From: an uncultured Fluviicola sp.
GTDB lineage: Bacteria > Bacteroidota > Bacteroidia > Flavobacteriales_D > Crocinitomicaceae
Assembly (NCBI GenBank): GCA_913009205.1
Contig: CAJVYC010000001.1
Span: 186,001 to 250,000, forward strand
Length of the DNA stretch: 64,000 bases
Direction: 5' to 3'
Numbering within the stretch: position 1 is the stretch's first letter; each line of letters opens with the position of its first letter. The notes beneath the pieces were generated by a model. It did not search any database. It saw only the letters and a program-made list of their open reading frames with translations, and had not been told where the DNA came from. The translations under genes and the position numbers were made by a program. Positions 1-64,000 of this stretch are shown piece after piece.

Positions 1-870
1 GCTGCAAATGATGGAATTGAAGCTGCAAATGTCGTTTCATGGGGAACGTTCTATTTCGATTTCGACAACGACACTTATCTGGACCTTTTCATTGCTAATG
101 GAGGGATAATGGGAACCGCTCTGCCGGAACCGAATAACCTGTACCGCAATCAGCAAAACGGCACCTTTTTTAACATTGCATTTGCTGAAGGAATTCAAGA
201 CACTTTAAGAAGCCGCGGTGCAATTTATGGGGACATTGATAACGATGGTGATTTGGACGTTTTGGTTGTGAATAATGAATTAGACACTTCTATTGGACAA
301 AACATTTCATTGTATAAAAACAATATGGATGGAGCTAAAAGCTGGATTAAAATAAACCTTGTCGGATTAGAGAGTAATATGGATGCTTATGGAGCGCATA
401 TAGAGCTTTCGTCGAATGGAAGAACGTGGATAAGGGAAATTGATGGAGGATCAAGCTACCTATCGCACAGCAGCAGAATAGCGCATTTTGGATTGGGAAA
501 TTACACGAGTGTTGACAGCATTAAAGTTATTTGGCCGGATGGAGACGCTCAAACATTGACAAACCCGGCGATTAATCAAACCATAACGATTACCGAATTT
601 GATGCAAGTGGAATAACGGAATTCGATACAGAAGAAATTTCGATTTACCCGAACCCAGCGAACAAAGGAGTATTTGTAAAGAACCTTTCAAACAATTCAA
701 TTGAATCGTACGGAATATATTCATTGGATGGAAAGTTGATTCAAGAAGGAATTCTAAACGCTTTTTCACTTCAACTTATTGATGTGCAGAAAATGATTTC
801 CGGCACTTATATTCTTCAATTAAATTCAGAAGGAAATACAGTTAGTAAGAAAATTTCGATCGTTCATTAA
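1..870 (+). CDS. T9SS-exported FG-GAP/ASPIC-UnbV protein, 3' part
   Basis: The reading frame is open from the first base, so the gene begins upstream; the first in-frame ATG at 109 is internal. Two Asp-rich calcium-binding loops of the FG-GAP/VCBS propeller type are visible (DFDNDTYLDL near the window start and DIDNDGDLDVL near 235-265). They are followed by an ASPIC/UnbV domain at about 340-590, including GGSSYLSHSS and HFGLG. The last ~75 residues form a type IX secretion sorting domain: YPNPANKGVFV, then a GTYILQL-type strand and a basic end. The protein is probably surface-exposed or secreted. Family architecture is known; the substrate is not. Confidence is high for the domains and none is claimed for a specific role. 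Confidence 0.85.
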   Translation, partial: AANDGIEAANVVSWGTFYFDFDNDTYLDLFIANGGIMGTALPEPNNLYRNQQNGTFFNIAFAEGIQDTLRSRGAIYGDIDNDGDLDVLVVNNELDTSIGQNISLYKNNMDGAKSWIKINLVGLESNMDAYGAHIELSSNGRTWIREIDGGSSYLSHSSRIAHFGLGNYTSVDSIKVIWPDGDAQTLTNPAINQTITITEFDASGITEFDTEEISIYPNPANKGVFVKNLSNNSIESYGIYSLDGKLIQEGILNAFSLQLIDVQKMISGTYILQLNSEGNTVSKKISIVH

Positions 871-1001
871 AACTTCCGCTTGCCGTATGAAGAATGAATT
901 ACGAGTGATTTAGGAATCTTATTTCCGAAATCGTCTTCAATTACAATTCGATAGTTTCCTTTTTCGAAACCCTTAATATTCAAGAAATAGAAGTTTAGAA
1001 T
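867..1001 (-). pseudogene. 3' remnant of an unidentified minus-strand gene
   Basis: On the minus strand about 45 codons are open with no start codon, ending in TAA at 867-869 inside the stop region of the ASPIC gene. The translation is protein-like, with a beta-strand pattern (GFEKGNYRIVIEDDFGNKIP) typical of the end of a Bacteroidota secreted or lipoprotein C-terminus. An in-frame stop closes it upstream at about 1002. It is best read as the stump of a gene whose 5' part is gone. The family is not recognised, and a chance ORF cannot be excluded. Confidence 0.35.
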
Positions 1002-1035
1002 TTAACCTGGGCTATACATTCAGTTTTAAAAAGCC

Positions 1036-2109
1036 TTAACGCAAAGCGCGAATCAAAGCATCTAATTCTTGTTTTGTATTGAACGAGTGAATGCAAATCC
1101 GCAAACGCTCTTTCCCCTCGGTAACCGTTGGTGAATAAATTGGTTTAACAGCGATATTCAAGGCTTGAATCTTTTCCGCAACCATTTTAGTTGCTTCAAT
1201 GGAACCGAACTCAATTATTTGAATTGGTGACATTTCATTTGAAATCAAACCAGAATGATAAAAATTGGAACGGAAATAAACCAAGTTGGAATTCAATTTC
1301 ATTCGTCGATTTGAAGCTACACCAGAGGAAGCTAATTTTAAATTTCGTTCAAAAACAGACTCTGGAAGCGCTGTTGTATAAATGAACGACCGCGCAAAAT
1401 TATAGAGGTATTGAATCAAATCTGAACTCCCCAATACGCAAGCGCCATGAGAGCCATATGCCTTACCAAAGGTTACCAGTCGCGCAAAAACCAAATGAGT
1501 TAATCCCAATTCAAAAACCAAACCTTTACCGTTTTCACCAAACACGCCGCAAGCATGTGCTTCATCGACGATTAAATATGCGTTTCTTGATTTACACAAA
1601 ACCGCTAGCTTCTTGATTGGTGCGCAATCTCCATCCATCGAATACAAGGATTCGACCGCGACATAAATTGAACCTTCTGAACGCTCAATTTTAGCAGAAA
1701 GATCTTCAATGTCATTGTGTCTGAACGAGATCGTCTTTGCATGACTTAAGCGAATTCCATCTCTAACACTGGCGTGAATAAATTCATCATAGAGAATGGT
1801 ATCACCACGTTGAGGAATGCTGCTAAAAAGCCCCAGATTCGCATCATAGCCTGAATTAAACATCAAACTTGATTGTACAGCAAAGATTTGAGCAATTTCA
1901 GATTCAATTTCGAGCATTCTTGGCGTTGTTCCGGAAATCAATCGTGAACCCGTCGCACCATAAGAAGAAATTTCACAAGAAAAATCCTCCTTGGAGAGCC
2001 CTAAATAATCATTTGAAAAGAAATCAATCATTCCATCAAATGAAGAAAGGGAACGTAAGGTTCCCTTTTCAATTCTATCCTCTAGTTTCTTATGGAGTCT
2101 TTGGTCCAA
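1036..2109 (-). CDS. bioF: 8-amino-7-oxononanoate synthase-like PLP enzyme (BioF)
   Basis: This is an alpha-oxoamine synthase of the fold type I PLP family, which joins pimeloyl-thioester and alanine in biotin synthesis. Visible motifs are FFSNDYLGL near residue 30, GATGSRLISG at 51-60, the DEAHACGVFG cofactor loop at 182-191, and the Schiff-base lysine K216 in TFGKAYGS. At 357 aa it is slightly short for BioF (about 380). The start lies 2 bp after the bioB stop, so the two are co-transcribed and probably translationally coupled, which supports a biotin role. Sulfonolipid cysteate acyltransferases belong to the same family, but the bioB neighbour argues for BioF. Confidence 0.88.
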   Translation of the reverse strand: MDQRLHKKLEDRIEKGTLRSLSSFDGMIDFFSNDYLGLSKEDFSCEISSYGATGSRLISGTTPRMLEIESEIAQIFAVQSSLMFNSGYDANLGLFSSIPQRGDTILYDEFIHASVRDGIRLSHAKTISFRHNDIEDLSAKIERSEGSIYVAVESLYSMDGDCAPIKKLAVLCKSRNAYLIVDEAHACGVFGENGKGLVFELGLTHLVFARLVTFGKAYGSHGACVLGSSDLIQYLYNFARSFIYTTALPESVFERNLKLASSGVASNRRMKLNSNLVYFRSNFYHSGLISNEMSPIQIIEFGSIEATKMVAEKIQALNIAVKPIYSPTVTEGKERLRICIHSFNTKQELDALIRALR

Positions 2110-2111
2110 AA

Positions 2112-3215
2112 TTATTCGGCTACTGTTACTTTTCTTGGCTGAAAACTATCATCCTTAATCTTCGCTCTAGCTTCGGTAAGTTTTTGAGCGCGTTCAGCTT
2201 CCTTTCTTTTTCTTTCAATCAAAATCGGATCAGGTTCTGTAACAGGTTGTTCACCGTCTGAAAAAGCAGCTTTTGGCGTTAATCCTAATATTTTGAACAT
2301 CTCCATATCCTCATTGTAATCAGGATTTGGCGTTGTCAGTAATTTATCTCCAGCAAATATAGAACTTGCTCCAGCCATGAAGCAAAGTGCTTGTCCCTCC
2401 ATATTCATCATCGTTCTTCCTGCTGACAATCGCACAACTGACATTGGAAAAGCAATTCTAGTTGTCGCAACCATTCGGATCATTTCCCATTGTTCAATTG
2501 GCTTTTGATCTTCCATCGGCGTTCCTTCAACAGCAACTAGAGCATTAATTGGGATTGACTCCGGTGGCGTTTTCATTTCAACGTAGCTCATCAACAATCC
2601 AATTCGATCCTCAATGGCTTCTCCCATTCCTATAATTCCACCAGAACAAACTGAAATCCCCGCTTTACGCGCATTTTCAATTGTATCCAATCGGTCTTCA
2701 TAATCTCGAGTTGAGATCACATCGTCATAATAATCTTTCGAAGTATCAAGGTTATGATTGTAAGCAAACAAACCTGCTTTTTTCAATCGCTCTGCTTGGT
2801 TCTCGTTCATCATTCCTAAAGTACAGCAAACTTCCATTCCAAGGTCATTCACTCCTTGCACCATTTCAACAACATTGTCGAAGTCGCGGTTGTCTCTAAC
2901 CTCTCTCCAAGCTGCTCCCATGCAAAGACGCGAAGAACCATTTTCTTTCGCGTTTCTTGCTTGCTCCAGAACAGATTCTACAGTCATTAATTTTTGTGCC
3001 TCAACGTCAGTATGATACCTTGCTGCTTGAGGACAATAACCGCAATCTTCAGCACACCCTCCTGTTTTAATGCTAAGCAATGATGCCATTTGCACTTCTC
3101 TTGAGTCATGAAACTCACGATGGATTGTTGCAGCTTCAAAAACAAGCTCTAACAATGGCTTGTTGTATAGCGCCAATAATGATTCTTTTGTATTGTATTG
3201 TAGGTTTACTTTCAT
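2112..3215 (-). CDS. bioB: Biotin synthase BioB
   Basis: BioB is the radical SAM enzyme that inserts sulfur into dethiobiotin, the last step of biotin synthesis. The 4Fe-4S cysteines C54, C58 and C61 sit in CAEDCGYCPQ, followed by AARYHTDVEAQ. YNHNLDTS and GGIIGMGE are the usual SAM and substrate motifs, and the C-terminal part carries the 2Fe-2S arginine region (VRLSAGR) and FMAGASSIFAGDKLLTTPNP. At 367 aa it has a ~35-residue charged tail beyond the usual end. It is first in a two-gene operon with bioF, and a TAnnTTTG -7 box lies 18 bp upstream of the start codon. No bioA or bioD is present nearby. Confidence 0.96.
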   Translation of the reverse strand: MKVNLQYNTKESLLALYNKPLLELVFEAATIHREFHDSREVQMASLLSIKTGGCAEDCGYCPQAARYHTDVEAQKLMTVESVLEQARNAKENGSSRLCMGAAWREVRDNRDFDNVVEMVQGVNDLGMEVCCTLGMMNENQAERLKKAGLFAYNHNLDTSKDYYDDVISTRDYEDRLDTIENARKAGISVCSGGIIGMGEAIEDRIGLLMSYVEMKTPPESIPINALVAVEGTPMEDQKPIEQWEMIRMVATTRIAFPMSVVRLSAGRTMMNMEGQALCFMAGASSIFAGDKLLTTPNPDYNEDMEMFKILGLTPKAAFSDGEQPVTEPDPILIERKRKEAERAQKLTEARAKIKDDSFQPRKVTVAE

Positions 3216-3232
3216 CTTCTGAATTTGTGCTA

Positions 3233-3240
3233 CAAATATA
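3233..3240 (-). promoter_or_regulatory. -7 box of the bioB promoter
   Basis: On the minus strand the sequence reads TATATTTG, a perfect match to the Bacteroidota TAnnTTTG element, 18 bp from the bioB start codon. No clear -33 TTG was seen at the usual spacing. Confidence 0.5.
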
Positions 3241-3279
3241 AAGATATCTACCTAAGATTAAAGTAGAATCGAAGGGAAA

Positions 3280-3762
3280 CTACTTGTTAAGTAAACAAGC
3301 TGCGTAAGCCTTCACTGCTCTTGATTCTCCAAAAGAGTCTACACGCTCATGCGTTGTTGCTTTTATGGAAACTCCATCAATATCGACCTTTAAAATGGCC
3401 GCGACAAATTTTTGTATTTCCGGAATATGGGGATTTAACTTAGGACGCTCAAGAACAACAGTACAATCAACATTAACAACATGATATCCTTTTCCCTCAA
3501 TAAGCTTCATAACTTCAGTCAGAAGAATTTTACTGTCAATTCCTTTGAATTTAGGATCTGTATCGGAAAAATGATAACCGATATCTCTAAGATTCGCTGC
3601 ACCTAATAATGCGTCGCAAATAGCATGAAGTAAAACATCTGCATCTGAATGCCCAACAGCTCCTAATTCAGATTCGATTTGGAGGCCGCCAATAAATAAA
3701 GGAAGATTCTTTTCTAGCCGATGAACATCGATTCCATAACCAATTCTAATATTCAAAATCAC
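3280..3762 (-). CDS. ispF: 2-C-methyl-D-erythritol 2,4-cyclodiphosphate synthase
   Basis: IspF makes 2-C-methyl-D-erythritol 2,4-cyclodiphosphate in the non-mevalonate isoprenoid pathway and works as a trimer. The metal ligands D12 and H14 (GIDVHRL) and H46 (ADVLLHAI) are present, as are GHSDAD and the YHFSDTDPKFKG loop. Length, 160 aa, is normal. The C-terminal segment THERVDSFGESRAVKAYA departs from the common LGF-GR-EG consensus. The start is GTG at 3762, overlapping the porV stop by 4 bp, and no nearby ATG exists in frame; expression therefore probably depends on coupling to porV. Grouping of ispF after porV is a neighbourhood observation, not a functional link. Confidence 0.93.
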   Translation of the reverse strand: MILNIRIGYGIDVHRLEKNLPLFIGGLQIESELGAVGHSDADVLLHAICDALLGAANLRDIGYHFSDTDPKFKGIDSKILLTEVMKLIEGKGYHVVNVDCTVVLERPKLNPHIPEIQKFVAAILKVDIDGVSIKATTHERVDSFGESRAVKAYAACLLNK

Positions 3763-5036
3763 TCTTCAATGTTGGGTTTTGAACCATCGTCGCCTAGTAC
3801 CATGCTCAATGTGAAACGAAGCGTGTTAGCCAATGGATTCAGTCTTTTAAGCGCTGCCAAATAAGAAATATCAATTCCAAATTTGTTGTATTTAAATCCC
3901 AGTCCAAAATTGAAATATTGACGAGCTCCTTTGTTTGCATTCTCGTAAAAGAAACCAGTTCTTAAGGCGAAAATGTCATTGTACCAATACTCGATACCTG
4001 CAGCTATATTGATCTCAGCCAACTCTTCTTTTAATTTCGTTCCTTTTACCACTTCGTAAGTTCCGTCAGATTGCAAGACGTAATTCCCATCTTCATCTTC
4101 TGCCATTACGCCAGGAGCATCGTAGAATGATTGCAACAACCCTGCAATAACACCAATATCAGGGTTATCGAATCCAGACAATAGTGTAGGTGTTCCATCA
4201 ATAAATTCAATTTTTCCAGGTGTAGGAACTAATAATTTTTGAAGTTCTAATGAGAATGTGACGTGGTTGTATTTATCAAATTTCGCTTTAAGCGCAGAAG
4301 CAATTTTCAAATTCATTGGTATAAAATCTCTGACCGCCGCATCAGAATAAGCTACCTTGTTACCAATGTTATTAATTGTTGTAGCGAATGTATACTCACT
4401 TTTCGTACTTCCAAGTTTTAAATCATCGTTAAGATATGTGAATGAAATATCAGCAGCACCAACAACCCCTGCTTTTGTGCTTGCTCCTTGAACAACCATT
4501 CCACCAGTTAGATTTGAATAAGCGAACTTTCCGTTTAATCCAACCCCCATTTTATCGTTCAATTTGAAGGCATAACCTCCAGTGATTTCAAATTCACTTG
4601 GCTTATCGTTTCTTAAGACATTTCCTTGTGCATCTGTAAAAGTGATTTCTCCAAGACTGAAATACCTTAAAGCACCACCAACAGCATGTCTTTTATTAAT
4701 ATTGTAATACCCTGCAACATAAGAAAGGTGAATATCATTTGTCAATTGTCTCAACCATGGAGTGTAAGAAACACTAATTTGAGATTTTTCTTCTGAGAAA
4801 TTCAACATTGAAGTATTCCAATAAATTGAATTAGAAGTTGCGCTCAATGCAGTACCCGCATCTCCCATCCCACCTGCTCTAGATCCTGGAGTAATAGACA
4901 TAAATGGCAGTGCTGTTGTAATTGTATTCAACTGAAGCGCATTAACTTTTCCGTCTGTATCACCAATAGGTTGCGCGATTGACAAAGAGCTAGTCATAAC
5001 AAGTGCAGTTGTAAATAATATGTTTTTCATCTTCAT
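3759..5036 (-). CDS. porV: Type IX secretion outer-membrane protein PorV
   Basis: PorV (LptO) is an outer-membrane beta-barrel that shuttles T9SS cargo from the SprA translocon to the PorU attachment complex. A signal peptide (MKMKNILFTTALVMTSSLSIA) is followed by the family hallmark TALPFMSITPGSRAGGMGDAG and SIYWNTSMLNF, then alternating barrel strands and a terminal aromatic strand (TLRFTLSMVLGD). At 425 aa it is a little longer than usual, with an acidic insertion around residues 295-335. It lies 51 bp downstream of porU in the same direction, the arrangement seen in Flavobacterium, and an in-frame ATG two codons downstream is an alternative start. Confidence 0.95.
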   Translation of the reverse strand: MKMKNILFTTALVMTSSLSIAQPIGDTDGKVNALQLNTITTALPFMSITPGSRAGGMGDAGTALSATSNSIYWNTSMLNFSEEKSQISVSYTPWLRQLTNDIHLSYVAGYYNINKRHAVGGALRYFSLGEITFTDAQGNVLRNDKPSEFEITGGYAFKLNDKMGVGLNGKFAYSNLTGGMVVQGASTKAGVVGAADISFTYLNDDLKLGSTKSEYTFATTINNIGNKVAYSDAAVRDFIPMNLKIASALKAKFDKYNHVTFSLELQKLLVPTPGKIEFIDGTPTLLSGFDNPDIGVIAGLLQSFYDAPGVMAEDEDGNYVLQSDGTYEVVKGTKLKEELAEINIAAGIEYWYNDIFALRTGFFYENANKGARQYFNFGLGFKYNKFGIDISYLAALKRLNPLANTLRFTLSMVLGDDGSKPNIEE

Positions 5037-5087
5037 AATTAGATATTCAATGCAAATATACGGATTTGCAGTTCCTTTCTTGTGTCG

Positions 5088-8000
5088 TTATTTTAAAATA
5101 ACCAACTTTTCTGTTTTCTCGGCTCTTAAATCATCTGGAGTAGTTACGATTAAGCGGTATACATAAACTCCTTTTGCAAGCTGATCACCAAAATCATCCA
5201 AACCGTTCCAAGCAATCCCATCAGATCTAAACCCTTCTGTCAATACGACTTCATTGATTGTTTTAACTAAACGTCCAGAAACAGTAAATATTTGAATTTG
5301 AGCTTCCAATTGACTACAAACTTGATTGTGTTCAAAATAAAACTCAGTACTCGTTGTAAACGGATTTGGATAATTCAATACATGATCCAATGCCATGTTG
5401 ACTTGCTCCTGCACCACGAACTCAATGGTTGTTTCGGATGAATTATTATTTACATCCCAAACTTTCACCGCTAATGTATGCGCACCAGGTTCAAGAGAAG
5501 TAAAATTATATCGGATTTGACCGGACTGGTATGAATCTAAATCTGAGGTATAGAAATCATTCAATACAATTGGATCTCCTGTTTCACCATCAATAACTGC
5601 GATCAAGTCATGACCAATTCCGTTCCCAACTGTGTTGATTCCGTTCTCATCGAACAATTGCGCAATTAAAATTGGAGTTTCATCTGAAATTCCACCATCA
5701 ACAAAATTCTCATCATTGATGAACAAATCAATTGTCGGCCCTTCAGTATCGTCTATACCATTTGGATCCAGTCCTCCAATATAGAAAGTAGTATCGTAAC
5801 CAAAGGCGTCAATGGATCCATTATCAGCGTAATAACTAATTTTACCGTAATCAATTGAGTAATCAATATCTTTTGGCACGATGAAGGTGAATTCAAATTC
5901 TCCGTTTACAACACTCGACTTTCCATTATACACCTTATTCGTTTGTGTAAAAAATTCAAGTTCGGGTGATTCCGATGGCCCATCATTACTTAATGTCAAC
6001 TGGGCTTTTGGCTTGTCATAAACTGAAGGATAAAGAACTCCATTAAATGAAGTCATCAGCGCCCCTGAGTTATCTTCGATGTGGCCTTTAATTATAACCT
6101 TGCTTAAAGCTTGAATGGTATCAATTTCTATTGCTGAATCCAAACCGTTAATGCTATCTGTAACAACTTGCATTTGCGGTAAAGCTAATTTCAAAGCAGG
6201 ATCACCAATCAAAGTGAAACTTCTTTTATTATTTCCACCAACAGCATTCTTCGTCTCTGTGATAATCTCTCCGAAAGTAAAGGGCTCTAAATTGGCATTT
6301 CTTCGAAACACGTTTCTAATGAACTGGTAACCAATTGCTGTATTTACAGTAAAATATACGGAGCGTGTAGTTGTCATTAATGCGACTGCAGCACCATAAG
6401 GATTAATTGAAGCCCATTCTCCTGCCGAAACCCTCTCCGGATCATCGAACTTCGTGAATTCACATGTTGCAGAAACCATCAATGGCAACACGTCAATATT
6501 TTTCCAATCCTTTATTTGAGGAACCGTAATAACGCGCTCTTCCGCAACACCAACTTCTCCTCCGTGCCCCACGTAATTTACAACTAGAGCTCCACGTTCA
6601 ATCTTAGCATTGATGGCCTCATTAACATCCGGATAACGTTCCCCTCCAGCAGTTGCAACTTGAGTATACGCATCCAAGTATATTTTTTCACAATTCATTT
6701 CTGGAAGAGAATCACTCACATAATTAAATTGAGGCTCAACATCATTAACTAAAAACCAATTTGATTCCTCATCATCAGCAATCAAAATATACTTCGTTCT
6801 CCAGTCACCAAACGTAGAGGAACCATTATCTGAACTACAGTTTGTATTGGCTGTTGAATAGATACTTGAACCATTTCTCATGTAATGTTCAATCTTATCA
6901 ACCGCTTCTTTAGCCATTTGAAGATTTGAAATCAACAACCGACCAATACCAATATCGACCAAATCTGAAGCAGCCATCACTTCGTTATCATCTAACATTC
7001 CGAAATAATCATCTGAAGGCATATTTCCAATGTGGTCTTCAGTAAAATCTGAATTATTCATTTGGTATGTTAGAATATAATTGTTGTTATTAGCAACTCT
7101 ATTCTTTGGATCATAAGTTCCATCACCGAAAAGCAATAAGTATTTAGGTTCAGTTCCTGGTAATGCTAAAGCGCGATCATAAAACATTTTTGCAAACGAT
7201 CGAATCGCAGTTGCATCCTGAACCCCTGAACTAAATTCATTGTAAATCTGATTCGTTGTAACGACATGAACGGTTAAACCATTTTGAATATGCAATTGCG
7301 CCAACCTTTCGGCTTGAGAAATAAACTCAGGGTGTGTTACAATAAGATAATCAGCCTGAGACAAGGCGTGCAAGTCTTGAGGGACAATCTCTCCGATAAA
7401 TACAGGCGTAAAATAACTTGCTCCATTTGAGGCAACAAAGTGTCTTACTGAGTCTGTTTCTAATCTAAAGACGAAATCAGTACTATTAAACGTTCCCGCA
7501 ACATTAAAGGGCTGATGACGGTTTGACACTTCCCATACGAATCCAGTCGAAGGTGACATATTGTTTACAGTAAACTCTGAAACGTTAGAAGGACCAACAG
7601 ACTCCAAATCCGAAAAATTAAGTTGACTTCCTATAAAAGTCAGTTTCCTTCTTGCATTCAATTCAATTCGGTCCAAATAAGTTAAAATGTCTGGCGAATT
7701 GCGAACAATTCGGACTTGAACAGGCAAGGACGCAGAAGGATTGCTTAAAGACATCGTATTTGTTGATCGTCCATAATCTGAGGAAGTTGGTAAAACACTA
7801 CTCAACATAACAACACCTCCCACAGAATACTCTTGTTCAGTTCCGCTTGAAATGTTTGCGCTAGACGCGAGTGAAGCCTCAAAATTAGCAGGAGAGGTCG
7901 AAATTATATTCGGGACATTAAAAGTGAAGGTTTGTGTAAGATCGGCATCAAATAATTCTCCATACCACCTTTGACCTCCGCCTACTAGTGAAACGTTGTC

Positions 8001-8939
8001 TAGTTCGTGAATACTGTAATACGTTTGCTCATTTACATTGTGAGTAGCAGGTGCGGGCGTTTCAAAAACATCTTCAATTCGAAGCGGCGTATCATCTGAA
8101 TTGATGTTTATGTAATAACAAGAAAAATCGGAATAAATATGCTTGGTCTGTTTGAACCTTGTCGAATCATTATTCGGATACCACCTATTAGGACCCCATC
8201 CATAAAACAAGATATAATCATTTGCATCAAAGGAACCATCTGCCTCGCCAACAATCTTAATTGCATTTTTTGCCAAATCATCTGTTCTAGGTGTTGAATT
8301 TCTTTCTGGAAGTAATCCATCACCATTCCCGAAAACATTAATGTCTTGTGGATTCAAGTTATCAACATTAATACCCATTGATATCAATAGTGCTCTGTCA
8401 ATTTTATAAATCCCATCTTGATTCACGGAAAGCTTGTACCAATTTCCCGTTCCAGGCTTTAAAACTGAGGATGTCACAAAATCTTTTGAAACATGATTAA
8501 AATTTGGTTTTTCTTTTGAATAATTTACACGAAAACTTGAAATTCTCACAATTTTCGATCCTTCCATAACAAAAGGAAAAATATTTAACATTAAAAAATA
8601 TGCTCTTTTAGCGCTCGAAATCTTGCCTTCATAATCCAATCGCCCTACTTTAATATCATATTTCTCCAAGAATAAAAGATCATCAGGTGTGGCGTTTTGA
8701 GTACCTAAAACCTCGATATCTACACTGCTATTTGCATTGTTAACTCGGTGAGAATAAAAGAACAACGGCCTCTTACCCGTAACGTATTGATCTCTCATAG
8801 AAGGAACTAGGACACTTTGCTCTCCATCCATGACTTCCATAGGATCTTCCCAAGTAATATTTACGATTTCTGATTCCTGAGAATATGTAATTCCCGAAAA
8901 GGCTAAAATGCCTACTATTGCTGTTATTTTATTTAACAT
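5088..8939 (-). CDS. porU: Type IX secretion C25-like sortase PorU
   Basis: PorU is the gingipain-fold (C25) transpeptidase that removes the C-terminal domain of T9SS cargo and attaches it to the surface lipid. The protein has a signal peptide, a beta-rich N-terminal half, and the C25 catalytic pair: H792 in NYVGHGGEVG and C826 in MVSATCEFTKFDDPE. Its own C-terminal domain (YPNPFTTSTEFYFEHN, then GIAWNGLDDFGDQLAKGVYVYRL) is retained in PorU, as known for the family. Length, 1283 aa, is normal. It is divergent from porP/sprF and gldJ, making a compact T9SS locus. Confidence 0.96.
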   Translation of the reverse strand: MLNKITAIVGILAFSGITYSQESEIVNITWEDPMEVMDGEQSVLVPSMRDQYVTGKRPLFFYSHRVNNANSSVDIEVLGTQNATPDDLLFLEKYDIKVGRLDYEGKISSAKRAYFLMLNIFPFVMEGSKIVRISSFRVNYSKEKPNFNHVSKDFVTSSVLKPGTGNWYKLSVNQDGIYKIDRALLISMGINVDNLNPQDINVFGNGDGLLPERNSTPRTDDLAKNAIKIVGEADGSFDANDYILFYGWGPNRWYPNNDSTRFKQTKHIYSDFSCYYININSDDTPLRIEDVFETPAPATHNVNEQTYYSIHELDNVSLVGGGQRWYGELFDADLTQTFTFNVPNIISTSPANFEASLASSANISSGTEQEYSVGGVVMLSSVLPTSSDYGRSTNTMSLSNPSASLPVQVRIVRNSPDILTYLDRIELNARRKLTFIGSQLNFSDLESVGPSNVSEFTVNNMSPSTGFVWEVSNRHQPFNVAGTFNSTDFVFRLETDSVRHFVASNGASYFTPVFIGEIVPQDLHALSQADYLIVTHPEFISQAERLAQLHIQNGLTVHVVTTNQIYNEFSSGVQDATAIRSFAKMFYDRALALPGTEPKYLLLFGDGTYDPKNRVANNNNYILTYQMNNSDFTEDHIGNMPSDDYFGMLDDNEVMAASDLVDIGIGRLLISNLQMAKEAVDKIEHYMRNGSSIYSTANTNCSSDNGSSTFGDWRTKYILIADDEESNWFLVNDVEPQFNYVSDSLPEMNCEKIYLDAYTQVATAGGERYPDVNEAINAKIERGALVVNYVGHGGEVGVAEERVITVPQIKDWKNIDVLPLMVSATCEFTKFDDPERVSAGEWASINPYGAAVALMTTTRSVYFTVNTAIGYQFIRNVFRRNANLEPFTFGEIITETKNAVGGNNKRSFTLIGDPALKLALPQMQVVTDSINGLDSAIEIDTIQALSKVIIKGHIEDNSGALMTSFNGVLYPSVYDKPKAQLTLSNDGPSESPELEFFTQTNKVYNGKSSVVNGEFEFTFIVPKDIDYSIDYGKISYYADNGSIDAFGYDTTFYIGGLDPNGIDDTEGPTIDLFINDENFVDGGISDETPILIAQLFDENGINTVGNGIGHDLIAVIDGETGDPIVLNDFYTSDLDSYQSGQIRYNFTSLEPGAHTLAVKVWDVNNNSSETTIEFVVQEQVNMALDHVLNYPNPFTTSTEFYFEHNQVCSQLEAQIQIFTVSGRLVKTINEVVLTEGFRSDGIAWNGLDDFGDQLAKGVYVYRLIVTTPDDLRAEKTEKLVILK

Positions 8940-9043
8940 ATTGAACTAAGTTCGTTTTCATAAGACAAATATCTAAATCAATTATTTGACACACAAAAAA
9001 ACGATAGAAATCTTTGATTATTATACTGTAATCGTAATATTTG

Positions 9044-9051
9044 TAACTTTG
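9044..9051 (+). promoter_or_regulatory. -7 box upstream of porP/gldJ
   Basis: TAACTTTG matches the Bacteroidota -7 consensus TAnnTTTG and lies 55 bp before the porP start. The usual -33 TTG is not seen at 19-21 bp spacing, so the call rests on the -7 box and position in a divergent intergenic region. Confidence 0.5.
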
Positions 9052-9106
9052 TTGGTATAACACCGTTGAAGTAAACTTAAAAGAAAAGATAATTAACATA
9101 AGTTTG

Positions 9107-10075
9107 ATGATAAAACTTAAGCATTTTATAGTTTTAGCCCTTGTCTGTTTAACAAGCTCTAGTGCCTATTCACAAGATCCGCAGTTTACGCAGTTCTATG
9201 CTAATCCTATTTATTTGAATCCCGCCTTTGCTGGATCAAATGGATGTCCGCGGTTTGCAATGAACTATAGAAACGAATGGCCTAGTTTGACAGGTAATTA
9301 TGTAACATACAGTATGTCCTACGATCAATACTTCAAGAACATCTCTGGAGGTATTGCTGTGATTGCTCTTCATGACCAACAAGGACAGGGTACTATTTTC
9401 ACATCGACTCTTGGTCTGGTTTATTCTTATCACCTAAAAGTAAATCGTAAATTTCAAATGATGTTCGGTGTCAAAGCCGCAATGACTAACAAATTTTTAG
9501 ATTGGGATAAATTGACATTTGGAGACATGATTGATCCACGTAGGGGATTTATCTACCAAACTGGCGATGTACAGCGTGGAGGAAGTCGTTACTTCTTTGA
9601 TGCTTCTGCTGGATTTGTTGGATTTAGCAAACACTTCTTCTTTGGATTTGCAGCGAATCACTTAAACCGTCCCGACGAATCAATGATTATTGGTTCATCA
9701 AGATTGCCGATGCGTTTAACAGGGCACATGGGTGCTGAAATCAAATTGGGTGGTAAGTCTCAATACAGAAACATTACGTCAATAATGCCGAATGTAATCT
9801 ATCAATACCAAAATGGTTTTCAAGAGATCGCCATTGGTACATACGTAAAATACGGAGCGTTCAACGTTGGAGCGTGGTATAGAAATAAAGATGCCTTTAT
9901 TTTATCGATTGGTGTTGATACAGGAAAATTCAAATTAGGATACAGTTACGACATTACAGTATCAAAACTTAACAACGGAGTATCAGGTGGTTCACATGAA
10001 GTGTCGCTCGGTCTTCGATTGGATTGTAAAGATAAGATCCCATCGTTCAAAACGATTTCTTGTCCTTCGTTCTAG
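9107..10075 (+). CDS. T9SS membrane protein, PorP/SprF family
   Basis: PorP/SprF proteins are outer-membrane barrels that assist secretion of particular T9SS cargo or interact with the PorK/GldK ring. After a signal peptide (LALVCLTSSSAYSQ) comes the family signature QDPQFTQFYANPIYLNPAFAGS, then CPRFAMNYRNEWP, and a run of amphipathic strands such as SYDITVSKLNNGVSGGSHEVSLGLRL. Length, 322 aa, is normal. ATG at 9107 is preferred over the TTG codon before it. It sits directly before gldJ, and the short gap with no terminator suggests co-transcription. Assignment to PorP or SprF itself cannot be made from one copy, since these genomes usually carry several paralogues. Confidence 0.9.
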   Translation: MIKLKHFIVLALVCLTSSSAYSQDPQFTQFYANPIYLNPAFAGSNGCPRFAMNYRNEWPSLTGNYVTYSMSYDQYFKNISGGIAVIALHDQQGQGTIFTSTLGLVYSYHLKVNRKFQMMFGVKAAMTNKFLDWDKLTFGDMIDPRRGFIYQTGDVQRGGSRYFFDASAGFVGFSKHFFFGFAANHLNRPDESMIIGSSRLPMRLTGHMGAEIKLGGKSQYRNITSIMPNVIYQYQNGFQEIAIGTYVKYGAFNVGAWYRNKDAFILSIGVDTGKFKLGYSYDITVSKLNNGVSGGSHEVSLGLRLDCKDKIPSFKTISCPSF

Positions 10076-10132
10076 AAATAATGTAACAATATTAATTCCA
10101 TGCGTTGTAGTATGTGAAGTAAGAGTTAAAAA

Positions 10133-12163
10133 ATGATGAAAACCAAAAATAACAATATGCGATTATTAAAATTTATGGCTGTTGCAGTAGCAGGAGCTTT
10201 TATCGTAGCATCGTGCTCTAGAGAAGCCTCTAACACTACGGGTTGGGAATATAACAATCCTAATCAAGGAGGATTTCAAAAAGTACCATTTATTGACCAA
10301 GAAACTGGACCAGGACTTCTTTTAGTAGAAGGTGGATCATTTACGATGGGTCGTTCTGAGCAAGACGTAATGTTCGATTGGAATAATAGACCAGCAAGAG
10401 TTACTGTTTCTTCTTTCTATATGGATCAAACGGAAATTACGAACTTCCAATGGCTAGAATATCTTTACTGGGTGCGACGTGCTTACCAAGAATCATATCC
10501 TATGATTTATGCTAATGCACTTCCTGATACTTTGGTATGGAGATCGAAGCTAGGAGATAATGAGAAGTATGTTGATTACTACTTGCGTCACCCTGCATAT
10601 AGAGATTATCCGGTTGTTGGAGTTTCATGGTTGCAAGCAAATGACTTTTGTAAATGGAGAACTGACCGTGTAAACGAATACATTCTTATTCGTGAGGGAA
10701 TTTTCCAATTCAATACGGATCAAAGAAATGAGAACACATTCAATACTGAAGCTTATTATACAGGTCAATATGACGAAGAATCATTAGTAAGAAATATTCA
10801 AAACTTAGATCCTGATGGTGGCGATAGAAAATTAGGAGAAAGAAATGTGCGCATGGAAGATGGCTTGCTTCTTCCTCGTTACAGACTTCCAACTGAAGCT
10901 GAATGGGAATTCGCCGCTTCTGGATTGATCGGAAACCTTCAAGAAGGAACAGAGAACATCAACGAAAGAAGAATCTATCCTTGGGATGGACACTGGGTTC
11001 GTCAAGACGAAGCGCAATTTACAGGACAGATTAGAGCGAATTTCGTAAGAGGTCGTGGTGATTACATGGGAGTTGCAGGACGCTTAAATGATGGTGCTGA
11101 TGTAACTGCTCCTGTTGAGTCATACTGGCCAAATGATTACGGATTGTACCACATGGCTGGAAACGTTAGTGAATGGGTAATGGATGTTTACCGTCCACTT
11201 ACTAGCGAAGATTACGATGAATTCCGTCCATTTAGAGGAAATGTATTCAAAACTAAATTATTGAACAGCGAAGGAAATGTTGAAACAGCGAACCAACAAG
11301 TTCAATATGATATTCACGGTATGAAAGAATACTTAAATGAGTTTGAAAGAATTCGTTATCAAAGAGTTTCTGCTGAGAATCACGATCCAAATGATACTAT
11401 TATCCCAACAGGATTAGCTGCTAACGTAGGATCAAGAAACCCATCAAGAAGAGGTTACGCTCCAGATCCTTTCTATGTATCTCACGGTAAAGTAAAAGAT
11501 TCTATTGAACTTGAGCTTATTAGAGATATTAACCTAGTAATTGACCAAGCACTTATTTATTCTAACAATAAACAGGACATTGAAGCTTCTGCTTTGGTTC
11601 AAGATGAATTGTTCGAGACAATCTTCGAAGATCAAATGAGAGAAGGACCAGATGGTGAAGAGTATGCATTTGAAGTTATCTCGATTTTAAGAGATGGATT
11701 TGGAGAATTCATTATTGATACTCCTGGTAAATTGAAATACCGTAATGTAACTGAAGAAGAAAATATTGGACGTTTAAATTACAGAAGAGATGATTACATC
11801 GATTACCTTGATGGTGATATTGAAAGCTCTATTTATTATGCAAATGAAGATAGAAAGAACGATATCAATCAGGCTACAAGAGATCCGAACTTAATCATGT
11901 ACCAAAACATGCACGAGCAGTATGGATTGGATGGTTCAATTGTTAAGCCTGGTGATAAAACATCTTGGCCAACAACACTTATCTCGGATAAGTCTAGAGT
12001 TTATAAAGGTGGTTCTTGGAAAGATAGAGCATACTGGTTAGCTCCGAGTCAAAGAAGATATTTAGATGAATTCCAATCTACAGATGCAATCGGTTTCCGT
12101 TGCGCAATGGATAGAGTTGGTTCTCCAGTAGGATTCAATTACGGAAAGAAAAAGAATAGATAA
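10133..12163 (+). CDS. gldJ: Gliding motility lipoprotein GldJ
   Basis: GldJ is an outer-membrane-associated lipoprotein needed for gliding and for stability of the T9SS ring protein GldK. The N-terminus has a lipoprotein signal ending in VASC, then TGWEYNNPNQGGFQ, the GldJ start signature. The rest is an FGE-sulfatase fold: VEGGSFTMGRSEQDV, MDQTEITNFQW, LPTEAEWEFAA, MAGNVSEWV, and at the end FKGGSWKDRA-like and GFRCAMDR motifs. At 676 aa it is longer than F. johnsoniae GldJ (about 560), with charged insertions in the second half. Neighbours porV-porU and murF match the conserved gldJ context. A rho-independent terminator follows. Confidence 0.94.
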   Translation: MMKTKNNNMRLLKFMAVAVAGAFIVASCSREASNTTGWEYNNPNQGGFQKVPFIDQETGPGLLLVEGGSFTMGRSEQDVMFDWNNRPARVTVSSFYMDQTEITNFQWLEYLYWVRRAYQESYPMIYANALPDTLVWRSKLGDNEKYVDYYLRHPAYRDYPVVGVSWLQANDFCKWRTDRVNEYILIREGIFQFNTDQRNENTFNTEAYYTGQYDEESLVRNIQNLDPDGGDRKLGERNVRMEDGLLLPRYRLPTEAEWEFAASGLIGNLQEGTENINERRIYPWDGHWVRQDEAQFTGQIRANFVRGRGDYMGVAGRLNDGADVTAPVESYWPNDYGLYHMAGNVSEWVMDVYRPLTSEDYDEFRPFRGNVFKTKLLNSEGNVETANQQVQYDIHGMKEYLNEFERIRYQRVSAENHDPNDTIIPTGLAANVGSRNPSRRGYAPDPFYVSHGKVKDSIELELIRDINLVIDQALIYSNNKQDIEASALVQDELFETIFEDQMREGPDGEEYAFEVISILRDGFGEFIIDTPGKLKYRNVTEEENIGRLNYRRDDYIDYLDGDIESSIYYANEDRKNDINQATRDPNLIMYQNMHEQYGLDGSIVKPGDKTSWPTTLISDKSRVYKGGSWKDRAYWLAPSQRRYLDEFQSTDAIGFRCAMDRVGSPVGFNYGKKKNR

Positions 12164-12189
12164 CTGCTCAAGTAGGTCTTAAAACATTA

Positions 12190-12225
12190 AAAACTCTTTC
12201 GGTTCAACCGAAGGAGTTTTTTTTT
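12190..12225 (+). terminator. Rho-independent terminator of gldJ
   Basis: A strong stem pairs AACTCtTTCGGTT with AACCGAAgGAGTT, followed by an uninterrupted run of nine or more T. It begins 26 bp after the gldJ stop. Confidence 0.9.
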
Positions 12226-12273
12226 GGCCCTACTCTATTCATTCCAACACCATTCCATTTGAAAGTAATTAAG

Positions 12274-12746
12274 ATGTAACAATACGATCGGACAACATTG
12301 TATTAGATGAAAGTGAGATTTCAAAATGAAAAAAACAATGAAAAAATGCGATTATCAATTTTCATGTCCGCTGTAGTTACAGAGATATTCATCATAATAT
12401 CATGATTATGACCCTCTTCATACACTACAGGATGGGATTACAACAACCCAAAAATAGGAGGATTTCAAAAAGTACCATTTATTGATCAAGAAATTGGACC
12501 AGGACTTATCCTCCTAGAAGGTGGATCATGAAAAGATAGAGCATATTGGTTGGCATCGGATCAAAGAAGGTGCTTCGCTGAATTTCAATCTAAAGAAGCC
12601 ATCGGGTTCCGTTGCGCAGTGGATAGGATTGGTTCTCCAGTAGGTTTTAATTATAGCCGAAAAAAGAAAAAGTAGCTATCCCACAAATAGACGTTCATAA
12701 TTTTAACAAGCTCTCTCAATTTAACCGAGAGAGCTTTCCTATTTTT
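12274..12746 (+). pseudogene. Decayed, internally deleted second copy of gldJ
   Basis: This stretch is a damaged tandem copy of gldJ together with its flanks. Position 12274 on matches the leader of gldJ starting at 10081; the coding remnant runs from an ATG at 12326 to TAG at 12675. It keeps the GldJ N-terminus (TGWDYNNPKIGGFQ-like, then VPFIDQ) and the last ~45 codons (AIGFRCAVDRIGSPVGFNYS-like). The ~1.5-1.7 kb middle is missing. The junction lies at GGTGGATCAT, which resembles the two GGTGGNTCNT sites at both ends of the deleted segment of the parent. In-frame stops near 12400 and at the junction show it is not translated. Even the terminator is duplicated. Confidence 0.93.
12709..12746 (+). 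terminator. Terminator following the gldJ remnant
   Basis: AGCTCTCTC pairs with GAGAGAGCT around an AATTTAACC loop and is followed by a T-rich tail. Its placement and loop sequence resemble the gldJ terminator, so it is probably the duplicated copy. Confidence 0.7.
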
Positions 12747-12751
12747 ATGAT

Positions 12752-14047
12752 ATGAACGAATTATTATTTCAACCTTTTTATAACTCCTCTGGGATCTGCA
12801 CTGACACAAGGGCTATCGAGAAAAACAGCTTATTCATTTGTATAAAAGGAGCTCATTTTAACGGAAACACATTTGCTTCTCAGGCTATTGAATATGGCGC
12901 ATCACATGTAATCGTTGACGAATCGGCTTATTACGTCAATAATGGAAAAATGACTTTAGTTGATAATAGTGTTAAATACCTTCAAGAGCTCGCCAATTTT
13001 CACCGGAATAAATTCAACATTCCTGTAATTGGCATAACAGGAAGCAATGGGAAAACGACGACCAAAGAGCTTATTGTACAGGTATTATCAAAGAAATACA
13101 ATTTATTAGCAACCATCGGGAACTTGAACAACCATTTAGGTGTTCCATTTACCTTGCTTCGAATGACAGATGAACATGAAATTGCTATCATCGAAATGGG
13201 TGCTAACAAATTCAAGGATATAGAAGAACTTTGTAACATTGCCGAACCTACGCATGGTATCATTACGAATGTTGGTAAAGCACACCTGGAAGGACTTATC
13301 GATTTTGCTGGTGTTTTAAGAACGAAAAAAGAACTCTACGACGCTGTGGAAAGGGTTAAAGGAACGATTATCATAAATGAGGACGATTCTAAACTTATGA
13401 ATGCCACTCCAATTGGAATTCCCTTAATAACATACGGTACAGACCATCAACTATCAATTGTTAGAGGAGAATTACTGAACCTCTCCCCTTTCGTTGAGAT
13501 GAATTGGAGAACTGAAACTTTCGAGTCAAAGAAAATATCGACGCAAATGGTCGGTAAGTATAATTTTTACAATTACCTGGCCGCAGCCGCTTTTGGCTAT
13601 CATTTTGGCGTTTCCAATGAAACCATTTCTGAAGCATTGGAAGAATATTCCCCAACGAACAATCGATCTCAGGTTAAGAGAACAGATGCAAATACGCTCA
13701 TTTTAGATTGCTACAATGCAAATCCAACAAGTATGCTATCTGCGTTAGAAAGCTTTTCCATGAACGACCACGAAAACAAATTATTCATTATTGGAGATAT
13801 GAAAGAACTTGGAACAGAAACTGCTGTTGAACATCAAAAGGTCATTGAGCAAATTGAATCGCTTGGACTAAAAGGAATTGTTGTTGGTAATGAATTTTGC
13901 AAAATAGCATCAAAATCGATTTTACATCATTTTGAAAATGCTAATGACGCGATGCGTTATCTAAATGAGAACAGTATTGAGAACCATCTCGTTTTATTGA
14001 AAGGCTCAAGAAGTATTCATTTGGAGATTCTGGAAAACAGCTTGTAA
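12752..14047 (+). CDS. murF: UDP-N-acetylmuramoyl-tripeptide--D-Ala-D-Ala ligase
   Basis: MurF adds D-Ala-D-Ala to UDP-MurNAc-tripeptide in the cytoplasm, the last soluble step of peptidoglycan precursor synthesis. The Mur-ligase P-loop GITGSNGKTTTKE is at residues 94-106, followed by GNLNNHLGVP, EMGANKFKDIE, NVGKAHLEG and the C-terminal DCYNANPTSM and GDMKELG motifs. Length, 431 aa, is normal. It follows the gldJ remnant and its terminator with a gap of about 5 bp, so its promoter must lie inside or before the remnant; gldJ-murF adjacency is common in Bacteroidota. Confidence 0.96.
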   Translation: MNELLFQPFYNSSGICTDTRAIEKNSLFICIKGAHFNGNTFASQAIEYGASHVIVDESAYYVNNGKMTLVDNSVKYLQELANFHRNKFNIPVIGITGSNGKTTTKELIVQVLSKKYNLLATIGNLNNHLGVPFTLLRMTDEHEIAIIEMGANKFKDIEELCNIAEPTHGIITNVGKAHLEGLIDFAGVLRTKKELYDAVERVKGTIIINEDDSKLMNATPIGIPLITYGTDHQLSIVRGELLNLSPFVEMNWRTETFESKKISTQMVGKYNFYNYLAAAAFGYHFGVSNETISEALEEYSPTNNRSQVKRTDANTLILDCYNANPTSMLSALESFSMNDHENKLFIIGDMKELGTETAVEHQKVIEQIESLGLKGIVVGNEFCKIASKSILHHFENANDAMRYLNENSIENHLVLLKGSRSIHLEILENSL

Positions 14048-14055
14048 TAAAAAAA

Positions 14056-14084
14056 TCTCGTACCAAATATTGATACGAGACTTT
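14056..14084. terminator. Bidirectional terminator between murF and acyl-CoA dehydrogenase
   Basis: TCTCGTACC and GATACGAGA form a 9-bp stem (one G-T pair) around AAATATT, with A-rich sequence on the left and T-rich on the right. It lies between two convergent genes and can serve both. Confidence 0.7.
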
Positions 14085-14106
14085 GAATAGTATTCCTTAG
14101 AAAAAA

Positions 14107-15249
14107 CTAGTTCTTCAATAAGTTTCTTGAAATAACAATTTTTTGAATTTCAGAAGTTCCTTCATAAATCTGAGTAATCTTCGCGTCTCTCATCAATCGT
14201 TCAACATGGTATTCTTTCACAAAACCATATCCACCGTGAATTTGAACTGCTTCAACCGTGTGCTCCATTGCAACTTTAGAAGCATACAATTTCGCCATTG
14301 CACCAGATTGATCGTAATTTCTTCCCTCATCCTTATCAATTGCCGATTTATAAACTAACAGTTTGGCAGCCTCAATATCCGTTGCCATATCAGCAAGTTT
14401 GAATGCTATTACTTGGTGCTTCGAAATTTCTTTCCCGAATGCTTTACGTTCTTTTGAATAAGCCGTAGCTAATTCAAGAGCTCCACCAGCTATACCTAAT
14501 GCTTGAGATGCAATTCCAATTCTTCCACCTGAAAGCACTTTCATTGCAAATTTAAATCCAAAGCCATCCTCTCCAATTCTATTTTCCTTAGGGACTTTAA
14601 CATCATTAAATAACAATGTATGTGTATCTGATCCTCTAATACCCAATTTATCTTCTTTCGCTCCAACAATGAAGCCTTCCATTCCTCTTTCAATGATAAA
14701 GGCGTTAATCCCTCTATGTCCAGCTTCCACGTCTGTTTGAGCGATCACCAAATAAACGGAAGCAGATGAGCCATTTGTAATCCAGTTCTTCGTTCCATTC
14801 AATAAATAATGATCTCCTTTATCCAACGCAGTCGTTTGTTGCGATGTAGCATCTGATCCTGCCTCTGGTTCAGACAAACAAAATGCACCTATCGTCTCAC
14901 CTTTCGCCAATGAAATAAGGTATTTCTGTTTTTGCTCTTCGGTTCCGAATTGCTCAAGTCCCCAACAAACCAATGAGTTGTTTACTGACATACAAACTGA
15001 TGTCGAAGCATCCACCTTGGAAATCTCTTCCATAGCCAATGCATAAGAAAGGGTATCCATTCCTGAACCACCGTATTTCGGATCAACCATCATCCCCATG
15101 AATCCCAACTCACCCAATTGACGAATCTCTTCAACAGGAAAACGTTGCTCATTATCTCTTGCGATAACTCCTGGCTTCAAAACATTTTGAGCGAAATCTC
15201 TAGCAGCTTCTTTTACCGCTAATTGCTCTTCTGATAATTCAAAATTCAT
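14107..15249 (-). CDS. Acyl-CoA dehydrogenase
   Basis: This FAD enzyme oxidises acyl-CoA to trans-2-enoyl-CoA in beta-oxidation or branched-chain amino-acid breakdown. Motifs are ARDFAQNVLKPG at the N-terminus, GAFCLSEPEAGSDA (flavin and substrate loop), NGTKNWITNG, the C-terminal QIHGGYGFVKEYHVERL, and the catalytic base E363 in YEGTSEIQK. Length, 380 aa, matches short-chain or butyryl-CoA dehydrogenases, but chain-length preference cannot be read from sequence. It is transcribed alone, convergent with murF and divergent from anmK. Confidence 0.94.
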   Translation of the reverse strand: MNFELSEEQLAVKEAARDFAQNVLKPGVIARDNEQRFPVEEIRQLGELGFMGMMVDPKYGGSGMDTLSYALAMEEISKVDASTSVCMSVNNSLVCWGLEQFGTEEQKQKYLISLAKGETIGAFCLSEPEAGSDATSQQTTALDKGDHYLLNGTKNWITNGSSASVYLVIAQTDVEAGHRGINAFIIERGMEGFIVGAKEDKLGIRGSDTHTLLFNDVKVPKENRIGEDGFGFKFAMKVLSGGRIGIASQALGIAGGALELATAYSKERKAFGKEISKHQVIAFKLADMATDIEAAKLLVYKSAIDKDEGRNYDQSGAMAKLYASKVAMEHTVEAVQIHGGYGFVKEYHVERLMRDAKITQIYEGTSEIQKIVISRNLLKN

Positions 15250-15328
15250 AATCGATTGCTTTTATTTCTTATATTTTTGCGCTTCACAAACTTAACGCTT
15301 TTAATTTTATTTTCTAACTTTAAAGGCG

Positions 15329-16396
15329 ATGAGTTTATACACAGTTATCGGGGTTATGTCGGGCACATCCATGGACGGAATTGACATTGTTTACGCAACC
15401 TACGAATTTACTGAAAATGAGTTCTGTAATCACGTTGTTCAGCACTCAAAAACATATGAATATTCGACTTATTTACTTGAAAAAATCAAAATATCGACTC
15501 AATTATCCCCTTCAGAATTATTAATTCTTGACAAAATACTGGGGATTTATTATTCTGAGCGCATAATAAATTTCATAAATGAATTTGACATAGATCCGTC
15601 CAAAATTGATGCAATAGCATCACATGGTCATACAATTTTTCACCAACCCGAAAAAGGCTTCACCTACCAAATAGGGTGCGGTGAAACTATCGCTTTCAAA
15701 ACAGGGATAAAAGTAATCAACGATTTTAGGCAAAAAGATGTCGTTGCTGGAGGACAAGGTGCGCCGCTTGTTCCAATCGGTGACAAGCTACTTTATAGTT
15801 CTCTTGCCGATGCTTTTTTGAATATTGGTGGTTTTTGTAATATTTCTATTCCTTCTGACACCACCGTTGCATTTGATATATCCCCAGGAAACTTACCTTT
15901 AAATGAAATTGCAACGGAGCTTGATAAAACGTATGACAGTAGAGGATTAATCGCCAGATCAGGAAGTATCGACAAAGTTGTATTGAACGAATTGAATGAA
16001 ATTGATTATTATTCCACTCCTCCCCCTAAATCATTAGGAACAGAGTGGATCAAAGCCAACTTCACCCCTGTTGTATCGAGAATTGATAATCCTAAAGATC
16101 GAATGTGTACCGTTGTAGAACATGTTGCTGAGCAAATTTCTCGGACGTGCATGAAGAACAGCATTAAATCCCTGTATATAACGGGAGGTGGTGCATACAA
16201 TGATTTTTTGATTGAAAGGATTAAAGAAAAATCCAAACTTAAAATCATTATTCCAGATGCGGTTGAAATAGAATTCAAAGAAGCGATTATTTTTGGGCTT
16301 CTTGGAGCTCTTTTCTTAGAAGGAAAGCCAAACACTTTATCAAGCGTAACCGGAGCAAGTAGAGATGTAATAGGCGGGGTTTTACACCTTCCATAA
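15329..16396 (+). CDS. anmK: Anhydro-N-acetylmuramic acid kinase
   Basis: AnmK opens and phosphorylates 1,6-anhydro-MurNAc to MurNAc-6-phosphate during cell-wall recycling. The N-terminal phosphate loop GVMSGTSMDGID is intact, with SHGHTIFHQP, NDFRQKDVVAGGQGAPLVP, NIGGFCNIS and the ATP-binding YITGGGAYNDFL further on. Length, 355 aa, fits the family. A TAACTTTA element just before the start is one base off the -7 consensus. No MurNAc-6-P etherase (murQ) is nearby. Confidence 0.95.
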   Translation: MSLYTVIGVMSGTSMDGIDIVYATYEFTENEFCNHVVQHSKTYEYSTYLLEKIKISTQLSPSELLILDKILGIYYSERIINFINEFDIDPSKIDAIASHGHTIFHQPEKGFTYQIGCGETIAFKTGIKVINDFRQKDVVAGGQGAPLVPIGDKLLYSSLADAFLNIGGFCNISIPSDTTVAFDISPGNLPLNEIATELDKTYDSRGLIARSGSIDKVVLNELNEIDYYSTPPPKSLGTEWIKANFTPVVSRIDNPKDRMCTVVEHVAEQISRTCMKNSIKSLYITGGGAYNDFLIERIKEKSKLKIIIPDAVEIEFKEAIIFGLLGALFLEGKPNTLSSVTGASRDVIGGVLHLP

Positions 16397-16469
16397 AACG
16401 AATAACTTAGCTGTTCGTAACTCAATTTAAATCCATATTGAATTTCGATTTACGATTTAATTTCTTTGT

Positions 16470-16477
16470 TAACTTTG
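16470..16477 (+). promoter_or_regulatory. -7 box before the Glu/Leu dehydrogenase gene
   Basis: TAACTTTG matches TAnnTTTG and ends 27 bp before the ATG at 16505. It overlaps a TTG-started extension of the frame, which argues that the ATG is the true start. Confidence 0.55.
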
Positions 16478-16504
16478 CTCATTCAAAAAAAAAGAATACC
16501 GTTG

Positions 16505-17734
16505 ATGAAAGATTTACTCGAAAAGTTTGAGAATAAGAGACCAGAGATAGTTTTTGAATGGAAAGATTCAGAAACAGAGGCAGAAGGATGGGTTGTAATT
16601 AACTCATTAAGAGGCGGTGCTGCAGGAGGCGGTACACGGATGAGAATTGGTCTTGATAAAAGAGAAGTCGAATCGTTAGCTAAAACGATGGAGGTGAAAT
16701 TCACAGTAGCAGGGCCTGCAATTGGAGGTGCTAAATCTGGAATTAACTTCGATCCAAGTGACCCAAGAAAAGAAGGTGTATTGAGAAGGTGGTACGCTGC
16801 AGTGACTCCATTGCTAAAACACTATTACGGAACTGGTGGTGATTTAAACGTAGATGAAATCCATGAAGTTATTCCAATTACTGAAGATTGTGGTGTTTGG
16901 CATCCTCAAGAAGGAGTTTTCAATGGGCACTTTCAACCACGTGACGCACAAAAAATTAATAGAATTGGTCAACTACGTCAAGGCGTACTAAAAGCAATTG
17001 AAGATCCGTCTTATTCTCCAAGCGTTGATCGAAAATACGTTGTAGCCGACATGATTACAGGTTACGGTGTTGCTGAATCAATCAAACATTTCTACGATTT
17101 ATATGGTGGTGAAGTTGCTGGAAAGCGCGTTATCGTTCAAGGCTGGGGTAATGTTGGTTCTGCAGGAGCGTATTACTTGGCACAACAAGGAGCGAAAATC
17201 GTTGGAATTATTGACCGCGTTGGTGGATTGATCAACGAAGATGGGTTCTCATTGGAGGAAATCAGAGAGTTGTTCTTGACGAAAGACGGAAACTCATTGA
17301 GCCATCCAAACCTTATTCCTTACGATGAAATGAATGCTAGAATTTGGGATTTGAAAGCTGAAGTTTTCATTCCATGTGCAGGTTCACGTATGATTACAGA
17401 AGATCAATTGGACAGAATGATTGCGGCAGGAATTGAAGTTATTTCTTCTGGTGCCAACGTTCCTTTCGCTGATCCTGAAATTTTCTTCGGACAAATTGCT
17501 GATAAAGCAGACAACAATTTAACTGTGATTCCAGATTTCATTTCGAACTGTGGAATGGCAAGAGTGTTTGCTTATTTAATGAGCAATGACTTGGAAGAGC
17601 TTTCAGATAAGGGGATTTTTAGTGACACGAGCAACATCATTCGTGAAGCTATCGCAAATACTCAAAAAATAAACCCAAATAAAACAGGACTTGCCAAAGC
17701 TGCATTCGGACACGCTTTAAAACAACTTGTATAA
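16505..17734 (+). CDS. Glu/Leu/Phe/Val dehydrogenase
   Basis: The enzyme belongs to the amino-acid dehydrogenase superfamily that oxidatively deaminates glutamate or branched-chain amino acids with NAD(P). It carries the substrate-binding RGGAAGGGTRMR, the catalytic-lysine region GPAIGGAKSGINFDP, and the Rossmann motif VQGWGNVGSAGAYYLAQQGAKIVGI with CAGSRMI and SSGANVPF after it. Length is 409 aa from the chosen ATG. The start is preferred because an upstream TTG would lie within the promoter. It precedes nhaD by 23 bp and is probably co-transcribed. Substrate (glutamate or leucine) cannot be decided here. Confidence 0.9.
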   Translation: MKDLLEKFENKRPEIVFEWKDSETEAEGWVVINSLRGGAAGGGTRMRIGLDKREVESLAKTMEVKFTVAGPAIGGAKSGINFDPSDPRKEGVLRRWYAAVTPLLKHYYGTGGDLNVDEIHEVIPITEDCGVWHPQEGVFNGHFQPRDAQKINRIGQLRQGVLKAIEDPSYSPSVDRKYVVADMITGYGVAESIKHFYDLYGGEVAGKRVIVQGWGNVGSAGAYYLAQQGAKIVGIIDRVGGLINEDGFSLEEIRELFLTKDGNSLSHPNLIPYDEMNARIWDLKAEVFIPCAGSRMITEDQLDRMIAAGIEVISSGANVPFADPEIFFGQIADKADNNLTVIPDFISNCGMARVFAYLMSNDLEELSDKGIFSDTSNIIREAIANTQKINPNKTGLAKAAFGHALKQLV

Positions 17735-17757
17735 AACTTAAAAAAAAGCTACTAAAC

Positions 17758-19146
17758 ATGGAAATTTTTATTGTATCCGTTTTTGTTCTTGGTTACCTAG
17801 CGATAACCTTAGAACATACTCTAAAAATCGATAAGCTGGTTCCAGCTTTGCTCATGATGGCATTGGCTTGGGCCGGAATTGCTTTCGGTCTTGATAGCTT
17901 CCCTAATTGGTTTGATAGCCATGCTGGATCAATGGTGGATGGGTTTAAAGACTTACCTATGCATGCTGACCATGTTAAAGGTGCTATCCAACATGGACCA
18001 GCTTCAAAGTCAGACTGGATGGAATCCACTTTATTGCATCATTTCGGTAAAACATGTGAAATCCTAATGTTCCTAGTAGGAGCGATGACCATTGTTGAAA
18101 TTATTGATCACTTCAATGGTTTTAATACAATTAAAAGAATTATTAAGACAAGGAAAAAATCATTACTTCTTTGGATTGTTTGTATCCTAGGATTTATTCT
18201 CTCCGCTATCATAGATAACTTAACTGCCACAATTGTATTGATTACAATTCTTAGAAAACTTGTGAAAGATGGCAACTTAAGAATGTGGTATGCAGGTATG
18301 ATCATAGTTGCAGCAAATGCTGGTGGTGCTTGGTCACCAATTGGTGATGTTACCACTACAATGCTTTGGATGGGGAATAAAGTAACAGCAATGCAATTGA
18401 TAATTAAATTACTTCTTCCTTCATTAGTATGTATGATAGTTCCAACAGTAATCGCTTCTTTCTTACCTGCATTCAAAGGTAATATGGCAGCAGATGAAGA
18501 TGATGAAGATGAAACAAGTCCACACGGAACAAAAATGTTAGTATTGGGATTATTAATGATCGTATTCGTTCCAATCTTCAAAACTGTAACACATCTCCCT
18601 CCGTACGTTGGTATGATGTTGTCCCTTTCAATTGTCGCATTGGTTGCTGAGTTTATTAGCTCACGTGAATTCTCAATGACAAGTGTTGCGGAACATGAAA
18701 ATGGCGGTTCACATCATAGTAGTCCTACTTTTGGAGCGCTATCGAAAATCGAAATGCCATCGATTCTTTTCTTCTTGGGGATTTTGATGACGGTTGCAGC
18801 GATGGAATCACTTGGATTGATTTTCAATTTTGGACAAGATGTTAATAAAGCGCTTAATACAGATATATTTATAACATTGTTAGGAGCAGGATCGGCAGTT
18901 ATTGATAATGTACCTTTAGTCGCTGCTTCAATGGGAATGTTTCAACACGAAATAGACCATGAAACGTGGCACTTTATTGCATACGCTGCAGGAACTGGTG
19001 GAAGTATGTTGATCATCGGATCAGCAGCAGGAGTTGTTGCAATGGGAATGGAGAAAATTTCTTTCTTCTGGTATTTAAAGAAAATCAGTCTTTTAGCTCT
19101 TGTGGGTTATTTGGCTGGAGTGGCAGTATTCTTGCTATTCAAATAA
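17758..19146 (+). CDS. nhaD: Na+/H+ antiporter NhaD
   Basis: NhaD is an inner-membrane sodium/proton antiporter of the ion-transporter superfamily that extrudes Na+ in marine and halophilic bacteria. About a dozen hydrophobic helices are visible; hallmarks are IIDNLTATIVLITILRKL, ANAGGAWSPIGDVTTTMLW and GAGSAVIDNVPLVAASMGM, which carry the conserved polar residues in discontinuous helices. A His-rich cytoplasmic stretch (ENGGSHHSS) lies near residue 315. Length, 462 aa, is normal. It follows an amino-acid dehydrogenase and precedes the ExbB-ExbD set by 30 bp, so one long operon through folC is possible. Confidence 0.93.
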   Translation: MEIFIVSVFVLGYLAITLEHTLKIDKLVPALLMMALAWAGIAFGLDSFPNWFDSHAGSMVDGFKDLPMHADHVKGAIQHGPASKSDWMESTLLHHFGKTCEILMFLVGAMTIVEIIDHFNGFNTIKRIIKTRKKSLLLWIVCILGFILSAIIDNLTATIVLITILRKLVKDGNLRMWYAGMIIVAANAGGAWSPIGDVTTTMLWMGNKVTAMQLIIKLLLPSLVCMIVPTVIASFLPAFKGNMAADEDDEDETSPHGTKMLVLGLLMIVFVPIFKTVTHLPPYVGMMLSLSIVALVAEFISSREFSMTSVAEHENGGSHHSSPTFGALSKIEMPSILFFLGILMTVAAMESLGLIFNFGQDVNKALNTDIFITLLGAGSAVIDNVPLVAASMGMFQHEIDHETWHFIAYAAGTGGSMLIIGSAAGVVAMGMEKISFFWYLKKISLLALVGYLAGVAVFLLFK

Positions 19147-19176
19147 TAAATAAACATTTTTAAACGTTAAAACAAT

Positions 19177-19878
19177 ATGAGTTTATCTTTTCTTTTACAA
19201 GTACAAGCTACAGGCGCTCCAGGAGCCGAGACAGGTGTTAAGGAAGTTGCCGTTTGGGAAATTCTTAAAGATGCAAGTCAAACAGGATTTGGTTTGGTTA
19301 TTAATATTCTATTGGCTTTAATGCTTGGATATTCAATCTTCATTTTTGTTGAACGTTATTTAGCCTTGAGAAAAGCATCGAAGTTAGAAGCCGGGTTCTT
19401 AGCAAAAATCAAGGATTATATTCTTAGTGGAAAGATTGATTCTGCAAAAGATTATTGTTCTAGAACTGACTCTCCTTCTGCACGGATGCTAGAAAAAGGA
19501 ATTTCAAGGTTGGGTAAACCTATTGAAAATATTACTGCGACAATTGAGAATACGGGAAAACTTGAAATTCTTCGATTGGAACAACGTTTGAGCTTTTTAG
19601 CGACGGCAGCAGGTGCCGCCCCAATGATTGGATTCCTTGGAACTGTAGTTGGTATGATCATTGTTTTTATAGATTTAGGAAACGCAACTTCGCTTGATTT
19701 ACAAGTGATCGCACCCGGTATCATGACGGCAATGGTAACGACTGTTGAAGGATTGATTGTTGGTATTATAGCTTATGTAGGATATAACTACTTGGTTGCG
19801 AAAGTTGAAAAAGTTGTTTACCAGATGGAAAATGACGCTTTAGAGTTTACAGATTTATTGAACGAACCGGGTAAATAA
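19177..19878 (+). CDS. exbB: MotA/TolQ/ExbB proton channel family protein
   Basis: This is the inner-membrane channel subunit that uses proton-motive force to energise outer-membrane import. It has an N-terminal hydrophobic helix (VINILLALMLGYSIFIFVERY), a cytoplasmic part, and the conserved paired helices with FLATAAGAAPMIGFLGTVVGMI and GIMTAMVTTVEGLIVGIIAYVGYNYL. Length, 233 aa, is normal. It is followed by exbD after 6 bp and a TonB-like gene, making a complete energy-transduction set, which would serve the two TonB receptors further along the window or others in the genome. Confidence 0.92.
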   Translation: MSLSFLLQVQATGAPGAETGVKEVAVWEILKDASQTGFGLVINILLALMLGYSIFIFVERYLALRKASKLEAGFLAKIKDYILSGKIDSAKDYCSRTDSPSARMLEKGISRLGKPIENITATIENTGKLEILRLEQRLSFLATAAGAAPMIGFLGTVVGMIIVFIDLGNATSLDLQVIAPGIMTAMVTTVEGLIVGIIAYVGYNYLVAKVEKVVYQMENDALEFTDLLNEPGK

Positions 19879-19884
19879 GCAATT

Positions 19885-20292
19885 ATGAATTTAGGATCAA
19901 GAAATAAAATAAAAACTGATGGTGGCATGGCTTCGATGACAGATCTTGTCTTTCTGTTATTGATCTTTTTCATTATTATGGCGTTAATGAGTAACCCTCA
20001 AGCGAAAGTTGACGTCCCAGAGAATAGTAAATTACCCCCAATAACAGATCCGACGGCAGCGTCGGTTGTTATAACAGAAGACAACCTGTACGTTGTTTTT
20101 CCCGGAGGAGACATGAATGCACCGAGACAATTTGAAGATATTCAAGCCGAAGCAAATGCTGCAGTAGCAAATCACGGACAGAATAGATTGAAAATTGAAG
20201 GACACAAAAATGCAGATTACGAAGCAGTGTTTAATGTTTTAGCAATGGCACAAATAAATGGTTGGGAACCAGTCCTAGCCTATAAAAAATAG
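19885..20292 (+). CDS. exbD: ExbD/TolR-like biopolymer transport protein
   Basis: ExbD partners ExbB; its single transmembrane helix holds the proton-carrying aspartate. Here GGMASMTDLVFLLLIFFIIMAL shows the SMTDLVFLLLIFF signature, the D being at residue 20. The periplasmic domain follows, with EDNLYVVFPGGD and the LKIEGHKNADYEAVFNVLAMAQ helix. Length, 135 aa, is normal. It lies between exbB and the TonB-like gene with gaps of 6 and 4 bp. Confidence 0.92.
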   Translation: MNLGSRNKIKTDGGMASMTDLVFLLLIFFIIMALMSNPQAKVDVPENSKLPPITDPTAASVVITEDNLYVVFPGGDMNAPRQFEDIQAEANAAVANHGQNRLKIEGHKNADYEAVFNVLAMAQINGWEPVLAYKK

Positions 20293-20296
20293 AATA

Positions 20297-21019
20297 ATGG
20301 CAACAGTACCAATAGTAAACACATTCGATAGAAGAGCGGGAGTAATTTCTGCTGTAATCGCTATGGTTTTACTATTGATAGTCATTTTGTTTTTAACGTA
20401 CGAGCAAGCGGATCCATTACCAGAGGATATTCCAATTGAATTAGCAGCACCCTTGAATGTAACTGAAGTTTATGATGTAGTAGCAGATCTAGGTGGTGGA
20501 GGTGGAACTCCATCCGAAGCTCAACAAAAGAATCCAAAGCAAATTGAACAAGTTTTAACTTCCCCAACTTCGGATACTCAAGTAAGTTCTGGAACTGGAA
20601 CGAATACAAGCGCACCTTTTGATAACGGTCCTTCTGGAGACGAAACACCTAATATGTTCGGTTCTGGTGGAGATGGTGGCAATGGTGGTGGTGGAAGTGG
20701 CCCTGGATTTGGACCTGACGGTGGACCTGGATCGAACGGCGGCCCGGGAGGCAACGGCAGTGGCGCGGGGAGATCAGTGAAGAAGCATGTTGATTTTGAC
20801 CTTGATTACGACCAAGTAGTTAAGTTTGCTTTCAAACTAACAGTTGACGCGAATGGAAATGTACTAAAAGCTGATGTCATCATGGGCCAAACCTCAACTA
20901 CGGACCAAGTTCTTATAAATAAGGTGAAAAACGCAGTGATCAGGCAAGTAAAGTATTCTAAATCCGAAGGATCTGCAGTTGTCTTTAAGAATTACACATT
21001 CAGTATCCAACCTAACTAG
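20297..21019 (+). CDS. TonB-like energy transducer with glycine-rich linker
   Basis: The protein has one N-terminal transmembrane helix (GVISAVIAMVLLLIVILFLTYE), an acidic segment, then a Gly/Pro/Asn-rich linker at about residues 115-158 where TonB normally has a Pro/Lys-rich spacer. The C-terminal ~80 residues resemble a TonB/TolA energy-transducing fold (VKFAFKLTVDANGNVLKADVIM, then YTFSIQPN). Position after exbB-exbD indicates it completes the complex. Glycine-rich spacers in such proteins are seen in Bacteroidota, but the outer-membrane partner is unknown. Confidence 0.8.
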   Translation: MATVPIVNTFDRRAGVISAVIAMVLLLIVILFLTYEQADPLPEDIPIELAAPLNVTEVYDVVADLGGGGGTPSEAQQKNPKQIEQVLTSPTSDTQVSSGTGTNTSAPFDNGPSGDETPNMFGSGGDGGNGGGGSGPGFGPDGGPGSNGGPGGNGSGAGRSVKKHVDFDLDYDQVVKFAFKLTVDANGNVLKADVIMGQTSTTDQVLINKVKNAVIRQVKYSKSEGSAVVFKNYTFSIQPN

Positions 21020-21025
21020 AATCTA

Positions 21026-22231
21026 TTGATCGATTGGTTGTATAAGCAGTTTCCATCGTATCAGTTTTTGGGTTCAAAAGCCTATAAACCTACGCTGGAG
21101 AATACCCATAAAATTTTTGACATTATTGGAAATCCTGAAAAGGAATTAAAATTCATCCATGTTGCCGGGAGTAACGGAAAAGGATCTGTTTGTTCACTCC
21201 TCTCATCTGCACTGACTGAATCGGGATTAAAAGTGGGCTTATTCACTTCACCGCATATTCTAGAATTTCAAGAGCGCATTCGAGTAAATGGCGTTTGTAT
21301 TCAAGAAGAAAATGTCAATTCATTTATAAAAAACATTCGAGAAACGGAATTGGATTTTAGTCCGTCTTTTTTTGAAATCACTTTTGGAATGGCTTTGGAT
21401 TATTTCAGAAAACAAGAATGCGACATCTGCGTTATAGAAACTGGACTTGGCGGTCGATTAGACGCGACAAATGTTATCACTCCCCTTTTGAGCGTCATAA
21501 CTACAATTAGCCTGGAACATACTAATATACTCGGAGAAACATTAGTAGAGATTGCCTTTGAGAAAGCTGGTATTATTAAACCAAACGTAAGGGTCGTATT
21601 GGGAGCTATTCATCCTTCGATTCATCACGTTTTTGAAAAGAAGGCCCAAGAAAACACTTCTGAAATTATTTGGAGTAAGAATACAGAGCCTTCAAGCTTA
21701 GAAGAATCATTTATTGCAGATTATCAAAAAGAAAACTTTAAAACGGCTCTATCAGCGATAAATGAATTGAATAAAGGAAGTTTCACTGTCTCAGCAGATC
21801 ACATCAAAAACGGCATTGAGAATCTAAATAAAAACACTGGATATTCTGGCCGACTACAAATTCTTGATCAAAATCCACTTACAATATTCGATGTTTCGCA
21901 CAACGCAGATGGAATACAAACCACCTTTGACGCGATGAAATCAATCCAAAAAGGAAATTTACACATCATTTATGGTACAAGTTCAGATAAAGATTTAAAA
22001 TTAATTCTGCCTAAATTCCCAGTTGAGGCCAGCTATTACATCACCGAATTTTCCAATCCAAGATCAGCAAAAATCGAAGATTTGAAAACCGCCTTCGAGC
22101 TTATAAACTTAAAATCAACTCTTTATTATTCCAATGCGATGGAAGCACTAAAAGCGGCAAGGTCAAATTCAGATAAAAACGATACTATACTTGTCATAGG
22201 AAGCTTTTTTCTCTTAAGCGATATTTTTTAA
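21026..22231 (+). CDS. folC: Bifunctional folylpolyglutamate/dihydrofolate synthase
   Basis: FolC adds glutamate to dihydropteroate and folates. The Mur-ligase-type P-loop HVAGSNGKGSVCSLL is near residue 50, followed by LFTSPHILEFQERIRVNG, ETGLGGRLDATNVI, SLEHTNILGETLVEIAFEKAGI and the C-terminal FDVSHNADG. Length, 401 aa, is normal. The start is TTG at 21026; no ATG lies close and the N-terminal WLYKQFPSYQ region aligns with the family. It follows the TonB-like gene by 6 bp, an unrelated passenger in the operon. Transcription ends before the tRNA-Val promoter. Confidence 0.94.
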   Translation: MIDWLYKQFPSYQFLGSKAYKPTLENTHKIFDIIGNPEKELKFIHVAGSNGKGSVCSLLSSALTESGLKVGLFTSPHILEFQERIRVNGVCIQEENVNSFIKNIRETELDFSPSFFEITFGMALDYFRKQECDICVIETGLGGRLDATNVITPLLSVITTISLEHTNILGETLVEIAFEKAGIIKPNVRVVLGAIHPSIHHVFEKKAQENTSEIIWSKNTEPSSLEESFIADYQKENFKTALSAINELNKGSFTVSADHIKNGIENLNKNTGYSGRLQILDQNPLTIFDVSHNADGIQTTFDAMKSIQKGNLHIIYGTSSDKDLKLILPKFPVEASYYITEFSNPRSAKIEDLKTAFELINLKSTLYYSNAMEALKAARSNSDKNDTILVIGSFFLLSDIF

Positions 22232-22248
22232 AATTTTTCAAAAAACAC

Positions 22249-22278
22249 TTGCTATTAAGAAAAACACCGCTATATTTG
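22249..22278 (+). promoter_or_regulatory. tRNA-Val promoter
   Basis: TTG at 22249-22251, a spacer of exactly 19 bp, and TATATTTG at 22271-22278 reproduce the Bacteroidota -33/-7 consensus. The tRNA begins 34 bp downstream. Confidence 0.85.
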
Positions 22279-22312
22279 CACACCCAATCGCGATATAAGG
22301 ATCATAAAATAT

Positions 22313-22387
22313 GGGGGATTAGCTCAGTTGGTTTAGAGCATCTGCCTTACAAGCAGAGGGTCACTGGTTCGAATCCAGTATTCCCCA
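22313..22387 (+). tRNA. tRNA-Val (anticodon TAC)
   Basis: A 7-bp acceptor pairs GGGGGAT with ATTCCCC; the D-arm contains TAGCTCAGTTGG, the anticodon stem-loop CTGCCTTACAAGCAG shows anticodon TAC, and the T-arm holds GGTTCGAATCC. The discriminator is A and CCA is only partly encoded. It is followed by a strong terminator. Confidence 0.97.
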
Positions 22388-22396
22388 CAGAAGGAA

Positions 22397-22425
22397 AAGC
22401 TTCATCGAAAGATGAAGCTTTTTTT
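22397..22425 (+). terminator. Terminator of tRNA-Val
   Basis: AAGCTTCATC and GATGAAGCTT form a perfect 10-bp stem capped by a GAAA tetraloop and followed by T-tract. Confidence 0.92.
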
Positions 22426-22435
22426 ATGCTTATAA
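22411..22435 (+). repeat. Direct repeat, left copy (terminator 3' half)
   Basis: The 25 bases from GATGAAGC to GCTTATAA recur exactly at 24677-24701, flanking the glycine-rich protein gene. The left stem arm AAAAGCTTCATC is shared too, but the loops differ. Confidence 0.85.
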
Positions 22436-22545
22436 ATCCAGAAATAAACATCAGATCCAGAAAGTTTCACCTACCAACTTTCCACAATTGAAGAAGTTCT
22501 TCTTAATTAACCTTATATTCATAAAATATCTAAAAATTCACTGAT

Positions 22546-24633
22546 ATGAAAAAAACACTATTACTCGTACTTGCGACCTTTGGTTTATTGGTCGCTGCTC
22601 AAGCCCAAACTTATAACTTTACAAATGCTTCTGCATCTGGACGTTTTGGACCTACTCAGTCACAAACCGATGCGGCGTATACGGCCACCAATCTTTTTGG
22701 AGCCGTGACAGTAATGAATCAGGGTATTCAAGAATGGATTGTTCCAACAACTGGAACTTATCGTGTCACAGCAAAAGGTGCCTGTGGTGGTGAAGGCCAA
22801 GGAGCCTTTAATCCTGGACTGCCTGGAACCGGTGCAACAATTGAAGGTGACTTCGCATTAACTGCTGGCACAACGATCTATATTGTTGTCGCTCAAAAAG
22901 GAGTTTATGCTGACAACGGATCTGGTGGTGGAGGCGGAAGCTTCGTATATACTGGAACTCCTGGTGGCGGTGGCTTAATGATTGCAGCCGGCGGTGGCGG
23001 TGGTCATGGTCACGGAGCATCACCGGCTACAGCCGCTCTTGGTGGCGGTGGTGGTGCAACTACTGCTCAAGTTGATGGATTACAGGGAGCCGGAAATGGC
23101 GGAAACTCTGGTCTTGGACTTGGTGGACTCATGGGAGTTGGATGTAACTTCGGTGGAGCTGGTTCTGGAGGTGCCGGTTGGACTGCCAATGGCCAAACTG
23201 CAACATGTGGTATTTCTACTGGCGGATCGTTTTCAACCTTCGTTGGTGGAGATGGCGGACCTGACGGACTTACAGGCGGATTTGGCGGCGGAGGTGGCTC
23301 TGACGGAAATGGATCACCTGGCGGCGGCGGCGGCGGTTATACAGGCGGTGGTGGTGGAAACACTTACAACAACACTTCTTGGGGAGCTGGTGCGGGAGCC
23401 GGTTCATTCAATAGTGGTTTGAATCCGATAAATACTGCAGGTATTAGCGGTGCTCCCAATGGATTTGTGCATGGATCAGTTACTATTGATTTCTTGTGTA
23501 CTCCTCTTGCTGGTATAACTTTAGACAATGCTTCATTATCTGACCTTGCTGACCCTTGTTCAGTGTCTCCGACTGCTCCAACTGCTACTACAAACTGTGG
23601 TACGATAGCTGGAATTCCGAATATTACTTTCCCAATGACGGGATCAGGAATAATTACTTGGACATTCGACGATGGTGTGAACCTTGCAACGCAAACGCAA
23701 AATGTAACAATTTCAGATACACAAAATCCTATTCCTGATGCGGCCAGCTTAAATGGTGCTTCTGGTCAATGCAGTGTTAGTGCACTTCCAGTTCCTACTG
23801 CAACAGATTGTGGTGGTGCAATTCAAGGTGTACCTGACGTAACTTTCCCATTAACAACACCCGGATTAACTGTAATCACGTGGAGTTATACAGATGGCTC
23901 TGGTAACACAGCTACTCAAACTCAGAATGTAAACATCAATGATGTAGCAGCTCCAAACCCTGATGTTGTAAGCTTGTCAGATTTAATGGAATGCTCAGGT
24001 TTCACACCTCCAACACCAACGGCAACTGATAACTGTGAAGGTGCAACTTCAGCAACTCCAGATGTTACTTTCCCAATTACTACAGGAGGTTTAACGGTTG
24101 TAACATGGACATATATTGATGGAAGTGGAAATACATCTTCACAAACTCAAAACATAACGATAACTGTGGTTAATACAACTGTAACGAGCGCGGCTGCAAC
24201 AATCACAGCGGATGCGACTGGCGCAACTTACCAATGGATAGATTGCGATAACGGAAATGCTCCAATTGTTGGCGAAACAAATATTTCTTACACAGCTTCT
24301 GTAACTGGAAACTATGCGGTTGAAGTAACAGAGAATGGCTGCACTGACATGTCAGCTTGTACACTTATCGATTTCACTGGATTGGAAGATATTAATTCAA
24401 ATAACTTTAAATTATATCCAAATCCAAACAATGGACAATTTGTAATCGATTTCCCAAATACACAGAATTATACTGTGACTGTATTTGATTTAACTGGTAA
24501 ATTATTACTGAGTAAATCAAATGTGTCGAATTCTAAAAACACAATTGATGGAAGTCAATTGAAACCGGGAACGTATCAGATTAGAATTTCTGATAGCAAC
24601 ACGTCAATCGTTAAATCGGCAGTGGTGCTTTAG
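22546..24633 (+). CDS. Glycine-rich T9SS cell-surface protein
   Basis: A signal peptide (LLVLATFGLLVAAQAQ) leads a glycine-rich region at about residues 80-300 with many GGGGG runs, like receptor/adhesin glycine-rich domains. Three roughly 80-residue HYR-like repeats follow, each with TATDCGG or TATDNCEG, then PDVTFP and TVxTWxYxDGSGNT, and an Ig-like segment (ATYQWIDCDNGNAPIVGETN). The end is a T9SS sorting domain (LYPNPNNGQFVIDFP, ... LKPGTYQIRI). It is probably an extracellular adhesin or matrix protein of 695 aa. It is monocistronic with its own terminator. Glycine codons raise the local GC content above that of the neighbours. Confidence 0.85.
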   Translation: MKKTLLLVLATFGLLVAAQAQTYNFTNASASGRFGPTQSQTDAAYTATNLFGAVTVMNQGIQEWIVPTTGTYRVTAKGACGGEGQGAFNPGLPGTGATIEGDFALTAGTTIYIVVAQKGVYADNGSGGGGGSFVYTGTPGGGGLMIAAGGGGGHGHGASPATAALGGGGGATTAQVDGLQGAGNGGNSGLGLGGLMGVGCNFGGAGSGGAGWTANGQTATCGISTGGSFSTFVGGDGGPDGLTGGFGGGGGSDGNGSPGGGGGGYTGGGGGNTYNNTSWGAGAGAGSFNSGLNPINTAGISGAPNGFVHGSVTIDFLCTPLAGITLDNASLSDLADPCSVSPTAPTATTNCGTIAGIPNITFPMTGSGIITWTFDDGVNLATQTQNVTISDTQNPIPDAASLNGASGQCSVSALPVPTATDCGGAIQGVPDVTFPLTTPGLTVITWSYTDGSGNTATQTQNVNINDVAAPNPDVVSLSDLMECSGFTPPTPTATDNCEGATSATPDVTFPITTGGLTVVTWTYIDGSGNTSSQTQNITITVVNTTVTSAAATITADATGATYQWIDCDNGNAPIVGETNISYTASVTGNYAVEVTENGCTDMSACTLIDFTGLEDINSNNFKLYPNPNNGQFVIDFPNTQNYTVTVFDLTGKLLLSKSNVSNSKNTIDGSQLKPGTYQIRISDSNTSIVKSAVVL

Positions 24634-24652
24634 ATTTAAATAAATTTAAGTA

Positions 24653-24690
24653 AAAGCTTCATCTCAGTTGAATTGAGATGAAGCTTTTTT
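24653..24690 (+). terminator. Terminator of the glycine-rich protein gene
   Basis: AAAAGCTTCATCTCA pairs with TGAGATGAAGCTTTT around GTTGAAT, followed by T-tract. Outside the loop it is nearly the same as the tRNA-Val terminator. Confidence 0.9.
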
Positions 24691-24701
24691 TATGCTTATA
24701 A
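24677..24701 (+). repeat. Direct repeat, right copy (terminator 3' half)
   Basis: Exact 25-base copy of 22411-22435, 2.27 kb away. Confidence 0.85.
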
Positions 24702-24761
24702 GTTGGTAATTTGTATCCTTCGAAATCAATTAAAATTCAAACCAGTCAAACCTTAACAAAG

Positions 24762-24863
24762 ATGAAATTTATCCTAATCACGTTACTCGTTGAATTTGCC
24801 ATTTCCAATGCATCTGCTCAAAATATTTATTACAAAGGATTTGAAATTGGAGAAATCTCTTGA
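24762..24863 (+). pseudogene. 5' stump of a secreted-protein gene
   Basis: An ATG opens a signal peptide (MKFILITLLVEFAISNASAQ) followed by NIYYKGFEIGEIS and a TGA at 24861. The 33-residue product has only a leader and a few mature residues. At its end the sequence turns directly into a minus-strand MBOAT fragment, so the rest of the gene was lost at a deletion junction near 24860. Confidence 0.7.
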
Positions 24864-25244
24864 AATGTGAAAAATGATATTCCAATCGGAACGTGAATTT
24901 TATCCAAATGAAGTTTATCTGCCCATGTCAATTCGAGGAAATTATTGACGTTATCAAAAAGAAAATTGAAATATTTAAACCAAAAAAGAAGCCCCAGATT
25001 TAGAAGAGTCCCGATGGTGAGAATGAGTCTCCGCCTTTCATTGGGATGGTTCATCATAACGCTGACGGCAAATTCAGAAGAATCGAAGCGATCATGATCA
25101 CCACAATTTCCGACTCCCCCCAAGCTAGAAAAATAAACTTGCAAAAAGTAAAATCATATTTCTAATTCGAACAAGCATCGCAATACTTGCAATCAAAATG
25201 ATTGGAAGAAATAGAAATAAGAATATGACGGAAGTGAGTATCAT
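24860..25244 (-). pseudogene. 5' fragment of an MBOAT (AlgI-like) O-acyltransferase gene
   Basis: From ATG at 25244 the minus strand encodes an MBOAT N-terminus: a first helix (IFLFLFLPIILIASIAM), then RNMILLFASLFF and a TAG where family members continue YAWGE. The continuation AWGESEIVVIMI is present in another frame, so there is a frameshift near 25120. A further frame change leads into NHPNERRRLILTIGTLLNLG, FWFKYFNFLF, and VPIGISFFTFQ, all typical AlgI positions. The fragment stops at FTFQ, with about 350 residues missing. MBOAT enzymes O-acylate surface polysaccharides. Two frame breaks and truncation make it non-functional. Confidence 0.85.
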
Positions 25245-25336
25245 TAAGGCTTCAAATGTAAAGTGTTACCATAAAATAACCGCAACGGAGCATTCTTTAT
25301 TTCATTTTAGTATTTTTAAGGGAACAACGACTTATA

Positions 25337-27235
25337 ATGGCACTTCGAATCAAATCTTACGAGCAATATCAAATCGATTATCAAAAAAGCATTGAAAACC
25401 CTACTCAATTTTGGGAAGGAATTGCGAACACATTTACTTGGAAAAAGAAATGGGAGAACACACTAGACTGGGAGTTTACAACGCCCGATGTAAAATGGTT
25501 TGAAGGTGGAAGCTTGAACATTACCGAAAACATGTTGGATCGACACCTGAAAAAAAACGGTGATAAAGTTGCTTTCCATTGGGAACCAAACGATCCATGC
25601 GCTCCGAACAAAAGCATTACGTACAATGAACTTTACACTGAAGTTTGTAAAATGGCCAATGCGTTAAAATCGCTGGGCGTTGAGAAAGGCGACCGAATTT
25701 GCATTTACATGCCGATGACTTTGGAAGCTGTCGTTTCGATTATTGCATGTGCACGAATTGGCGCTGTTCACTCGATTGTATTCGCTGGATTTTCATCGAA
25801 TGCACTTTCCGATAGAATCAATGATGCAAAAGCGAAGATTGTCATTACATCAGACGGATTGAACCGTGGCGCTAAACAAGTGGAGTTGAAAGGAATGGTT
25901 GACACTGCTCTTGAGACCTGTAAATCAATTGAACACGTCATTGTATTCAATTGTATCGATAGCGGTTCAAACATGCAAGAAGGACGAGATTTGAATTACC
26001 ATGCTCTTATTGCGGACATGCCAGAACATTGTGAAGCGACAGAAATGCAAAGTGAAGATTTGTTATTTATTCTCTACACTTCAGGTTCAACGGGGAAACC
26101 GAAAGGCGTTGTACACACTTGCGGAGGTTATATGGTTTACACTTCGTATTCTTTCGAAAACGTTTTCCAGCATGAAGGTTCCGATGTATTTTGGTGTACC
26201 GCCGACATTGGATGGATTACAGGTCATTCTTACATCGTTTACGGTCCGCTTCTTTCGGGAGCAACGTCAATCCTATTCGAAGGCGTTCCAACTTATCCAG
26301 ACTGCGGGCGTTTTTGGGCCATCTGCGAAAAATACAAAGTGAATCAATTCTATACCGCACCAACAGCTATTCGATCTTTAATGGGAGAAGGCTTGGACGT
26401 CGTGAACAAATATGATTTGAGCAACCTTAAAGTAATTGGATCCGTTGGAGAACCCATCAATGAAGAAGCTTGGCAATGGTATTTCGATAATATTGGAAAA
26501 GGAAATTGTCCTGTTGTTGATACATGGTGGCAAACCGAAACAGGTGGAATAATGCTATCCGGTCTTGGCGATTTATCACCGATGAAACCAACACATGCTG
26601 GATATCCACTTCCTGGAATTCAACCCGTACTTCTCGATGGAGACGGAAATATTATTGAAGAGAACGAACAGGAAGGCTATTTGTGCATTCGTTTTCCCTG
26701 GCCATCAATGATCAGAACGACTTACGGAGATCACGACCGCTGCAAGAACGTTTACTTTTCAAATTACAAAGGATATTATTTTACCGGAGATGGCGCCAAA
26801 CGGGATGTGGATGGAATGTACAGAATAATTGGCCGTGTGGATGACGTCATAAACGTTTCTGGTCATCGATTTGGAACGGCGGAAATCGAGGACGCAATTA
26901 ATACAAACGAACACGCCATTGAATCCGCTGTTGTTGGATATCCGCACGATATTAAAGGACAAGGAATTTACGCTTATGTTGTAGTAAATGCTGCAAACGA
27001 AACAGATCCCGAAGAAATGAGAAAATCACTGATAGAATCAGTTTCTCAAGGAATTGGGAAAATTGCGAAGCCAGATAAAATTCAAATTGTAACTGGACTT
27101 CCAAAAACGAGATCAGGAAAAATAATGAGACGGATTTTAAGAAAAATTGCCGAAGGTGAAAAAACAAATTTTGGAGATACGTCAACGCTACTTGATCCAG
27201 AGGTTGTTGAATTGATTGTGAAAGAATCCTTTTAA
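25337..27235 (+). CDS. acs: Acetyl-CoA synthetase
   Basis: Acs converts acetate, ATP and CoA to acetyl-CoA via acetyl-AMP. Visible motifs are the ATP loop LYTSGSTGKPKGVVH, WCTADIGWITGHSYIVYGPL, DTWWQTETGG, the hinge YYFTGDGAKRDVDGMYRIIGRVDDVINVSGHR (aspartate of RVDD), and K595 in TRSGKIMRRILR, the lysine acetylated in homologues. Length, 632 aa, is normal. The start ATG at 25337 gives the expected IKSYEQYQIDYQKS N-terminus. It stands alone between two clusters of gene fragments. Confidence 0.96.
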   Translation: MALRIKSYEQYQIDYQKSIENPTQFWEGIANTFTWKKKWENTLDWEFTTPDVKWFEGGSLNITENMLDRHLKKNGDKVAFHWEPNDPCAPNKSITYNELYTEVCKMANALKSLGVEKGDRICIYMPMTLEAVVSIIACARIGAVHSIVFAGFSSNALSDRINDAKAKIVITSDGLNRGAKQVELKGMVDTALETCKSIEHVIVFNCIDSGSNMQEGRDLNYHALIADMPEHCEATEMQSEDLLFILYTSGSTGKPKGVVHTCGGYMVYTSYSFENVFQHEGSDVFWCTADIGWITGHSYIVYGPLLSGATSILFEGVPTYPDCGRFWAICEKYKVNQFYTAPTAIRSLMGEGLDVVNKYDLSNLKVIGSVGEPINEEAWQWYFDNIGKGNCPVVDTWWQTETGGIMLSGLGDLSPMKPTHAGYPLPGIQPVLLDGDGNIIEENEQEGYLCIRFPWPSMIRTTYGDHDRCKNVYFSNYKGYYFTGDGAKRDVDGMYRIIGRVDDVINVSGHRFGTAEIEDAINTNEHAIESAVVGYPHDIKGQGIYAYVVVNAANETDPEEMRKSLIESVSQGIGKIAKPDKIQIVTGLPKTRSGKIMRRILRKIAEGEKTNFGDTSTLLDPEVVELIVKESF

Positions 27236-27237
27236 TT

Positions 27238-27435
27238 ATGAATTATACGAGCCAAGTTATTTTTGATGCGCCTATCGACAAAGTAGTTTTACTCTTTGAC
27301 AATTCTGAAAATTTATCGAAGTGGCAAGAGGGATTTATTTCAATGACGCTCAAATCGCGTAAAGACAAGAAAACAGGAGCGAAATACGACATGAAATACA
27401 AAATAGACTTCAGTAGAATTTACTTCCTTCAATAA
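27238..27435 (+). pseudogene. Truncated SRPBCC-domain gene
   Basis: ATG lies 2 bp after the acs stop. The 65-residue product begins like an SRPBCC (START-like) protein: TSQVIFDAPIDKVVLLFDNSENLSKWQEGF, then a short strand. Normal members run to about 140 residues; here the frame ends where the minus-strand transporter fragment begins. It is read as a 5' fragment cut at a deletion junction near 27415-27435. The domain assignment is moderate, from the pattern DAPIDKV...N...W only. Confidence 0.65.
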
Positions 27436-27712
27436 TGTCAATTGTTATATAAGCAAACAACCGCATCATCATTAACGGGCCAATAATTTCGGCAACACTT
27501 ATGATACTCGTGATTAATCCTTGAGGTTCACCCTGCTCCTCCTCTATCGTATTGTTGGACATAATCGCCTTTATAGCAGGACTTGCCAAACCGGTAAATG
27601 CATAAGGAATCATTAACGCACACAACATCCAACCTTCAGTTGCAAAGGCAATTCCGACCAAAGCAAGGACAAAAAGAGAAAATTGAGAAAGAAAAAAAGC
27701 AAAGAGAATTAA
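27410..27712 (-). pseudogene. C-terminal fragment of a TetA-like MFS transporter gene
   Basis: The minus strand encodes a stretch typical of TCR/Tet MFS exporters: ATEGWMLCALMIPYAFTGLASPAIKAIMSNN, then EEEQGEPQGLITSIISVAEIIGP and LFAYIT. Upstream of the nominal start the frame stays open for ~17 hydrophobic residues to a TAA near 27715, with no usable start. Downstream of LFAYIT the sequence leaves the family and stops at 27410. The fragment lacks both ends. Regions 27713-27846 hold nothing recognisable. Confidence 0.8.
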
Positions 27713-27846
27713 ACTTTATTGATGAAATATAATAGGACGCCTTACAAGTAATTGGTACACCTTTTTGAACATCTATAAACCTTAAAAAAATAACAATTAA
27801 GTAATGGGTTAGAATTTATACTATTGATAAACTACTGATTCTTAAA

Positions 27847-27883
27847 CAAAAAAGGAGTCTTGCAATGCAAGACTCCTTTTTTT
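27847..27883 (-). terminator. Terminator of tRNA-Ser
   Basis: AAAGGAGTCTTGC and GCAAGACTCCTTT form a long perfect stem with a short AAT loop, A-tract on one side and T-tract on the other. It starts right after the encoded CCA end of the tRNA on the minus strand. Confidence 0.9.
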
Positions 27884-27970
27884 GGCGGAGAATGTAGGAT
27901 TCGAACCTACGGTACCTTGCGGTACGCTGGTTTTCAAGACCAGTGCGTTCGACCACTCTGCCAATTCTCC
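27883..27970 (-). tRNA. tRNA-Ser (anticodon TGA)
   Basis: On the minus strand the acceptor GGAGAAT pairs with ATTCTCC; the anticodon loop CTTGAAA gives TGA; a long variable arm (GTACCGCAAGGTAC) marks a class II tRNA; the T-arm has GGTTCGAATCC. Discriminator G and CCA are encoded. Confidence 0.97.
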
Positions 27971-27974
27971 AGGC

Positions 27975-28004
27975 CAAAAGTACTGATACTTTAATTACTA
28001 GCAA
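27975..28004 (-). promoter_or_regulatory. tRNA-Ser promoter
   Basis: On the minus strand TTG (28004-28002), a 19-bp spacer and TACTTTTG (27982-27975) match the Bacteroidota consensus with the same spacing as the tRNA-Val promoter. The -7 box ends only 4 bp before the mature tRNA, so the primary transcript would have almost no leader. Confidence 0.8.
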
Positions 28005-28090
28005 GGCCTTTTTGTAGTTTTTTTTAGGTTTTTTTTATTCTATCAATTTTACATAACGTTAGTTTCGAATTCAGCTTATTTAACAGTTTA

Positions 28091-28155
28091 AAAACCACCT
28101 CTCAATCAACTAAATGACTCCTTTGCCCTAATAAAGAAGTGGTTTTTGTATTTTT
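28091..28155 (+). other. Long-loop hairpin with T-tract upstream of GWxTD gene
   Basis: AAAAACCAC near 28091 pairs with GTGGTTTTT near 28139, enclosing about 40 nt, and is followed by GTATTTTTATAT. It lies just before the next ORF, with no plus-strand gene upstream to terminate. It might end a short leader RNA or be an attenuator; the rest of the ~170 bp gap shows nothing. Confidence 0.35.
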
Positions 28156-28176
28156 ATATAATCAAACATTAGAAAA

Positions 28177-29619
28177 ATGAAAACTCTCGGAATTGCACTT
28201 GCGCTGCTATTGATCTCTTCTTCATCCTTCGGGCAAGATAAAAAATTACGCGCGTACCTCGATAATAAGCAATTTTACGCACCAGGAGTAGGGAATTATA
28301 TGGAATTCAATCTCCAGTTTGTTGGATACTCGATGAACTATAATGGAGTTGAAGGAGGACTTATCGCCGACCTACTGGTCGAATCGATGATTGTGCAAGG
28401 AACTGACACGGTCAATTCTGATGCTTATCGATTATCATCTCCTTTAATGAGAGACAGTATCGTTGAAGATTTCTTTGATGTTCAGCGCTTCCAGTTGGAT
28501 CCAGGAGAATACGAATATAGTATTCGATTAACGGATTTAAACAGTAAAAGCAAACCGCTTACAGCAACTACTATGATAGATGTTAGAGACTTGAGCGATG
28601 CAATTTCAATTTCAGATATTGAAGTCGCTGAGGTAGCTACCCTTGGTGACACCACTTCGGTTTTCTACAAATCAGGATACAACATTATCCCCCGACTTTC
28701 CACTTTTTATCCAAAGCAAATTAGCACACTTCCGATTTATTTCGAGATCTATAATTCGACTCAATTGGAAGATAATTCATTTCGATTAAAACAATCTATT
28801 ATTGATGCGAATACAGGAATTGAATTAACGGACAACATTGTATATACCGATCACGCTGTAGCAGAGGTTGTTCCTGTTTTTAGAAAAATTCACTTGGAAA
28901 AATTATTGACGGGAACATATATGTTGAAATTCACAATCGTAAATATTAATGACATTGAGCTTTCGTCTCAGACCTACGAGTTTGAAAGAAGCAATGACAG
29001 GACCATTGATCTATCATTGGCTGGAGCAATCCTAGATCCCGCATTTCAAGAAAGTATTACAGACGATAGTTTATTGTATTATTTGGAATGCATCATTCCA
29101 ATTGCGGGAGCAAGCGAAGTTCGATCAATCATGGAAATTGCCAAATCAAGAGATAAGGACCGTGCTAGAAAATACATTCAAACATTCTGGACGACAATTG
29201 CACCTCAGAATCCTTATGAAAAATGGATAAAGTACAAATTACAAGTTCAATGGGTTGAAACGGTTTACGCAAATAACTTCCAAGAAGGATATGAAACTGA
29301 CCGTGGACGTGTTTACCTTCAATATGGCCAACCAGATAATATTGCAGCGCGCGAGGTATCGACATCTGAATATCCTTATGAAATATGGAGGTACAACAAA
29401 ATTGGAGTATTCAGTAACAAACGTTTTGTTTTCTATAATCCAGATTTAGTGAACAACGCGTATCGTTTGTTGCATTCTGATATGATTGGTGAATTGAAAA
29501 ATCAAGGTTGGCCACAAGAACTTTCAAAACGAAACACTCGAAATGGTGGTGTTGACAATCCAAACTCCAACGTTATTGATAAGTGGGGTGAAAATGCCTT
29601 GGACGACTTCGGACAATAG
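28177..29619 (+). CDS. GWxTD domain-containing secreted protein
   Basis: A signal peptide (LGIALALLLISSSSFGQ) precedes ~480 residues. The C-terminal third is the GWxTD domain of unknown function: FWTTIAPQNPYEKWIKY, YETDRGRVYLQYGQPDNIAAREV, then YPYEIWRYNKIG and RFVFYNP. Such proteins occur in Bacteroidota and Acidobacteriota, usually periplasmic or outer-membrane associated. The GWxTD tetrad itself is not exactly present. A glycosyltransferase gene follows after 36 bp, but no functional link is established. Confidence 0.83.
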   Translation: MKTLGIALALLLISSSSFGQDKKLRAYLDNKQFYAPGVGNYMEFNLQFVGYSMNYNGVEGGLIADLLVESMIVQGTDTVNSDAYRLSSPLMRDSIVEDFFDVQRFQLDPGEYEYSIRLTDLNSKSKPLTATTMIDVRDLSDAISISDIEVAEVATLGDTTSVFYKSGYNIIPRLSTFYPKQISTLPIYFEIYNSTQLEDNSFRLKQSIIDANTGIELTDNIVYTDHAVAEVVPVFRKIHLEKLLTGTYMLKFTIVNINDIELSSQTYEFERSNDRTIDLSLAGAILDPAFQESITDDSLLYYLECIIPIAGASEVRSIMEIAKSRDKDRARKYIQTFWTTIAPQNPYEKWIKYKLQVQWVETVYANNFQEGYETDRGRVYLQYGQPDNIAAREVSTSEYPYEIWRYNKIGVFSNKRFVFYNPDLVNNAYRLLHSDMIGELKNQGWPQELSKRNTRNGGVDNPNSNVIDKWGENALDDFGQ

Positions 29620-29655
29620 CCGATATTCTTTAATAAATAGTACATTTGGATTCGC

Positions 29656-30678
29656 ATGAATGACCTAGCTGTTGTTATACTGAATTGGAATGGAGTTGGC
29701 TTTTTTGAAAAGTTTCTCGACAAAGTGGTGCGCTTTTCTGGCGATGCTAAAATTGTTGTCGCTGATAATGCTTCCACCGACTCATCAATAAAGTACGTTC
29801 AAGCGAATTTCCCAAACATTAAAATCATTCAAAACCCTAAAAACGATGGGTTTGCAAAAGGATACAATGACGCTTTGCATCATGTTGATTCGAAATTCTA
29901 TATGCTTTTGAATAGTGACATCGAGGTTACCGAGAATTGGTTGGTTCCTCTGTATGATATAATGAAAGATGAATCTATTGCGGGTTGTCAACCTAAAATT
30001 CTTTCGCATTCAAATAAAGATACTTTTGAACATGCTGGGGCTTCAGGAGGATTTATTGATAAAAATTACTTTCCATTCTGTAGAGGACGTTTGTTCAATT
30101 CAATTGAAAAGGACGAAGGCCAATTTGACAACACATTAGAAGTCTTTTGGGCAACAGGAGCGGCTTTAATGATTCGCGCTGAACTTTATCACAAAGTAAA
30201 TGGTTTCGACGCAGAATTCTTCGCCCACATGGAGGAGATTGACTTGTGTTGGCGCTTGAAAAAGCAAAACTATAAGTTCTTTGTCGTGCCCGCTTCAACT
30301 GTATATCACGTTGGTGGTGGCACTTTACCCTATTCTTCACCAAGAAAAACGTATTTGAATTTTAGAAACAATCTGATGATGTTGATTAAAAACCATCAGG
30401 GAATTCTTTTCTCGAAATTAATAGTTCGAATGTTACTGGATGGTATTGCCGGTGGAATCTTCCTTTTAAAAGGTGAATTTGGGAATTTCTGGGCCGTAAT
30501 TAAAGCACATTTTTATATCTACGGACACTTTGGTATGCTCTTAAGAAAAAGAAAAGAGGTAAAGAAAATGGCAACAGAATTCAATGCTACTGGCTACTTT
30601 GGTGGAAATATTATCTGGAATTACTTTGCAAAAGGCGTTAAATCCTTCTCAGGATTAAATCAACGCTTGTTCAGATAA
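29656..30678 (+). CDS. Glycosyltransferase family 2
   Basis: A GT-A-fold nucleotide-sugar transferase related to rhamnosyltransferases: LAVVILNWNG at the N-terminus, VVADNASTDSS, NDGFAKGYNDAL, the metal-binding LLNSDIEV (DxD-like), and FFAHMEEIDLCWRLKKQNYK with the catalytic acidic residues. A C-terminal hydrophobic, basic helix at about 230-300 suggests membrane attachment. It probably builds cell-surface polysaccharide or glycolipid; the sugar is unknown. Its last 19 bp overlap the convergent aroQ. Confidence 0.92.
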   Translation: MNDLAVVILNWNGVGFFEKFLDKVVRFSGDAKIVVADNASTDSSIKYVQANFPNIKIIQNPKNDGFAKGYNDALHHVDSKFYMLLNSDIEVTENWLVPLYDIMKDESIAGCQPKILSHSNKDTFEHAGASGGFIDKNYFPFCRGRLFNSIEKDEGQFDNTLEVFWATGAALMIRAELYHKVNGFDAEFFAHMEEIDLCWRLKKQNYKFFVVPASTVYHVGGGTLPYSSPRKTYLNFRNNLMMLIKNHQGILFSKLIVRMLLDGIAGGIFLLKGEFGNFWAVIKAHFYIYGHFGMLLRKRKEVKKMATEFNATGYFGGNIIWNYFAKGVKSFSGLNQRLFR

Positions 30679-31082
30679 TCTGAACAAAAATCGATGGCCA
30701 AGTCATAAGAAGACAGGCCAAATCCAAAAATACAACCAATTGCAACGGGCGAAATTAAAGACGTATGTCTGAACGCTTCTCGATCGGCTATGTTGCTAAT
30801 ATGCACTTCAATAACGGAAACTTTAATCGCCTTCACACAATCGTGGATCGCAACACTCGTATGTGTATAACCACCCGCGTTTAAAACAATAGCATCGTGT
30901 TTCGATGATTGCAAAGCATCAATGATCTCACCTTCAATATTGGATTGGAAATATTCAAGTTCTACTGATTTTTGAGATTTCAATCGCTCAAAATAGGAAG
31001 TGAATGATTCATTCCCATATATTTGTTCTTCACGTTGACCTAACAAATTTAAGTTAGGTCCATTAACAATTAAAAGTCTCAT
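30660..31082 (-). CDS. aroQ: 3-dehydroquinate dehydratase, type II
   Basis: AroQ catalyses the third step of the shikimate pathway as a dodecamer. Hallmarks: LLIVNGPNLNLLGQRE, the catalytic tyrosine loop EQIYG, SNIEGEIIDALQ, NAGGYTHTSVAIHD, the catalytic-histidine strand VIEVHISNIADREAFRHTS. Length, 140 aa, is normal. Start ATG at 31082 lies 3 bp from the start of the divergent recombinase gene, so the promoters of both must lie within each other's coding region. Confidence 0.95.
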   Translation of the reverse strand: MRLLIVNGPNLNLLGQREEQIYGNESFTSYFERLKSQKSVELEYFQSNIEGEIIDALQSSKHDAIVLNAGGYTHTSVAIHDCVKAIKVSVIEVHISNIADREAFRHTSLISPVAIGCIFGFGLSSYDLAIDFCSDYLNKR

Positions 31083-31085
31083 AAT

Positions 31086-31988
31086 TTGTCTAGTTGGAAC
31101 AGCTATATTAAGGATTTTGTTTCATTTCTAAAAATAGAAAGAAGTTTGGCGGACAATTCTGTTTTCGCCTATCAAAATGATGTTTTAAAGTTACGTGACT
31201 TTGCCATCGCCGAAAAACTGGAAGTTAAAGACATTCGATACGATCATTTAAATCTATTCATTAAGGAATTATACGACCTTGGATTGAGCGCTCGCAGTCA
31301 GGCCAGAATCATAAGTGGCGTTAAACAATTCTTCCATTACTTGTTGCTTGAAAAGGAGTTAGAGTCAGATCCAAGTGAACTTTTGGAAATGCCGAGAATT
31401 GGAAGAAAACTGCCTGAAGTTCTCACAATCGAAGAAATTGATTTACTTATTGCGACCATTGATCTCAGTACAAATGAAGGACACAGAAACAAGGCCATTT
31501 TGGAAACACTCTACAGTTGCGGGCTTCGTGTTACAGAATTGGTCAATTTAAGATTTGAGGAAATCTTTTTCGATGAAGGATTTATTCGCGTGATTGGTAA
31601 GGGAAACAAACAACGTTTAGTTCCTGTAAGCCCTTCCGTTCAAAAAGAGATTGGCATTTACAACGAAGGTTTTCGACGGCATCAAAGTATAAAATCTGGA
31701 AATGAAAGTTTCGTTTTCTTAAACAGACGGGGAGCAAAATTGACGCGGGTTATGATTTTTACGATAATTAAAAACTTGGCTGAACGTGCTGGAATTAAAA
31801 AGAACATTTCGCCACACACCTTTCGTCATTCCTTTGCAACCCACTTATTGGAAGGCGGTGCGAATTTGCGTGCAATTCAAGAAATGCTCGGCCATGAATC
31901 GATAACTACAACTGAAATTTATACGCATTTAGATCAGCATTTTTTGCGGGAAGCAATTATTTCGTTTCATCCGAGGAGTCAGGAATAA
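31086..31988 (+). CDS. xerD: Tyrosine recombinase XerC/XerD family
   Basis: This 300-residue recombinase has an N-terminal SAM-like DNA-binding domain (FVSFLKIERSLADNSVFAY) and a catalytic domain with RHRHY residues in LYSCGLRVTELVNL, IGKGNKQRLVP, HTFRHSFATHLLEGG, and MLGHESITTTEIYTHLD. Size and composition match the housekeeping chromosome-dimer resolvase rather than a mobile-element integrase, and no att sites or cargo are seen. The start is TTG at 31086; no ATG occurs before the conserved N-terminal domain. XerC versus XerD cannot be separated with certainty; Bacteroidota annotations usually call it XerD. Confidence 0.88.
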   Translation: MSSWNSYIKDFVSFLKIERSLADNSVFAYQNDVLKLRDFAIAEKLEVKDIRYDHLNLFIKELYDLGLSARSQARIISGVKQFFHYLLLEKELESDPSELLEMPRIGRKLPEVLTIEEIDLLIATIDLSTNEGHRNKAILETLYSCGLRVTELVNLRFEEIFFDEGFIRVIGKGNKQRLVPVSPSVQKEIGIYNEGFRRHQSIKSGNESFVFLNRRGAKLTRVMIFTIIKNLAERAGIKKNISPHTFRHSFATHLLEGGANLRAIQEMLGHESITTTEIYTHLDQHFLREAIISFHPRSQE

Positions 31989-32034
31989 TGATCTTTGCGA
32001 GAATTGGATATAATATTGAGTAAATTTAACTGAA

Positions 32035-32278
32035 ATGACAATTAAAGATGCTTCAGAACTAAGAGAGATTTCTGATTTCCCCAGTGGAAGAGCCAAAGAC
32101 AAAGTTTTGACGTCATTGTGCAAAAGCATTTATGCGCTCGAAATTATGGAATACAGATTCAATGACTAACTCAGAAGACTTCCCAACAATGGGCTTGATG
32201 CTCAAAAATCAACTAGGAACAGAAGGAGATTCTGAAACGAGGGCGGCTATGCTTGAACGCTATAAAAAAAACATCTAA
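32035..32278 (+). pseudogene. Two overlapping small ORFs, perhaps one frameshifted gene
   Basis: ORF 32035-32169 encodes 44 residues (MTIKDASELREISDFPSGRA...). A second ORF at 32162-32278 encodes 38 residues (MTNSEDFPTMGLMLKNQLGT...), overlapping the first by 8 bp in another frame. Both have natural-looking composition, and joined they would give a ~80-residue soluble helical protein. They may be a translationally coupled pair or one gene with a frameshift. No family is recognised. Confidence 0.35.
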
Positions 32279-33106
32279 TTGATTCGGAATTGCCTTGCCA
32301 TATTGTTCCTACTTCTTTCGCTACCCATTTGGTGTCAAAGTAACTTAGGAATCGAATTCCGCGTAAGTGAAGAGATTAAAGACGTTATTTTAAATCACCA
32401 ATTTCATCATGCCAAGCGACTTAAAATTGAGTTTGAGGACTCAGAGGGTAATGTTCATGCCATGAAAATTAAATTCAAAACGGACTCAACGTTTATTTTC
32501 AAGAGCAAAAAACACAAAACTGAAAACGTAATCAGAGGAAATGAAATTTTAAATATTAATGGCTACCGAATTCGATTGGCCACCCAAAAACTTCCAGAAA
32601 ATCAGGTTTTAGTGAGTACTAAAGAAAACGGACAAACCAAGAATAGCTTGTATTACGTTACTCGATCTGATTCGGTTCTATTCTCTGTTCAAACCGAAAA
32701 AGTGGACACTCTTGAGAATTCTACAACCTCAATTACAAAGTACCGAAGAAATGGAAAGTGGGCAGGCAACAAAATGGTTGTAACAAAGATTTCGGAGGAT
32801 TTAATCCATACGAGATACTACTCCCTAATTGACGACAAATGGGAGCTTAGTCAAAATCAAATGGAAATTATATTGAGGTCACAAACTGAGTTTAGTAGAA
32901 CCAAAATTGTAATGACAAAAGGGGTTTCCTACTTCATCCCAGAAAAAGATTCAAAGGTGCCTTACACGATCAACTCAGAACGAAAATCAATTCTACACTA
33001 TGATGAAAAAGGAGTCATCGAAGCCGTTGTGATTGTAAAAAAAGATCATGAAAATAATTTTGGCCGAAAAAATATTGAGTACTTAATACTTTATCCGAGC
33101 TTCTAG
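32279..33106 (+). CDS. Hypothetical secreted protein
   Basis: The frame begins at TTG 32279, immediately after the small ORF pair, and starts with a clear signal peptide (CLAILFLLLSLPIWCQ). The mature ~255 residues are rich in beta strands and charged residues, with no recognised domain and no C-terminal sorting motif. No good ribosome-binding site or ATG is near, so either TTG is used or the gene's true 5' end is damaged. It stops 40 bp before the convergent rimO. Confidence 0.6.
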   Translation: MIRNCLAILFLLLSLPIWCQSNLGIEFRVSEEIKDVILNHQFHHAKRLKIEFEDSEGNVHAMKIKFKTDSTFIFKSKKHKTENVIRGNEILNINGYRIRLATQKLPENQVLVSTKENGQTKNSLYYVTRSDSVLFSVQTEKVDTLENSTTSITKYRRNGKWAGNKMVVTKISEDLIHTRYYSLIDDKWELSQNQMEIILRSQTEFSRTKIVMTKGVSYFIPEKDSKVPYTINSERKSILHYDEKGVIEAVVIVKKDHENNFGRKNIEYLILYPSF

Positions 33107-33145
33107 TGACTAAAGAACTACGATTAGTTCCATTAGAATTCTGAT

Positions 33146-34459
33146 TTAGTTAACAACGTCCCCATACAAATCGTAATGATCTGCACTTGTAATCTTAACC
33201 GAAGCAAAATCACCTAGACGAACGTATTCGTTTTCTTTTTTGACAAGAACCTCGTTGTCAACTTCTGGTGAATCAAACTCAGTACGGCCAATGAAATAAT
33301 CACCTTCAACCTTATCGAAAAGAACTTTGTACGTCTCACCTATTTTCTCTTGGTTGAGTTCGTAGCTAATTCCAGATTGCAGTTCCATGATCATATCAGC
33401 GCGCTCCTTCTTAATATCTTCAGGAACATCGTCTTCTACGTTGAAAGCGTGTGTGTTTTCTTCATGAGAATATGTAAAGATACCCAAACGATCAAATCTT
33501 GAGCGTTCCACCCAGTCATACATTTCTTGGAAATCTTCTTCTGTTTCTCCCGGATAACCAGAAATTAACGTTGTTCGAATTGCGATCCCAGGAACCTGAG
33601 TTCTCATTTCTGCGATTAAAGCTTCCGTCTTTTCTCTAGTGATTCCTCTTCGCATTGCTTTCAACATTTTCGTCGATCCGTGTTGAAGTGGAATGTCTAG
33701 GTAATTGCAAATATTATCTCTTTCATTCATTACTTTCAAAACATCCATTGGGAATCCCGCTGGGAAAGCATAATGCAATTTGATCCATTCAATTCCTTCC
33801 ACATCTGAAAGTTTCTCAAGCAATTCGGCAAGATTACGTTTTTTGTAAATATCCAATCCGTAATACGTTAAGTCTTGGGCAATCAGCATCAATTCTTTAA
33901 CACCTTTTGCGGCAAGTCCTTTTGCTTGTGCCACTAAATCTTCCATTGGAGTTGAAACGTGCTTTCCTCTCATTAATGGAATTGCACAGAACGAACAAGG
34001 GCGATCGCATCCTTCAGCAATTTTGAAATAAGCATAATGAGAAGGTGTTGTTAACAATCGCTCACCAACCAATTCATGCTTGTAATCTGCTTTTAACGTT
34101 TTGAGTAAACGCGGTAACTCTCTAGTCCCGAAAAAGGCATCCACTTCTGGAATTTCCTTTTCCAAATCATCTCTGTAACGTTCAGAAAGACAACCTGTAA
34201 CATAGACTTTATGTACAGACCCTTCCTTTTTGGCATCTGCATATCTTAAGATTGTATCTATCGACTCTTGCTTTGCGTTATCGATAAAACCACAAGTATT
34301 GATAATTACAATTTCGGAATCATCTTGCTGTGCCTCGTGTTCTACATCAAATTTATTCGCCTTCAGTTGAGCCATTAAGACTTCCGAATCGAAAATATTT
34401 TTTGAACACCCTAAGGTTACTACATTTACCTTGTTTTTCTTAAGCGTCTTTGTTTTCAT
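33146..34459 (-). CDS. rimO: Ribosomal protein S12 methylthiotransferase RimO
   Basis: RimO is a radical SAM enzyme that methylthiolates an aspartate of ribosomal protein S12. The N-terminal UPF0004 domain has TLGCSKNIFDSE, INTCGFIDNAK and VTGCLSERY supplying three cluster cysteines; the radical SAM CxxxCxxC is CDRPCSFCAIP followed by MRGKHVS. Near the end TTLISGYPGETEEDF and FDRLGIFTYSHEE favour RimO over MiaB, and the last ~60 residues form a TRAM domain. Length, 437 aa, is normal. Confidence 0.95.
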   Translation of the reverse strand: MKTKTLKKNKVNVVTLGCSKNIFDSEVLMAQLKANKFDVEHEAQQDDSEIVIINTCGFIDNAKQESIDTILRYADAKKEGSVHKVYVTGCLSERYRDDLEKEIPEVDAFFGTRELPRLLKTLKADYKHELVGERLLTTPSHYAYFKIAEGCDRPCSFCAIPLMRGKHVSTPMEDLVAQAKGLAAKGVKELMLIAQDLTYYGLDIYKKRNLAELLEKLSDVEGIEWIKLHYAFPAGFPMDVLKVMNERDNICNYLDIPLQHGSTKMLKAMRRGITREKTEALIAEMRTQVPGIAIRTTLISGYPGETEEDFQEMYDWVERSRFDRLGIFTYSHEENTHAFNVEDDVPEDIKKERADMIMELQSGISYELNQEKIGETYKVLFDKVEGDYFIGRTEFDSPEVDNEVLVKKENEYVRLGDFASVKITSADHYDLYGDVVN

Positions 34460-35023
34460 GCCGCAAAGATAAGTTATTATTCGATTGTATGCTGAAATCT
34501 CTTACTTGCTTAGGCATAGAAATGAAAAATGCCTCTCCAATTGAATTGAAGAGGCATTTAGTTATTGAGCAATCCACAATCTTTCTATACTTAAAGCACA
34601 CCGTATAAAAACCTCTACAAAATTCAATTAAAAATCGATCACTGATTCTTCAATACCTGTTTCTCTCGATCGTATTCGCATCGCGCGGCAGCTAATTAAC
34701 TTACAGAAAAAAAGAGCATTTCTTTGAAAATCAACCAATAAGAATCGTTCTTTAAATCGATTCGTTTGCTCCTGTAAAAAGTCTATAACATCCCATGTTT
34801 TAAATTTTGAAGGATGAATAAAGGTGCGTTAAAGTGTCGAATCAAACGTAGTTGATTTATTTTCGAAAGTGAATCTCACGTTTACCTAAAGTATAGGGGC
34901 GCATGTGCTCTTTATTAAAACAAATACTGCCTACATGAGCAGACTTACTGGGCCAATGAAGAATTAAACACTCCATAGTTCATTTAATTTATTGTTTCAT
35001 TAAAAAACAAACATGTGATTTAT
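34460..35023. other. 564-bp gap without a convincing gene
   Basis: No ORF with a start and natural composition covers this gap. On the minus strand two adjacent stretches read protein-like: a 38-codon ORF starting near 34975 (MECLILHWPSKSAHVG...), and a startless ~66-codon frame ending near 34628 (TWDVIDFLQEQTNRFKERF...). They could be pieces of one decayed gene, but no family is recognised. Confidence 0.3.
34528..34560 (-). terminator. Terminator-like near-perfect palindrome upstream of rimO
   Basis: AAATGCCTCTCCAATT and AATTGAAGAGGCATTT form a long stem; on the minus strand it is followed by TTTTTCATTT. It lies upstream of rimO, so it would end a minus-strand transcript of the otherwise empty gap, or insulate rimO. 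Confidence 0.5.
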
Positions 35024-35031
35024 TAAATTTG
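35024..35031 (+). promoter_or_regulatory. -7 box directly before comB
   Basis: TAAATTTG matches TAnnTTTG and ends 4 bp before the comB ATG. Transcription would then begin at or within a base or two of the start codon. Confidence 0.5.
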
Positions 35032-35035
35032 TTCT

Positions 35036-35755
35036 ATGGATATAAGAAAGCACATCGAAGTTTGTTTTACGCCAGGTGAGTATGAGTACTTCAAAGGAGA
35101 ATACGATATTGTTGTCGTTATTGATGTTCTAAGAGCGACATCGGCAATTTGCGCAGCTTTCGACAATGGCGTAAAATCGATAATTCCCGTTGCGACCATT
35201 GAGGAAGCTAAGGCATATCAGGACAAAGGGTATCTTGTCGGTGCAGAACGCATGGGACAAATTGTGGAAGGATTTGACTTTGGAAACTCTCCTTATTCTT
35301 ACATGAAAGATGAATTAAAAGGCAAGGAAGTTGTTCTTTCTACAACGAATGGAACACGTGCTTTGGCAATGGCCAGTGATGCTCCAACCGTTGTTGTTGG
35401 TTCTCTTTTAAACTTGGATGTTCTTTGCAAATGGCTTGAAGAGCAAAACAAAAACACATTATGTCTTTGTTCCGGTTGGCAAGATAAATTCAATCTTGAA
35501 GACACAATTTGTGCAGGTGCGATTTCAGATTATCTTTTGGGAACTGGAAAATTCACATCGGATGAAGATTCTTCGATTGCTGCTAAATATTTGTACATAT
35601 CGGCATGGGATAATCCATTGGGCTATCTGAAATCAAGTTCTCACAGAAGAAGATTGAAAAATTTAAACCTCAACGAGGATATCAAATATTGCTTAACACC
35701 CAATACGTCGAAAGTTATTCCGATATTGAAAGATGGTAAACTTGTTAAAATTTAG
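35036..35755 (+). CDS. comB: 2-phosphosulfolactate phosphatase ComB
   Basis: ComB is a Mg-dependent phosphatase that turns (R)-2-phospho-3-sulfolactate into sulfolactate. Typical motifs: VVVIDVLRATSAICAAFDNG, GAERMGQIVEGFDFGNSP, STTNGTRAL, and CSGWQDKFNLEDTICAGAI. Length, 239 aa, is normal. Its pathway partner comA lies at 57939-58760 on the other strand rather than beside it. Together they make sulfolactate from PEP and sulfite; the further use (cysteate/sulfonolipid or secretion) cannot be told here. The start overlaps no upstream gene; the next gene begins 23 bp before its stop. Confidence 0.92.
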   Translation: MDIRKHIEVCFTPGEYEYFKGEYDIVVVIDVLRATSAICAAFDNGVKSIIPVATIEEAKAYQDKGYLVGAERMGQIVEGFDFGNSPYSYMKDELKGKEVVLSTTNGTRALAMASDAPTVVVGSLLNLDVLCKWLEEQNKNTLCLCSGWQDKFNLEDTICAGAISDYLLGTGKFTSDEDSSIAAKYLYISAWDNPLGYLKSSSHRRRLKNLNLNEDIKYCLTPNTSKVIPILKDGKLVKI

Positions 35756-36761
35756 AACAGTACTTCTTTTGCTGCTACCATTGCTTCTTGCAGTCAGCAT
35801 GAGTAGTGAGAACATGCGAAAAGAACTGAACTCATCGAGTAATAAATGGGGGTTTTTCGGTCACAAACGGATTAATCGTGTTGCCACATTCACCCTTCCT
35901 CCTGAAATGTTTGGATTCTTCAAAGAACATTTGGAATACCTTACTGAGCATGCGGTAGACCCTGACAAAAGAAGATACGCTGTTGATGGAGAAGCGCAGC
36001 GGCATTATATTGATATTGATCATTACATAAAGCCGGGCGAAGATCCATTTGCTGTTGTTCCTAAAAAATGGGATGATGCAATCGAAAAATTTACGGAAGA
36101 TACCTTGCAAGCCTATGGAATTGTTCCATGGCATATAAAAGTTATGAAGTACAGACTTCAAAGAGCTTTTGAAAGCAAAAACGTTGATTTGATCTTAAAG
36201 TATTCTGCGGACATCGGGCACTATATTGGTGATGCGCATGTTCCGCTTCACACGACGGAAAATTACAACGGTCAAATGACCAATCAAAAAGGAATTCATG
36301 GCCTTTGGGAAAGCAGACTCGTTGAAATTAACAGTGAAGATTACGATTACTTTATTGGCAAAGCACAATACATTGATAATATCGAAGACTTTATCTGGGA
36401 CGCCGTTAAAGCGTCGCACTTAGCTGTTGATTCAGTTTTTAAACTTGAATTAGAAGTAACTGCAGATATGGATCCAGACGCCAAATACAGCTTTGAGCAA
36501 AGAGGAAATGCAACAGTTGCTGTCTACTCGTATGAATTTTCGCAGGAATACCACCGCAGAATGAATGGAATGGTTGAACGCAGATTGAGATCGGCAATTT
36601 TAGCCGTAGGATCTATATGGTATACTGCTTGGGTTGATGCTGGACAACCAAGCTTGGCGGATTTACAAAACACACCACCTTCCGCTGAATTACTGGAGGA
36701 AATGAAAGTTCTTGATGCTAATTTCAATTCTGGCAAGCATAAAGGCCGGATCTGTGATTAG
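35733..36761 (+). CDS. Zinc-dependent phospholipase C / S1-P1 nuclease-fold protein
   Basis: An N-terminal membrane or signal helix (VLLLLLPLLLAVSMS) leads an all-helical domain with the tri-zinc ligand pattern of the PLC/P1-nuclease superfamily: WGFFGHKRIN at the N-terminus, EAQRHYIDIDHY, DIGHYIGDAHVPLHTTENY, and HGLWESRLVE. These W, H and D residues are the expected metal ligands. It overlaps comB by 23 bp, suggesting coupled translation. Substrate is not predictable; family members cleave phospholipids or nucleic acids. Length is 342 aa. Confidence 0.85.
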   Translation: MVNLLKFRTVLLLLLPLLLAVSMSSENMRKELNSSSNKWGFFGHKRINRVATFTLPPEMFGFFKEHLEYLTEHAVDPDKRRYAVDGEAQRHYIDIDHYIKPGEDPFAVVPKKWDDAIEKFTEDTLQAYGIVPWHIKVMKYRLQRAFESKNVDLILKYSADIGHYIGDAHVPLHTTENYNGQMTNQKGIHGLWESRLVEINSEDYDYFIGKAQYIDNIEDFIWDAVKASHLAVDSVFKLELEVTADMDPDAKYSFEQRGNATVAVYSYEFSQEYHRRMNGMVERRLRSAILAVGSIWYTAWVDAGQPSLADLQNTPPSAELLEEMKVLDANFNSGKHKGRICD

Positions 36762-36855
36762 ATTTTATTGAGAATAATTTGAACAAAAGATAACCGATAG
36801 TGATCTTTCCAAGCAGAAGCCCGAGTGGTGTGAAGGTGCGGTTAGTATTAATCCA

Positions 36856-37077
36856 TTATTCATTGTTATCCAACGCTAAGAGTTCTTTTTGCCCACTGAT
36901 ACATTTAGTATGTAATTTTGCATCGATTAATTCACAAGTTGTATCAATTAAATTTACTTCTAAATTATTATCATTTTCATGAAGAAAGACAACCCAATGT
37001 CCATCATTATAAAAGAAATTTGAGTTTTTCTTTACGGATTGAATTTTGTTAAATGGTACAATTCTTTTCAATTTCAA
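36856..37077 (-). CDS. Small hypothetical protein or remnant
   Basis: The frame opens at TTG 37077 and encodes 73 residues (IVPFNKIQSVKKNSNFFYNDGH, then WVVFLHENDNNLEVNLIDTT) with an even, natural composition suggestive of a small beta-rich domain. It continues upstream ~7 codons to a stop with no better start, so it may be a 5'-truncated remnant. It sits alone in the 575-bp gap between 36762 and 37336; the rest of the gap shows nothing. Confidence 0.35.
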   Translation of the reverse strand: MKLKRIVPFNKIQSVKKNSNFFYNDGHWVVFLHENDNNLEVNLIDTTCELIDAKLHTKCISGQKELLALDNNE

Positions 37078-37336
37078 AAATGGTTTTATTGATTTTTACT
37101 GAATAATTATTTCGCTTTCAGTTATAATTAATTCATCAAAGTGTCCGGCGATAATTATAAAGTTGAAACGCAAGATCTTATTAAAAATTTTTTGGGCGTA
37201 ATCCCTTCAAAATGAGTCAATGTATAAGTTAATAACAATCCGAATCCTGAAGTAAACGCAATACGTTTTATCCATTTTTCAACAGATTAGAAATTATTGG
37301 TCTGGTATACTGTGCGAATAATTATTATTAAAACAC

Positions 37337-38851
37337 TTATGGCAATCCCACAAAGTGTTCTTTGTGCGTTATCTTTCCGTCCTTTTCAAAAAAGACAACA
37401 TACGGCCCTTTTGTTTCTATTTTGGATAGTACTCCTGTCGGTTTAATTTCAATGTGAACAATATTCCTTTCTGCGTAAACCACAATCATTGGATCATAAG
37501 TATCGGAGATTAAATAAACAACCTCATTCGCTTTGGCTTCCTTTTTAATCCTCTTTCCGATCTTCATACTCACGTCGTAACGTTCGCCACTTAATGAAAT
37601 ATCACCCGGTGGATTAATATAAAAATAAGCTCCAATCGAAACGGCGAGAACTGCAGTTACAACCCCATACTTGAGCTGATCGGAATAACTCTCAAGTAAA
37701 AAGGCCAATCCAATAGAAAGGACGCAACTCGCATACAATGTAGTAAAATCATGTCCCGAGTAATTCAACAACGCCAAATGAAGAATTAAAATTGGAGACA
37801 ATGCAAACGCTAAAAAATCAGAGATTTCTCGTGACTTCTCTAGAGAATTTTTGAACCTCAACCCAAATAGAAGCAGAACAGCCAAGATTAGAGAAATATA
37901 ATTCGAACCGTAATTAACCAGGATAGCTCCAATTTCACTGAATTTCGTTTCAATAACGCCTCCAGACCTCCCTCCCATTCCACTTCCTCGAACATGTAAT
38001 CGTTGAGTTAGATGCTCTAAAAAGGCTTCACTTCCATTGATTGAACTGTATTGAAAATAGACCAAAGCTAGAGCCATAATCGATGTCAGGGAACTATAAA
38101 GTGCGAATTGAATCCCCTTTTGTTCTCTCCAAATCGTGATACCACCAATGAAACATGTAAAAGCGAAAAACAGACCCAACCAAGATGTGTAAATCATCAA
38201 AAGCAAGTTGATTGCAAATAGAATCCGCCAACTGTTACTTGAAGGGAATTTCAAACATTTCTGCCCGAGAAGAACCCCAGCGACAAAGAAGAAATGAACG
38301 AGCATATCGCTCATGTACGTATTCATCTGAAACCAAAGGACTGCGGGAGAAAAAACGTAGAGAATGAACGCCAACAATGCCGTTTTCTCAAGACCCGATC
38401 GTGCCCTGTTTGGCTTCATAGAAACAACAATCAAATAGATACATATCGCCGTAAGAAAATTGATAAATAAATGAAAAACCTGCAATCCAAAAACGGATGG
38501 TTTTACACGCAGCGCTTTGAAAACAAAGTGAGGTATGATATAAGCCAGTGGCGGATGAGAAACGTAATAATAATTCCCTTTCGCATCCATCATTCCGTCC
38601 GAAGCACTCGCATGGTTGTTGATGAATTTGTTTGCATCGCCTTTATAATTCATGGCAGGTACAAAATTGAATGCTACTCCTCCTTCTTGATCCCAAACTT
38701 GAAGAACACGAAGAGATACTGCCGTTACAAACTCGTGGTGTTTCGATAAGGGCCGGTCCATATTTGTGATTCGCATTGCCACTGAAGCTGAAAAAATCAA
38801 CAACAAAACAAGAAACGACTTCCAATTTAGATTTAGTCCTTTAAGAATCAT
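37337..38851 (-). CDS. Membrane glycosyltransferase-like protein (ArnT/GT39-like)
   Basis: About ten transmembrane helices follow a first luminal loop with ITNMDRPLSKHHEF, which resembles the acidic/His loop of lipid-linked GT-C sugar transferases (ArnT/PMT class). YYYVSHPPLAYIIPHFVFKAL is also typical of this class. The C-terminal ~90 residues are soluble. It probably transfers a sugar or phospho-sugar from a polyprenyl carrier. ATG at 38851 is preferred over TTG 38869 because of the purine-rich AAGAAGAA just before it; it overlaps the end of the tfoX-like gene by 11 bp. About 504 aa. Confidence 0.75.
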   Translation of the reverse strand: MILKGLNLNWKSFLVLLLIFSASVAMRITNMDRPLSKHHEFVTAVSLRVLQVWDQEGGVAFNFVPAMNYKGDANKFINNHASASDGMMDAKGNYYYVSHPPLAYIIPHFVFKALRVKPSVFGLQVFHLFINFLTAICIYLIVVSMKPNRARSGLEKTALLAFILYVFSPAVLWFQMNTYMSDMLVHFFFVAGVLLGQKCLKFPSSNSWRILFAINLLLMIYTSWLGLFFAFTCFIGGITIWREQKGIQFALYSSLTSIMALALVYFQYSSINGSEAFLEHLTQRLHVRGSGMGGRSGGVIETKFSEIGAILVNYGSNYISLILAVLLLFGLRFKNSLEKSREISDFLAFALSPILILHLALLNYSGHDFTTLYASCVLSIGLAFLLESYSDQLKYGVVTAVLAVSIGAYFYINPPGDISLSGERYDVSMKIGKRIKKEAKANEVVYLISDTYDPMIVVYAERNIVHIEIKPTGVLSKIETKGPYVVFFEKDGKITHKEHFVGLP

Positions 38852-39192
38852 TTCTTCTTTTTCTTGCAACGGCCATTGGATTGAAATCTAAGGCTTTTTG
38901 AATCCAAAATTCGAGATCAGATTGAAAATCTACTCCCTCTGGGGCAATATAGATATAACCTTTCATTGGGCGTTTTGTGAAATCCATCGATCTGCCTCCT
39001 TCTGGTTCGATTAATTCTTCATAAGCATATACTCCAAAACGGGCCATTAAATCACTTTTAATGATTCCGAAATACATTTTATCATCGATCATATAGCAAA
39101 GGCCTCCCATCATTTTTTTGAGCATCGAATTGAATCTGAAGTTCGCTTAAAACGTTATTTATCCGTTCCTCCGAGTATTCGTCGTATGCCAC
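38841..39192 (-). pseudogene. TfoX/Sxy N-terminal-domain gene with a homopolymer frameshift
   Basis: The main frame from 39125 encodes KKMMGGLCYMIDDKMYFGI, LMARFGVYAYEELIEPEG, SMDFTKRPMKGYIYI, a TfoX N-terminal domain. Its missing N-terminus lies upstream in another frame: from GTG 39192, AYDEYSEERINNVLSELQIQFDAQK, exactly the expected start. The two frames meet at a run of seven A (plus-strand T 39113-39119); eight A would join them into a ~117-residue protein. This is either a real one-base loss, a slippage site, or a sequencing error. TfoX-like proteins are linked to competence regulation in Gammaproteobacteria, but the role of single-domain versions is unclear. Confidence 0.8.
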
Positions 39193-39224
39193 GGATTAAA
39201 TATAGATAAATCACTGGCAATCCT

Positions 39225-39232
39225 TAGATTTG
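39225..39232 (+). promoter_or_regulatory. -7 box of the ABC transporter operon
   Basis: TAGATTTG matches TAnnTTTG, 18 bp before the ATG at 39251. It overlaps a TTG-started extension of the frame, supporting the ATG as start. Confidence 0.5.
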
Positions 39233-39250
39233 CATCAAACAATTTGCTCA

Positions 39251-40030
39251 ATGATTGAAGTTTCAGATTTAAAAAAGGAATTTATTCTTTCCAGACAACA
39301 ACGCAAAGAACTCAACACCAAAGATAATAAGGCTGTCGCTGTTGACGGGATAAGCTTCAAATGCGAACCGGGAAGAGTGTTTTCGTTACTGGGCCCAAAC
39401 GGAGCTGGAAAAACGACAACACTTCGAATGCTTTCAACAATATTTAAACCAACTTCAGGTTCAATTAATATTGCTGGAATTGATGCCATTGCAAATCCGC
39501 AAGAAGCACGAAGAAAAATCGGTTTCTTAACAGGTTCAACAGGACTTTACGCAAGATTGACGCCGGATGAGGTCATTAAATACTTCGCTGATTTGTACGG
39601 CATTTCTAAATCTGATTTTGAAGAACGGAAAGATCGATTGTACACGCTGCTCGATATGCACGACTTCAAAGGGAAAAGAATTGGAAAACTGTCGACTGGG
39701 ATGAAACAAAAAGTTTCGATTTGCAGAACGATGATTCACGATCCAGAAGTAGTTGTATTTGATGAACCTACAAGTGGATTGGATGTGATTACAGCTGAAA
39801 ATATCATCAAATTAATTCGCGACTGTAAGGACGAGGGAAAAACAGTCATCTTTTCAAGTCACATTATGAGTGAAGTTGATTTACTCTGCGACGATATGGC
39901 AATTATCCACAAAGGAAAAATGTTATTCGACGGAACGATGGATGAATTTAAAGGTCAAATGCAAGCAGAAAACTTGACGGCTGAATTTATCCGAATAGTT
40001 AATGCATCCTCTCAACTTAAAGAAGCTTAA
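39251..40030 (+). CDS. ABC transporter ATP-binding protein (NatA-like)
   Basis: A single nucleotide-binding domain: Walker A GPNGAGKTTT, Q-loop region after LSTIFKPTSGSI, signature LSTGMKQKVSICRTM, Walker B VVVFDEPTSGLD and H-loop VIFSSHIMSEV. It is followed 2 bp later by a NatB-type permease, together resembling Na+ efflux systems or other ABC-2 exporters. The chosen start removes seven residues encoded within the promoter. Substrate is inferred from family only. Confidence 0.9.
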   Translation: MIEVSDLKKEFILSRQQRKELNTKDNKAVAVDGISFKCEPGRVFSLLGPNGAGKTTTLRMLSTIFKPTSGSINIAGIDAIANPQEARRKIGFLTGSTGLYARLTPDEVIKYFADLYGISKSDFEERKDRLYTLLDMHDFKGKRIGKLSTGMKQKVSICRTMIHDPEVVVFDEPTSGLDVITAENIIKLIRDCKDEGKTVIFSSHIMSEVDLLCDDMAIIHKGKMLFDGTMDEFKGQMQAENLTAEFIRIVNASSQLKEA

Positions 40031-40032
40031 TC

Positions 40033-41223
40033 ATGATATTTACAATATTCAAAAAGGAATTAAAGGATACGCTTCGTGACAAACGAACGCTCATAATGAT
40101 GTTGGTGATTCCAATTCTAATTTTCCCTATTATCCTTAACATATTTGTTGGAATTTCATCTTCATTCTCTGAAGAGGCGGCCCAAAAAACAGTAAAAATT
40201 GGTGTTGTTGGAAAAAAAGACAATTACGTTGTAAATCAATTGGAGGCCCTTCCCAACGAAATGGGAAAAAAGGAACTCGTCTTTTACAAGGATACTTTAG
40301 ATATGATTGAAGCAATCGAATTGGATTCAATTCAAATCGGAATGTACTTCGTGTCAGATTTCCCAAAATACATGGAGGCCAAATCTCCAGCTCCAATTGC
40401 GGTTTATTTCAATGCCACAGATATGGGAATGAAAGGCCGTGCGGAATTGTATATGAGCACTATTGAAGGCATTGCAACTCAAGAACGTTACATCGCTATG
40501 GATCTTGTTGAATCCGAACTAAGACCGCTTGAAACGAGCTATAACAATATAGCTTCCAACAAAGAAATGATAGGGAAATTGGCCGGTGGTATTTTACCTT
40601 ACATTTTCATTGCCTTTGGGTTTATTGGTTGTATGTATCCTGCAATCGACTTATTTACAGGAGAAAAAGAACGTGGAACGATTGAAACCTTATTGACAAC
40701 ACCTGTATTGAGATGGCAAATTTTATTCGGTAAAATGGGAGTTGTTGTACTCTCAGGATTACTAGCCGCCTCCTGTGCCCTGCTCGGTCTCTTCTTGTCC
40801 ATCGAAGTTTTAGACATTGTCGATAATCAAGAATTATTGGATGTGATTCACAGCATTTTGAATTTCAAATTCATCTTGCTCTTGTACGCATTGTTGCTTC
40901 CTTTAACAGTCTTCTTTGCGGGTGTTATGATTCCAATTGCTGTTTACGCGAAAAGCTTCAAAGAGGCTCAAAGTATCATTACACCTTTGAATATTGTGAT
41001 GGTTTTACCCGCGATGGTTGGATTCTTCCCTGGTGTAGAATTGAACGCAACAACGGCTTCAATACCTGTTGTCAACGTTGTTTTAGCGACAAAAGAACTT
41101 ATTGCAGGAACGCTGGATATTGGTTTATTATTGCTGAGTTTCAGTGTAATGATAGGACTTGCTGTAATAGCAGTTGTAATTTCCTACAAGCGTTTTGATA
41201 AGGAAACAAATGTGATCATGTAA
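40033..41223 (+). CDS. ABC-2 type permease (NatB-like)
   Basis: The 396-residue membrane protein has an N-terminal helix after FKKELKDTLRDKRTLIMMLVIPILIFP, a ~150-residue extracytoplasmic domain, then five C-terminal helices with FIGCMYPAIDLFTGEKERGTIETLLTTPV, the coupling-helix motif of ABC-2 permeases. Pairing with the NatA-like ATPase gives an exporter, perhaps for Na+. The stop codon shares one base with the start of the next gene (TAATG), so the three genes form an operon. Confidence 0.88.
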   Translation: MIFTIFKKELKDTLRDKRTLIMMLVIPILIFPIILNIFVGISSSFSEEAAQKTVKIGVVGKKDNYVVNQLEALPNEMGKKELVFYKDTLDMIEAIELDSIQIGMYFVSDFPKYMEAKSPAPIAVYFNATDMGMKGRAELYMSTIEGIATQERYIAMDLVESELRPLETSYNNIASNKEMIGKLAGGILPYIFIAFGFIGCMYPAIDLFTGEKERGTIETLLTTPVLRWQILFGKMGVVVLSGLLAASCALLGLFLSIEVLDIVDNQELLDVIHSILNFKFILLLYALLLPLTVFFAGVMIPIAVYAKSFKEAQSIITPLNIVMVLPAMVGFFPGVELNATTASIPVVNVVLATKELIAGTLDIGLLLLSFSVMIGLAVIAVVISYKRFDKETNVIM

Positions 41224-41708
41224 TGATAAAATCAATCATATTCATATCGGCATTCCTTTTGTGTATATCGACAACGAGCGCTCAGCGGGTGCGAACAGTA
41301 TTCACTGGTGATTTTTCAAATTGGACGTACAACAACTATTCATTCCGGACTGGTTTTCAAAATGATTGGGACAATTGGACGTGCGGATCGACAACAATAA
41401 GAACGACTTTTAGTAACGATTGGGACAGCTGGGAAATAGGAGATGTAACATTGAGAACATCCTTCCCAAATGATTTCAACAATTGGGAAATCAGAGGTTA
41501 CGATAAAACGATCAAGATCAAGACAACATTCATAAATGATAATGAGCGCTGGGATGTTTCGGGTGAAATAGACGGAACAGTCAGAACAGTTTTCTCCAAC
41601 AATTTCGAACAATGGGCCTTTGATTTGGACATGACTGGATTGGAAGAGGATTTACAAATAGCAATAATTTTTGTTGCTATTTATACAAGTTTCAAAGATC
41701 AACATTGA
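41223..41708 (+). CDS. Secreted protein of six RTxFxNDxxxW repeats
   Basis: A signal peptide (IKSIIFISAFLLCISTTSA) is followed by six tandem units of about 18-20 residues at residues 23-140, each with the pattern R/K-T-x-F-x-N/G-D/N-x3-W; examples are RTTFSNDWDSWE and RTSFPNDFNNWE. A short hydrophobic tail (LQIAIIFVAIYTSF) closes the 161-residue protein. The repeats suggest a small beta solenoid or beta sheet with stacked Trp. The gene is coupled to the permease by TAATG. I know no characterised family to assign it to. Confidence 0.75.
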   Translation: MIKSIIFISAFLLCISTTSAQRVRTVFTGDFSNWTYNNYSFRTGFQNDWDNWTCGSTTIRTTFSNDWDSWEIGDVTLRTSFPNDFNNWEIRGYDKTIKIKTTFINDNERWDVSGEIDGTVRTVFSNNFEQWAFDLDMTGLEEDLQIAIIFVAIYTSFKDQH

Positions 41709-41821
41709 TATTAATCATGAGTATCTAGTGGGAAATAAGAGATATACAATATTGAAAAGAGATTATCGAGTGGCAATCCCTTTTTTTATGGATTGACGCG
41801 GTTTTATTGAGAAGTAACGTT

Positions 41822-41829
41822 TATATTTG
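41822..41829 (+). promoter_or_regulatory. -7 box of tRNA-Leu
   Basis: TATATTTG matches TAnnTTTG 46 bp before the tRNA. No TTG occurs at 19-bp spacing; TTTTATTG is nearer than usual. Confidence 0.55.
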
Positions 41830-41875
41830 CACCACCAATCGCTTGGGTGGTAAACATCCAAGGATCACTTTTAAT

Positions 41876-41957
41876 ACCCGGGTGGCGGAATTGGTAGACG
41901 TGCACGCTTGAGGGGCGTGTGTCCTAGGACGTGTGGGTTCGACTCCCATTCCGGGTA
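41876..41957 (+). tRNA. tRNA-Leu (anticodon GAG)
   Basis: Acceptor ACCCGGG pairs with TCCGGGT; D-arm GGCGGAATTGGTAGAC; anticodon stem CACGC/GCGTG with loop TTGAGGG gives GAG; a long variable arm (TGTCCTAGGACG) and T-arm GGTTCGACTCC complete a class II tRNA. A minus-strand ORF across it is a shadow. Confidence 0.96.
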
Positions 41958-41960
41958 CAG

Positions 41961-42008
41961 AGCGGGACAAGTTCAAATTTTTAGAGCTTGTCTCGTTTTC
42001 TTTTTTTT
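41961..42008 (+). terminator. Terminator of tRNA-Leu
   Basis: GAGCGGGACAAG pairs with CTTGTCTCG around an A/T-rich loop, followed by a T-rich tract ending TTTTTTTT. Confidence 0.8.
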
Positions 42009-42063
42009 GATACATCCCTTTGTAATAGATCGTTTCCGAGGTCTTCGATAGCTCTAACAAATC

Positions 42064-42639
42064 TTATTTATGTTTCGTCACTCGTTTTATGGATTCTGTA
42101 TTTCCTGCCCTTACTAGACTCAATATTTTTTGCTCTTCCTTACTAATATTGAGAACGTTTTCAAGTGACTTCAAATCATATAAACTTTCTCTTGCAACAA
42201 ATTCTGAAATAATATAATTCAATGGGATGCTGATATAAGGTGCATTCAAAACCGAAGAGGAAACAAAAGTATCTAGTACTGGACTTTCATCCATAACTAT
42301 ACAATTGCCATCTTTTGAAATCAGAATATGAACATCGCTCTTCAAAATGATTGTGCTATAAATCAATTGAGCTAAGTTTGTATTTAACAAGTTCATTTCA
42401 GCCCCTTTCAAAGTAACACCAATTTCTTTAATTACTAATTCATCATCTTCGAAAATATCAACTATGAGACCTAGAAGATCAAATTCTTTTAGTAAGGTAT
42501 CCTTGAGAATAACAATTGATGGAAGCGGCAAACCAAAATCACGAAGCTCATTAACCAACCTCAACCAAACATACTCTACTCCATTGTACTTTCGACGGTA
42601 TTTACTTTTGCGCTCTTTTAAGATTACTTTGACGAACTT
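42064..42639 (-). pseudogene. MerR-like regulator gene lacking its 5' end
   Basis: The open frame runs from a TAG at 42642 to the stop at 42064 with no ATG; the first usable codons are TTGs at about 42564-42570. Upstream of those the translation still looks like the wing of a MerR DNA-binding domain (SKYRRKYNGVEYVWLRLVNELRDFGLPLPSIVILKD), but the helix-turn-helix is absent because the 3' end of the TonB receptor gene occupies that place. The remaining ~130 residues resemble no recognised effector domain. It is either a truncated gene or uses a TTG start without the HTH. Confidence 0.5.
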
Positions 42640-45053
42640 CTAAATTGATATTGCAATGTAAAATAGGCTCCAATTCCGTCAGATGGGAGTATTCCTGGTC
42701 CTGGATATCCAGAAGCCCGACGGGTAAAATAAGACGCATTCGTCAGATTATTAACGCTCAATTCGAATTGGAAACGCTTTTTCATTGTATATCTCGCTGA
42801 AAAATCCATAACGAAATAAGACGGTATCAATCCAATAACGGCATCTCCTGATGGAATTACAGAATTAGACGCATCCGAAAATTGTTGAGAATTATAAGAG
42901 CCTTGAAGCTGAAAACTCCATCCTTCATAACGATACTTTATACCCGATTTGAAGATGAACGAGCTAACGTATTCTACTTTTTTATCTATAAAATTTGCTT
43001 CTTTTGAACGAATGTAATTTGCATTAATGAACGCTCCATTGACGAATAAAGATAGAGAGTGTTTCGAGGAATCATTTCGCATTTTGATGAAATCAATTTC
43101 TGTAAACACCTCCACCCCATAATTCTGAGCATCTCCAATATTTGTTCTTTCCTTTTGTACTGTGCCCGCTTTAGGCGCAAGACCTATTTTATCGCCATAA
43201 AATATGTAGAAGCCTGCTATGTCATAGATTAAATAATCCTTGTGCAATCCTCTAAAACCAATTTCAGATGTATAACCGTATTCATCTTTAATCAAGCTGT
43301 CTACAACAATGTTTGGATTCGAAATTCGAATATCAGTGAAGTTGATTGCACGGTAATTTTGCGTGAAATTCGCATAGGTTTTTGCTCGTTTTCCTAAACG
43401 GTAAGCCGCACCTCCTCCAAACAATGGAACAACACGCTTTACGCTTTTAGAGTCCGAATTATTGATAATTGCAATAGTGTCATTATTAATTGGATGAATA
43501 ACATATTGCTTATAATATCCTTCTGAACTACTGCTGATATTTTCAAATCGTGCTCCAAAATTAAAAGTCCATCGTTTACCAAGGAAAAAGATATTCTCTG
43601 CAAATCCCGCTATATTTTCAGAAGGGAAACTGTAAGATGAATTCTCTAAATCATCACTGTTTTGAAAATTGAAATCAGCTTGATCTCCATCGGTTGCCAA
43701 CCCCTGTTCTGCTGTTGAGTTCCCCTGATAATATCTTCCACCAACTAAAAATGCTCCTCTAAAGTCAATTTTACTGGTGTCCTTGAAAATTGAATACCGT
43801 CTTAAATAACGAGCTTCAATACCTGCATTCTGAAATTTACCAGAAATCATGTCACGCACATCATTGTGATCTGCTTGTGTAATTTTACCTAAAAATCCTA
43901 GCGTGTTTCTTGCCGACTTCATTCCAAAAGCCCTTACGTTAAAATGAGCTTTGTTCGAAAACTTCTGATCGTAGTGCAATGCAAGAATATTCCAATCCAC
44001 ATTGAACCAATTCCGATCTCGTAAGCTCACTTTAGGATCAGCGTTGAACTGCAAATCAGTTAAGCCTCCTGCCTGATGTGCAAGATAATCCATATGCGTA
44101 TATTCCAATCGAAGCTTAATATTTTCGGTTACGTAATATCCCGCTTGGGCAAACAATTGTTGTTGATTGAACTCGCTATTATCTCTGTACCCATTACCAC
44201 GCTTGTGTTGATAATACACTTGGTAAGAGAATCGGTTAACGCTTCCTGCAATCCTATTGAAAGAACCTAAATACCCATATGTTCCCGCGGTATTTCGAGT
44301 TGTAAATTCAAAAGGAGAATTCACAGGCGGATCTTTAATAACAAAATTTAAAAGTCCTCCGAATTGTGTTCCAAATTGAAGTGATGCAGAACCGCGAATA
44401 ATTTCAATAGATTTTAACGCTTCAATAGGTGGCGTATAGTAACTCTCAGGATAACCCAAAGCATCTGCACTAATGTCATAACCATTTTGGCGTGTATTAA
44501 AGTTAGCCGCTCTGTTCGGGCTTAAACCTCTACCTCCAATTCCAATTTGAATACCAGAGCCGTCACTTTCCCAAATATTTAGCCCAGGTACTTTTGCGAA
44601 TATCTCTCTTGGGTTTGCAGTTGATTTAGCTCCATTTAACTTGGACAACTCTATCATCGTATTTGTTCCTGTTGTAATCTGAACCCCTCTAATTGGCGGT
44701 AAATACCCCACGTCAAAATCTGCCAAACGATTACGAATAACGTGGGCTTCTCCTATTATTTGAACAGGATTAAGAAGTACAACTTCGAAACTATTGTTCT
44801 CAAGATCTTCCTGCGAAATAATTAGCGTTGTTGTGTCAAATCCACGTGAATAAAAGTAAATAGTATCGTTGGGACTCGCTTTGATTTTAAAGATTCCTTT
44901 TGTATTACTCAACTTGAACAACCCTTTGGTCGTATTATTTAACTTTACAGACGGAATTGTTTCCTTATCAGCATCAATAATTGATCCCTGCAAATGCTGT
45001 GCTTTGACAACAAAAACACATAAAACTGAAAGTATAAGGATTACTAATTTCAT
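42624..45053 (-). CDS. TonB-dependent receptor, FecA-like (iron uptake)
   Basis: A signal peptide (VILILSVLCVFVVKA) precedes a carboxypeptidase-like extension (residues ~20-95), a plug domain with GLNIWESDGSGIQIGIGGRGLSPNR and SIEIIRGSASLQFGTQFGGLLNFV, and a 22-strand barrel ending in YFTLQYQF. It most resembles FecA-type ferric citrate receptors. It is last in the operon DUF4856 - imelysin - HTTM - receptor, overlapping the HTTM gene by 4 bp, which supports an iron role. Length, 809 aa, is normal. Confidence 0.88.
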   Translation of the reverse strand: MKLVILILSVLCVFVVKAQHLQGSIIDADKETIPSVKLNNTTKGLFKLSNTKGIFKIKASPNDTIYFYSRGFDTTTLIISQEDLENNSFEVVLLNPVQIIGEAHVIRNRLADFDVGYLPPIRGVQITTGTNTMIELSKLNGAKSTANPREIFAKVPGLNIWESDGSGIQIGIGGRGLSPNRAANFNTRQNGYDISADALGYPESYYTPPIEALKSIEIIRGSASLQFGTQFGGLLNFVIKDPPVNSPFEFTTRNTAGTYGYLGSFNRIAGSVNRFSYQVYYQHKRGNGYRDNSEFNQQQLFAQAGYYVTENIKLRLEYTHMDYLAHQAGGLTDLQFNADPKVSLRDRNWFNVDWNILALHYDQKFSNKAHFNVRAFGMKSARNTLGFLGKITQADHNDVRDMISGKFQNAGIEARYLRRYSIFKDTSKIDFRGAFLVGGRYYQGNSTAEQGLATDGDQADFNFQNSDDLENSSYSFPSENIAGFAENIFFLGKRWTFNFGARFENISSSSEGYYKQYVIHPINNDTIAIINNSDSKSVKRVVPLFGGGAAYRLGKRAKTYANFTQNYRAINFTDIRISNPNIVVDSLIKDEYGYTSEIGFRGLHKDYLIYDIAGFYIFYGDKIGLAPKAGTVQKERTNIGDAQNYGVEVFTEIDFIKMRNDSSKHSLSLFVNGAFINANYIRSKEANFIDKKVEYVSSFIFKSGIKYRYEGWSFQLQGSYNSQQFSDASNSVIPSGDAVIGLIPSYFVMDFSARYTMKKRFQFELSVNNLTNASYFTRRASGYPGPGILPSDGIGAYFTLQYQFRSSSK

Positions 45054-46432
45054 TTCTTAAAGGGCTCGACCCAATTTCTATGTTTTAAATCATACTTCAA
45101 TGTCGTGAGATCGTGTTTCTTATCTACAAACAATTGCGATCTTCTTCCGTTTAGGCTGACATATATCCGGGCGTGAATTTCAGGGTTATTAATCTTAAAA
45201 TGACTATTCCCATAGTGCAATGTCTTTCCATCATAGTGATTTTTAAGAATCTGAGCATATTGCAATATCATATCTGGCTGGGTCGCCATTTGATCTTCTT
45301 GAGTTCGCGTTAAAAATTTGGCATTGTTGATTTCAGATTCTCTCCCTGTCTTAGAGTCTACAAGGTAAAATGTTGCATACCCTTCTTTGTGCATTAACAT
45401 GACCCTCCAAGAGAATCGGTACCCTTCTTCATTCCAAAATAAATCTCCTGAATAAAGCACATAACGAAACGGTACGAGTAATTGAATGACAACGTACAAC
45501 GAGACAAAATACAACGTCAATTTTCGCTTATCGATAGACTTCACATCTTCAACAACTAATGCTGACTGCTTAAATAGTTTCAAAAACCAGTTGAGTACTA
45601 TTTCATGAAATTCAATGGAAAAGAAGATTATTGTGCTAAAAATCATCACCCATGGAAACACGCCGATAGGGAATAAACACCAGGTAATGAAGTGAAATAC
45701 CACCACGAAAACATAAGCGTATTTTCTGTATTTTCTACCTAACAAAAAGAACACAATAAATAGGTCATAACCACATCCAAACCAACTAAACACATAGGCC
45801 ACCCATTCTTCTTGAAGCAAACCTCCAACAACAGGAATATTATGATGTGCCTGCAGCCAAGTCTTTAAGGGCTGTGCATCTAACAGCCAATCGCTATTTA
45901 ACTTTGCAATTCCCGCAAAGATATAGACGACCGCTAATTGAAATTTTAAGATTCCTATATGCCATTGTTGCGTTGTAGTTCGTTTTATTCGAGTCCAGAG
46001 CATAGCGTCTATTGAAAAGTATCGATTGGCAGGAACCAATACCATTAAAAAACTCATTAGGCTTACGAAATAGTAATGATTTAGATAATTTGTCTTATCC
46101 AGTAACTCGACATAGGTAAAGCAGATAAAAAAAACGAATGCACTATAGCGATACAAGAAGCCAACAATGATAAAAATGGAGGCTACAATCATTAGGACAA
46201 ATGGAATGTACATTAGACTTCCTTCAAGAGGATTTACCCACTCAAACCCATAATATCCGAAATGATATTGCGGATCAATATATAATTGTTGAACCCATCC
46301 TTTGTAAAGAAAACGTGAAATGCCAAAAAGCATCAAAGCCCCAAAAATTATTCTAAAAATAATTAGTGGAGCTATGCTTGTATTTTTATAAATCGAATCT
46401 GTTTTGGACACCAAAGAGCTAATCCCCATCAT
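45050..46432 (-). CDS. HTTM-domain membrane protein
   Basis: HTTM (horizontally transferred transmembrane) proteins are related to vitamin K-dependent gamma-carboxylase. Several helices are visible, with TNYLNHYYFVSLMSFLMVLVPANRYFSIDAM (the family core), FQLAVVYIFAGIAKLNSDWLLDAQPLKTWL, and a C-terminal soluble part. The 460-residue size is typical. Its place between imelysin and a TonB receptor recurs in Bacteroidota, but the reaction is unknown. It overlaps both neighbours by a few bases, showing tight operon structure. Confidence 0.88.
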   Translation of the reverse strand: MMGISSLVSKTDSIYKNTSIAPLIIFRIIFGALMLFGISRFLYKGWVQQLYIDPQYHFGYYGFEWVNPLEGSLMYIPFVLMIVASIFIIVGFLYRYSAFVFFICFTYVELLDKTNYLNHYYFVSLMSFLMVLVPANRYFSIDAMLWTRIKRTTTQQWHIGILKFQLAVVYIFAGIAKLNSDWLLDAQPLKTWLQAHHNIPVVGGLLQEEWVAYVFSWFGCGYDLFIVFFLLGRKYRKYAYVFVVVFHFITWCLFPIGVFPWVMIFSTIIFFSIEFHEIVLNWFLKLFKQSALVVEDVKSIDKRKLTLYFVSLYVVIQLLVPFRYVLYSGDLFWNEEGYRFSWRVMLMHKEGYATFYLVDSKTGRESEINNAKFLTRTQEDQMATQPDMILQYAQILKNHYDGKTLHYGNSHFKINNPEIHARIYVSLNGRRSQLFVDKKHDLTTLKYDLKHRNWVEPFKK

Positions 46433-47492
46433 TGTCTTGATATGTAATCAAAACTCCAAAAGCAGAAGTCATATCTGTTTTAAGATTAACCACCTGCTGT
46501 TGAATTAAATTATACAATTCATCTAGCTCAGATTGATTTGACGCCATTTCAATTTCAAAACTGTTTTGAAAAGAATCAATCTTTGCAATGATAGAATTGA
46601 ACTTTGAATTTATATCATTAGCTAAATCAGAACGTTCCAGGTGAATTAGATACTCATGAAAACCAACTCCTGAACCCGATGATGAATTGATGTCTCCATT
46701 ATATAATCCTTGAAGGCTAATCATACTATGCCTTAGCAAGTCAAATGAATAAGCGCTGTTACGTGCTTCAATATATTCTGGCAATTGAATTCCAAGGCTT
46801 TGTTTACCCAAAGGAATTCCTAGTTTTGCATTCTTTGAAAGTTCATAATCCTTATTAAACTCATTTATAAGAAGTGAGAAAGCAGATGTTGTTTCTGTTC
46901 CGGTAGATGCTATGAAGGTACTTCTATAGCTCGTCCAAGCAGAATTAACCACGGTTAATTCGTTAATTATCTTTTCAATAAGTTCAGAAGTATAAACTGT
47001 GTAACTTGTATTATTTACAAAATCATCCAATGCTGTTGGTTGATACAATAAGTAATCAAGAGCTGACAACCCTATCGCATCTACATTTGAAGCTGAAGCT
47101 AGGTTATAGCCTCCATTAGAAATGTTCGATTGAATTTGAGTAGTATCTGAAGGAAATGTTCCAGTCGACCCTTTAAAGCCATTGACCAAAACAGGACCGA
47201 AGTCAAAAATCTTGATTGTCTGCCAAGAAGAATACGTCGCTTTCCAATCGATTCTAACAACTTCCAAATTTGCTAATGTTCTATCTGCTTCAAAAACTTC
47301 AAAACTTAATTTTAATGCACTCAATTTAGCATCAAAATCGTTCAATGAAGGCAAAACTATGTTTGCAGCAACATTACCCAATAGTTCAGCTTTATCAAAG
47401 TCAGGAGTTTCAACTGCTGGCTTTTTACAGCCAGCAGTGATTGAAACGAAAGCAATAATTACAACTAAATATTTAAACAAATTCTTAATCAT
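46419..47492 (-). CDS. Imelysin family lipoprotein
   Basis: Imelysins (IrpA/EfeO-like M75 family) are exported iron-regulated proteins with a GxHxxE motif, here seen as GVGFHEYLIHLE near residue 278. A lipoprotein signal ends at AGCKKP. Other family features are VRIDWKATYSSWQ, FDFGPV and SALDYLLYQPTALDDF. It is a four-helix-bundle protein thought to bind iron or iron complexes outside the inner membrane. It sits between a DUF4856 lipoprotein and the HTTM gene. Length, 357 aa. Confidence 0.9.
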   Translation of the reverse strand: MIKNLFKYLVVIIAFVSITAGCKKPAVETPDFDKAELLGNVAANIVLPSLNDFDAKLSALKLSFEVFEADRTLANLEVVRIDWKATYSSWQTIKIFDFGPVLVNGFKGSTGTFPSDTTQIQSNISNGGYNLASASNVDAIGLSALDYLLYQPTALDDFVNNTSYTVYTSELIEKIINELTVVNSAWTSYRSTFIASTGTETTSAFSLLINEFNKDYELSKNAKLGIPLGKQSLGIQLPEYIEARNSAYSFDLLRHSMISLQGLYNGDINSSSGSGVGFHEYLIHLERSDLANDINSKFNSIIAKIDSFQNSFEIEMASNQSELDELYNLIQQQVVNLKTDMTSAFGVLITYQDNDGD

Positions 47493-47502
47493 AACTTACT
47501 TC

Positions 47503-48648
47503 TTAATACTTTGTATCAATAGCACTCTTAATAGCGTTGATATCTGCAACAGTCATTGTCCAGAAATTAGCATTGAACATTGCCATCAATGCAGTATGTT
47601 CAGTAGCATCCATTCTTCTAGTTTCAACTGGAGCATAACGCAAATCCCAAGCAAAAGCAAATGCTTCAGAAAGAACGTGTAAAAATTTAGCGTCATCAGC
47701 TCCAAAATAACCAACTGCATCGTCTAGGTATGTCATAGCTTGGTAAGCAGAAATATCTTCCCACTCTGTTCTAATTGCAGCTATTGCAGTATTTCTATCA
47801 GCTAATACATCTGCTGAAAGAGCAGCTCTTCCTATAATGAATTGATCCATCATATCTGCATTTGAGTTAATTGTTGCATCTTGGTTATTGCAATATTTAC
47901 CCCAAAATCTGTTTGGAACAGCAGTTGGAAAGTCTGTACTAACTCCAAAATAACCAAAAGCTTCATCCCAGTGATGCTCCATTTCGGTGTAGTACTTACC
48001 TCCAACAGCGTCAACTGCTAAAGTATTGTCTACATCCATTTTTCCAGCTCCGAAATATGTATTCAATGCTTGATTTAAGAAAACAGCTCCCATTAATCCT
48101 TTTTCAATTACTTGAACTTGTTCAACACCGTTTGCATCAAACAAATATGTTGATGTTCCTGATGTCAATGTCCCTGCTTGTCCTTCAGCCGCTGTTGTTG
48201 CGTTATCGATACTCGCTGTTGCAAGATTATCCATAAACGTTTCAAATAAAGGCTGATCGATCGAGAAACATTTGTTTTTAAGCTGTTTTGTTGAAGTAAA
48301 TGAGAAGTTTCCGTTTCCGTCACCATTCACATTTGCGAACATATCTTTTAATACTTGGGCATCTAAAACAGTTGAATTTCCTGTTTTCATCAATGTTACC
48401 ATTTCATCTAGTTGATCTAAACGTTCTGTTTGACCACTATAACTTACTGTTGAATTACCAGAAGCATCTGTAAACAAATACGTTCCAGGCACAGTATAAG
48501 CAGGTGATGAATCGAACGTGCAATTCCCGTCATCTTTCTCTGCTTCTGAGTTATAATTATTAGCTAAAGGATCAGTACACCCTTTCTTTTTACATCCTAC
48601 AAGAGCAATACTTCCTATTGCAACTATTACAAATAAACTTTTCATCAT
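47503..48648 (-). CDS. DUF4856-type lipoprotein
   Basis: A lipoprotein signal ends at LVGCKKKG, followed by a short Asn/Asp-rich segment (CTDPLANNYNSEAEKDDGNC) that resembles a Ca-binding or disulfide loop. The main domain begins YLFTDASGNSTVSYSGQTERLDQL, as in DUF4856, and includes HHWDEAFGYFG and AFAWDLRYAP. It is largely helical, like imelysin, and precedes the imelysin gene by 10 bp. It probably shares that iron-binding function. A run of 13 A lies one base upstream of the start codon and may affect expression. Confidence 0.82.
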   Translation of the reverse strand: MMKSLFVIVAIGSIALVGCKKKGCTDPLANNYNSEAEKDDGNCTFDSSPAYTVPGTYLFTDASGNSTVSYSGQTERLDQLDEMVTLMKTGNSTVLDAQVLKDMFANVNGDGNGNFSFTSTKQLKNKCFSIDQPLFETFMDNLATASIDNATTAAEGQAGTLTSGTSTYLFDANGVEQVQVIEKGLMGAVFLNQALNTYFGAGKMDVDNTLAVDAVGGKYYTEMEHHWDEAFGYFGVSTDFPTAVPNRFWGKYCNNQDATINSNADMMDQFIIGRAALSADVLADRNTAIAAIRTEWEDISAYQAMTYLDDAVGYFGADDAKFLHVLSEAFAFAWDLRYAPVETRRMDATEHTALMAMFNANFWTMTVADINAIKSAIDTKY

Positions 48649-48649
48649 A

Positions 48650-48662
48650 TTTTTTTTTTTTT
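48650..48662 (-). repeat. A13 homopolymer at the imelysin operon start
   Basis: Thirteen T on the plus strand read as A13 on the minus strand, ending one base before the ATG at 48648. It fills the place of the ribosome-binding site and leader spacing, and is the longest homopolymer noticed in the window. Confidence 0.95.
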
Positions 48663-48799
48663 CTGGTACAAAGAAACAACAGAGATAGAATTAACACAAT
48701 ACCCTAAAAGTGGTATTTATAATCAATCTTAATAACGCTTATTAAAGAGAGTTCAAAAAAATGCAATATTTGCTGCCTTTCTTTTGAGGTTAAAGCTCT

Positions 48800-49042
48800 T
48801 TAAGCATCTCTGGAATTAATACCTTCCGCTCCATGCAGCAGAATAGCTTCTTCAATAGATTCCGCTCTTCCATCATGTAATAAATACGTATGACTATTCA
48901 CTGTTTGTATAAGTCCCAACCCCGAAAGAGGTGGTGTTCTCCATTCATTTCCATTTGCCAATTGGTCGGGTCTATTATCTGCTAGTACATCCCTCATATC
49001 GTGGAGTAACAATAAAGCCAAAGTAACTTTGGAGACTATCAC
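48800..49042 (-). pseudogene. C-terminal remnant of a di-heme oxidoreductase gene (DUF1111 type)
   Basis: The 80-residue frame reads ALLLLHDMRDVLADNRPDQLANGNEWRTPPLSGLGLIQTVNSHTYLLHDGRAESIEEAILLHG, the C-terminal end of di-heme 'thiol oxidoreductase' proteins (normally ~450 aa). Both c-type heme motifs and the first 80 percent are missing; the M at 49042 is incidental. In other bacteria this family is a neighbour of imelysin genes, so it is probably a former member of this locus. The 49043-49443 stretch holds only repeats and a terminator. Confidence 0.8.
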
Positions 49043-49068
49043 TCTAAAATCAATAAAATATTAAATAC

Positions 49069-49110
49069 TGTCTCGTCCTAAATAGACATCGTTTATTTAG
49101 TGCGAGACTC
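49069..49110. repeat. Imperfect inverted repeat
   Basis: GTCTCG-N2-CTAAATA on the left mirrors TATTTAG-N2-CGAGAC on the right around a short loop. No T-tract follows and no gene reads into it. It could be a hairpin in an untranslated RNA or an IS-end relic; identity unknown. Confidence 0.5.
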
Positions 49111-49326
49111 ATTATAACAAGATTGCTCTCTAAATACATATCAGCTCTCAGAAAGATCATCCCGCGTATCTTAGATATAAACGATTAGAGGACTAACTGT
49201 TCGTATTAATCTGTGCAGTTATAGACTTAATTCAGAAAAGATTAAATTAAGCCAGTAGAAATCCAGTCAGGTTTTAGCATTATTATTCCCGTTCAAATGG
49301 TTCGAACGCTGTTGCTGCGGTATACG

Positions 49327-49363
49327 AAAAAGGGAAGTTCAAAAATGAACTTCCCTTTTTTTA
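49327..49363 (-). terminator. Terminator of the copper/TonB lipoprotein operon
   Basis: AAAAAGGGAAGTTCA and TGAACTTCCCTTTTT form a nearly perfect stem with A- and T-tracts on both sides. It lies ~80 bp after the last minus-strand gene. Confidence 0.85.
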
Positions 49364-49443
49364 TTTCAGCGATCTTAAGAACAACCTATTCAGATTGAGC
49401 AGACCATTCCCCTTTGAACTTTACATATTCAAGGACTTGCCAC

Positions 49444-49905
49444 CTATTTTTTCTCGATAGTAATGATCACAGATTGACCAGAGAATGCTTCAATAGTTGA
49501 ACTTGTAAATTTCATCATCGTTTTCTCATTCTCTGCTATTTCGTACGTACCGCTGAATTCATAACATTGCGTCGCCATTTCTTCATCCGCGTGCTCCAAT
49601 CCTTCATCCGGACCTTGCCGAGAAATAATGAATGAGCCTCCCTCGTTTGTAACTTGCCAGACAAAATCTGTTGCTCCACCTTCGTCATTTTGCCAAGAGC
49701 CTATGCACGACTCTTCGTAGATATCGCAATCACCAATTACCCAATGTGGTAACTCTTCTTGGTTTACTCCATCTACGGACAACTCAGTTACATTCCATTC
49801 GCCTGCTTTCATCAAGCGTTTGGAAGTAGATTTCGTTTTATTGCAGGATGCTACTAAGACTGCGATCGAAAAAACGGCTATGATTATTTTAGAATACTTT
49901 ATCAT
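49444..49905 (-). CDS. Lipocalin-like hypothetical lipoprotein
   Basis: ATG at 49905 starts a lipoprotein signal (IIIAVFSIAVLVASC) and gives 153 residues; a longer frame from 49983 reads into the previous gene and lacks a leader. The mature part opens RLMKAGEWNVTELSVDG and has beta strands and several Cys (DCDIYEESC, TQCYEF), as in Bacteroidota lipocalin-like lipoproteins. It is last in the operon headed by 53468 and 23 bp after the previous gene. Ligand unknown; metal binding is only an inference from context. Confidence 0.75.
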   Translation of the reverse strand: MIKYSKIIIAVFSIAVLVASCNKTKSTSKRLMKAGEWNVTELSVDGVNQEELPHWVIGDCDIYEESCIGSWQNDEGGATDFVWQVTNEGGSFIISRQGPDEGLEHADEEMATQCYEFSGTYEIAENEKTMMKFTSSTIEAFSGQSVIITIEKK

Positions 49906-49928
49906 GTTAATGTAGTTTATTGTTTTGA

Positions 49929-50522
49929 TTATTGAATTTCTGTTACAAATGTGACGTCTATATCCGTTTCGCCTGGAGCACACGTTCCATCTTTAATACC
50001 TGGTTGATGTTTCAGCACAATCTGCGTTGTACCATTTCCAACATTTCCAACCGTCCATTGGCTTTGCAAACCAACTTCATACACCCCATCTGTATCTGTT
50101 CGTGCAATTGATAAGTTGGCAAAAGAAGGAGTAAAACAAAACAAGTGCTCATCATCTTCCTCCAAAACTTCATTCGAAATTGTATCAGCAGGACTTACTG
50201 TTTCATTAAGTAGAAGAATACTTGCGTTATAAACAGTATTATTCTGCAATCTGATAGTATCGAAAATATCATAGTTCAGGCCACCATCACCATCTGGATC
50301 GCGGAACGTAGCGGTTACGTTAGGCTGAACCCCAGCTAAATCAGTAAATTGAAGTGTCACGGTTGTTATAACCTCTTGTTCATTAGCAATTGGTTGTGGA
50401 ACAGTGACAAGATCGTCGTCTTTCTTACAACTGCTCAAAGCAGCGATGCACGTCAATCCTAAAAGGGCTATTGTTCTCATGTTTGTTTTCATGTTTGTTT
50501 TTGTTTTCATGTTTATTTGCAT
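49929..50522 (-). CDS. Lipoprotein of the TonB-receptor-linked family
   Basis: A lipoprotein signal (ALLGLTCIAALSSCKKDDD) and strands TVTLQFTDLAGVQPNVTATFRD, DDEHLFCFTP, and QIVLKHQPGIKDGTCAPGETDIDVTF match a Bacteroidota family often annotated 'type 1 periplasmic binding fold superfamily' and found beside TonB receptors. The end GETDIDVTF is characteristic. The 5' end has three repeats of a short ATGAAAACA-type unit, giving four in-frame ATGs between 50522 and 50480; the last, directly before the leader, may be the true start. Here it follows a receptor by 24 bp. Confidence 0.78.
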   Translation of the reverse strand: MQINMKTKTNMKTNMRTIALLGLTCIAALSSCKKDDDLVTVPQPIANEQEVITTVTLQFTDLAGVQPNVTATFRDPDGDGGLNYDIFDTIRLQNNTVYNASILLLNETVSPADTISNEVLEEDDEHLFCFTPSFANLSIARTDTDGVYEVGLQSQWTVGNVGNGTTQIVLKHQPGIKDGTCAPGETDIDVTFVTEIQ

Positions 50523-50546
50523 TTTCGTTAAATAAATAATTAATTA

Positions 50547-52895
50547 TTAGTTGTGTATTGATTTTGGTGTAAATAATGCAAAGGGAATCGTCGCCCTTAC
50601 GGAAATATTCCTTCCCATTTCATTAGCGAAATAGCGGAAGCGATTCATATAATCTCGGTAACGCACATTAAGAAGGTTATTGGCGCTAATACCAAGGGAG
50701 ATGTTATTCGCATTTAGTGGAATGTCAATACCTGCTGCGAAATTCAATACGGTATATCCTTCGGGCGGATTTACGAAGTCGCTATTCTCAGGAACACGCG
50801 ATTGTTTTAACACAGAAGTTACCGAGAGCGAAACATAAGCGTTTTCTACTTTTTTTCCATCTTTAAAGTTATACTCCAATGAATTTTCAAAGCGATCCGC
50901 CGGCATCATTACCAAATGTTGACGCGATGTTTGGTTTAATGCACGTAAAATTGAAGCTTTCGAAATCACCTTAAACTCTTTGGTGAGAGCATAACTTAAG
51001 GTAAAGTCGAGCCCTCTCAAGTGGGCATTAACTTGATCATGAGCAAATGTTGGAAATGCGCCTTTAATGGTAACTGTTGTAACCAATGTGGGTTTCAAAT
51101 AGATGAAATCATTAATAACATTGTAATACGCATCGAGGACTACCGAAAGTCGCTTCCCTGAATATTCAACTGAAGCACTTGCATTGACCGCCTTCTCTGT
51201 TACAAGCGTGGAATCTCCAATTTCTATCGATGCGGCACCATGATGAAGTCCATTGCTATACAATTCATTAATGTTTGGAGGCCTCCAAGCAGTTCCTAGA
51301 TTGGAACGAAGAATCAACCGTTTATTCACTTTGTAAATCGCTCCAATGGTACCACTCATATTCATGTAATTCTGAGCAGGAGAAACAATCGTTTCATCTT
51401 TCCACATGTAAACACGTTGATATATGTTGTCAAACCTTACGCCGCTTTCAATTTCCAGTTTTGATGCTTTGGGCTTCCAGCTCTCGATCCAGAATATTCC
51501 GGCTCCTATTTTCTGGAAGTTGGGGATGAAAAACCGCCCGGCATAAGTGTTTTCTTGATAAGTCCCGTTGACGCCAAGACTTCCTTTAAACGATTTCAGC
51601 CGTATGTGTTCCCATACGATTTCAGCCGTATGTGTGGTTAATTCAAATTGAAGAGCCGGTAGGTTTAAATTAGCAAGCGAATCATTCAGTGGTACATGCT
51701 TGTCATATTCTAGGCGTTTGTTGTACTGTCTTGCATACGTCAGTGCTATTTTACCTTTCTTTCCAGTTCTAAGATATCCTTTGGTCTTAAACAATTCGTG
51801 CTCGATGTGTTGTCTTGGTCGATCAATGTCGTATGTAAAACCTGCTGATTCCAGAGGTTCCTCTGCCTCAAAAGCTTGCTGAAGATCGGTGAGATTTCCA
51901 ATGTGCGCTGCGGAAAAAATACCGATATCTGTATTAAATTGACTATAGAAAAAATCAATTCCATACTTCGGTTTATTGTAAGCAAGTGCATAGGAAAAAT
52001 TGTACTCCTTTAATCCAGTATTTTTTAAATAGTAATCCGGAGTTTTCGCATTGCCTCCGCGTTTGAAAGTTCCTTGCAAGCGCCAACTAATAGCAGGGAA
52101 TTTACTTGAATTTCCATCTAAGGTTGCTGATGTATTTCCTTGTAAACCATTGCTCAAGCCGACTAAATTCAACTCTACTCCAATACCGGGTGTTTTTCTC
52201 AATTCTTTTGGGTTAACAAGCACGACTCCTCCGATCGCATCAGGACCGTAACGAACTCCATTCGCTCCCTTTACAACTGCCAGCTCGTCGGCAATAAACG
52301 GGTCAATTTCTGGTGCATGCTCATTTCCCCATTGCTGACCTTCCTGTCTTACACCGTTGTTCAATATGAGAATCCTATTGCTATGAAGTCCATGAATGAC
52401 TGGTTTCGAGATGTTGTTTCCTGTTGATAGTCTCCTGACACCATTTATGCGCGTCAAACCGTCTCCAAGCGAAAATCCTTTTGTCTCGTTTTTGTCTTTC
52501 TCTGATAGTTTCCTTGTCGCTAAAGAAACCTCTTCATTCATTTTCGCTGCCATTACATTGACAGCATCAAAATCAACATGATGTTCTGGATAGAAATTTC
52601 CTTCTGTATTTCCTTGAATCGTTATCGTTTTTTTTACGGCATCGCAACCAACGTGCTTGCAGTAGAATTCATAAGTTCCTGAACACAAACCTGGAAACAC
52701 AAAATATCCCATTGAGTCGGCAAAAACTCCTCTTCTTGGTTCTTTGATATATACCCTAGAATTAGCTAATGGCATACGGTCGTGTTCATCAATCACATAA
52801 CCTGATAGCTGATAAGAACATGAGTCCTGAGCTATCAATGGAGAAACCGATAATGTTACGATAAGCAAAACAATAAATTGCATTGATCTTTGCAT
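50547..52895 (-). CDS. TonB-dependent receptor, probably for copper or zinc
   Basis: A signal peptide (FIVLLIVTLSVSPLIAQ) and a carboxypeptidase-like domain (residues ~27-110, with C-rich FPGLCSGTYEFYCKHVGCDA) lead to a plug with VIHGLHSNRILILNNGVRQEGQQWG and VVKGANGVRYGPDAIGGVVLV, then a barrel ending NISVRATIPFAL. Plugs of this sort occur in ZnuD/OprC-like metal receptors. Gene order (His/Cys protein - receptor - two lipoproteins), divergent from mbnP-mbnH, argues for copper. Length, 782 aa. Confidence 0.85.
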   Translation of the reverse strand: MQRSMQFIVLLIVTLSVSPLIAQDSCSYQLSGYVIDEHDRMPLANSRVYIKEPRRGVFADSMGYFVFPGLCSGTYEFYCKHVGCDAVKKTITIQGNTEGNFYPEHHVDFDAVNVMAAKMNEEVSLATRKLSEKDKNETKGFSLGDGLTRINGVRRLSTGNNISKPVIHGLHSNRILILNNGVRQEGQQWGNEHAPEIDPFIADELAVVKGANGVRYGPDAIGGVVLVNPKELRKTPGIGVELNLVGLSNGLQGNTSATLDGNSSKFPAISWRLQGTFKRGGNAKTPDYYLKNTGLKEYNFSYALAYNKPKYGIDFFYSQFNTDIGIFSAAHIGNLTDLQQAFEAEEPLESAGFTYDIDRPRQHIEHELFKTKGYLRTGKKGKIALTYARQYNKRLEYDKHVPLNDSLANLNLPALQFELTTHTAEIVWEHIRLKSFKGSLGVNGTYQENTYAGRFFIPNFQKIGAGIFWIESWKPKASKLEIESGVRFDNIYQRVYMWKDETIVSPAQNYMNMSGTIGAIYKVNKRLILRSNLGTAWRPPNINELYSNGLHHGAASIEIGDSTLVTEKAVNASASVEYSGKRLSVVLDAYYNVINDFIYLKPTLVTTVTIKGAFPTFAHDQVNAHLRGLDFTLSYALTKEFKVISKASILRALNQTSRQHLVMMPADRFENSLEYNFKDGKKVENAYVSLSVTSVLKQSRVPENSDFVNPPEGYTVLNFAAGIDIPLNANNISLGISANNLLNVRYRDYMNRFRYFANEMGRNISVRATIPFALFTPKSIHN

Positions 52896-53108
52896 AAAAT
52901 GCGTCTAAAAAAATATAAAATGAAATTGGAAAGTTGGTTTGACCCCAACGAATGTTGCTCATTACAACGCTAAACGAATCAATAAAAATTTGTAAGCCTC
53001 AATATGTTCTTTTTGACTAAAACAAGAGGTTAATCAAACTGAACTGTTTGTTGAACTGATCAAAATGAGGCTGTTACGTGAATCTTATCGAATGCAATGA
53101 TGCGGAAA

Positions 53109-53468
53109 CTAGGCGATTGGGGGACCTCGGCCTAAGGTACTTTTTGTGAGGTGATCGTCAATAGAGACCTCTAAATTCAGTAAAACAGATGACTGCCCAG
53201 TAAAATTGAAGATGCTAACTTGCTCACCTAGTGTGTAGGTTTGATTGTTTAACGACCGTTGAATTTTACAAACGTTGCACTCATTTTCTGCTGAATCATG
53301 ATTCGCATCTTCTACATAATCAACATCGGCATCATCTATTGAATTGATATCATGTTCAACTTCCGTTAAGTGATCTTCATGGGAATGAAGCAAACTTAAT
53401 GGAGCAACTTGAATTACCAAACAAAGCAATAATACTGCTGATATGTATGTAGTCAATAAACGTTTCAC
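53109..53468 (-). CDS. Small secreted His/Cys protein upstream of the receptor
   Basis: A signal helix (YISAVLLLCLVIQVAPL) precedes LHSHEDH, an acidic stretch, HDSAENECNVCKIQRS, and a C-terminal LGRGPP. The combination HxHxxxH, CxxC and an Arg-Gly/Ala-Pro-Pro tail resembles small metal-linked proteins encoded next to Bacteroidota and proteobacterial TonB receptors (DUF2946-like layout). At 119 residues it is probably periplasmic or membrane-anchored and binds metal. It heads the operon. The family call is tentative; the motifs are plain. Confidence 0.7.
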   Translation of the reverse strand: MKRLLTTYISAVLLLCLVIQVAPLSLLHSHEDHLTEVEHDINSIDDADVDYVEDANHDSAENECNVCKIQRSLNNQTYTLGEQVSIFNFTGQSSVLLNLEVSIDDHLTKSTLGRGPPIA

Positions 53469-53890
53469 GATATAAAATTACAACATTTGTCGTTAATTCA
53501 ACTTTTTCCAAGGAAAAAAAAGGTTAAAACCTCTTTATTGGAAATCTAAAATCTGAAAACACGATTATCAAAGCTTGGTATGCGGCCGCTCAAAATAGGC
53601 GGATTTATAAAAAAATAATTCCCACTCGGCTAGAGACTCTGAGTGCGCTAGTAAAGCCAGCGCATGATCTTAATTTAGTTTCATTTTTTAAAATGACCTA
53701 AACCGATAATACATTCTTGAATAATCCAGATTATTCTGATCCATTTTAAATGATTCTACGAAAAAAAATACTTGAAGTAGACTTAAGAATCCTTGCCATG
53801 GGCTCTTATGTTGTTAAATATTCAATCACATAATGCAATTGTATCAAAAGAATAACTATTATTAAACATTAACATAAAACAACAACAACA
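53469..53890. other. Divergent intergenic region of the copper locus
   Basis: The 422-bp gap separates the minus-strand receptor operon from mbnP. It includes a stem AGGTTTTAACCT-like around 53522 and a longest plus ORF of 27 codons without Cys. No methanobactin-type precursor (small, Cys-containing) was found. Several A/T-rich stretches could hold promoters, but no TAnnTTTG box is clear. Confidence 0.4.
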
Positions 53891-54886
53891 ATGAATCTTT
53901 CAATGCTATTCAATACAAAAAACTCAATATTTGGTGTACTTGTAGTATCCTCTGGACTATCATTGGCTCAAACGGATATTAATATGACTCTTGAGCATCA
54001 TTTTGAAGGCGCTCCTTTCACCTACGGCACTACGTATGACCTTAACGGGACTGCTGTTAGTTTAACGCGTGTTCAATATTACTTGAGCGGATTTGAAATC
54101 ACTCATGATGGTGGAACAATTACAACGATGCCTGACACGTATGTTTTAGGAAGTGGTAATATCTCAAATTACACCTTAGGAAACGAAATTGTGACGAACT
54201 TGGAAGGTATTAATTTCGATTTGGGAGTTGACTATGCAACAAATCATATGGGAACAAGCAGTTGGCCGTCTGGTCATCCATTATCGTCTCAATCACCATC
54301 AATGGATTGGAGCTGGCCCTCTGGATACTTCTTCTGGGTATTTGAAGGATTAGTTGATGATAACGGGGACGGTACGCCGAACAAGTATTTTGGATTAAGT
54401 GGAATTGGTGATCCATTACTTACTTCTGTGAATTCATTTACTGGAATTAACGCAACTGGAGGAACAATTACACTTCCGTTTCAAGTAAACGTAGCAGATT
54501 GGATCAAAAACTTGAACTTAGTTTCAGTTGGTGCAGATCACAGTGGGAGTGCAAACAATGTTCAAGTTGGAGACAACACAAATGATGAAACGGTATTTAC
54601 GTTTAACTCAGCTATTCTTTCATTGGACGAAAAAATGGAAACAAAAAGTGAAATTTATGCAAACTATGAATTGCCTTACGCACCAACCATTTTTTACAAC
54701 CTAGCAACAATGGATCATGTTGACATTAAGATCTATTCAATGACTGGAGCTGTTGTTTTAGAAAGTGACGATCAAAATTTTGAAGGCAACTACTTCATTC
54801 GTAAAGAACTTGAATCAGGTTCATATATTATTGTTTTCTCAAATGGCAATTTGGAAGAATCTTTCAAATTTATTGTTCAAAAATAA
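53891..54886 (+). CDS. MbnP-family protein with a T9SS sorting domain
   Basis: MbnP is a copper-binding protein in which MbnH turns a Trp into kynurenine. After a leader (GVLVVSSGLSLAQ) the domain has LEHHFEGAPF, LTRVQYYLSGFEI, GVDYATNHMG, and residues 138-149 MDWSWPSGYFFW, the family's Trp-rich segment with SSWPSGHPLSSQSPS before it. KYFGLSGIGDPL and NLNLVSVGADHSG follow. The last ~70 residues (YANYELPYAPTIFYNL, KIYSMTGAVVLES, ELESGSYIIVFSNG) are a type IX sorting domain, so this MbnP would be exported to the surface or medium. mbnH begins 4 bp after its stop. Confidence 0.85.
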   Translation: MNLSMLFNTKNSIFGVLVVSSGLSLAQTDINMTLEHHFEGAPFTYGTTYDLNGTAVSLTRVQYYLSGFEITHDGGTITTMPDTYVLGSGNISNYTLGNEIVTNLEGINFDLGVDYATNHMGTSSWPSGHPLSSQSPSMDWSWPSGYFFWVFEGLVDDNGDGTPNKYFGLSGIGDPLLTSVNSFTGINATGGTITLPFQVNVADWIKNLNLVSVGADHSGSANNVQVGDNTNDETVFTFNSAILSLDEKMETKSEIYANYELPYAPTIFYNLATMDHVDIKIYSMTGAVVLESDDQNFEGNYFIRKELESGSYIIVFSNGNLEESFKFIVQK

Positions 54887-54889
54887 TTA

Positions 54890-55888
54890 ATGAAAAAGTG
54901 GAGTTTATTCTTTGCGATATTTATCGTCACAATGTTACTCATTAGCAGCAAGGGGCGTCTAAACGATGCCCCTAGTTCTATTGAACAGTTTGATAACTCC
55001 AAAGCAGATTCTCTTGCCGCTCAAATTGAACTGGGCAAACAACTCTTCTACGATCCTATTCTTTCAAGAGACTCATCCATGTCATGTGCTATTTGCCATA
55101 AGCAAGAATTGGCATTCACCGATGGACTTCCAAAATCCATTGGAATTCGAAATCAAGAAGGTTCTCGTAATTCACCAACGCTAACCAATGTCTTAAACCG
55201 TCCCTACCTTCTTTTGGACGGAGTGAATCCTTCTCTCGAAGCGCAAGTTCTCGTTCCAATTTCAGAACACAAGGAATTCGATTTCCACATTTTACTCGCA
55301 GTGGACCGCCTCAATAAAATCCCCAAATACCAAGAACTTTCGCAGAAGGGATACGGTACTGAAATCACAGCCAAGGTTTTGACGTCTTCTATTGCTGAAT
55401 TTGAACGAACACTTATTAGTAATCAGTCCGCGTATGATCATTATTTAAACGGCGACAAATCGGCTTTAACAAGATCGCAATTGCGCGGAAAGAAATTGTT
55501 TTTTGATAAATTGTATTGCGCAAAATGCCATAATGGACCGGATTTCACCAACGATGCATTAACCAATAACGGATTGTACAAAAATTACCTTGACACCGGC
55601 CGAATGCGATTGACAGGGAAAGAGGTAGATCGAGGAATATTCAAAGTACCAACATTACGTAACATCGAATTGACGGCTCCTTATATGCACGATGGTAATT
55701 TTTCTTCTTTACAAGATGTCATTCAGAACTATAAGAATGGTGGAAAAGGAAACAAAAACCAAAATTATATCATTCAGCCGTTTGAATTAAGCAAGAAGCA
55801 GGAAACGGATCTCATTAATTTCTTGAAATCGTTAACGGATTACAAATTCATTTCAAATCCTGATTTCAATGCCGATACAGAAGATTGA
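54890..55888 (+). CDS. MbnH-like di-heme c-type peroxidase-family enzyme
   Basis: MbnH is the di-heme enzyme that oxidises a Trp of MbnP. An N-terminal membrane segment (LFFAIFIVTMLLISS) is followed by two heme motifs, C66-x-x-C69-H70 (CAICH) and C210-x-x-C213-H214 (CAKCH), and by the MauG/CcpA-type segments QLFYDPILSRDSSMSC, GSRNSPTLTNV, DRGIFKVPTLRNIELTAPYMHDGNFSSL. Length is 332 aa. Di-heme peroxidases of other types share these motifs; adjacency to MbnP (4 bp) makes MbnH the best call. Confidence 0.85.
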   Translation: MKKWSLFFAIFIVTMLLISSKGRLNDAPSSIEQFDNSKADSLAAQIELGKQLFYDPILSRDSSMSCAICHKQELAFTDGLPKSIGIRNQEGSRNSPTLTNVLNRPYLLLDGVNPSLEAQVLVPISEHKEFDFHILLAVDRLNKIPKYQELSQKGYGTEITAKVLTSSIAEFERTLISNQSAYDHYLNGDKSALTRSQLRGKKLFFDKLYCAKCHNGPDFTNDALTNNGLYKNYLDTGRMRLTGKEVDRGIFKVPTLRNIELTAPYMHDGNFSSLQDVIQNYKNGGKGNKNQNYIIQPFELSKKQETDLINFLKSLTDYKFISNPDFNADTED

Positions 55889-55961
55889 ATTATAGCACGC
55901 TCCACTTTATTTTCTTATTTAGAATAAATTAGTGTAATTTTCTTTTTTTAACCCCTTTACG

Positions 55962-56789
55962 ATGCAAAACATAAAGTCCAAACCTTTAAAAAAAATTTTA
56001 CTTAGGAGCTTATCGGTGCTCGTTGCGATCTATATTATTGGATGCGGGTACATGTACTTCTGGCAAGAGAGTTTCCTTTTTCACCCTGAGAAATTAAAAG
56101 ATTCACATCAATTCCATTTTGAAAATCGATTTGAAGAACGCACCATTGGTGCGGAAAACTTCCCGTTAAACGCCTTAATGTTCTTTGCAAGTGAAGAAAA
56201 ATCGAAAAAGGTAGTTTTCTATTTACATGGAAATTCAGGCAATATTCAAACATGTGGCCATGTGGCTAAATCGTACACAGATTTGGGGTATGACTTTTTT
56301 GTATTTGATTATAGAGGATTTGGAAAATCAAAAGGAGAAATAGATTCAGAAGATATTTTGTACAGCGATACGCAGCAGGCCTACAACATATTGAAACAAG
56401 GTTACGGTGAAGAAAACATTGTTGTAATTGGGTATTCGATTGGAACGGCACTTGCTGCATATATAGCAGCGAACAACAATCCAAGAAAATTGATTTTACA
56501 AGCACCCTATTTCAGTATGACGGATATGATGAAATTGAATTACCCAATCGTTCCAACCTTCTTATTAAATTACAAATTGGAAACATACAAATTCGTGCAA
56601 AATTGTAAAATGCCAATCGTAATTTTCCATGGCACCAATGACGATGTGATTCCATATAGTTCGTCTATTCGATTGAAAAAATATTTAAAAAAAGACGACA
56701 AATTAATTACTCTCAAAGGCCAAGAGCATAAAGATATCGGTGAGAATAAAAAGCTTCTCCGGAATCTTCCGAATGTATTAAACAACTAA
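55962..56789 (+). CDS. Alpha/beta hydrolase, BEM46/ABHD13-like
   Basis: An N-terminal helix (LSVLVAIYIIGCGYMYFW) anchors a hydrolase with the oxyanion HGNSGNI, YRGFGKSKGE, the nucleophile GYSIGT, a loop with the acidic residue (HGTNDDVIPY), and the catalytic histidine in GQEHKDI. FHPEKL after the helix is typical of BEM46 relatives. Length, 275 aa. Substrate is unknown; serine-type esterase activity is the family inference. It sits alone, 73 bp after mbnH. Confidence 0.88.
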   Translation: MQNIKSKPLKKILLRSLSVLVAIYIIGCGYMYFWQESFLFHPEKLKDSHQFHFENRFEERTIGAENFPLNALMFFASEEKSKKVVFYLHGNSGNIQTCGHVAKSYTDLGYDFFVFDYRGFGKSKGEIDSEDILYSDTQQAYNILKQGYGEENIVVIGYSIGTALAAYIAANNNPRKLILQAPYFSMTDMMKLNYPIVPTFLLNYKLETYKFVQNCKMPIVIFHGTNDDVIPYSSSIRLKKYLKKDDKLITLKGQEHKDIGENKKLLRNLPNVLNN

Positions 56790-57062
56790 ATAAAACTTAT
56801 TATTGTACTATTCCTAGTATTCATTTCATCCGACAGACATCGGTAAAAAGAGAAATTCATTTCTATAGAATTGGCTGGAAACGTCGGAATTTTCTCCGTT
56901 AATTACGAATCTAGATTGTCAAATGAAAATACAATCGACTTATTTAATACTGTTGATAAATTAGATTTTTCGAAAGTTAAAGAAATGATATTGCAATGCG
57001 TTGCATCAACAAAATTCGACATTCTCAGTGCTCGGCTTATTGCAGAGATTCATACTTGGAGT

Positions 57063-57929
57063 TTAAGTTCTAGACCAAAGAATAATTCTTTTATCGTCTC
57101 CAACAGTTGCGAATTCATTCTCATTAAGAACAACCATATCATTGACAGAATGTCGGTGGCCTCCTTCTTTCAAATCGAGTCTTTTTGAAAAATCAAGTTC
57201 ACTCGACCAGACTTTTACTGTTTTATCTCTACTAATGGATACAATAGAATCACCAACTTGATTGATTCCATAAACCGCGTAATTGTGCGCTGGTATTTCA
57301 AGTACCTTGCTATCATCACTTAAACTCCACAAACGGATCATTGCATCCTTTCCACCAGAAATAATTTGATTGTCTTGAAATAGAACTGAAGTTGCTCCGT
57401 CTTTATGCGCATTGATTGTCGAAACTTCATTGAAATACGATGATTCAAAAATCCTCATAGTTCCATCTTGACAGGCCAAAGCAAACCGTTCTCCATTTTC
57501 GTCAACTGCTATATCTCTTACTTTTCCTGCATTCAGAGGAATATAGATCAATAACTCAAAAGTGTTTGAATCCCAAACGGAGACATTTCCATCTGAATCC
57601 CCAACATAGAGATGGGCTTTTATTGGATTTACCGTTATTGAAAAAATAGCTTCTTTGTGTTGCTTGAAGAATTTCAGCTCCTTGCGCTGTTCAAGATCGA
57701 AAATATGCACCGATCCATCAGACAAACCAACGAATAAAGTAGTCTGATTTACTTCAAGTGCGTAAACAGATTGCTCAAACTTAATTGCAAAATTATCCTG
57801 AGTACCTTCCTTTAAATTCCAGCGTGTAACAAACTTGTCTGCACTTCCCGTGTAGATATATTTGCCATCAAATGCACATGAGTAAATTGCTCCAGAGTGT
57901 CCTTGTATCTCTTTTGATTTCTGGAACAT
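57063..57929 (-). CDS. WD40-repeat protein
   Basis: Seven beta-propeller repeats fill 288 residues with no leader: HSGAIYSCAFDGKYIYTGSADKFVTRW, the next ending IFDLEQ, HKEAIFSITVNPIKAHLYVGDSDGNVSVWD, HKDGATSVLFQDNQIISGGKDAMIRLWS, HNYAVYGINQVGDSIVSISRDKTVKVW, HRHSVNDMVVLNENEFATVGDDKRIILW. It is a cytoplasmic scaffold of unknown partner, 9 bp after comA. Its end is convergent with the hydrolase side; the gap 56790-57062 has only a startless plus-strand ORF. Confidence 0.9.
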   Translation of the reverse strand: MFQKSKEIQGHSGAIYSCAFDGKYIYTGSADKFVTRWNLKEGTQDNFAIKFEQSVYALEVNQTTLFVGLSDGSVHIFDLEQRKELKFFKQHKEAIFSITVNPIKAHLYVGDSDGNVSVWDSNTFELLIYIPLNAGKVRDIAVDENGERFALACQDGTMRIFESSYFNEVSTINAHKDGATSVLFQDNQIISGGKDAMIRLWSLSDDSKVLEIPAHNYAVYGINQVGDSIVSISRDKTVKVWSSELDFSKRLDLKEGGHRHSVNDMVVLNENEFATVGDDKRIILWSRT

Positions 57930-57938
57930 ATCTGAGGT

Positions 57939-58760
57939 CTAATCTTCGTCTACCTCGTCGTCTTGACCATCGTTAACTTGCTTTAAACGATCTGCATAGT
58001 CAGCTGGTAAAAATTCGAAGAAAGTATCACCTCGAAGTCCAAGACGAAGCGTTTCCAATGGAATCATTTCGTGCGGCGCGATGTTTCCAAGATTTACGTT
58101 CGCTCCAAACAATTTAACGAACCATACTTGTTGATTCTTTTGCGGTGCTTCCCATAAAATATCATTTGGATTTATCTTCGCGATAATTCGATTAATTAAT
58201 AAAGTGTGAGCTGTTCCATTTGGTCTAAAAACGCCAACATTACCAGATTCACGTCCTTCAGCAATAACTTTCCAAGACCCAGCCTCTAATTCAGTCTGCA
58301 TCATCTTGATCCATTTGCTTGGAGAAATTAAAATTCCAGAATCTTTGGAACCAACTTCAGAAAGAACCGTGCGGTCTTTAGCCATTCGACGAATCAATTC
58401 ACATTTTTCATTGTGGTCAATAATAATTGAACCGTCTGAAATTTCAAGTAAATCTAAATCAAATTTATCGAGTGTTTGAAGGTACTCATCAACCATTCCT
58501 CTCGCATAAAAAGCTTCAAATAACGTTCCTCCAAAGTAAGGACGAATTCCAGCTTGTTTATACAACTCGATTTTTTCCTTTAAGTCTTTGGCAACGTACG
58601 ATGTTCCAAATCCAAATTTCACAACATCTGTAAGATGTCCTGAAGATTCGATAAAGTTCTCTACACCTCTTAGGCTAAGCCCTTTATCCATCATCATTGT
58701 TACACCCGATTCACGTGGTTTCTCAGGTCTGTCTGGTATAAAGGAAAGTTCAAAATTCAT
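57939..58760 (-). CDS. comA: Phosphosulfolactate synthase ComA
   Basis: ComA adds sulfite to phosphoenolpyruvate to give 2-phospho-3-sulfolactate. The TIM-barrel signature pieces are present: KPRESGVTMMMDKGLSLRGVENFIE, DVVKFGFGTSYV, YFGGTLFEAFYARG, LEISDGSIII, LSEVGSKD, VIAEGRESGNVGVF, and LWEAPQKNQQVWF. Length, 273 aa, is normal apart from an acidic tail. The pathway partner comB is at 35036-35755. It is the middle gene of a TPR - comA - WD40 operon with gaps of 7 and 9 bp. Confidence 0.93.
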   Translation of the reverse strand: MNFELSFIPDRPEKPRESGVTMMMDKGLSLRGVENFIESSGHLTDVVKFGFGTSYVAKDLKEKIELYKQAGIRPYFGGTLFEAFYARGMVDEYLQTLDKFDLDLLEISDGSIIIDHNEKCELIRRMAKDRTVLSEVGSKDSGILISPSKWIKMMQTELEAGSWKVIAEGRESGNVGVFRPNGTAHTLLINRIIAKINPNDILWEAPQKNQQVWFVKLFGANVNLGNIAPHEMIPLETLRLGLRGDTFFEFLPADYADRLKQVNDGQDDEVDED

Positions 58761-58767
58761 ATATGTC

Positions 58768-60183
58768 TTATTGATCGCCCAAAAGTACGAATTCTGAAAC
58801 GTTTTTCAATGCAGGATTTATTTCAAATAGCTCTAATGCCTTATCTCTGTCAATTGTCAAACAGGACTTGAAAAGCTCAATTGATCTTTCAGAATGCCCA
58901 AGCCTCCATAAAACACTTACTTTCAATACATTAACTAGTGCGTTTCCAGAGTTAATTTCTTCGAACATTTCCAAATAATCCAATGCAACTTGATTCGATT
59001 CTGTGGATAAAAAATCAACATAATTTAAAAGACATTCTTCATCGTTCGCATCTAGATTCAAAGACATCTCATAATATTCAATGGCTTTGTCGTGTTCCTC
59101 CAGCTTTTCATACGCTCCCGCCAAAACATGGTAAATACTCGGATTGTTCGGGTCTAACTCTGAAGCCTTTAAAATTAAAGTCAATCCTTCTTGTGTATTC
59201 CCTTCCATATCTTCAACAATTCCAAGTCCTAACCAGGCATCAGGAAGCATAGGCGCAAGTTCTAATGAACGTTTGTAATAATGTCTTGCTAGTTCCAACT
59301 GATTCAGTTGTTCATGACATTCACCGATGTAACAAAGGGCTAAAGGATCATCTCCATCCAACTCCATGCACTTTTCGAAATGCTCAATGGCTTTCGTATA
59401 TCGATTTAAAGAAAGGCTCGTATGTCCTAAATTGAAATAGGCAGGTCCGAAGTCATCATTAATAAGAATACAATAATCGTAGGCCCAAAGAGCCTTTTCA
59501 TGCTTCTCAAGTTTCGAATACGCATTCCCTAAATTGTACCAAGCCGTAAATGAATACGGGTTGTCATCGATGAAATCCGAATAACACTGAATCGACTTTT
59601 CTGTATCTCCTATCTGATCGTAACAATAAGCAAGTTCGTAAATAGCCCCTTCGTTGGATTTATTCGCATTAACCGCTTCAATCAGTACATTGATTGCCAA
59701 TTGATACTCATCGTTGTTCTGGTATTCCATAGCAAGGTCGAGGTAAATTTCATCTCGATCTTCTGGAGCAGCTTCGATAATTGCGCCTTTAAAGTATTTG
59801 ATTGCGTTTTTAGTATCCTTGAGTTGGCTAAAAACAGAAGCTTTCGAAAGCAATACTTCCATTGAAGGAACATCGCTGCGTTCGATCTCTGTCAATAAGT
59901 TTAGTGCTTCTTTTAAATTCCCAGTAGCCGAAAGTGCTTGTGCCTTTCTCAACTTAAACAACGGACTGTATGAAAATTGAGTCAATGCTTCTTCCACGCA
60001 CAAGAGCGCTTTTGAATATTGAGCCGCAATAAGGTAGTGATCAATCATCGCTTCCCAACGGTCGGTATCAAAAAAACCAATAGTATCCCTTTTCAGGAAA
60101 GATTCAAACTTTTCAAGGTCTTCCTTTAGACTCCCTTCAAAAAACTCATTGGATTGCTCTTCGTCATCAAACATAGGCTGCAA
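58768..60183 (-). CDS. Tetratricopeptide-repeat protein
   Basis: No signal peptide is present. About eleven TPR units fill the 471 residues, for example WYNLGNAYSKLEKHEKALWAYDYC, AYFNLGHTSLSLNRYTKAIEHFEKC, LCYIGECHEQLNQLELARHYYKRS. The N-terminus is acidic (MQPMFDDEEQSNEFFEGS). It is probably a cytoplasmic scaffold of protein interactions; the partner is unknown. It heads the operon with comA and the WD40 gene; this order recurs in Bacteroidota, but the link is unproven. Confidence 0.9.
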   Translation of the reverse strand: MQPMFDDEEQSNEFFEGSLKEDLEKFESFLKRDTIGFFDTDRWEAMIDHYLIAAQYSKALLCVEEALTQFSYSPLFKLRKAQALSATGNLKEALNLLTEIERSDVPSMEVLLSKASVFSQLKDTKNAIKYFKGAIIEAAPEDRDEIYLDLAMEYQNNDEYQLAINVLIEAVNANKSNEGAIYELAYCYDQIGDTEKSIQCYSDFIDDNPYSFTAWYNLGNAYSKLEKHEKALWAYDYCILINDDFGPAYFNLGHTSLSLNRYTKAIEHFEKCMELDGDDPLALCYIGECHEQLNQLELARHYYKRSLELAPMLPDAWLGLGIVEDMEGNTQEGLTLILKASELDPNNPSIYHVLAGAYEKLEEHDKAIEYYEMSLNLDANDEECLLNYVDFLSTESNQVALDYLEMFEEINSGNALVNVLKVSVLWRLGHSERSIELFKSCLTIDRDKALELFEINPALKNVSEFVLLGDQ

Positions 60184-60363
60184 ATTTATGTAACTCTAAG
60201 ATAGGGAAAAAGAAATTCCTAAACAATCGCTTAACAAATGTTATGAACAGGAAATTAACAATGAATGCATTCCTTTTAAGTCAATATCTACTCTAATGCT
60301 ATTGTAAATTAGGTCGCTAAATACGGATTTTCGAATCGTTCTTATGACGATTTTATTCATACA

Positions 60364-60398
60364 CACAAAAAAGGAGAATCAATTGATCCTCCTTTTAC
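60364..60398 (-). terminator. Terminator of typA
   Basis: AAAAGGAGaATC pairs with GATcCTCCTTTT around AATT, with A- and T-tracts on both sides, ~45 bp after the typA stop. The remaining gap up to the TPR gene is below 300 bp and shows nothing else. Confidence 0.85.
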
Positions 60399-60443
60399 TA
60401 TATCATATCGAGCTATCGAAACGGCAGCAGAGCAAAGTCGAGG

Positions 60444-62243
60444 CTAGGCCTTCCCAGCTCTCTTACGATCTGTTTCTTTCAAGAATATTTTTCTCATTCT
60501 CAAGCTTTCAGGAGTAACTTCAACATACTCATCTGCTTGGATGTATTCTAAACACTCCTCAAGACTAAATACTCTTGGTGGAACAATTCTCACCTTCGCA
60601 TCTGTACCTGATTTACGCATGTTCGTTAATTGCTTCGTTTTTGTAACGTTAACAGTTAAGTCACTCGCACGGCTATTTTCTCCAATTACTTGTCCTTCGT
60701 AAATACTTTCACCTGGTGCGATGAAGAATGTACCGCGCTCTTGCAAGTTATTCAGTGAGAACGGAATTGAAGTTCCTAATTCCATTGAGATCAAAGATCC
60801 ATTCAAACGTCCAGGAATATCTCCTTTGTACGGTTGGTAATCTAAGAATCGGTGTGTCATAATTGCTTCACCCGCCGTAGCAGTTAACAAGTAGTTTCTC
60901 AATCCAATAATTCCACGTGAAGGAACTTCGAATGTGATTGTCATACGGTCTCCTTTAGGAACCATATTTTTCATTTCACCTCTTCGCTTCGTTACAGCTT
61001 CTACTGCAGTTCCACTATTCACTTCTGGTAAATCAATTGTCAATTCCTCAACTGGCTCACATTTCTTACCATCAATCTCTCTAATGATAACTTGTGGTTG
61101 ACCAACTTGTAATTCATACCCTTCACGACGCATTGTTTCAATCAATACAGACAAGTGCATTACACCACGTCCGAAAACCATCCACTTATCCGCCTTGTCA
61201 GTCTTACCAATCTTCATTGCTAAGTTCTTCTCCAACTCTTTGTCTAAACGCTCAGAGATGTGCCTAGAAGTAACCAATTTACCTTCTTTACCAAAGAACG
61301 GCGAATCGTTAATTGAGAACATCATACTCATTGTAGGCTCATCAATTGCAATACTTTCTAAAGGATCTGGATTTTCAGCATCACAAATAGTATCACCGAT
61401 TTCAAAACCTTCAATTCCAGTAATTGCACAAATATCTCCACCTTGAACAGAATCAGACTTTACACGATTGGTTCCTTCAAAAACGAAAACATCTTTTATT
61501 TTGTGTCTTTGTTGCGATCCATCAGCTTTAGAAAGAATGATCGGCATGTTAGGCTTGATAATTCCACGAGTCAAACGACCGATAGCGATACGTCCAACGA
61601 ATGAAGAAAAATCAAGTGATGTAATCAACATTTGAGTATTTCCCTCTTCAATTGTAATCGGTGGGTAATAATCAAGAATTGCATCCAATAAAGGCGCGAT
61701 AGAATCTGTTTGCTCTTTCCAATCAGTAGACATCCATCCATTTTTGGCAGAACCATAAATAGTTGGGAAATCCAATTGTTCTTCAGTTGCATCCAATTCG
61801 AACATCAAATCAAATACTTTCTCATGAACTTCATCAGGAGTACAATTGTCTTTATCTACTTTGTTTACAACTACCATTGGCTTAATACCCATTGATAATG
61901 CTTTACCAAGTACAAAACGCGTCTGTGGCATTGGACCTTCAAAGGCATCAACCAATAGACAAACACCATCAGCCATATTCAATACACGTTCAACCTCTCC
62001 ACCGAAATCGGCGTGACCAGGTGTGTCAATGATATTAATCTTTGTTCCTTTATAAGTTACAGAAACGTTTTTAGACGTAATTGTAATTCCTCTTTCACGC
62101 TCAAGATCATTGCTGTCCATAATAAGTTCTCCTTTCGGACGATTTCTCTCATCGACTACTGCTCCTGCTTCAATCATTTTGTCAACCAATGTTGTCTTAC
62201 CATGATCAACGTGTGCAATAATTGCTATGTTTCTAATTTCCAT
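60444..62243 (-). CDS. typA: Translational GTPase TypA/BipA
   Basis: TypA is an EF-G-like GTPase that binds the ribosome and aids 50S assembly and stress or cold growth. Motifs: G1 [12 protein letters not shown]2 [10 protein letters not shown]3 [13 protein letters not shown]4 NKVDKD, then domain II and the TypA-specific C-terminus ([32 protein letters not shown]). Length, 599 aa, is normal. It is flanked by terminators and stands alone. Confidence 0.97.
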
Positions 62244-62264
62244 CTTCTTTAATTATGAATTTTA

Positions 62265-62300
62265 ATTAAGCTGATCTCGACTTCGCTCGATCAGCTTAAT
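62265..62300 (-). terminator. Hairpin between helicase and typA
   Basis: ATTAAGCTGATC (62265-62276) pairs perfectly with GATCAGCTTAAT (62289-62300), the loop being a second small stem around CTTC. It lies 28 bp after the helicase stop; T-tracts are weak, so termination is likely but not certain. Confidence 0.6.
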
Positions 62301-62327
62301 GTATAATTCCGAATTTCTAATTATTTA

Positions 62328-64000
62328 CTAATCTTTACGTCTTCTTCTTTCTGCACCAGCATCGCGGGCTGAGGTTCTTTCACCTCCACTTCGTTCACTA
62401 CTACTTCTTTCGCGATTTCCGAATTCTCTGCTTCCACCGTCACGTCTTCCACCTTCACGGTTTCCACTTCCTTCTGAGCTTCCACTGTCACGACTTCTAC
62501 GATTTCCACCGCCACTAAATCCGCCACTGCTTCTTCTGTTTCCACCGTCTCTGCTTCCGCCATCACGACTTCCACCTCCACTACGATTTCCAAAGCTTCG
62601 GCTTCCACCGCCGCCTCCTCCGCGATGACCAGCTCCTCCACCACTTCGACTTCCGCCTCCGCCTCCACTTCTGCTACCTCCTCCGTCTCCGGATTTCTTT
62701 TTGGTAACTTCAATAGAAACATCGTGTCCTTCGTAATCCGATCCGTTTACTTTGGCTAAAATATCGTCAGCATGCTCGTTATCGGCCTCAAAGAATGAGA
62801 ATGAAGCAAGAATATCAATACGACCTACTTTGTCAGATTTTAATCCAGTACTATCGCAAATAACTCTTAGAAGTCCACCAGGATTTAAACCATCACGGTT
62901 TCCAAGGTTAACAAAGAATCTTGTTTTGTTTTCATCATTACGACGACCACCACGTTCTCCTCTGTCTCTATCTCTTCTTTCTCCTCTTTCACCACGATCA
63001 CTATCTCTGCCACGACCTGAGTCTTTGGCATTTAAATCGCTTGCTTTGTTGTAATATTCAATAAAACGATTGAATTCAGCAGAAACGAATTTCTTAACTA
63101 CTTCTTCCGTAGATAATCCTTCAAATTCTTTCATTACTGCAGGAAGAAACTCAGCGATATTCTCTTCTTTAACTTCCGTTGTAATTACTTTATCAACCAA
63201 TTTCATCAATTGGATTTCACAAATCTCTTTAGCTCCAGGAACCGTTCCCTTCTTAAAGGTTGTTCTCAATTTCTTCTCTAAGGTTTTAATCTTGTAGCTT
63301 TCTCTTGGCGTAACCAACACTAAAGATTCACCTTTTTTACCTGCACGTGCTGTCCTTCCACTTCTGTGCGTGTAATTTTCAATCTCATCTGGAAGGTTAT
63401 AGTTTATTACGTGTGTAATATCATCTACATCGATCCCTCTTGCTGCTACATCTGTTGCAACTAAGATTTGAATTGATTTTGATCTGAAGCGACGCATTGC
63501 ATTGTCCCTTTGCGCTTGTGACAATTCACCGTGCAATGGTTCTGCGCTGTATCCTTCTTTCACTAATTTTTCTGCAACTGCTGCCGTTTCACGACGCGTT
63601 CTACAGAATATCAATCCGTAAATACTTGGATTGAAATCAATTATACGTTTAACAGCATTGTATCTATCACGTTCTGAAACCGTGTAATATATATGCTCTA
63701 TATTTTCATTTGACTGGTTTTTGTGTCCAATGGCAACCTCTAGTGGATTCTCCATATAGTTCTTTGCAATCGCTGCCACTTCTTTCGGCATTGTCGCAGA
63801 GAATAACCATACGTTTCTTTCTAAAGGAGTTTTATCAAGGATATGATCAATATCTTCCTTGAATCCCATGTTTAGCATTTCATCTGCTTCATCGAGAACA
63901 ACCCACTCAATCTCATTGAGATCAATTGCTTTCCGATTCGTCAAGTCAACTAACCGACCAGGAGTTGCAACGATAATCTGCGCTCCTCTCTTAATGTCTG
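62328..64000 (-). CDS. DEAD-box RNA helicase, 3' part
   Basis: The frame is open to the window edge, so the N-terminal motifs (Q, I, Ia) lie outside. Visible are motif Ib TPGRLVDL, motif II VLDEADEMLNMGF, motif III SATMPKEV, IV IFCRTRRET, V ATDVAARGID and VI HRSGRTARAG, the whole second helicase domain. A CsdA/DbpA-type RNA-binding domain follows (FFVNLGNRDGLNPGGLLRVI, ADDILAKVNGSDYEGHDVSIEV). The end is a long Gly/Arg/Ser-rich tail with RGG and SGG repeats, as in DeaD/CsdA-like cold-shock helicases. It probably acts in mRNA decay or ribosome assembly. The M at 63944 is internal. Confidence 0.92.
   Translation of the reverse strand, partial: DIKRGAQIIVATPGRLVDLTNRKAIDLNEIEWVVLDEADEMLNMGFKEDIDHILDKTPLERNVWLFSATMPKEVAAIAKNYMENPLEVAIGHKNQSNENIEHIYYTVSERDRYNAVKRIIDFNPSIYGLIFCRTRRETAAVAEKLVKEGYSAEPLHGELSQAQRDNAMRRFRSKSIQILVATDVAARGIDVDDITHVINYNLPDEIENYTHRSGRTARAGKKGESLVLVTPRESYKIKTLEKKLRTTFKKGTVPGAKEICEIQLMKLVDKVITTEVKEENIAEFLPAVMKEFEGLSTEEVVKKFVSAEFNRFIEYYNKASDLNAKDSGRGRDSDRGERGERRDRDRGERGGRRNDENKTRFFVNLGNRDGLNPGGLLRVICDSTGLKSDKVGRIDILASFSFFEADNEHADDILAKVNGSDYEGHDVSIEVTKKKSGDGGGSRSGGGGGSRSGGGAGHRGGGGGGSRSFGNRSGGGSRDGGSRDGGNRRSSGGFSGGGNRRSRDSGSSEGSGNREGGRRDGGSREFGNRERSSSERSGGERTSARDAGAERRRRKD

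Follow-up and report, generated by a model that had tools for sequence, protein, structure and literature searches.

The window, a 64,000-nt stretch of DNA from an uncultured Fluviicola sp., carries two units of the gliding gene gldJ in a row: an intact one (10082-12221, from leader element to terminator) and a second, shortened and collinear one at 12275-12736 (Table 1). The second copy (copy 2) is a lineage-specific tandem duplicate: it has the same orientation as the first and is adjacent to it, its control elements were copied with it, and the two copies are close relatives. What is left of it is a gldJ pseudogene and not a member protein of the GldJ family. Very probably, the gldJ unit was duplicated in tandem, stayed under constraint for a long time and was then lost separately in different lineages, with a short-homology deletion in the lineage of the window.

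Table 1. Features of the gldJ-murF region (positions in the window).
Feature	Position	Strand	Basis
gldJ leader element TGTAAC-N15-CGTTGTA, promoter-like (putative role)	10082..10109	+	conservation among genus genomes
gldJ, intact parent copy	10133..12163	+	ORF; TIGR03524 511.3 bits, above the curated cut-off of 458.2
Terminator hairpin, gldJ copy 1	12189..12221	+	-18.3 kcal/mol, z -5.0
Copied leader element TGTAAC-N15-CATTGTA, one base off the genus form	12275..12302	+	sequence
N-terminal part of gldJ pseudogene	12346..12529	+	repeat, alignment, reading in gldJ frame
Deletion junction GGTGGATCAT	12520..12531	+	sequence
C-terminal part of gldJ pseudogene, ending with TAG	12530..12675	+	repeat, alignment, reading in gldJ frame
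Terminator hairpin, copy 2, directly 5' of murF	12708..12736	+	-15.1 kcal/mol, z -6.4; same tail precedes murF in G003
murF, intact	12752..14047	+	TIGR01143 357.9 bits, cut-off 288.6

In the remnant, the promoter-like element is followed by codons for the N-terminus, then by those for the C-terminus, and lastly by the terminator. Two ungapped repeats link it to the parent, one of 201 nt (10140-10340 and 12329-12529, 74% identity) and one of 160 nt (12006-12165 and 12518-12677, 79% identity), and local alignments of gldJ with the remnant scored 219.5 and 213.5, roughly fivefold the highest values among 200 shuffles (42.5 and 39.5). Between the repeats the register shift goes from 2189 to 512, so that 1677 nt, or 559 codons, are absent in frame, which bears out the internal deletion of about 1.5-1.7 kb proposed by the earlier note. 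In the parent, the deleted segment is bounded by GGTGGATCAT (10331-10340) and GGTGGTTCTT (12008-12017). The junction in the remnant (12520-12529) is identical to the former and agrees with the latter at eight of ten bases; that two short stretches so alike flank the loss, one of them being left at the junction, supports a deletion between similar sequences, as the same note had suggested.

Read in the gldJ frame, the 330 nt at 12346-12675 contain three TGA codons, confirming the expected stops, and zero frameshifts. One TGA (12403-12405) stands at the position of the lipobox Cys codon, another (12409-12411) two codons later, and the third (12529-12531), at the junction, takes the place of the Trp codon of the C-terminal GGSW. 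The two parts align to the ends of GldJ, namely to 60 codons at the gldJ start (counted from the ATG at 10157, which may be the true start) and to the last 50 codons, where 36 of 50 residues are the same. While the parent passes the GldJ family cut-off and has the FGE-sulfatase-like domain (PF03781, 139 bits), the remnant, derived from gldJ and collinear with it, lacks the 559 codons and has the three stops; these are the lesions that disable it.

In Flavobacterium johnsoniae, gliding and type IX secretion are reported to require GldJ (PMC11885536), and GldJ has been modelled as a subunit of the gliding track together with GldK and GldN (PMC12635249). On the 5' side of gldJ lies a PorP/SprF-family gene (TIGR03519; 9104-10075), which ends with ...CKDKIPSFKTISCPSF. 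Of 91 distinct stretches upstream of gldJ, 89 have codons for SCPSF followed by a stop, at the end of this gene. The tail is reminiscent of the SprF/PorG cysteine tails bonding to GldK that are described in PMC12635249, although the spacing of the cysteines differs.

Both the leader and the terminator were confirmed to have been copied along with the gene. Pairwise alignment placed them barely above shuffles (33 against a shuffle maximum of 29.5 for the leader; 34.5 against 26.0 for the terminator), and the case rests for the leader on a conserved element and for the terminator on a strong hairpin in both copies. A scan with a terminator pattern gave a single match, which is at the first hairpin (minus strand), and missed the second. 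TGTAAC-N15-C(G/A)TTGTA is present in the leaders of both window copies, and copy 2 of G003, the closest relative (see below), retains the exact motif (G003:C322:974-1001). Together with the repeats and alignments, these elements bear out the tandem duplication of gldJ with its leader, both termini and terminator. In a search for the 5' end of the duplication, the sprF tail was not detectable in the about 57-60 nt 5' of the copied leader (p 0.37-0.54).

The exact form TGTAAC-N15/16-CGTTGTA had 25 matches in 22 of the 34 genus genomes, the other twelve having none. Twenty three matches were directly upstream of gldJ (G003 twice, one per copy) and two elsewhere. The reversed pattern, used as a control, gave 24 matches across the same 34 genomes; hence the element is not merely rare by composition. 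A slightly broader form is matched by 26 of the 91 distinct upstream stretches (loci L007-L115), and the remaining 65 contain TGTAAC in 62 cases, TGTAAC-N13..19-CGTT in 29 and the form with a spacer of 8-25 in 46. By its sequence and distribution, the element appears to be promoter- or operator-like and nearly private to gldJ within the genus; it may be a promoter of the ECF-sigma type, to which it bears a resemblance. The second exact match in the genome of the window (L142, G000:C7:95720-95747) is near a 648-aa ORF that, by eye, has a secreted PKD-type look and a possible T9SS sorting tail.

Relatives were surveyed at loci L007-L115, obtained from a GldJ search of 119 relatives (matches listed) and a scan of genome contigs (best 80 of 197). 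All 109 loci have gldJ. The distance from gldJ to murF is 38-138 bp (median 61) in 95 loci with 80 distinct gldJ, compared to 588 bp in the window, and none of these 95 gaps is roomy enough for a second copy; in the other 14 loci, including L007 and L036 of G003, murF is off the contig or unmatched. G003 (Crocinitomicaceae MAG DT_24) is the closest relative by GldJ among the matches listed (91% identical), and its L007 and L036 are apparently the same contig (JABSPC010000389.1). At L036, a longer second gldJ copy follows directly behind gldJ, in the same place as the window remnant. It covers about residues 6-316 of GldJ up to the contig end and is disabled by two TAA codons and two insertions of one base each (+1). 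The rest of it, the second half, was not found among the G003 contigs, and the G003 contig with murF starts within the same terminator tail as that of the window copy 2. The earlier note had proposed to look in relatives for an intact second gldJ before murF: a second copy indeed exists in G003, but it is dead too, and none of the genomes examined (L007-L115, among the matches listed) has an intact one behind gldJ. The dead copy and the remnant together support the claim that a gliding gene was once duplicated and then lost.

When the 34 genus genomes were searched at the DNA level with the remnant (12440-12680), 27 of them gave a match. Outside the window and beyond gldJ itself, the search found the second copy of G003, a GldJ-like stretch in G032 and a second gldJ in G005 (contig C77). 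Faint remnants in remote genomes may have escaped these searches of relatives. The G032 stretch (G032:C207:1890-2588; 47% identity, residues 22-265, two TGA and one TAA) is possibly another decayed GldJ-type paralogue of the genus. The second gldJ of G005 (L116; L090 looks like the same contig) belongs to a separate porU-sprF-gldJ block with 44-64% identity, possibly contamination or a second gliding cluster. G049, considered as a further tandem case, was rejected because its two sprF-gldJ-murF sets lie on separate contigs. The plasmid collection gave just distant FGE-type matches (58 records, none spanning 80% of the query), and no tandem gldJ before murF was met in the portions of open-licence PubMed Central literature that the search returned.

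The suggestion that murF is now read across the scar found no support, as relatives, too, usually have a gldJ terminator immediately ahead of the murF start. Inspected by eye, 22 of 28 gaps have a T-rich stretch behind the gldJ hairpin and, within about 20 bases of that hairpin, the murF start; in the other six, murF lies farther from the hairpin. In the window and in G003, the last terminator still shows the short arrangement. As the duplication and the deletion are both upstream of this terminator, the sequence gives no sign that murF would be read in a new way.

Next we considered the relationship of the copies. In a tree of 309 codons, G003 copy 2 falls outside the first copies of the window and G003 (UFBoot 100), and these three are grouped apart from locus L018 with a support of 81; the duplication possibly predates the split from L018. 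Single-site support in the portion absent from the remnant is 15 for this order versus 6 and 7 for the others. The third-position differences agree with it, being 0.30 between the first copies, 0.40-0.41 between copy 1 and copy 2, and 0.43-0.57 to five other species. The tree of 110 remnant codons recovers the same group, but its inner order conflicts: both copy-2 sequences are placed beside the window gldJ and not outside both first copies (UFBoot 100). Parsimony sites in these codons are few and conflicting (1-3 for window gldJ with copy 2, 0-3 for L007 with copy 2 and 1-4 for window gldJ with L007), and we would give more weight to the longer data.

There is no clear sign of gene conversion between the copies in the 60 codons common to both copy-2 sequences, where the window copy 2 shows 47 differences from the gldJ beside it and 50 from that of its sister; for G003 copy 2 the numbers are 45 (own gldJ) and 43 (window gldJ). 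In the C-terminal part, three sites unite the two window copies and zero unite copy 2 with the gldJ of the sister; a small conversion may have occurred there.

To describe the selection on copy 2, we used a codon model of the GY94 type with F3x4 frequencies, written for this analysis (background omega about 0.035). Over its whole path, G003 copy 2 has an omega of 0.098 (306 sense codons; p = 7e-8 versus 1 and 3e-4 versus the background), or 0.086 without the signal peptide (p 1e-6), and the window copy 2 has 0.144 (107 sense codons; p = 4e-5 versus 1), so that constraint in the remnant is relaxed relative to the parent (p 0.002 versus the background). When branches were fitted separately, the copy-2 stem had an omega of 0.042 (p 7e-5 versus 1, 0.69 versus the background), the G003 terminal branch 0.41, indistinguishable from neutral (p 0.60 versus 1), and the window terminal branch 0.27, marginally below one (p 0.03) and above the background (p 9e-6). 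The stem value leans on codons present in one copy-2 sequence, since the 60 comparable codons, with seven silent and ten replacing shared changes, are not clearly constrained. G003 copy 2 has two stops, while 15.5 would be expected if it had always been neutral (P 2.5e-5); the window copy 2 has three versus 7.6, a difference that is not significant (P 0.056). These data show that copy 2 was under purifying selection for most of its life.

Its death was probably late and separate in the two lineages. A model with separate deaths is favoured over one with a shared death (lnL -8033.5 versus -8038.3, with one parameter more), and no lesion is common to both copy-2 sequences in the 60 comparable codons. 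The fitted neutral phases amount to some 11% and 17% of the span after the split, rough values that assume equal silent rates.

Other origins of copy 2 were weighed against this history. A related gldJ could have been acquired horizontally and inserted between gldJ and murF. The 20-26% DNA difference between copy 2 and the first copies, which differ mutually by 14%, and the support of just 81 for excluding L018 would fit such a transfer; yet the nearest sequences in both trees are first copies of the same lineage, copy 2 stands in tandem and has a leader and a terminator of its own, and inspection by eye of the ORFs at 5-18 kb revealed no mobile-element gene; we regard a transfer as very unlikely. 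An assembly artefact has next to no probability: L036 is on a MAG contig and G003 is fragmented (about 800 contigs, compared to 37 in the window genome), but a diverged second copy is at the same place in two separate assemblies, and the divergence between the copies follows codon structure.

Two further readings grant the remnant a function after the deletion. A small lipoprotein, composed of the signal peptide and the GldJ C-terminal tail, could have lived on and acquired its stops later, which would agree with the frame kept by the deletion, the absence of frameshifts over 330 nt and the terminal omega below one. However, GGS motifs in the same codon phase yield an in-frame outcome without selection, a functional phase preceding the deletion accounts for the low omega, which moreover exceeds the background, and the stops hit the lipobox Cys codon, the next codon but one and the junction; this makes such a protein improbable. 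Still smaller is the chance that the remnant functions today as a regulatory RNA, a murF leader or a peptide (12550-12675) repeating the GldJ C-terminal tail. A 41-aa ORF does start from TTG at 12550, the hairpin 5' of murF is intact and the C-terminal part is fairly well preserved, while on the other side there is no Rfam match at the gathering threshold (651 bases) and no Pfam match (two pieces), the leader element deviates from the genus form, and a remnant of this kind would not fit into any of the 95 gaps measured in relatives.

According to the history of duplication and separate loss that we prefer, the whole gldJ transcription unit (leader, gene and terminator) would have undergone tandem duplication in an ancestor shared by the window organism and G003, which placed copy 2 between gldJ and murF. 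Copy 2 would then have been kept as a working gldJ paralogue under purifying selection for most of its existence, and would have lost this constraint later, most likely independently in each lineage, perhaps due to redundancy. Stops and one-base insertions would have killed it in the G003 lineage, and stops and the 1677-nt in-frame deletion, in whichever order, in that of the window. The deletion presumably occurred via short homology between two GGTGG(A/T)TC(A/T)T stretches coding for GGS motifs near both ends of GldJ. Deletion between short direct repeats is of the replication-slippage type; the window case is like it in its similar endpoints and in the one copy left at the junction, and differs in that the stretches are imperfect (8/10) and code for conserved motifs in the same codon phase.

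The type of event is already known, being ordinary gene duplication and loss. In Cardinium cSfur, gldJ likewise occurs twice in one genome through duplication, a segmental one to which PMC6147030 ascribes the two copies; that account has the copy together with five genes next to it that show 100% identity, whereas the window copy is a single gene, in tandem, diverged, long selected and then lost. What is new compared to the earlier note is the longer dead copy of the sister, the history of selection on copy 2 and the leader element of gldJ.

It is conceivable, though doubtful, that the lineage long ran two separately promoted and separately constrained GldJ proteins, possibly two kinds of subunits of the GldJ-GldK-GldN track, and that at least two descendants then dropped the second in parallel. 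The loss, in related bacteria, of a second GldJ that had long been selected is a natural experiment on the number of track subunits needed, and the copied leader points to a regulatory element seemingly almost private to gldJ.
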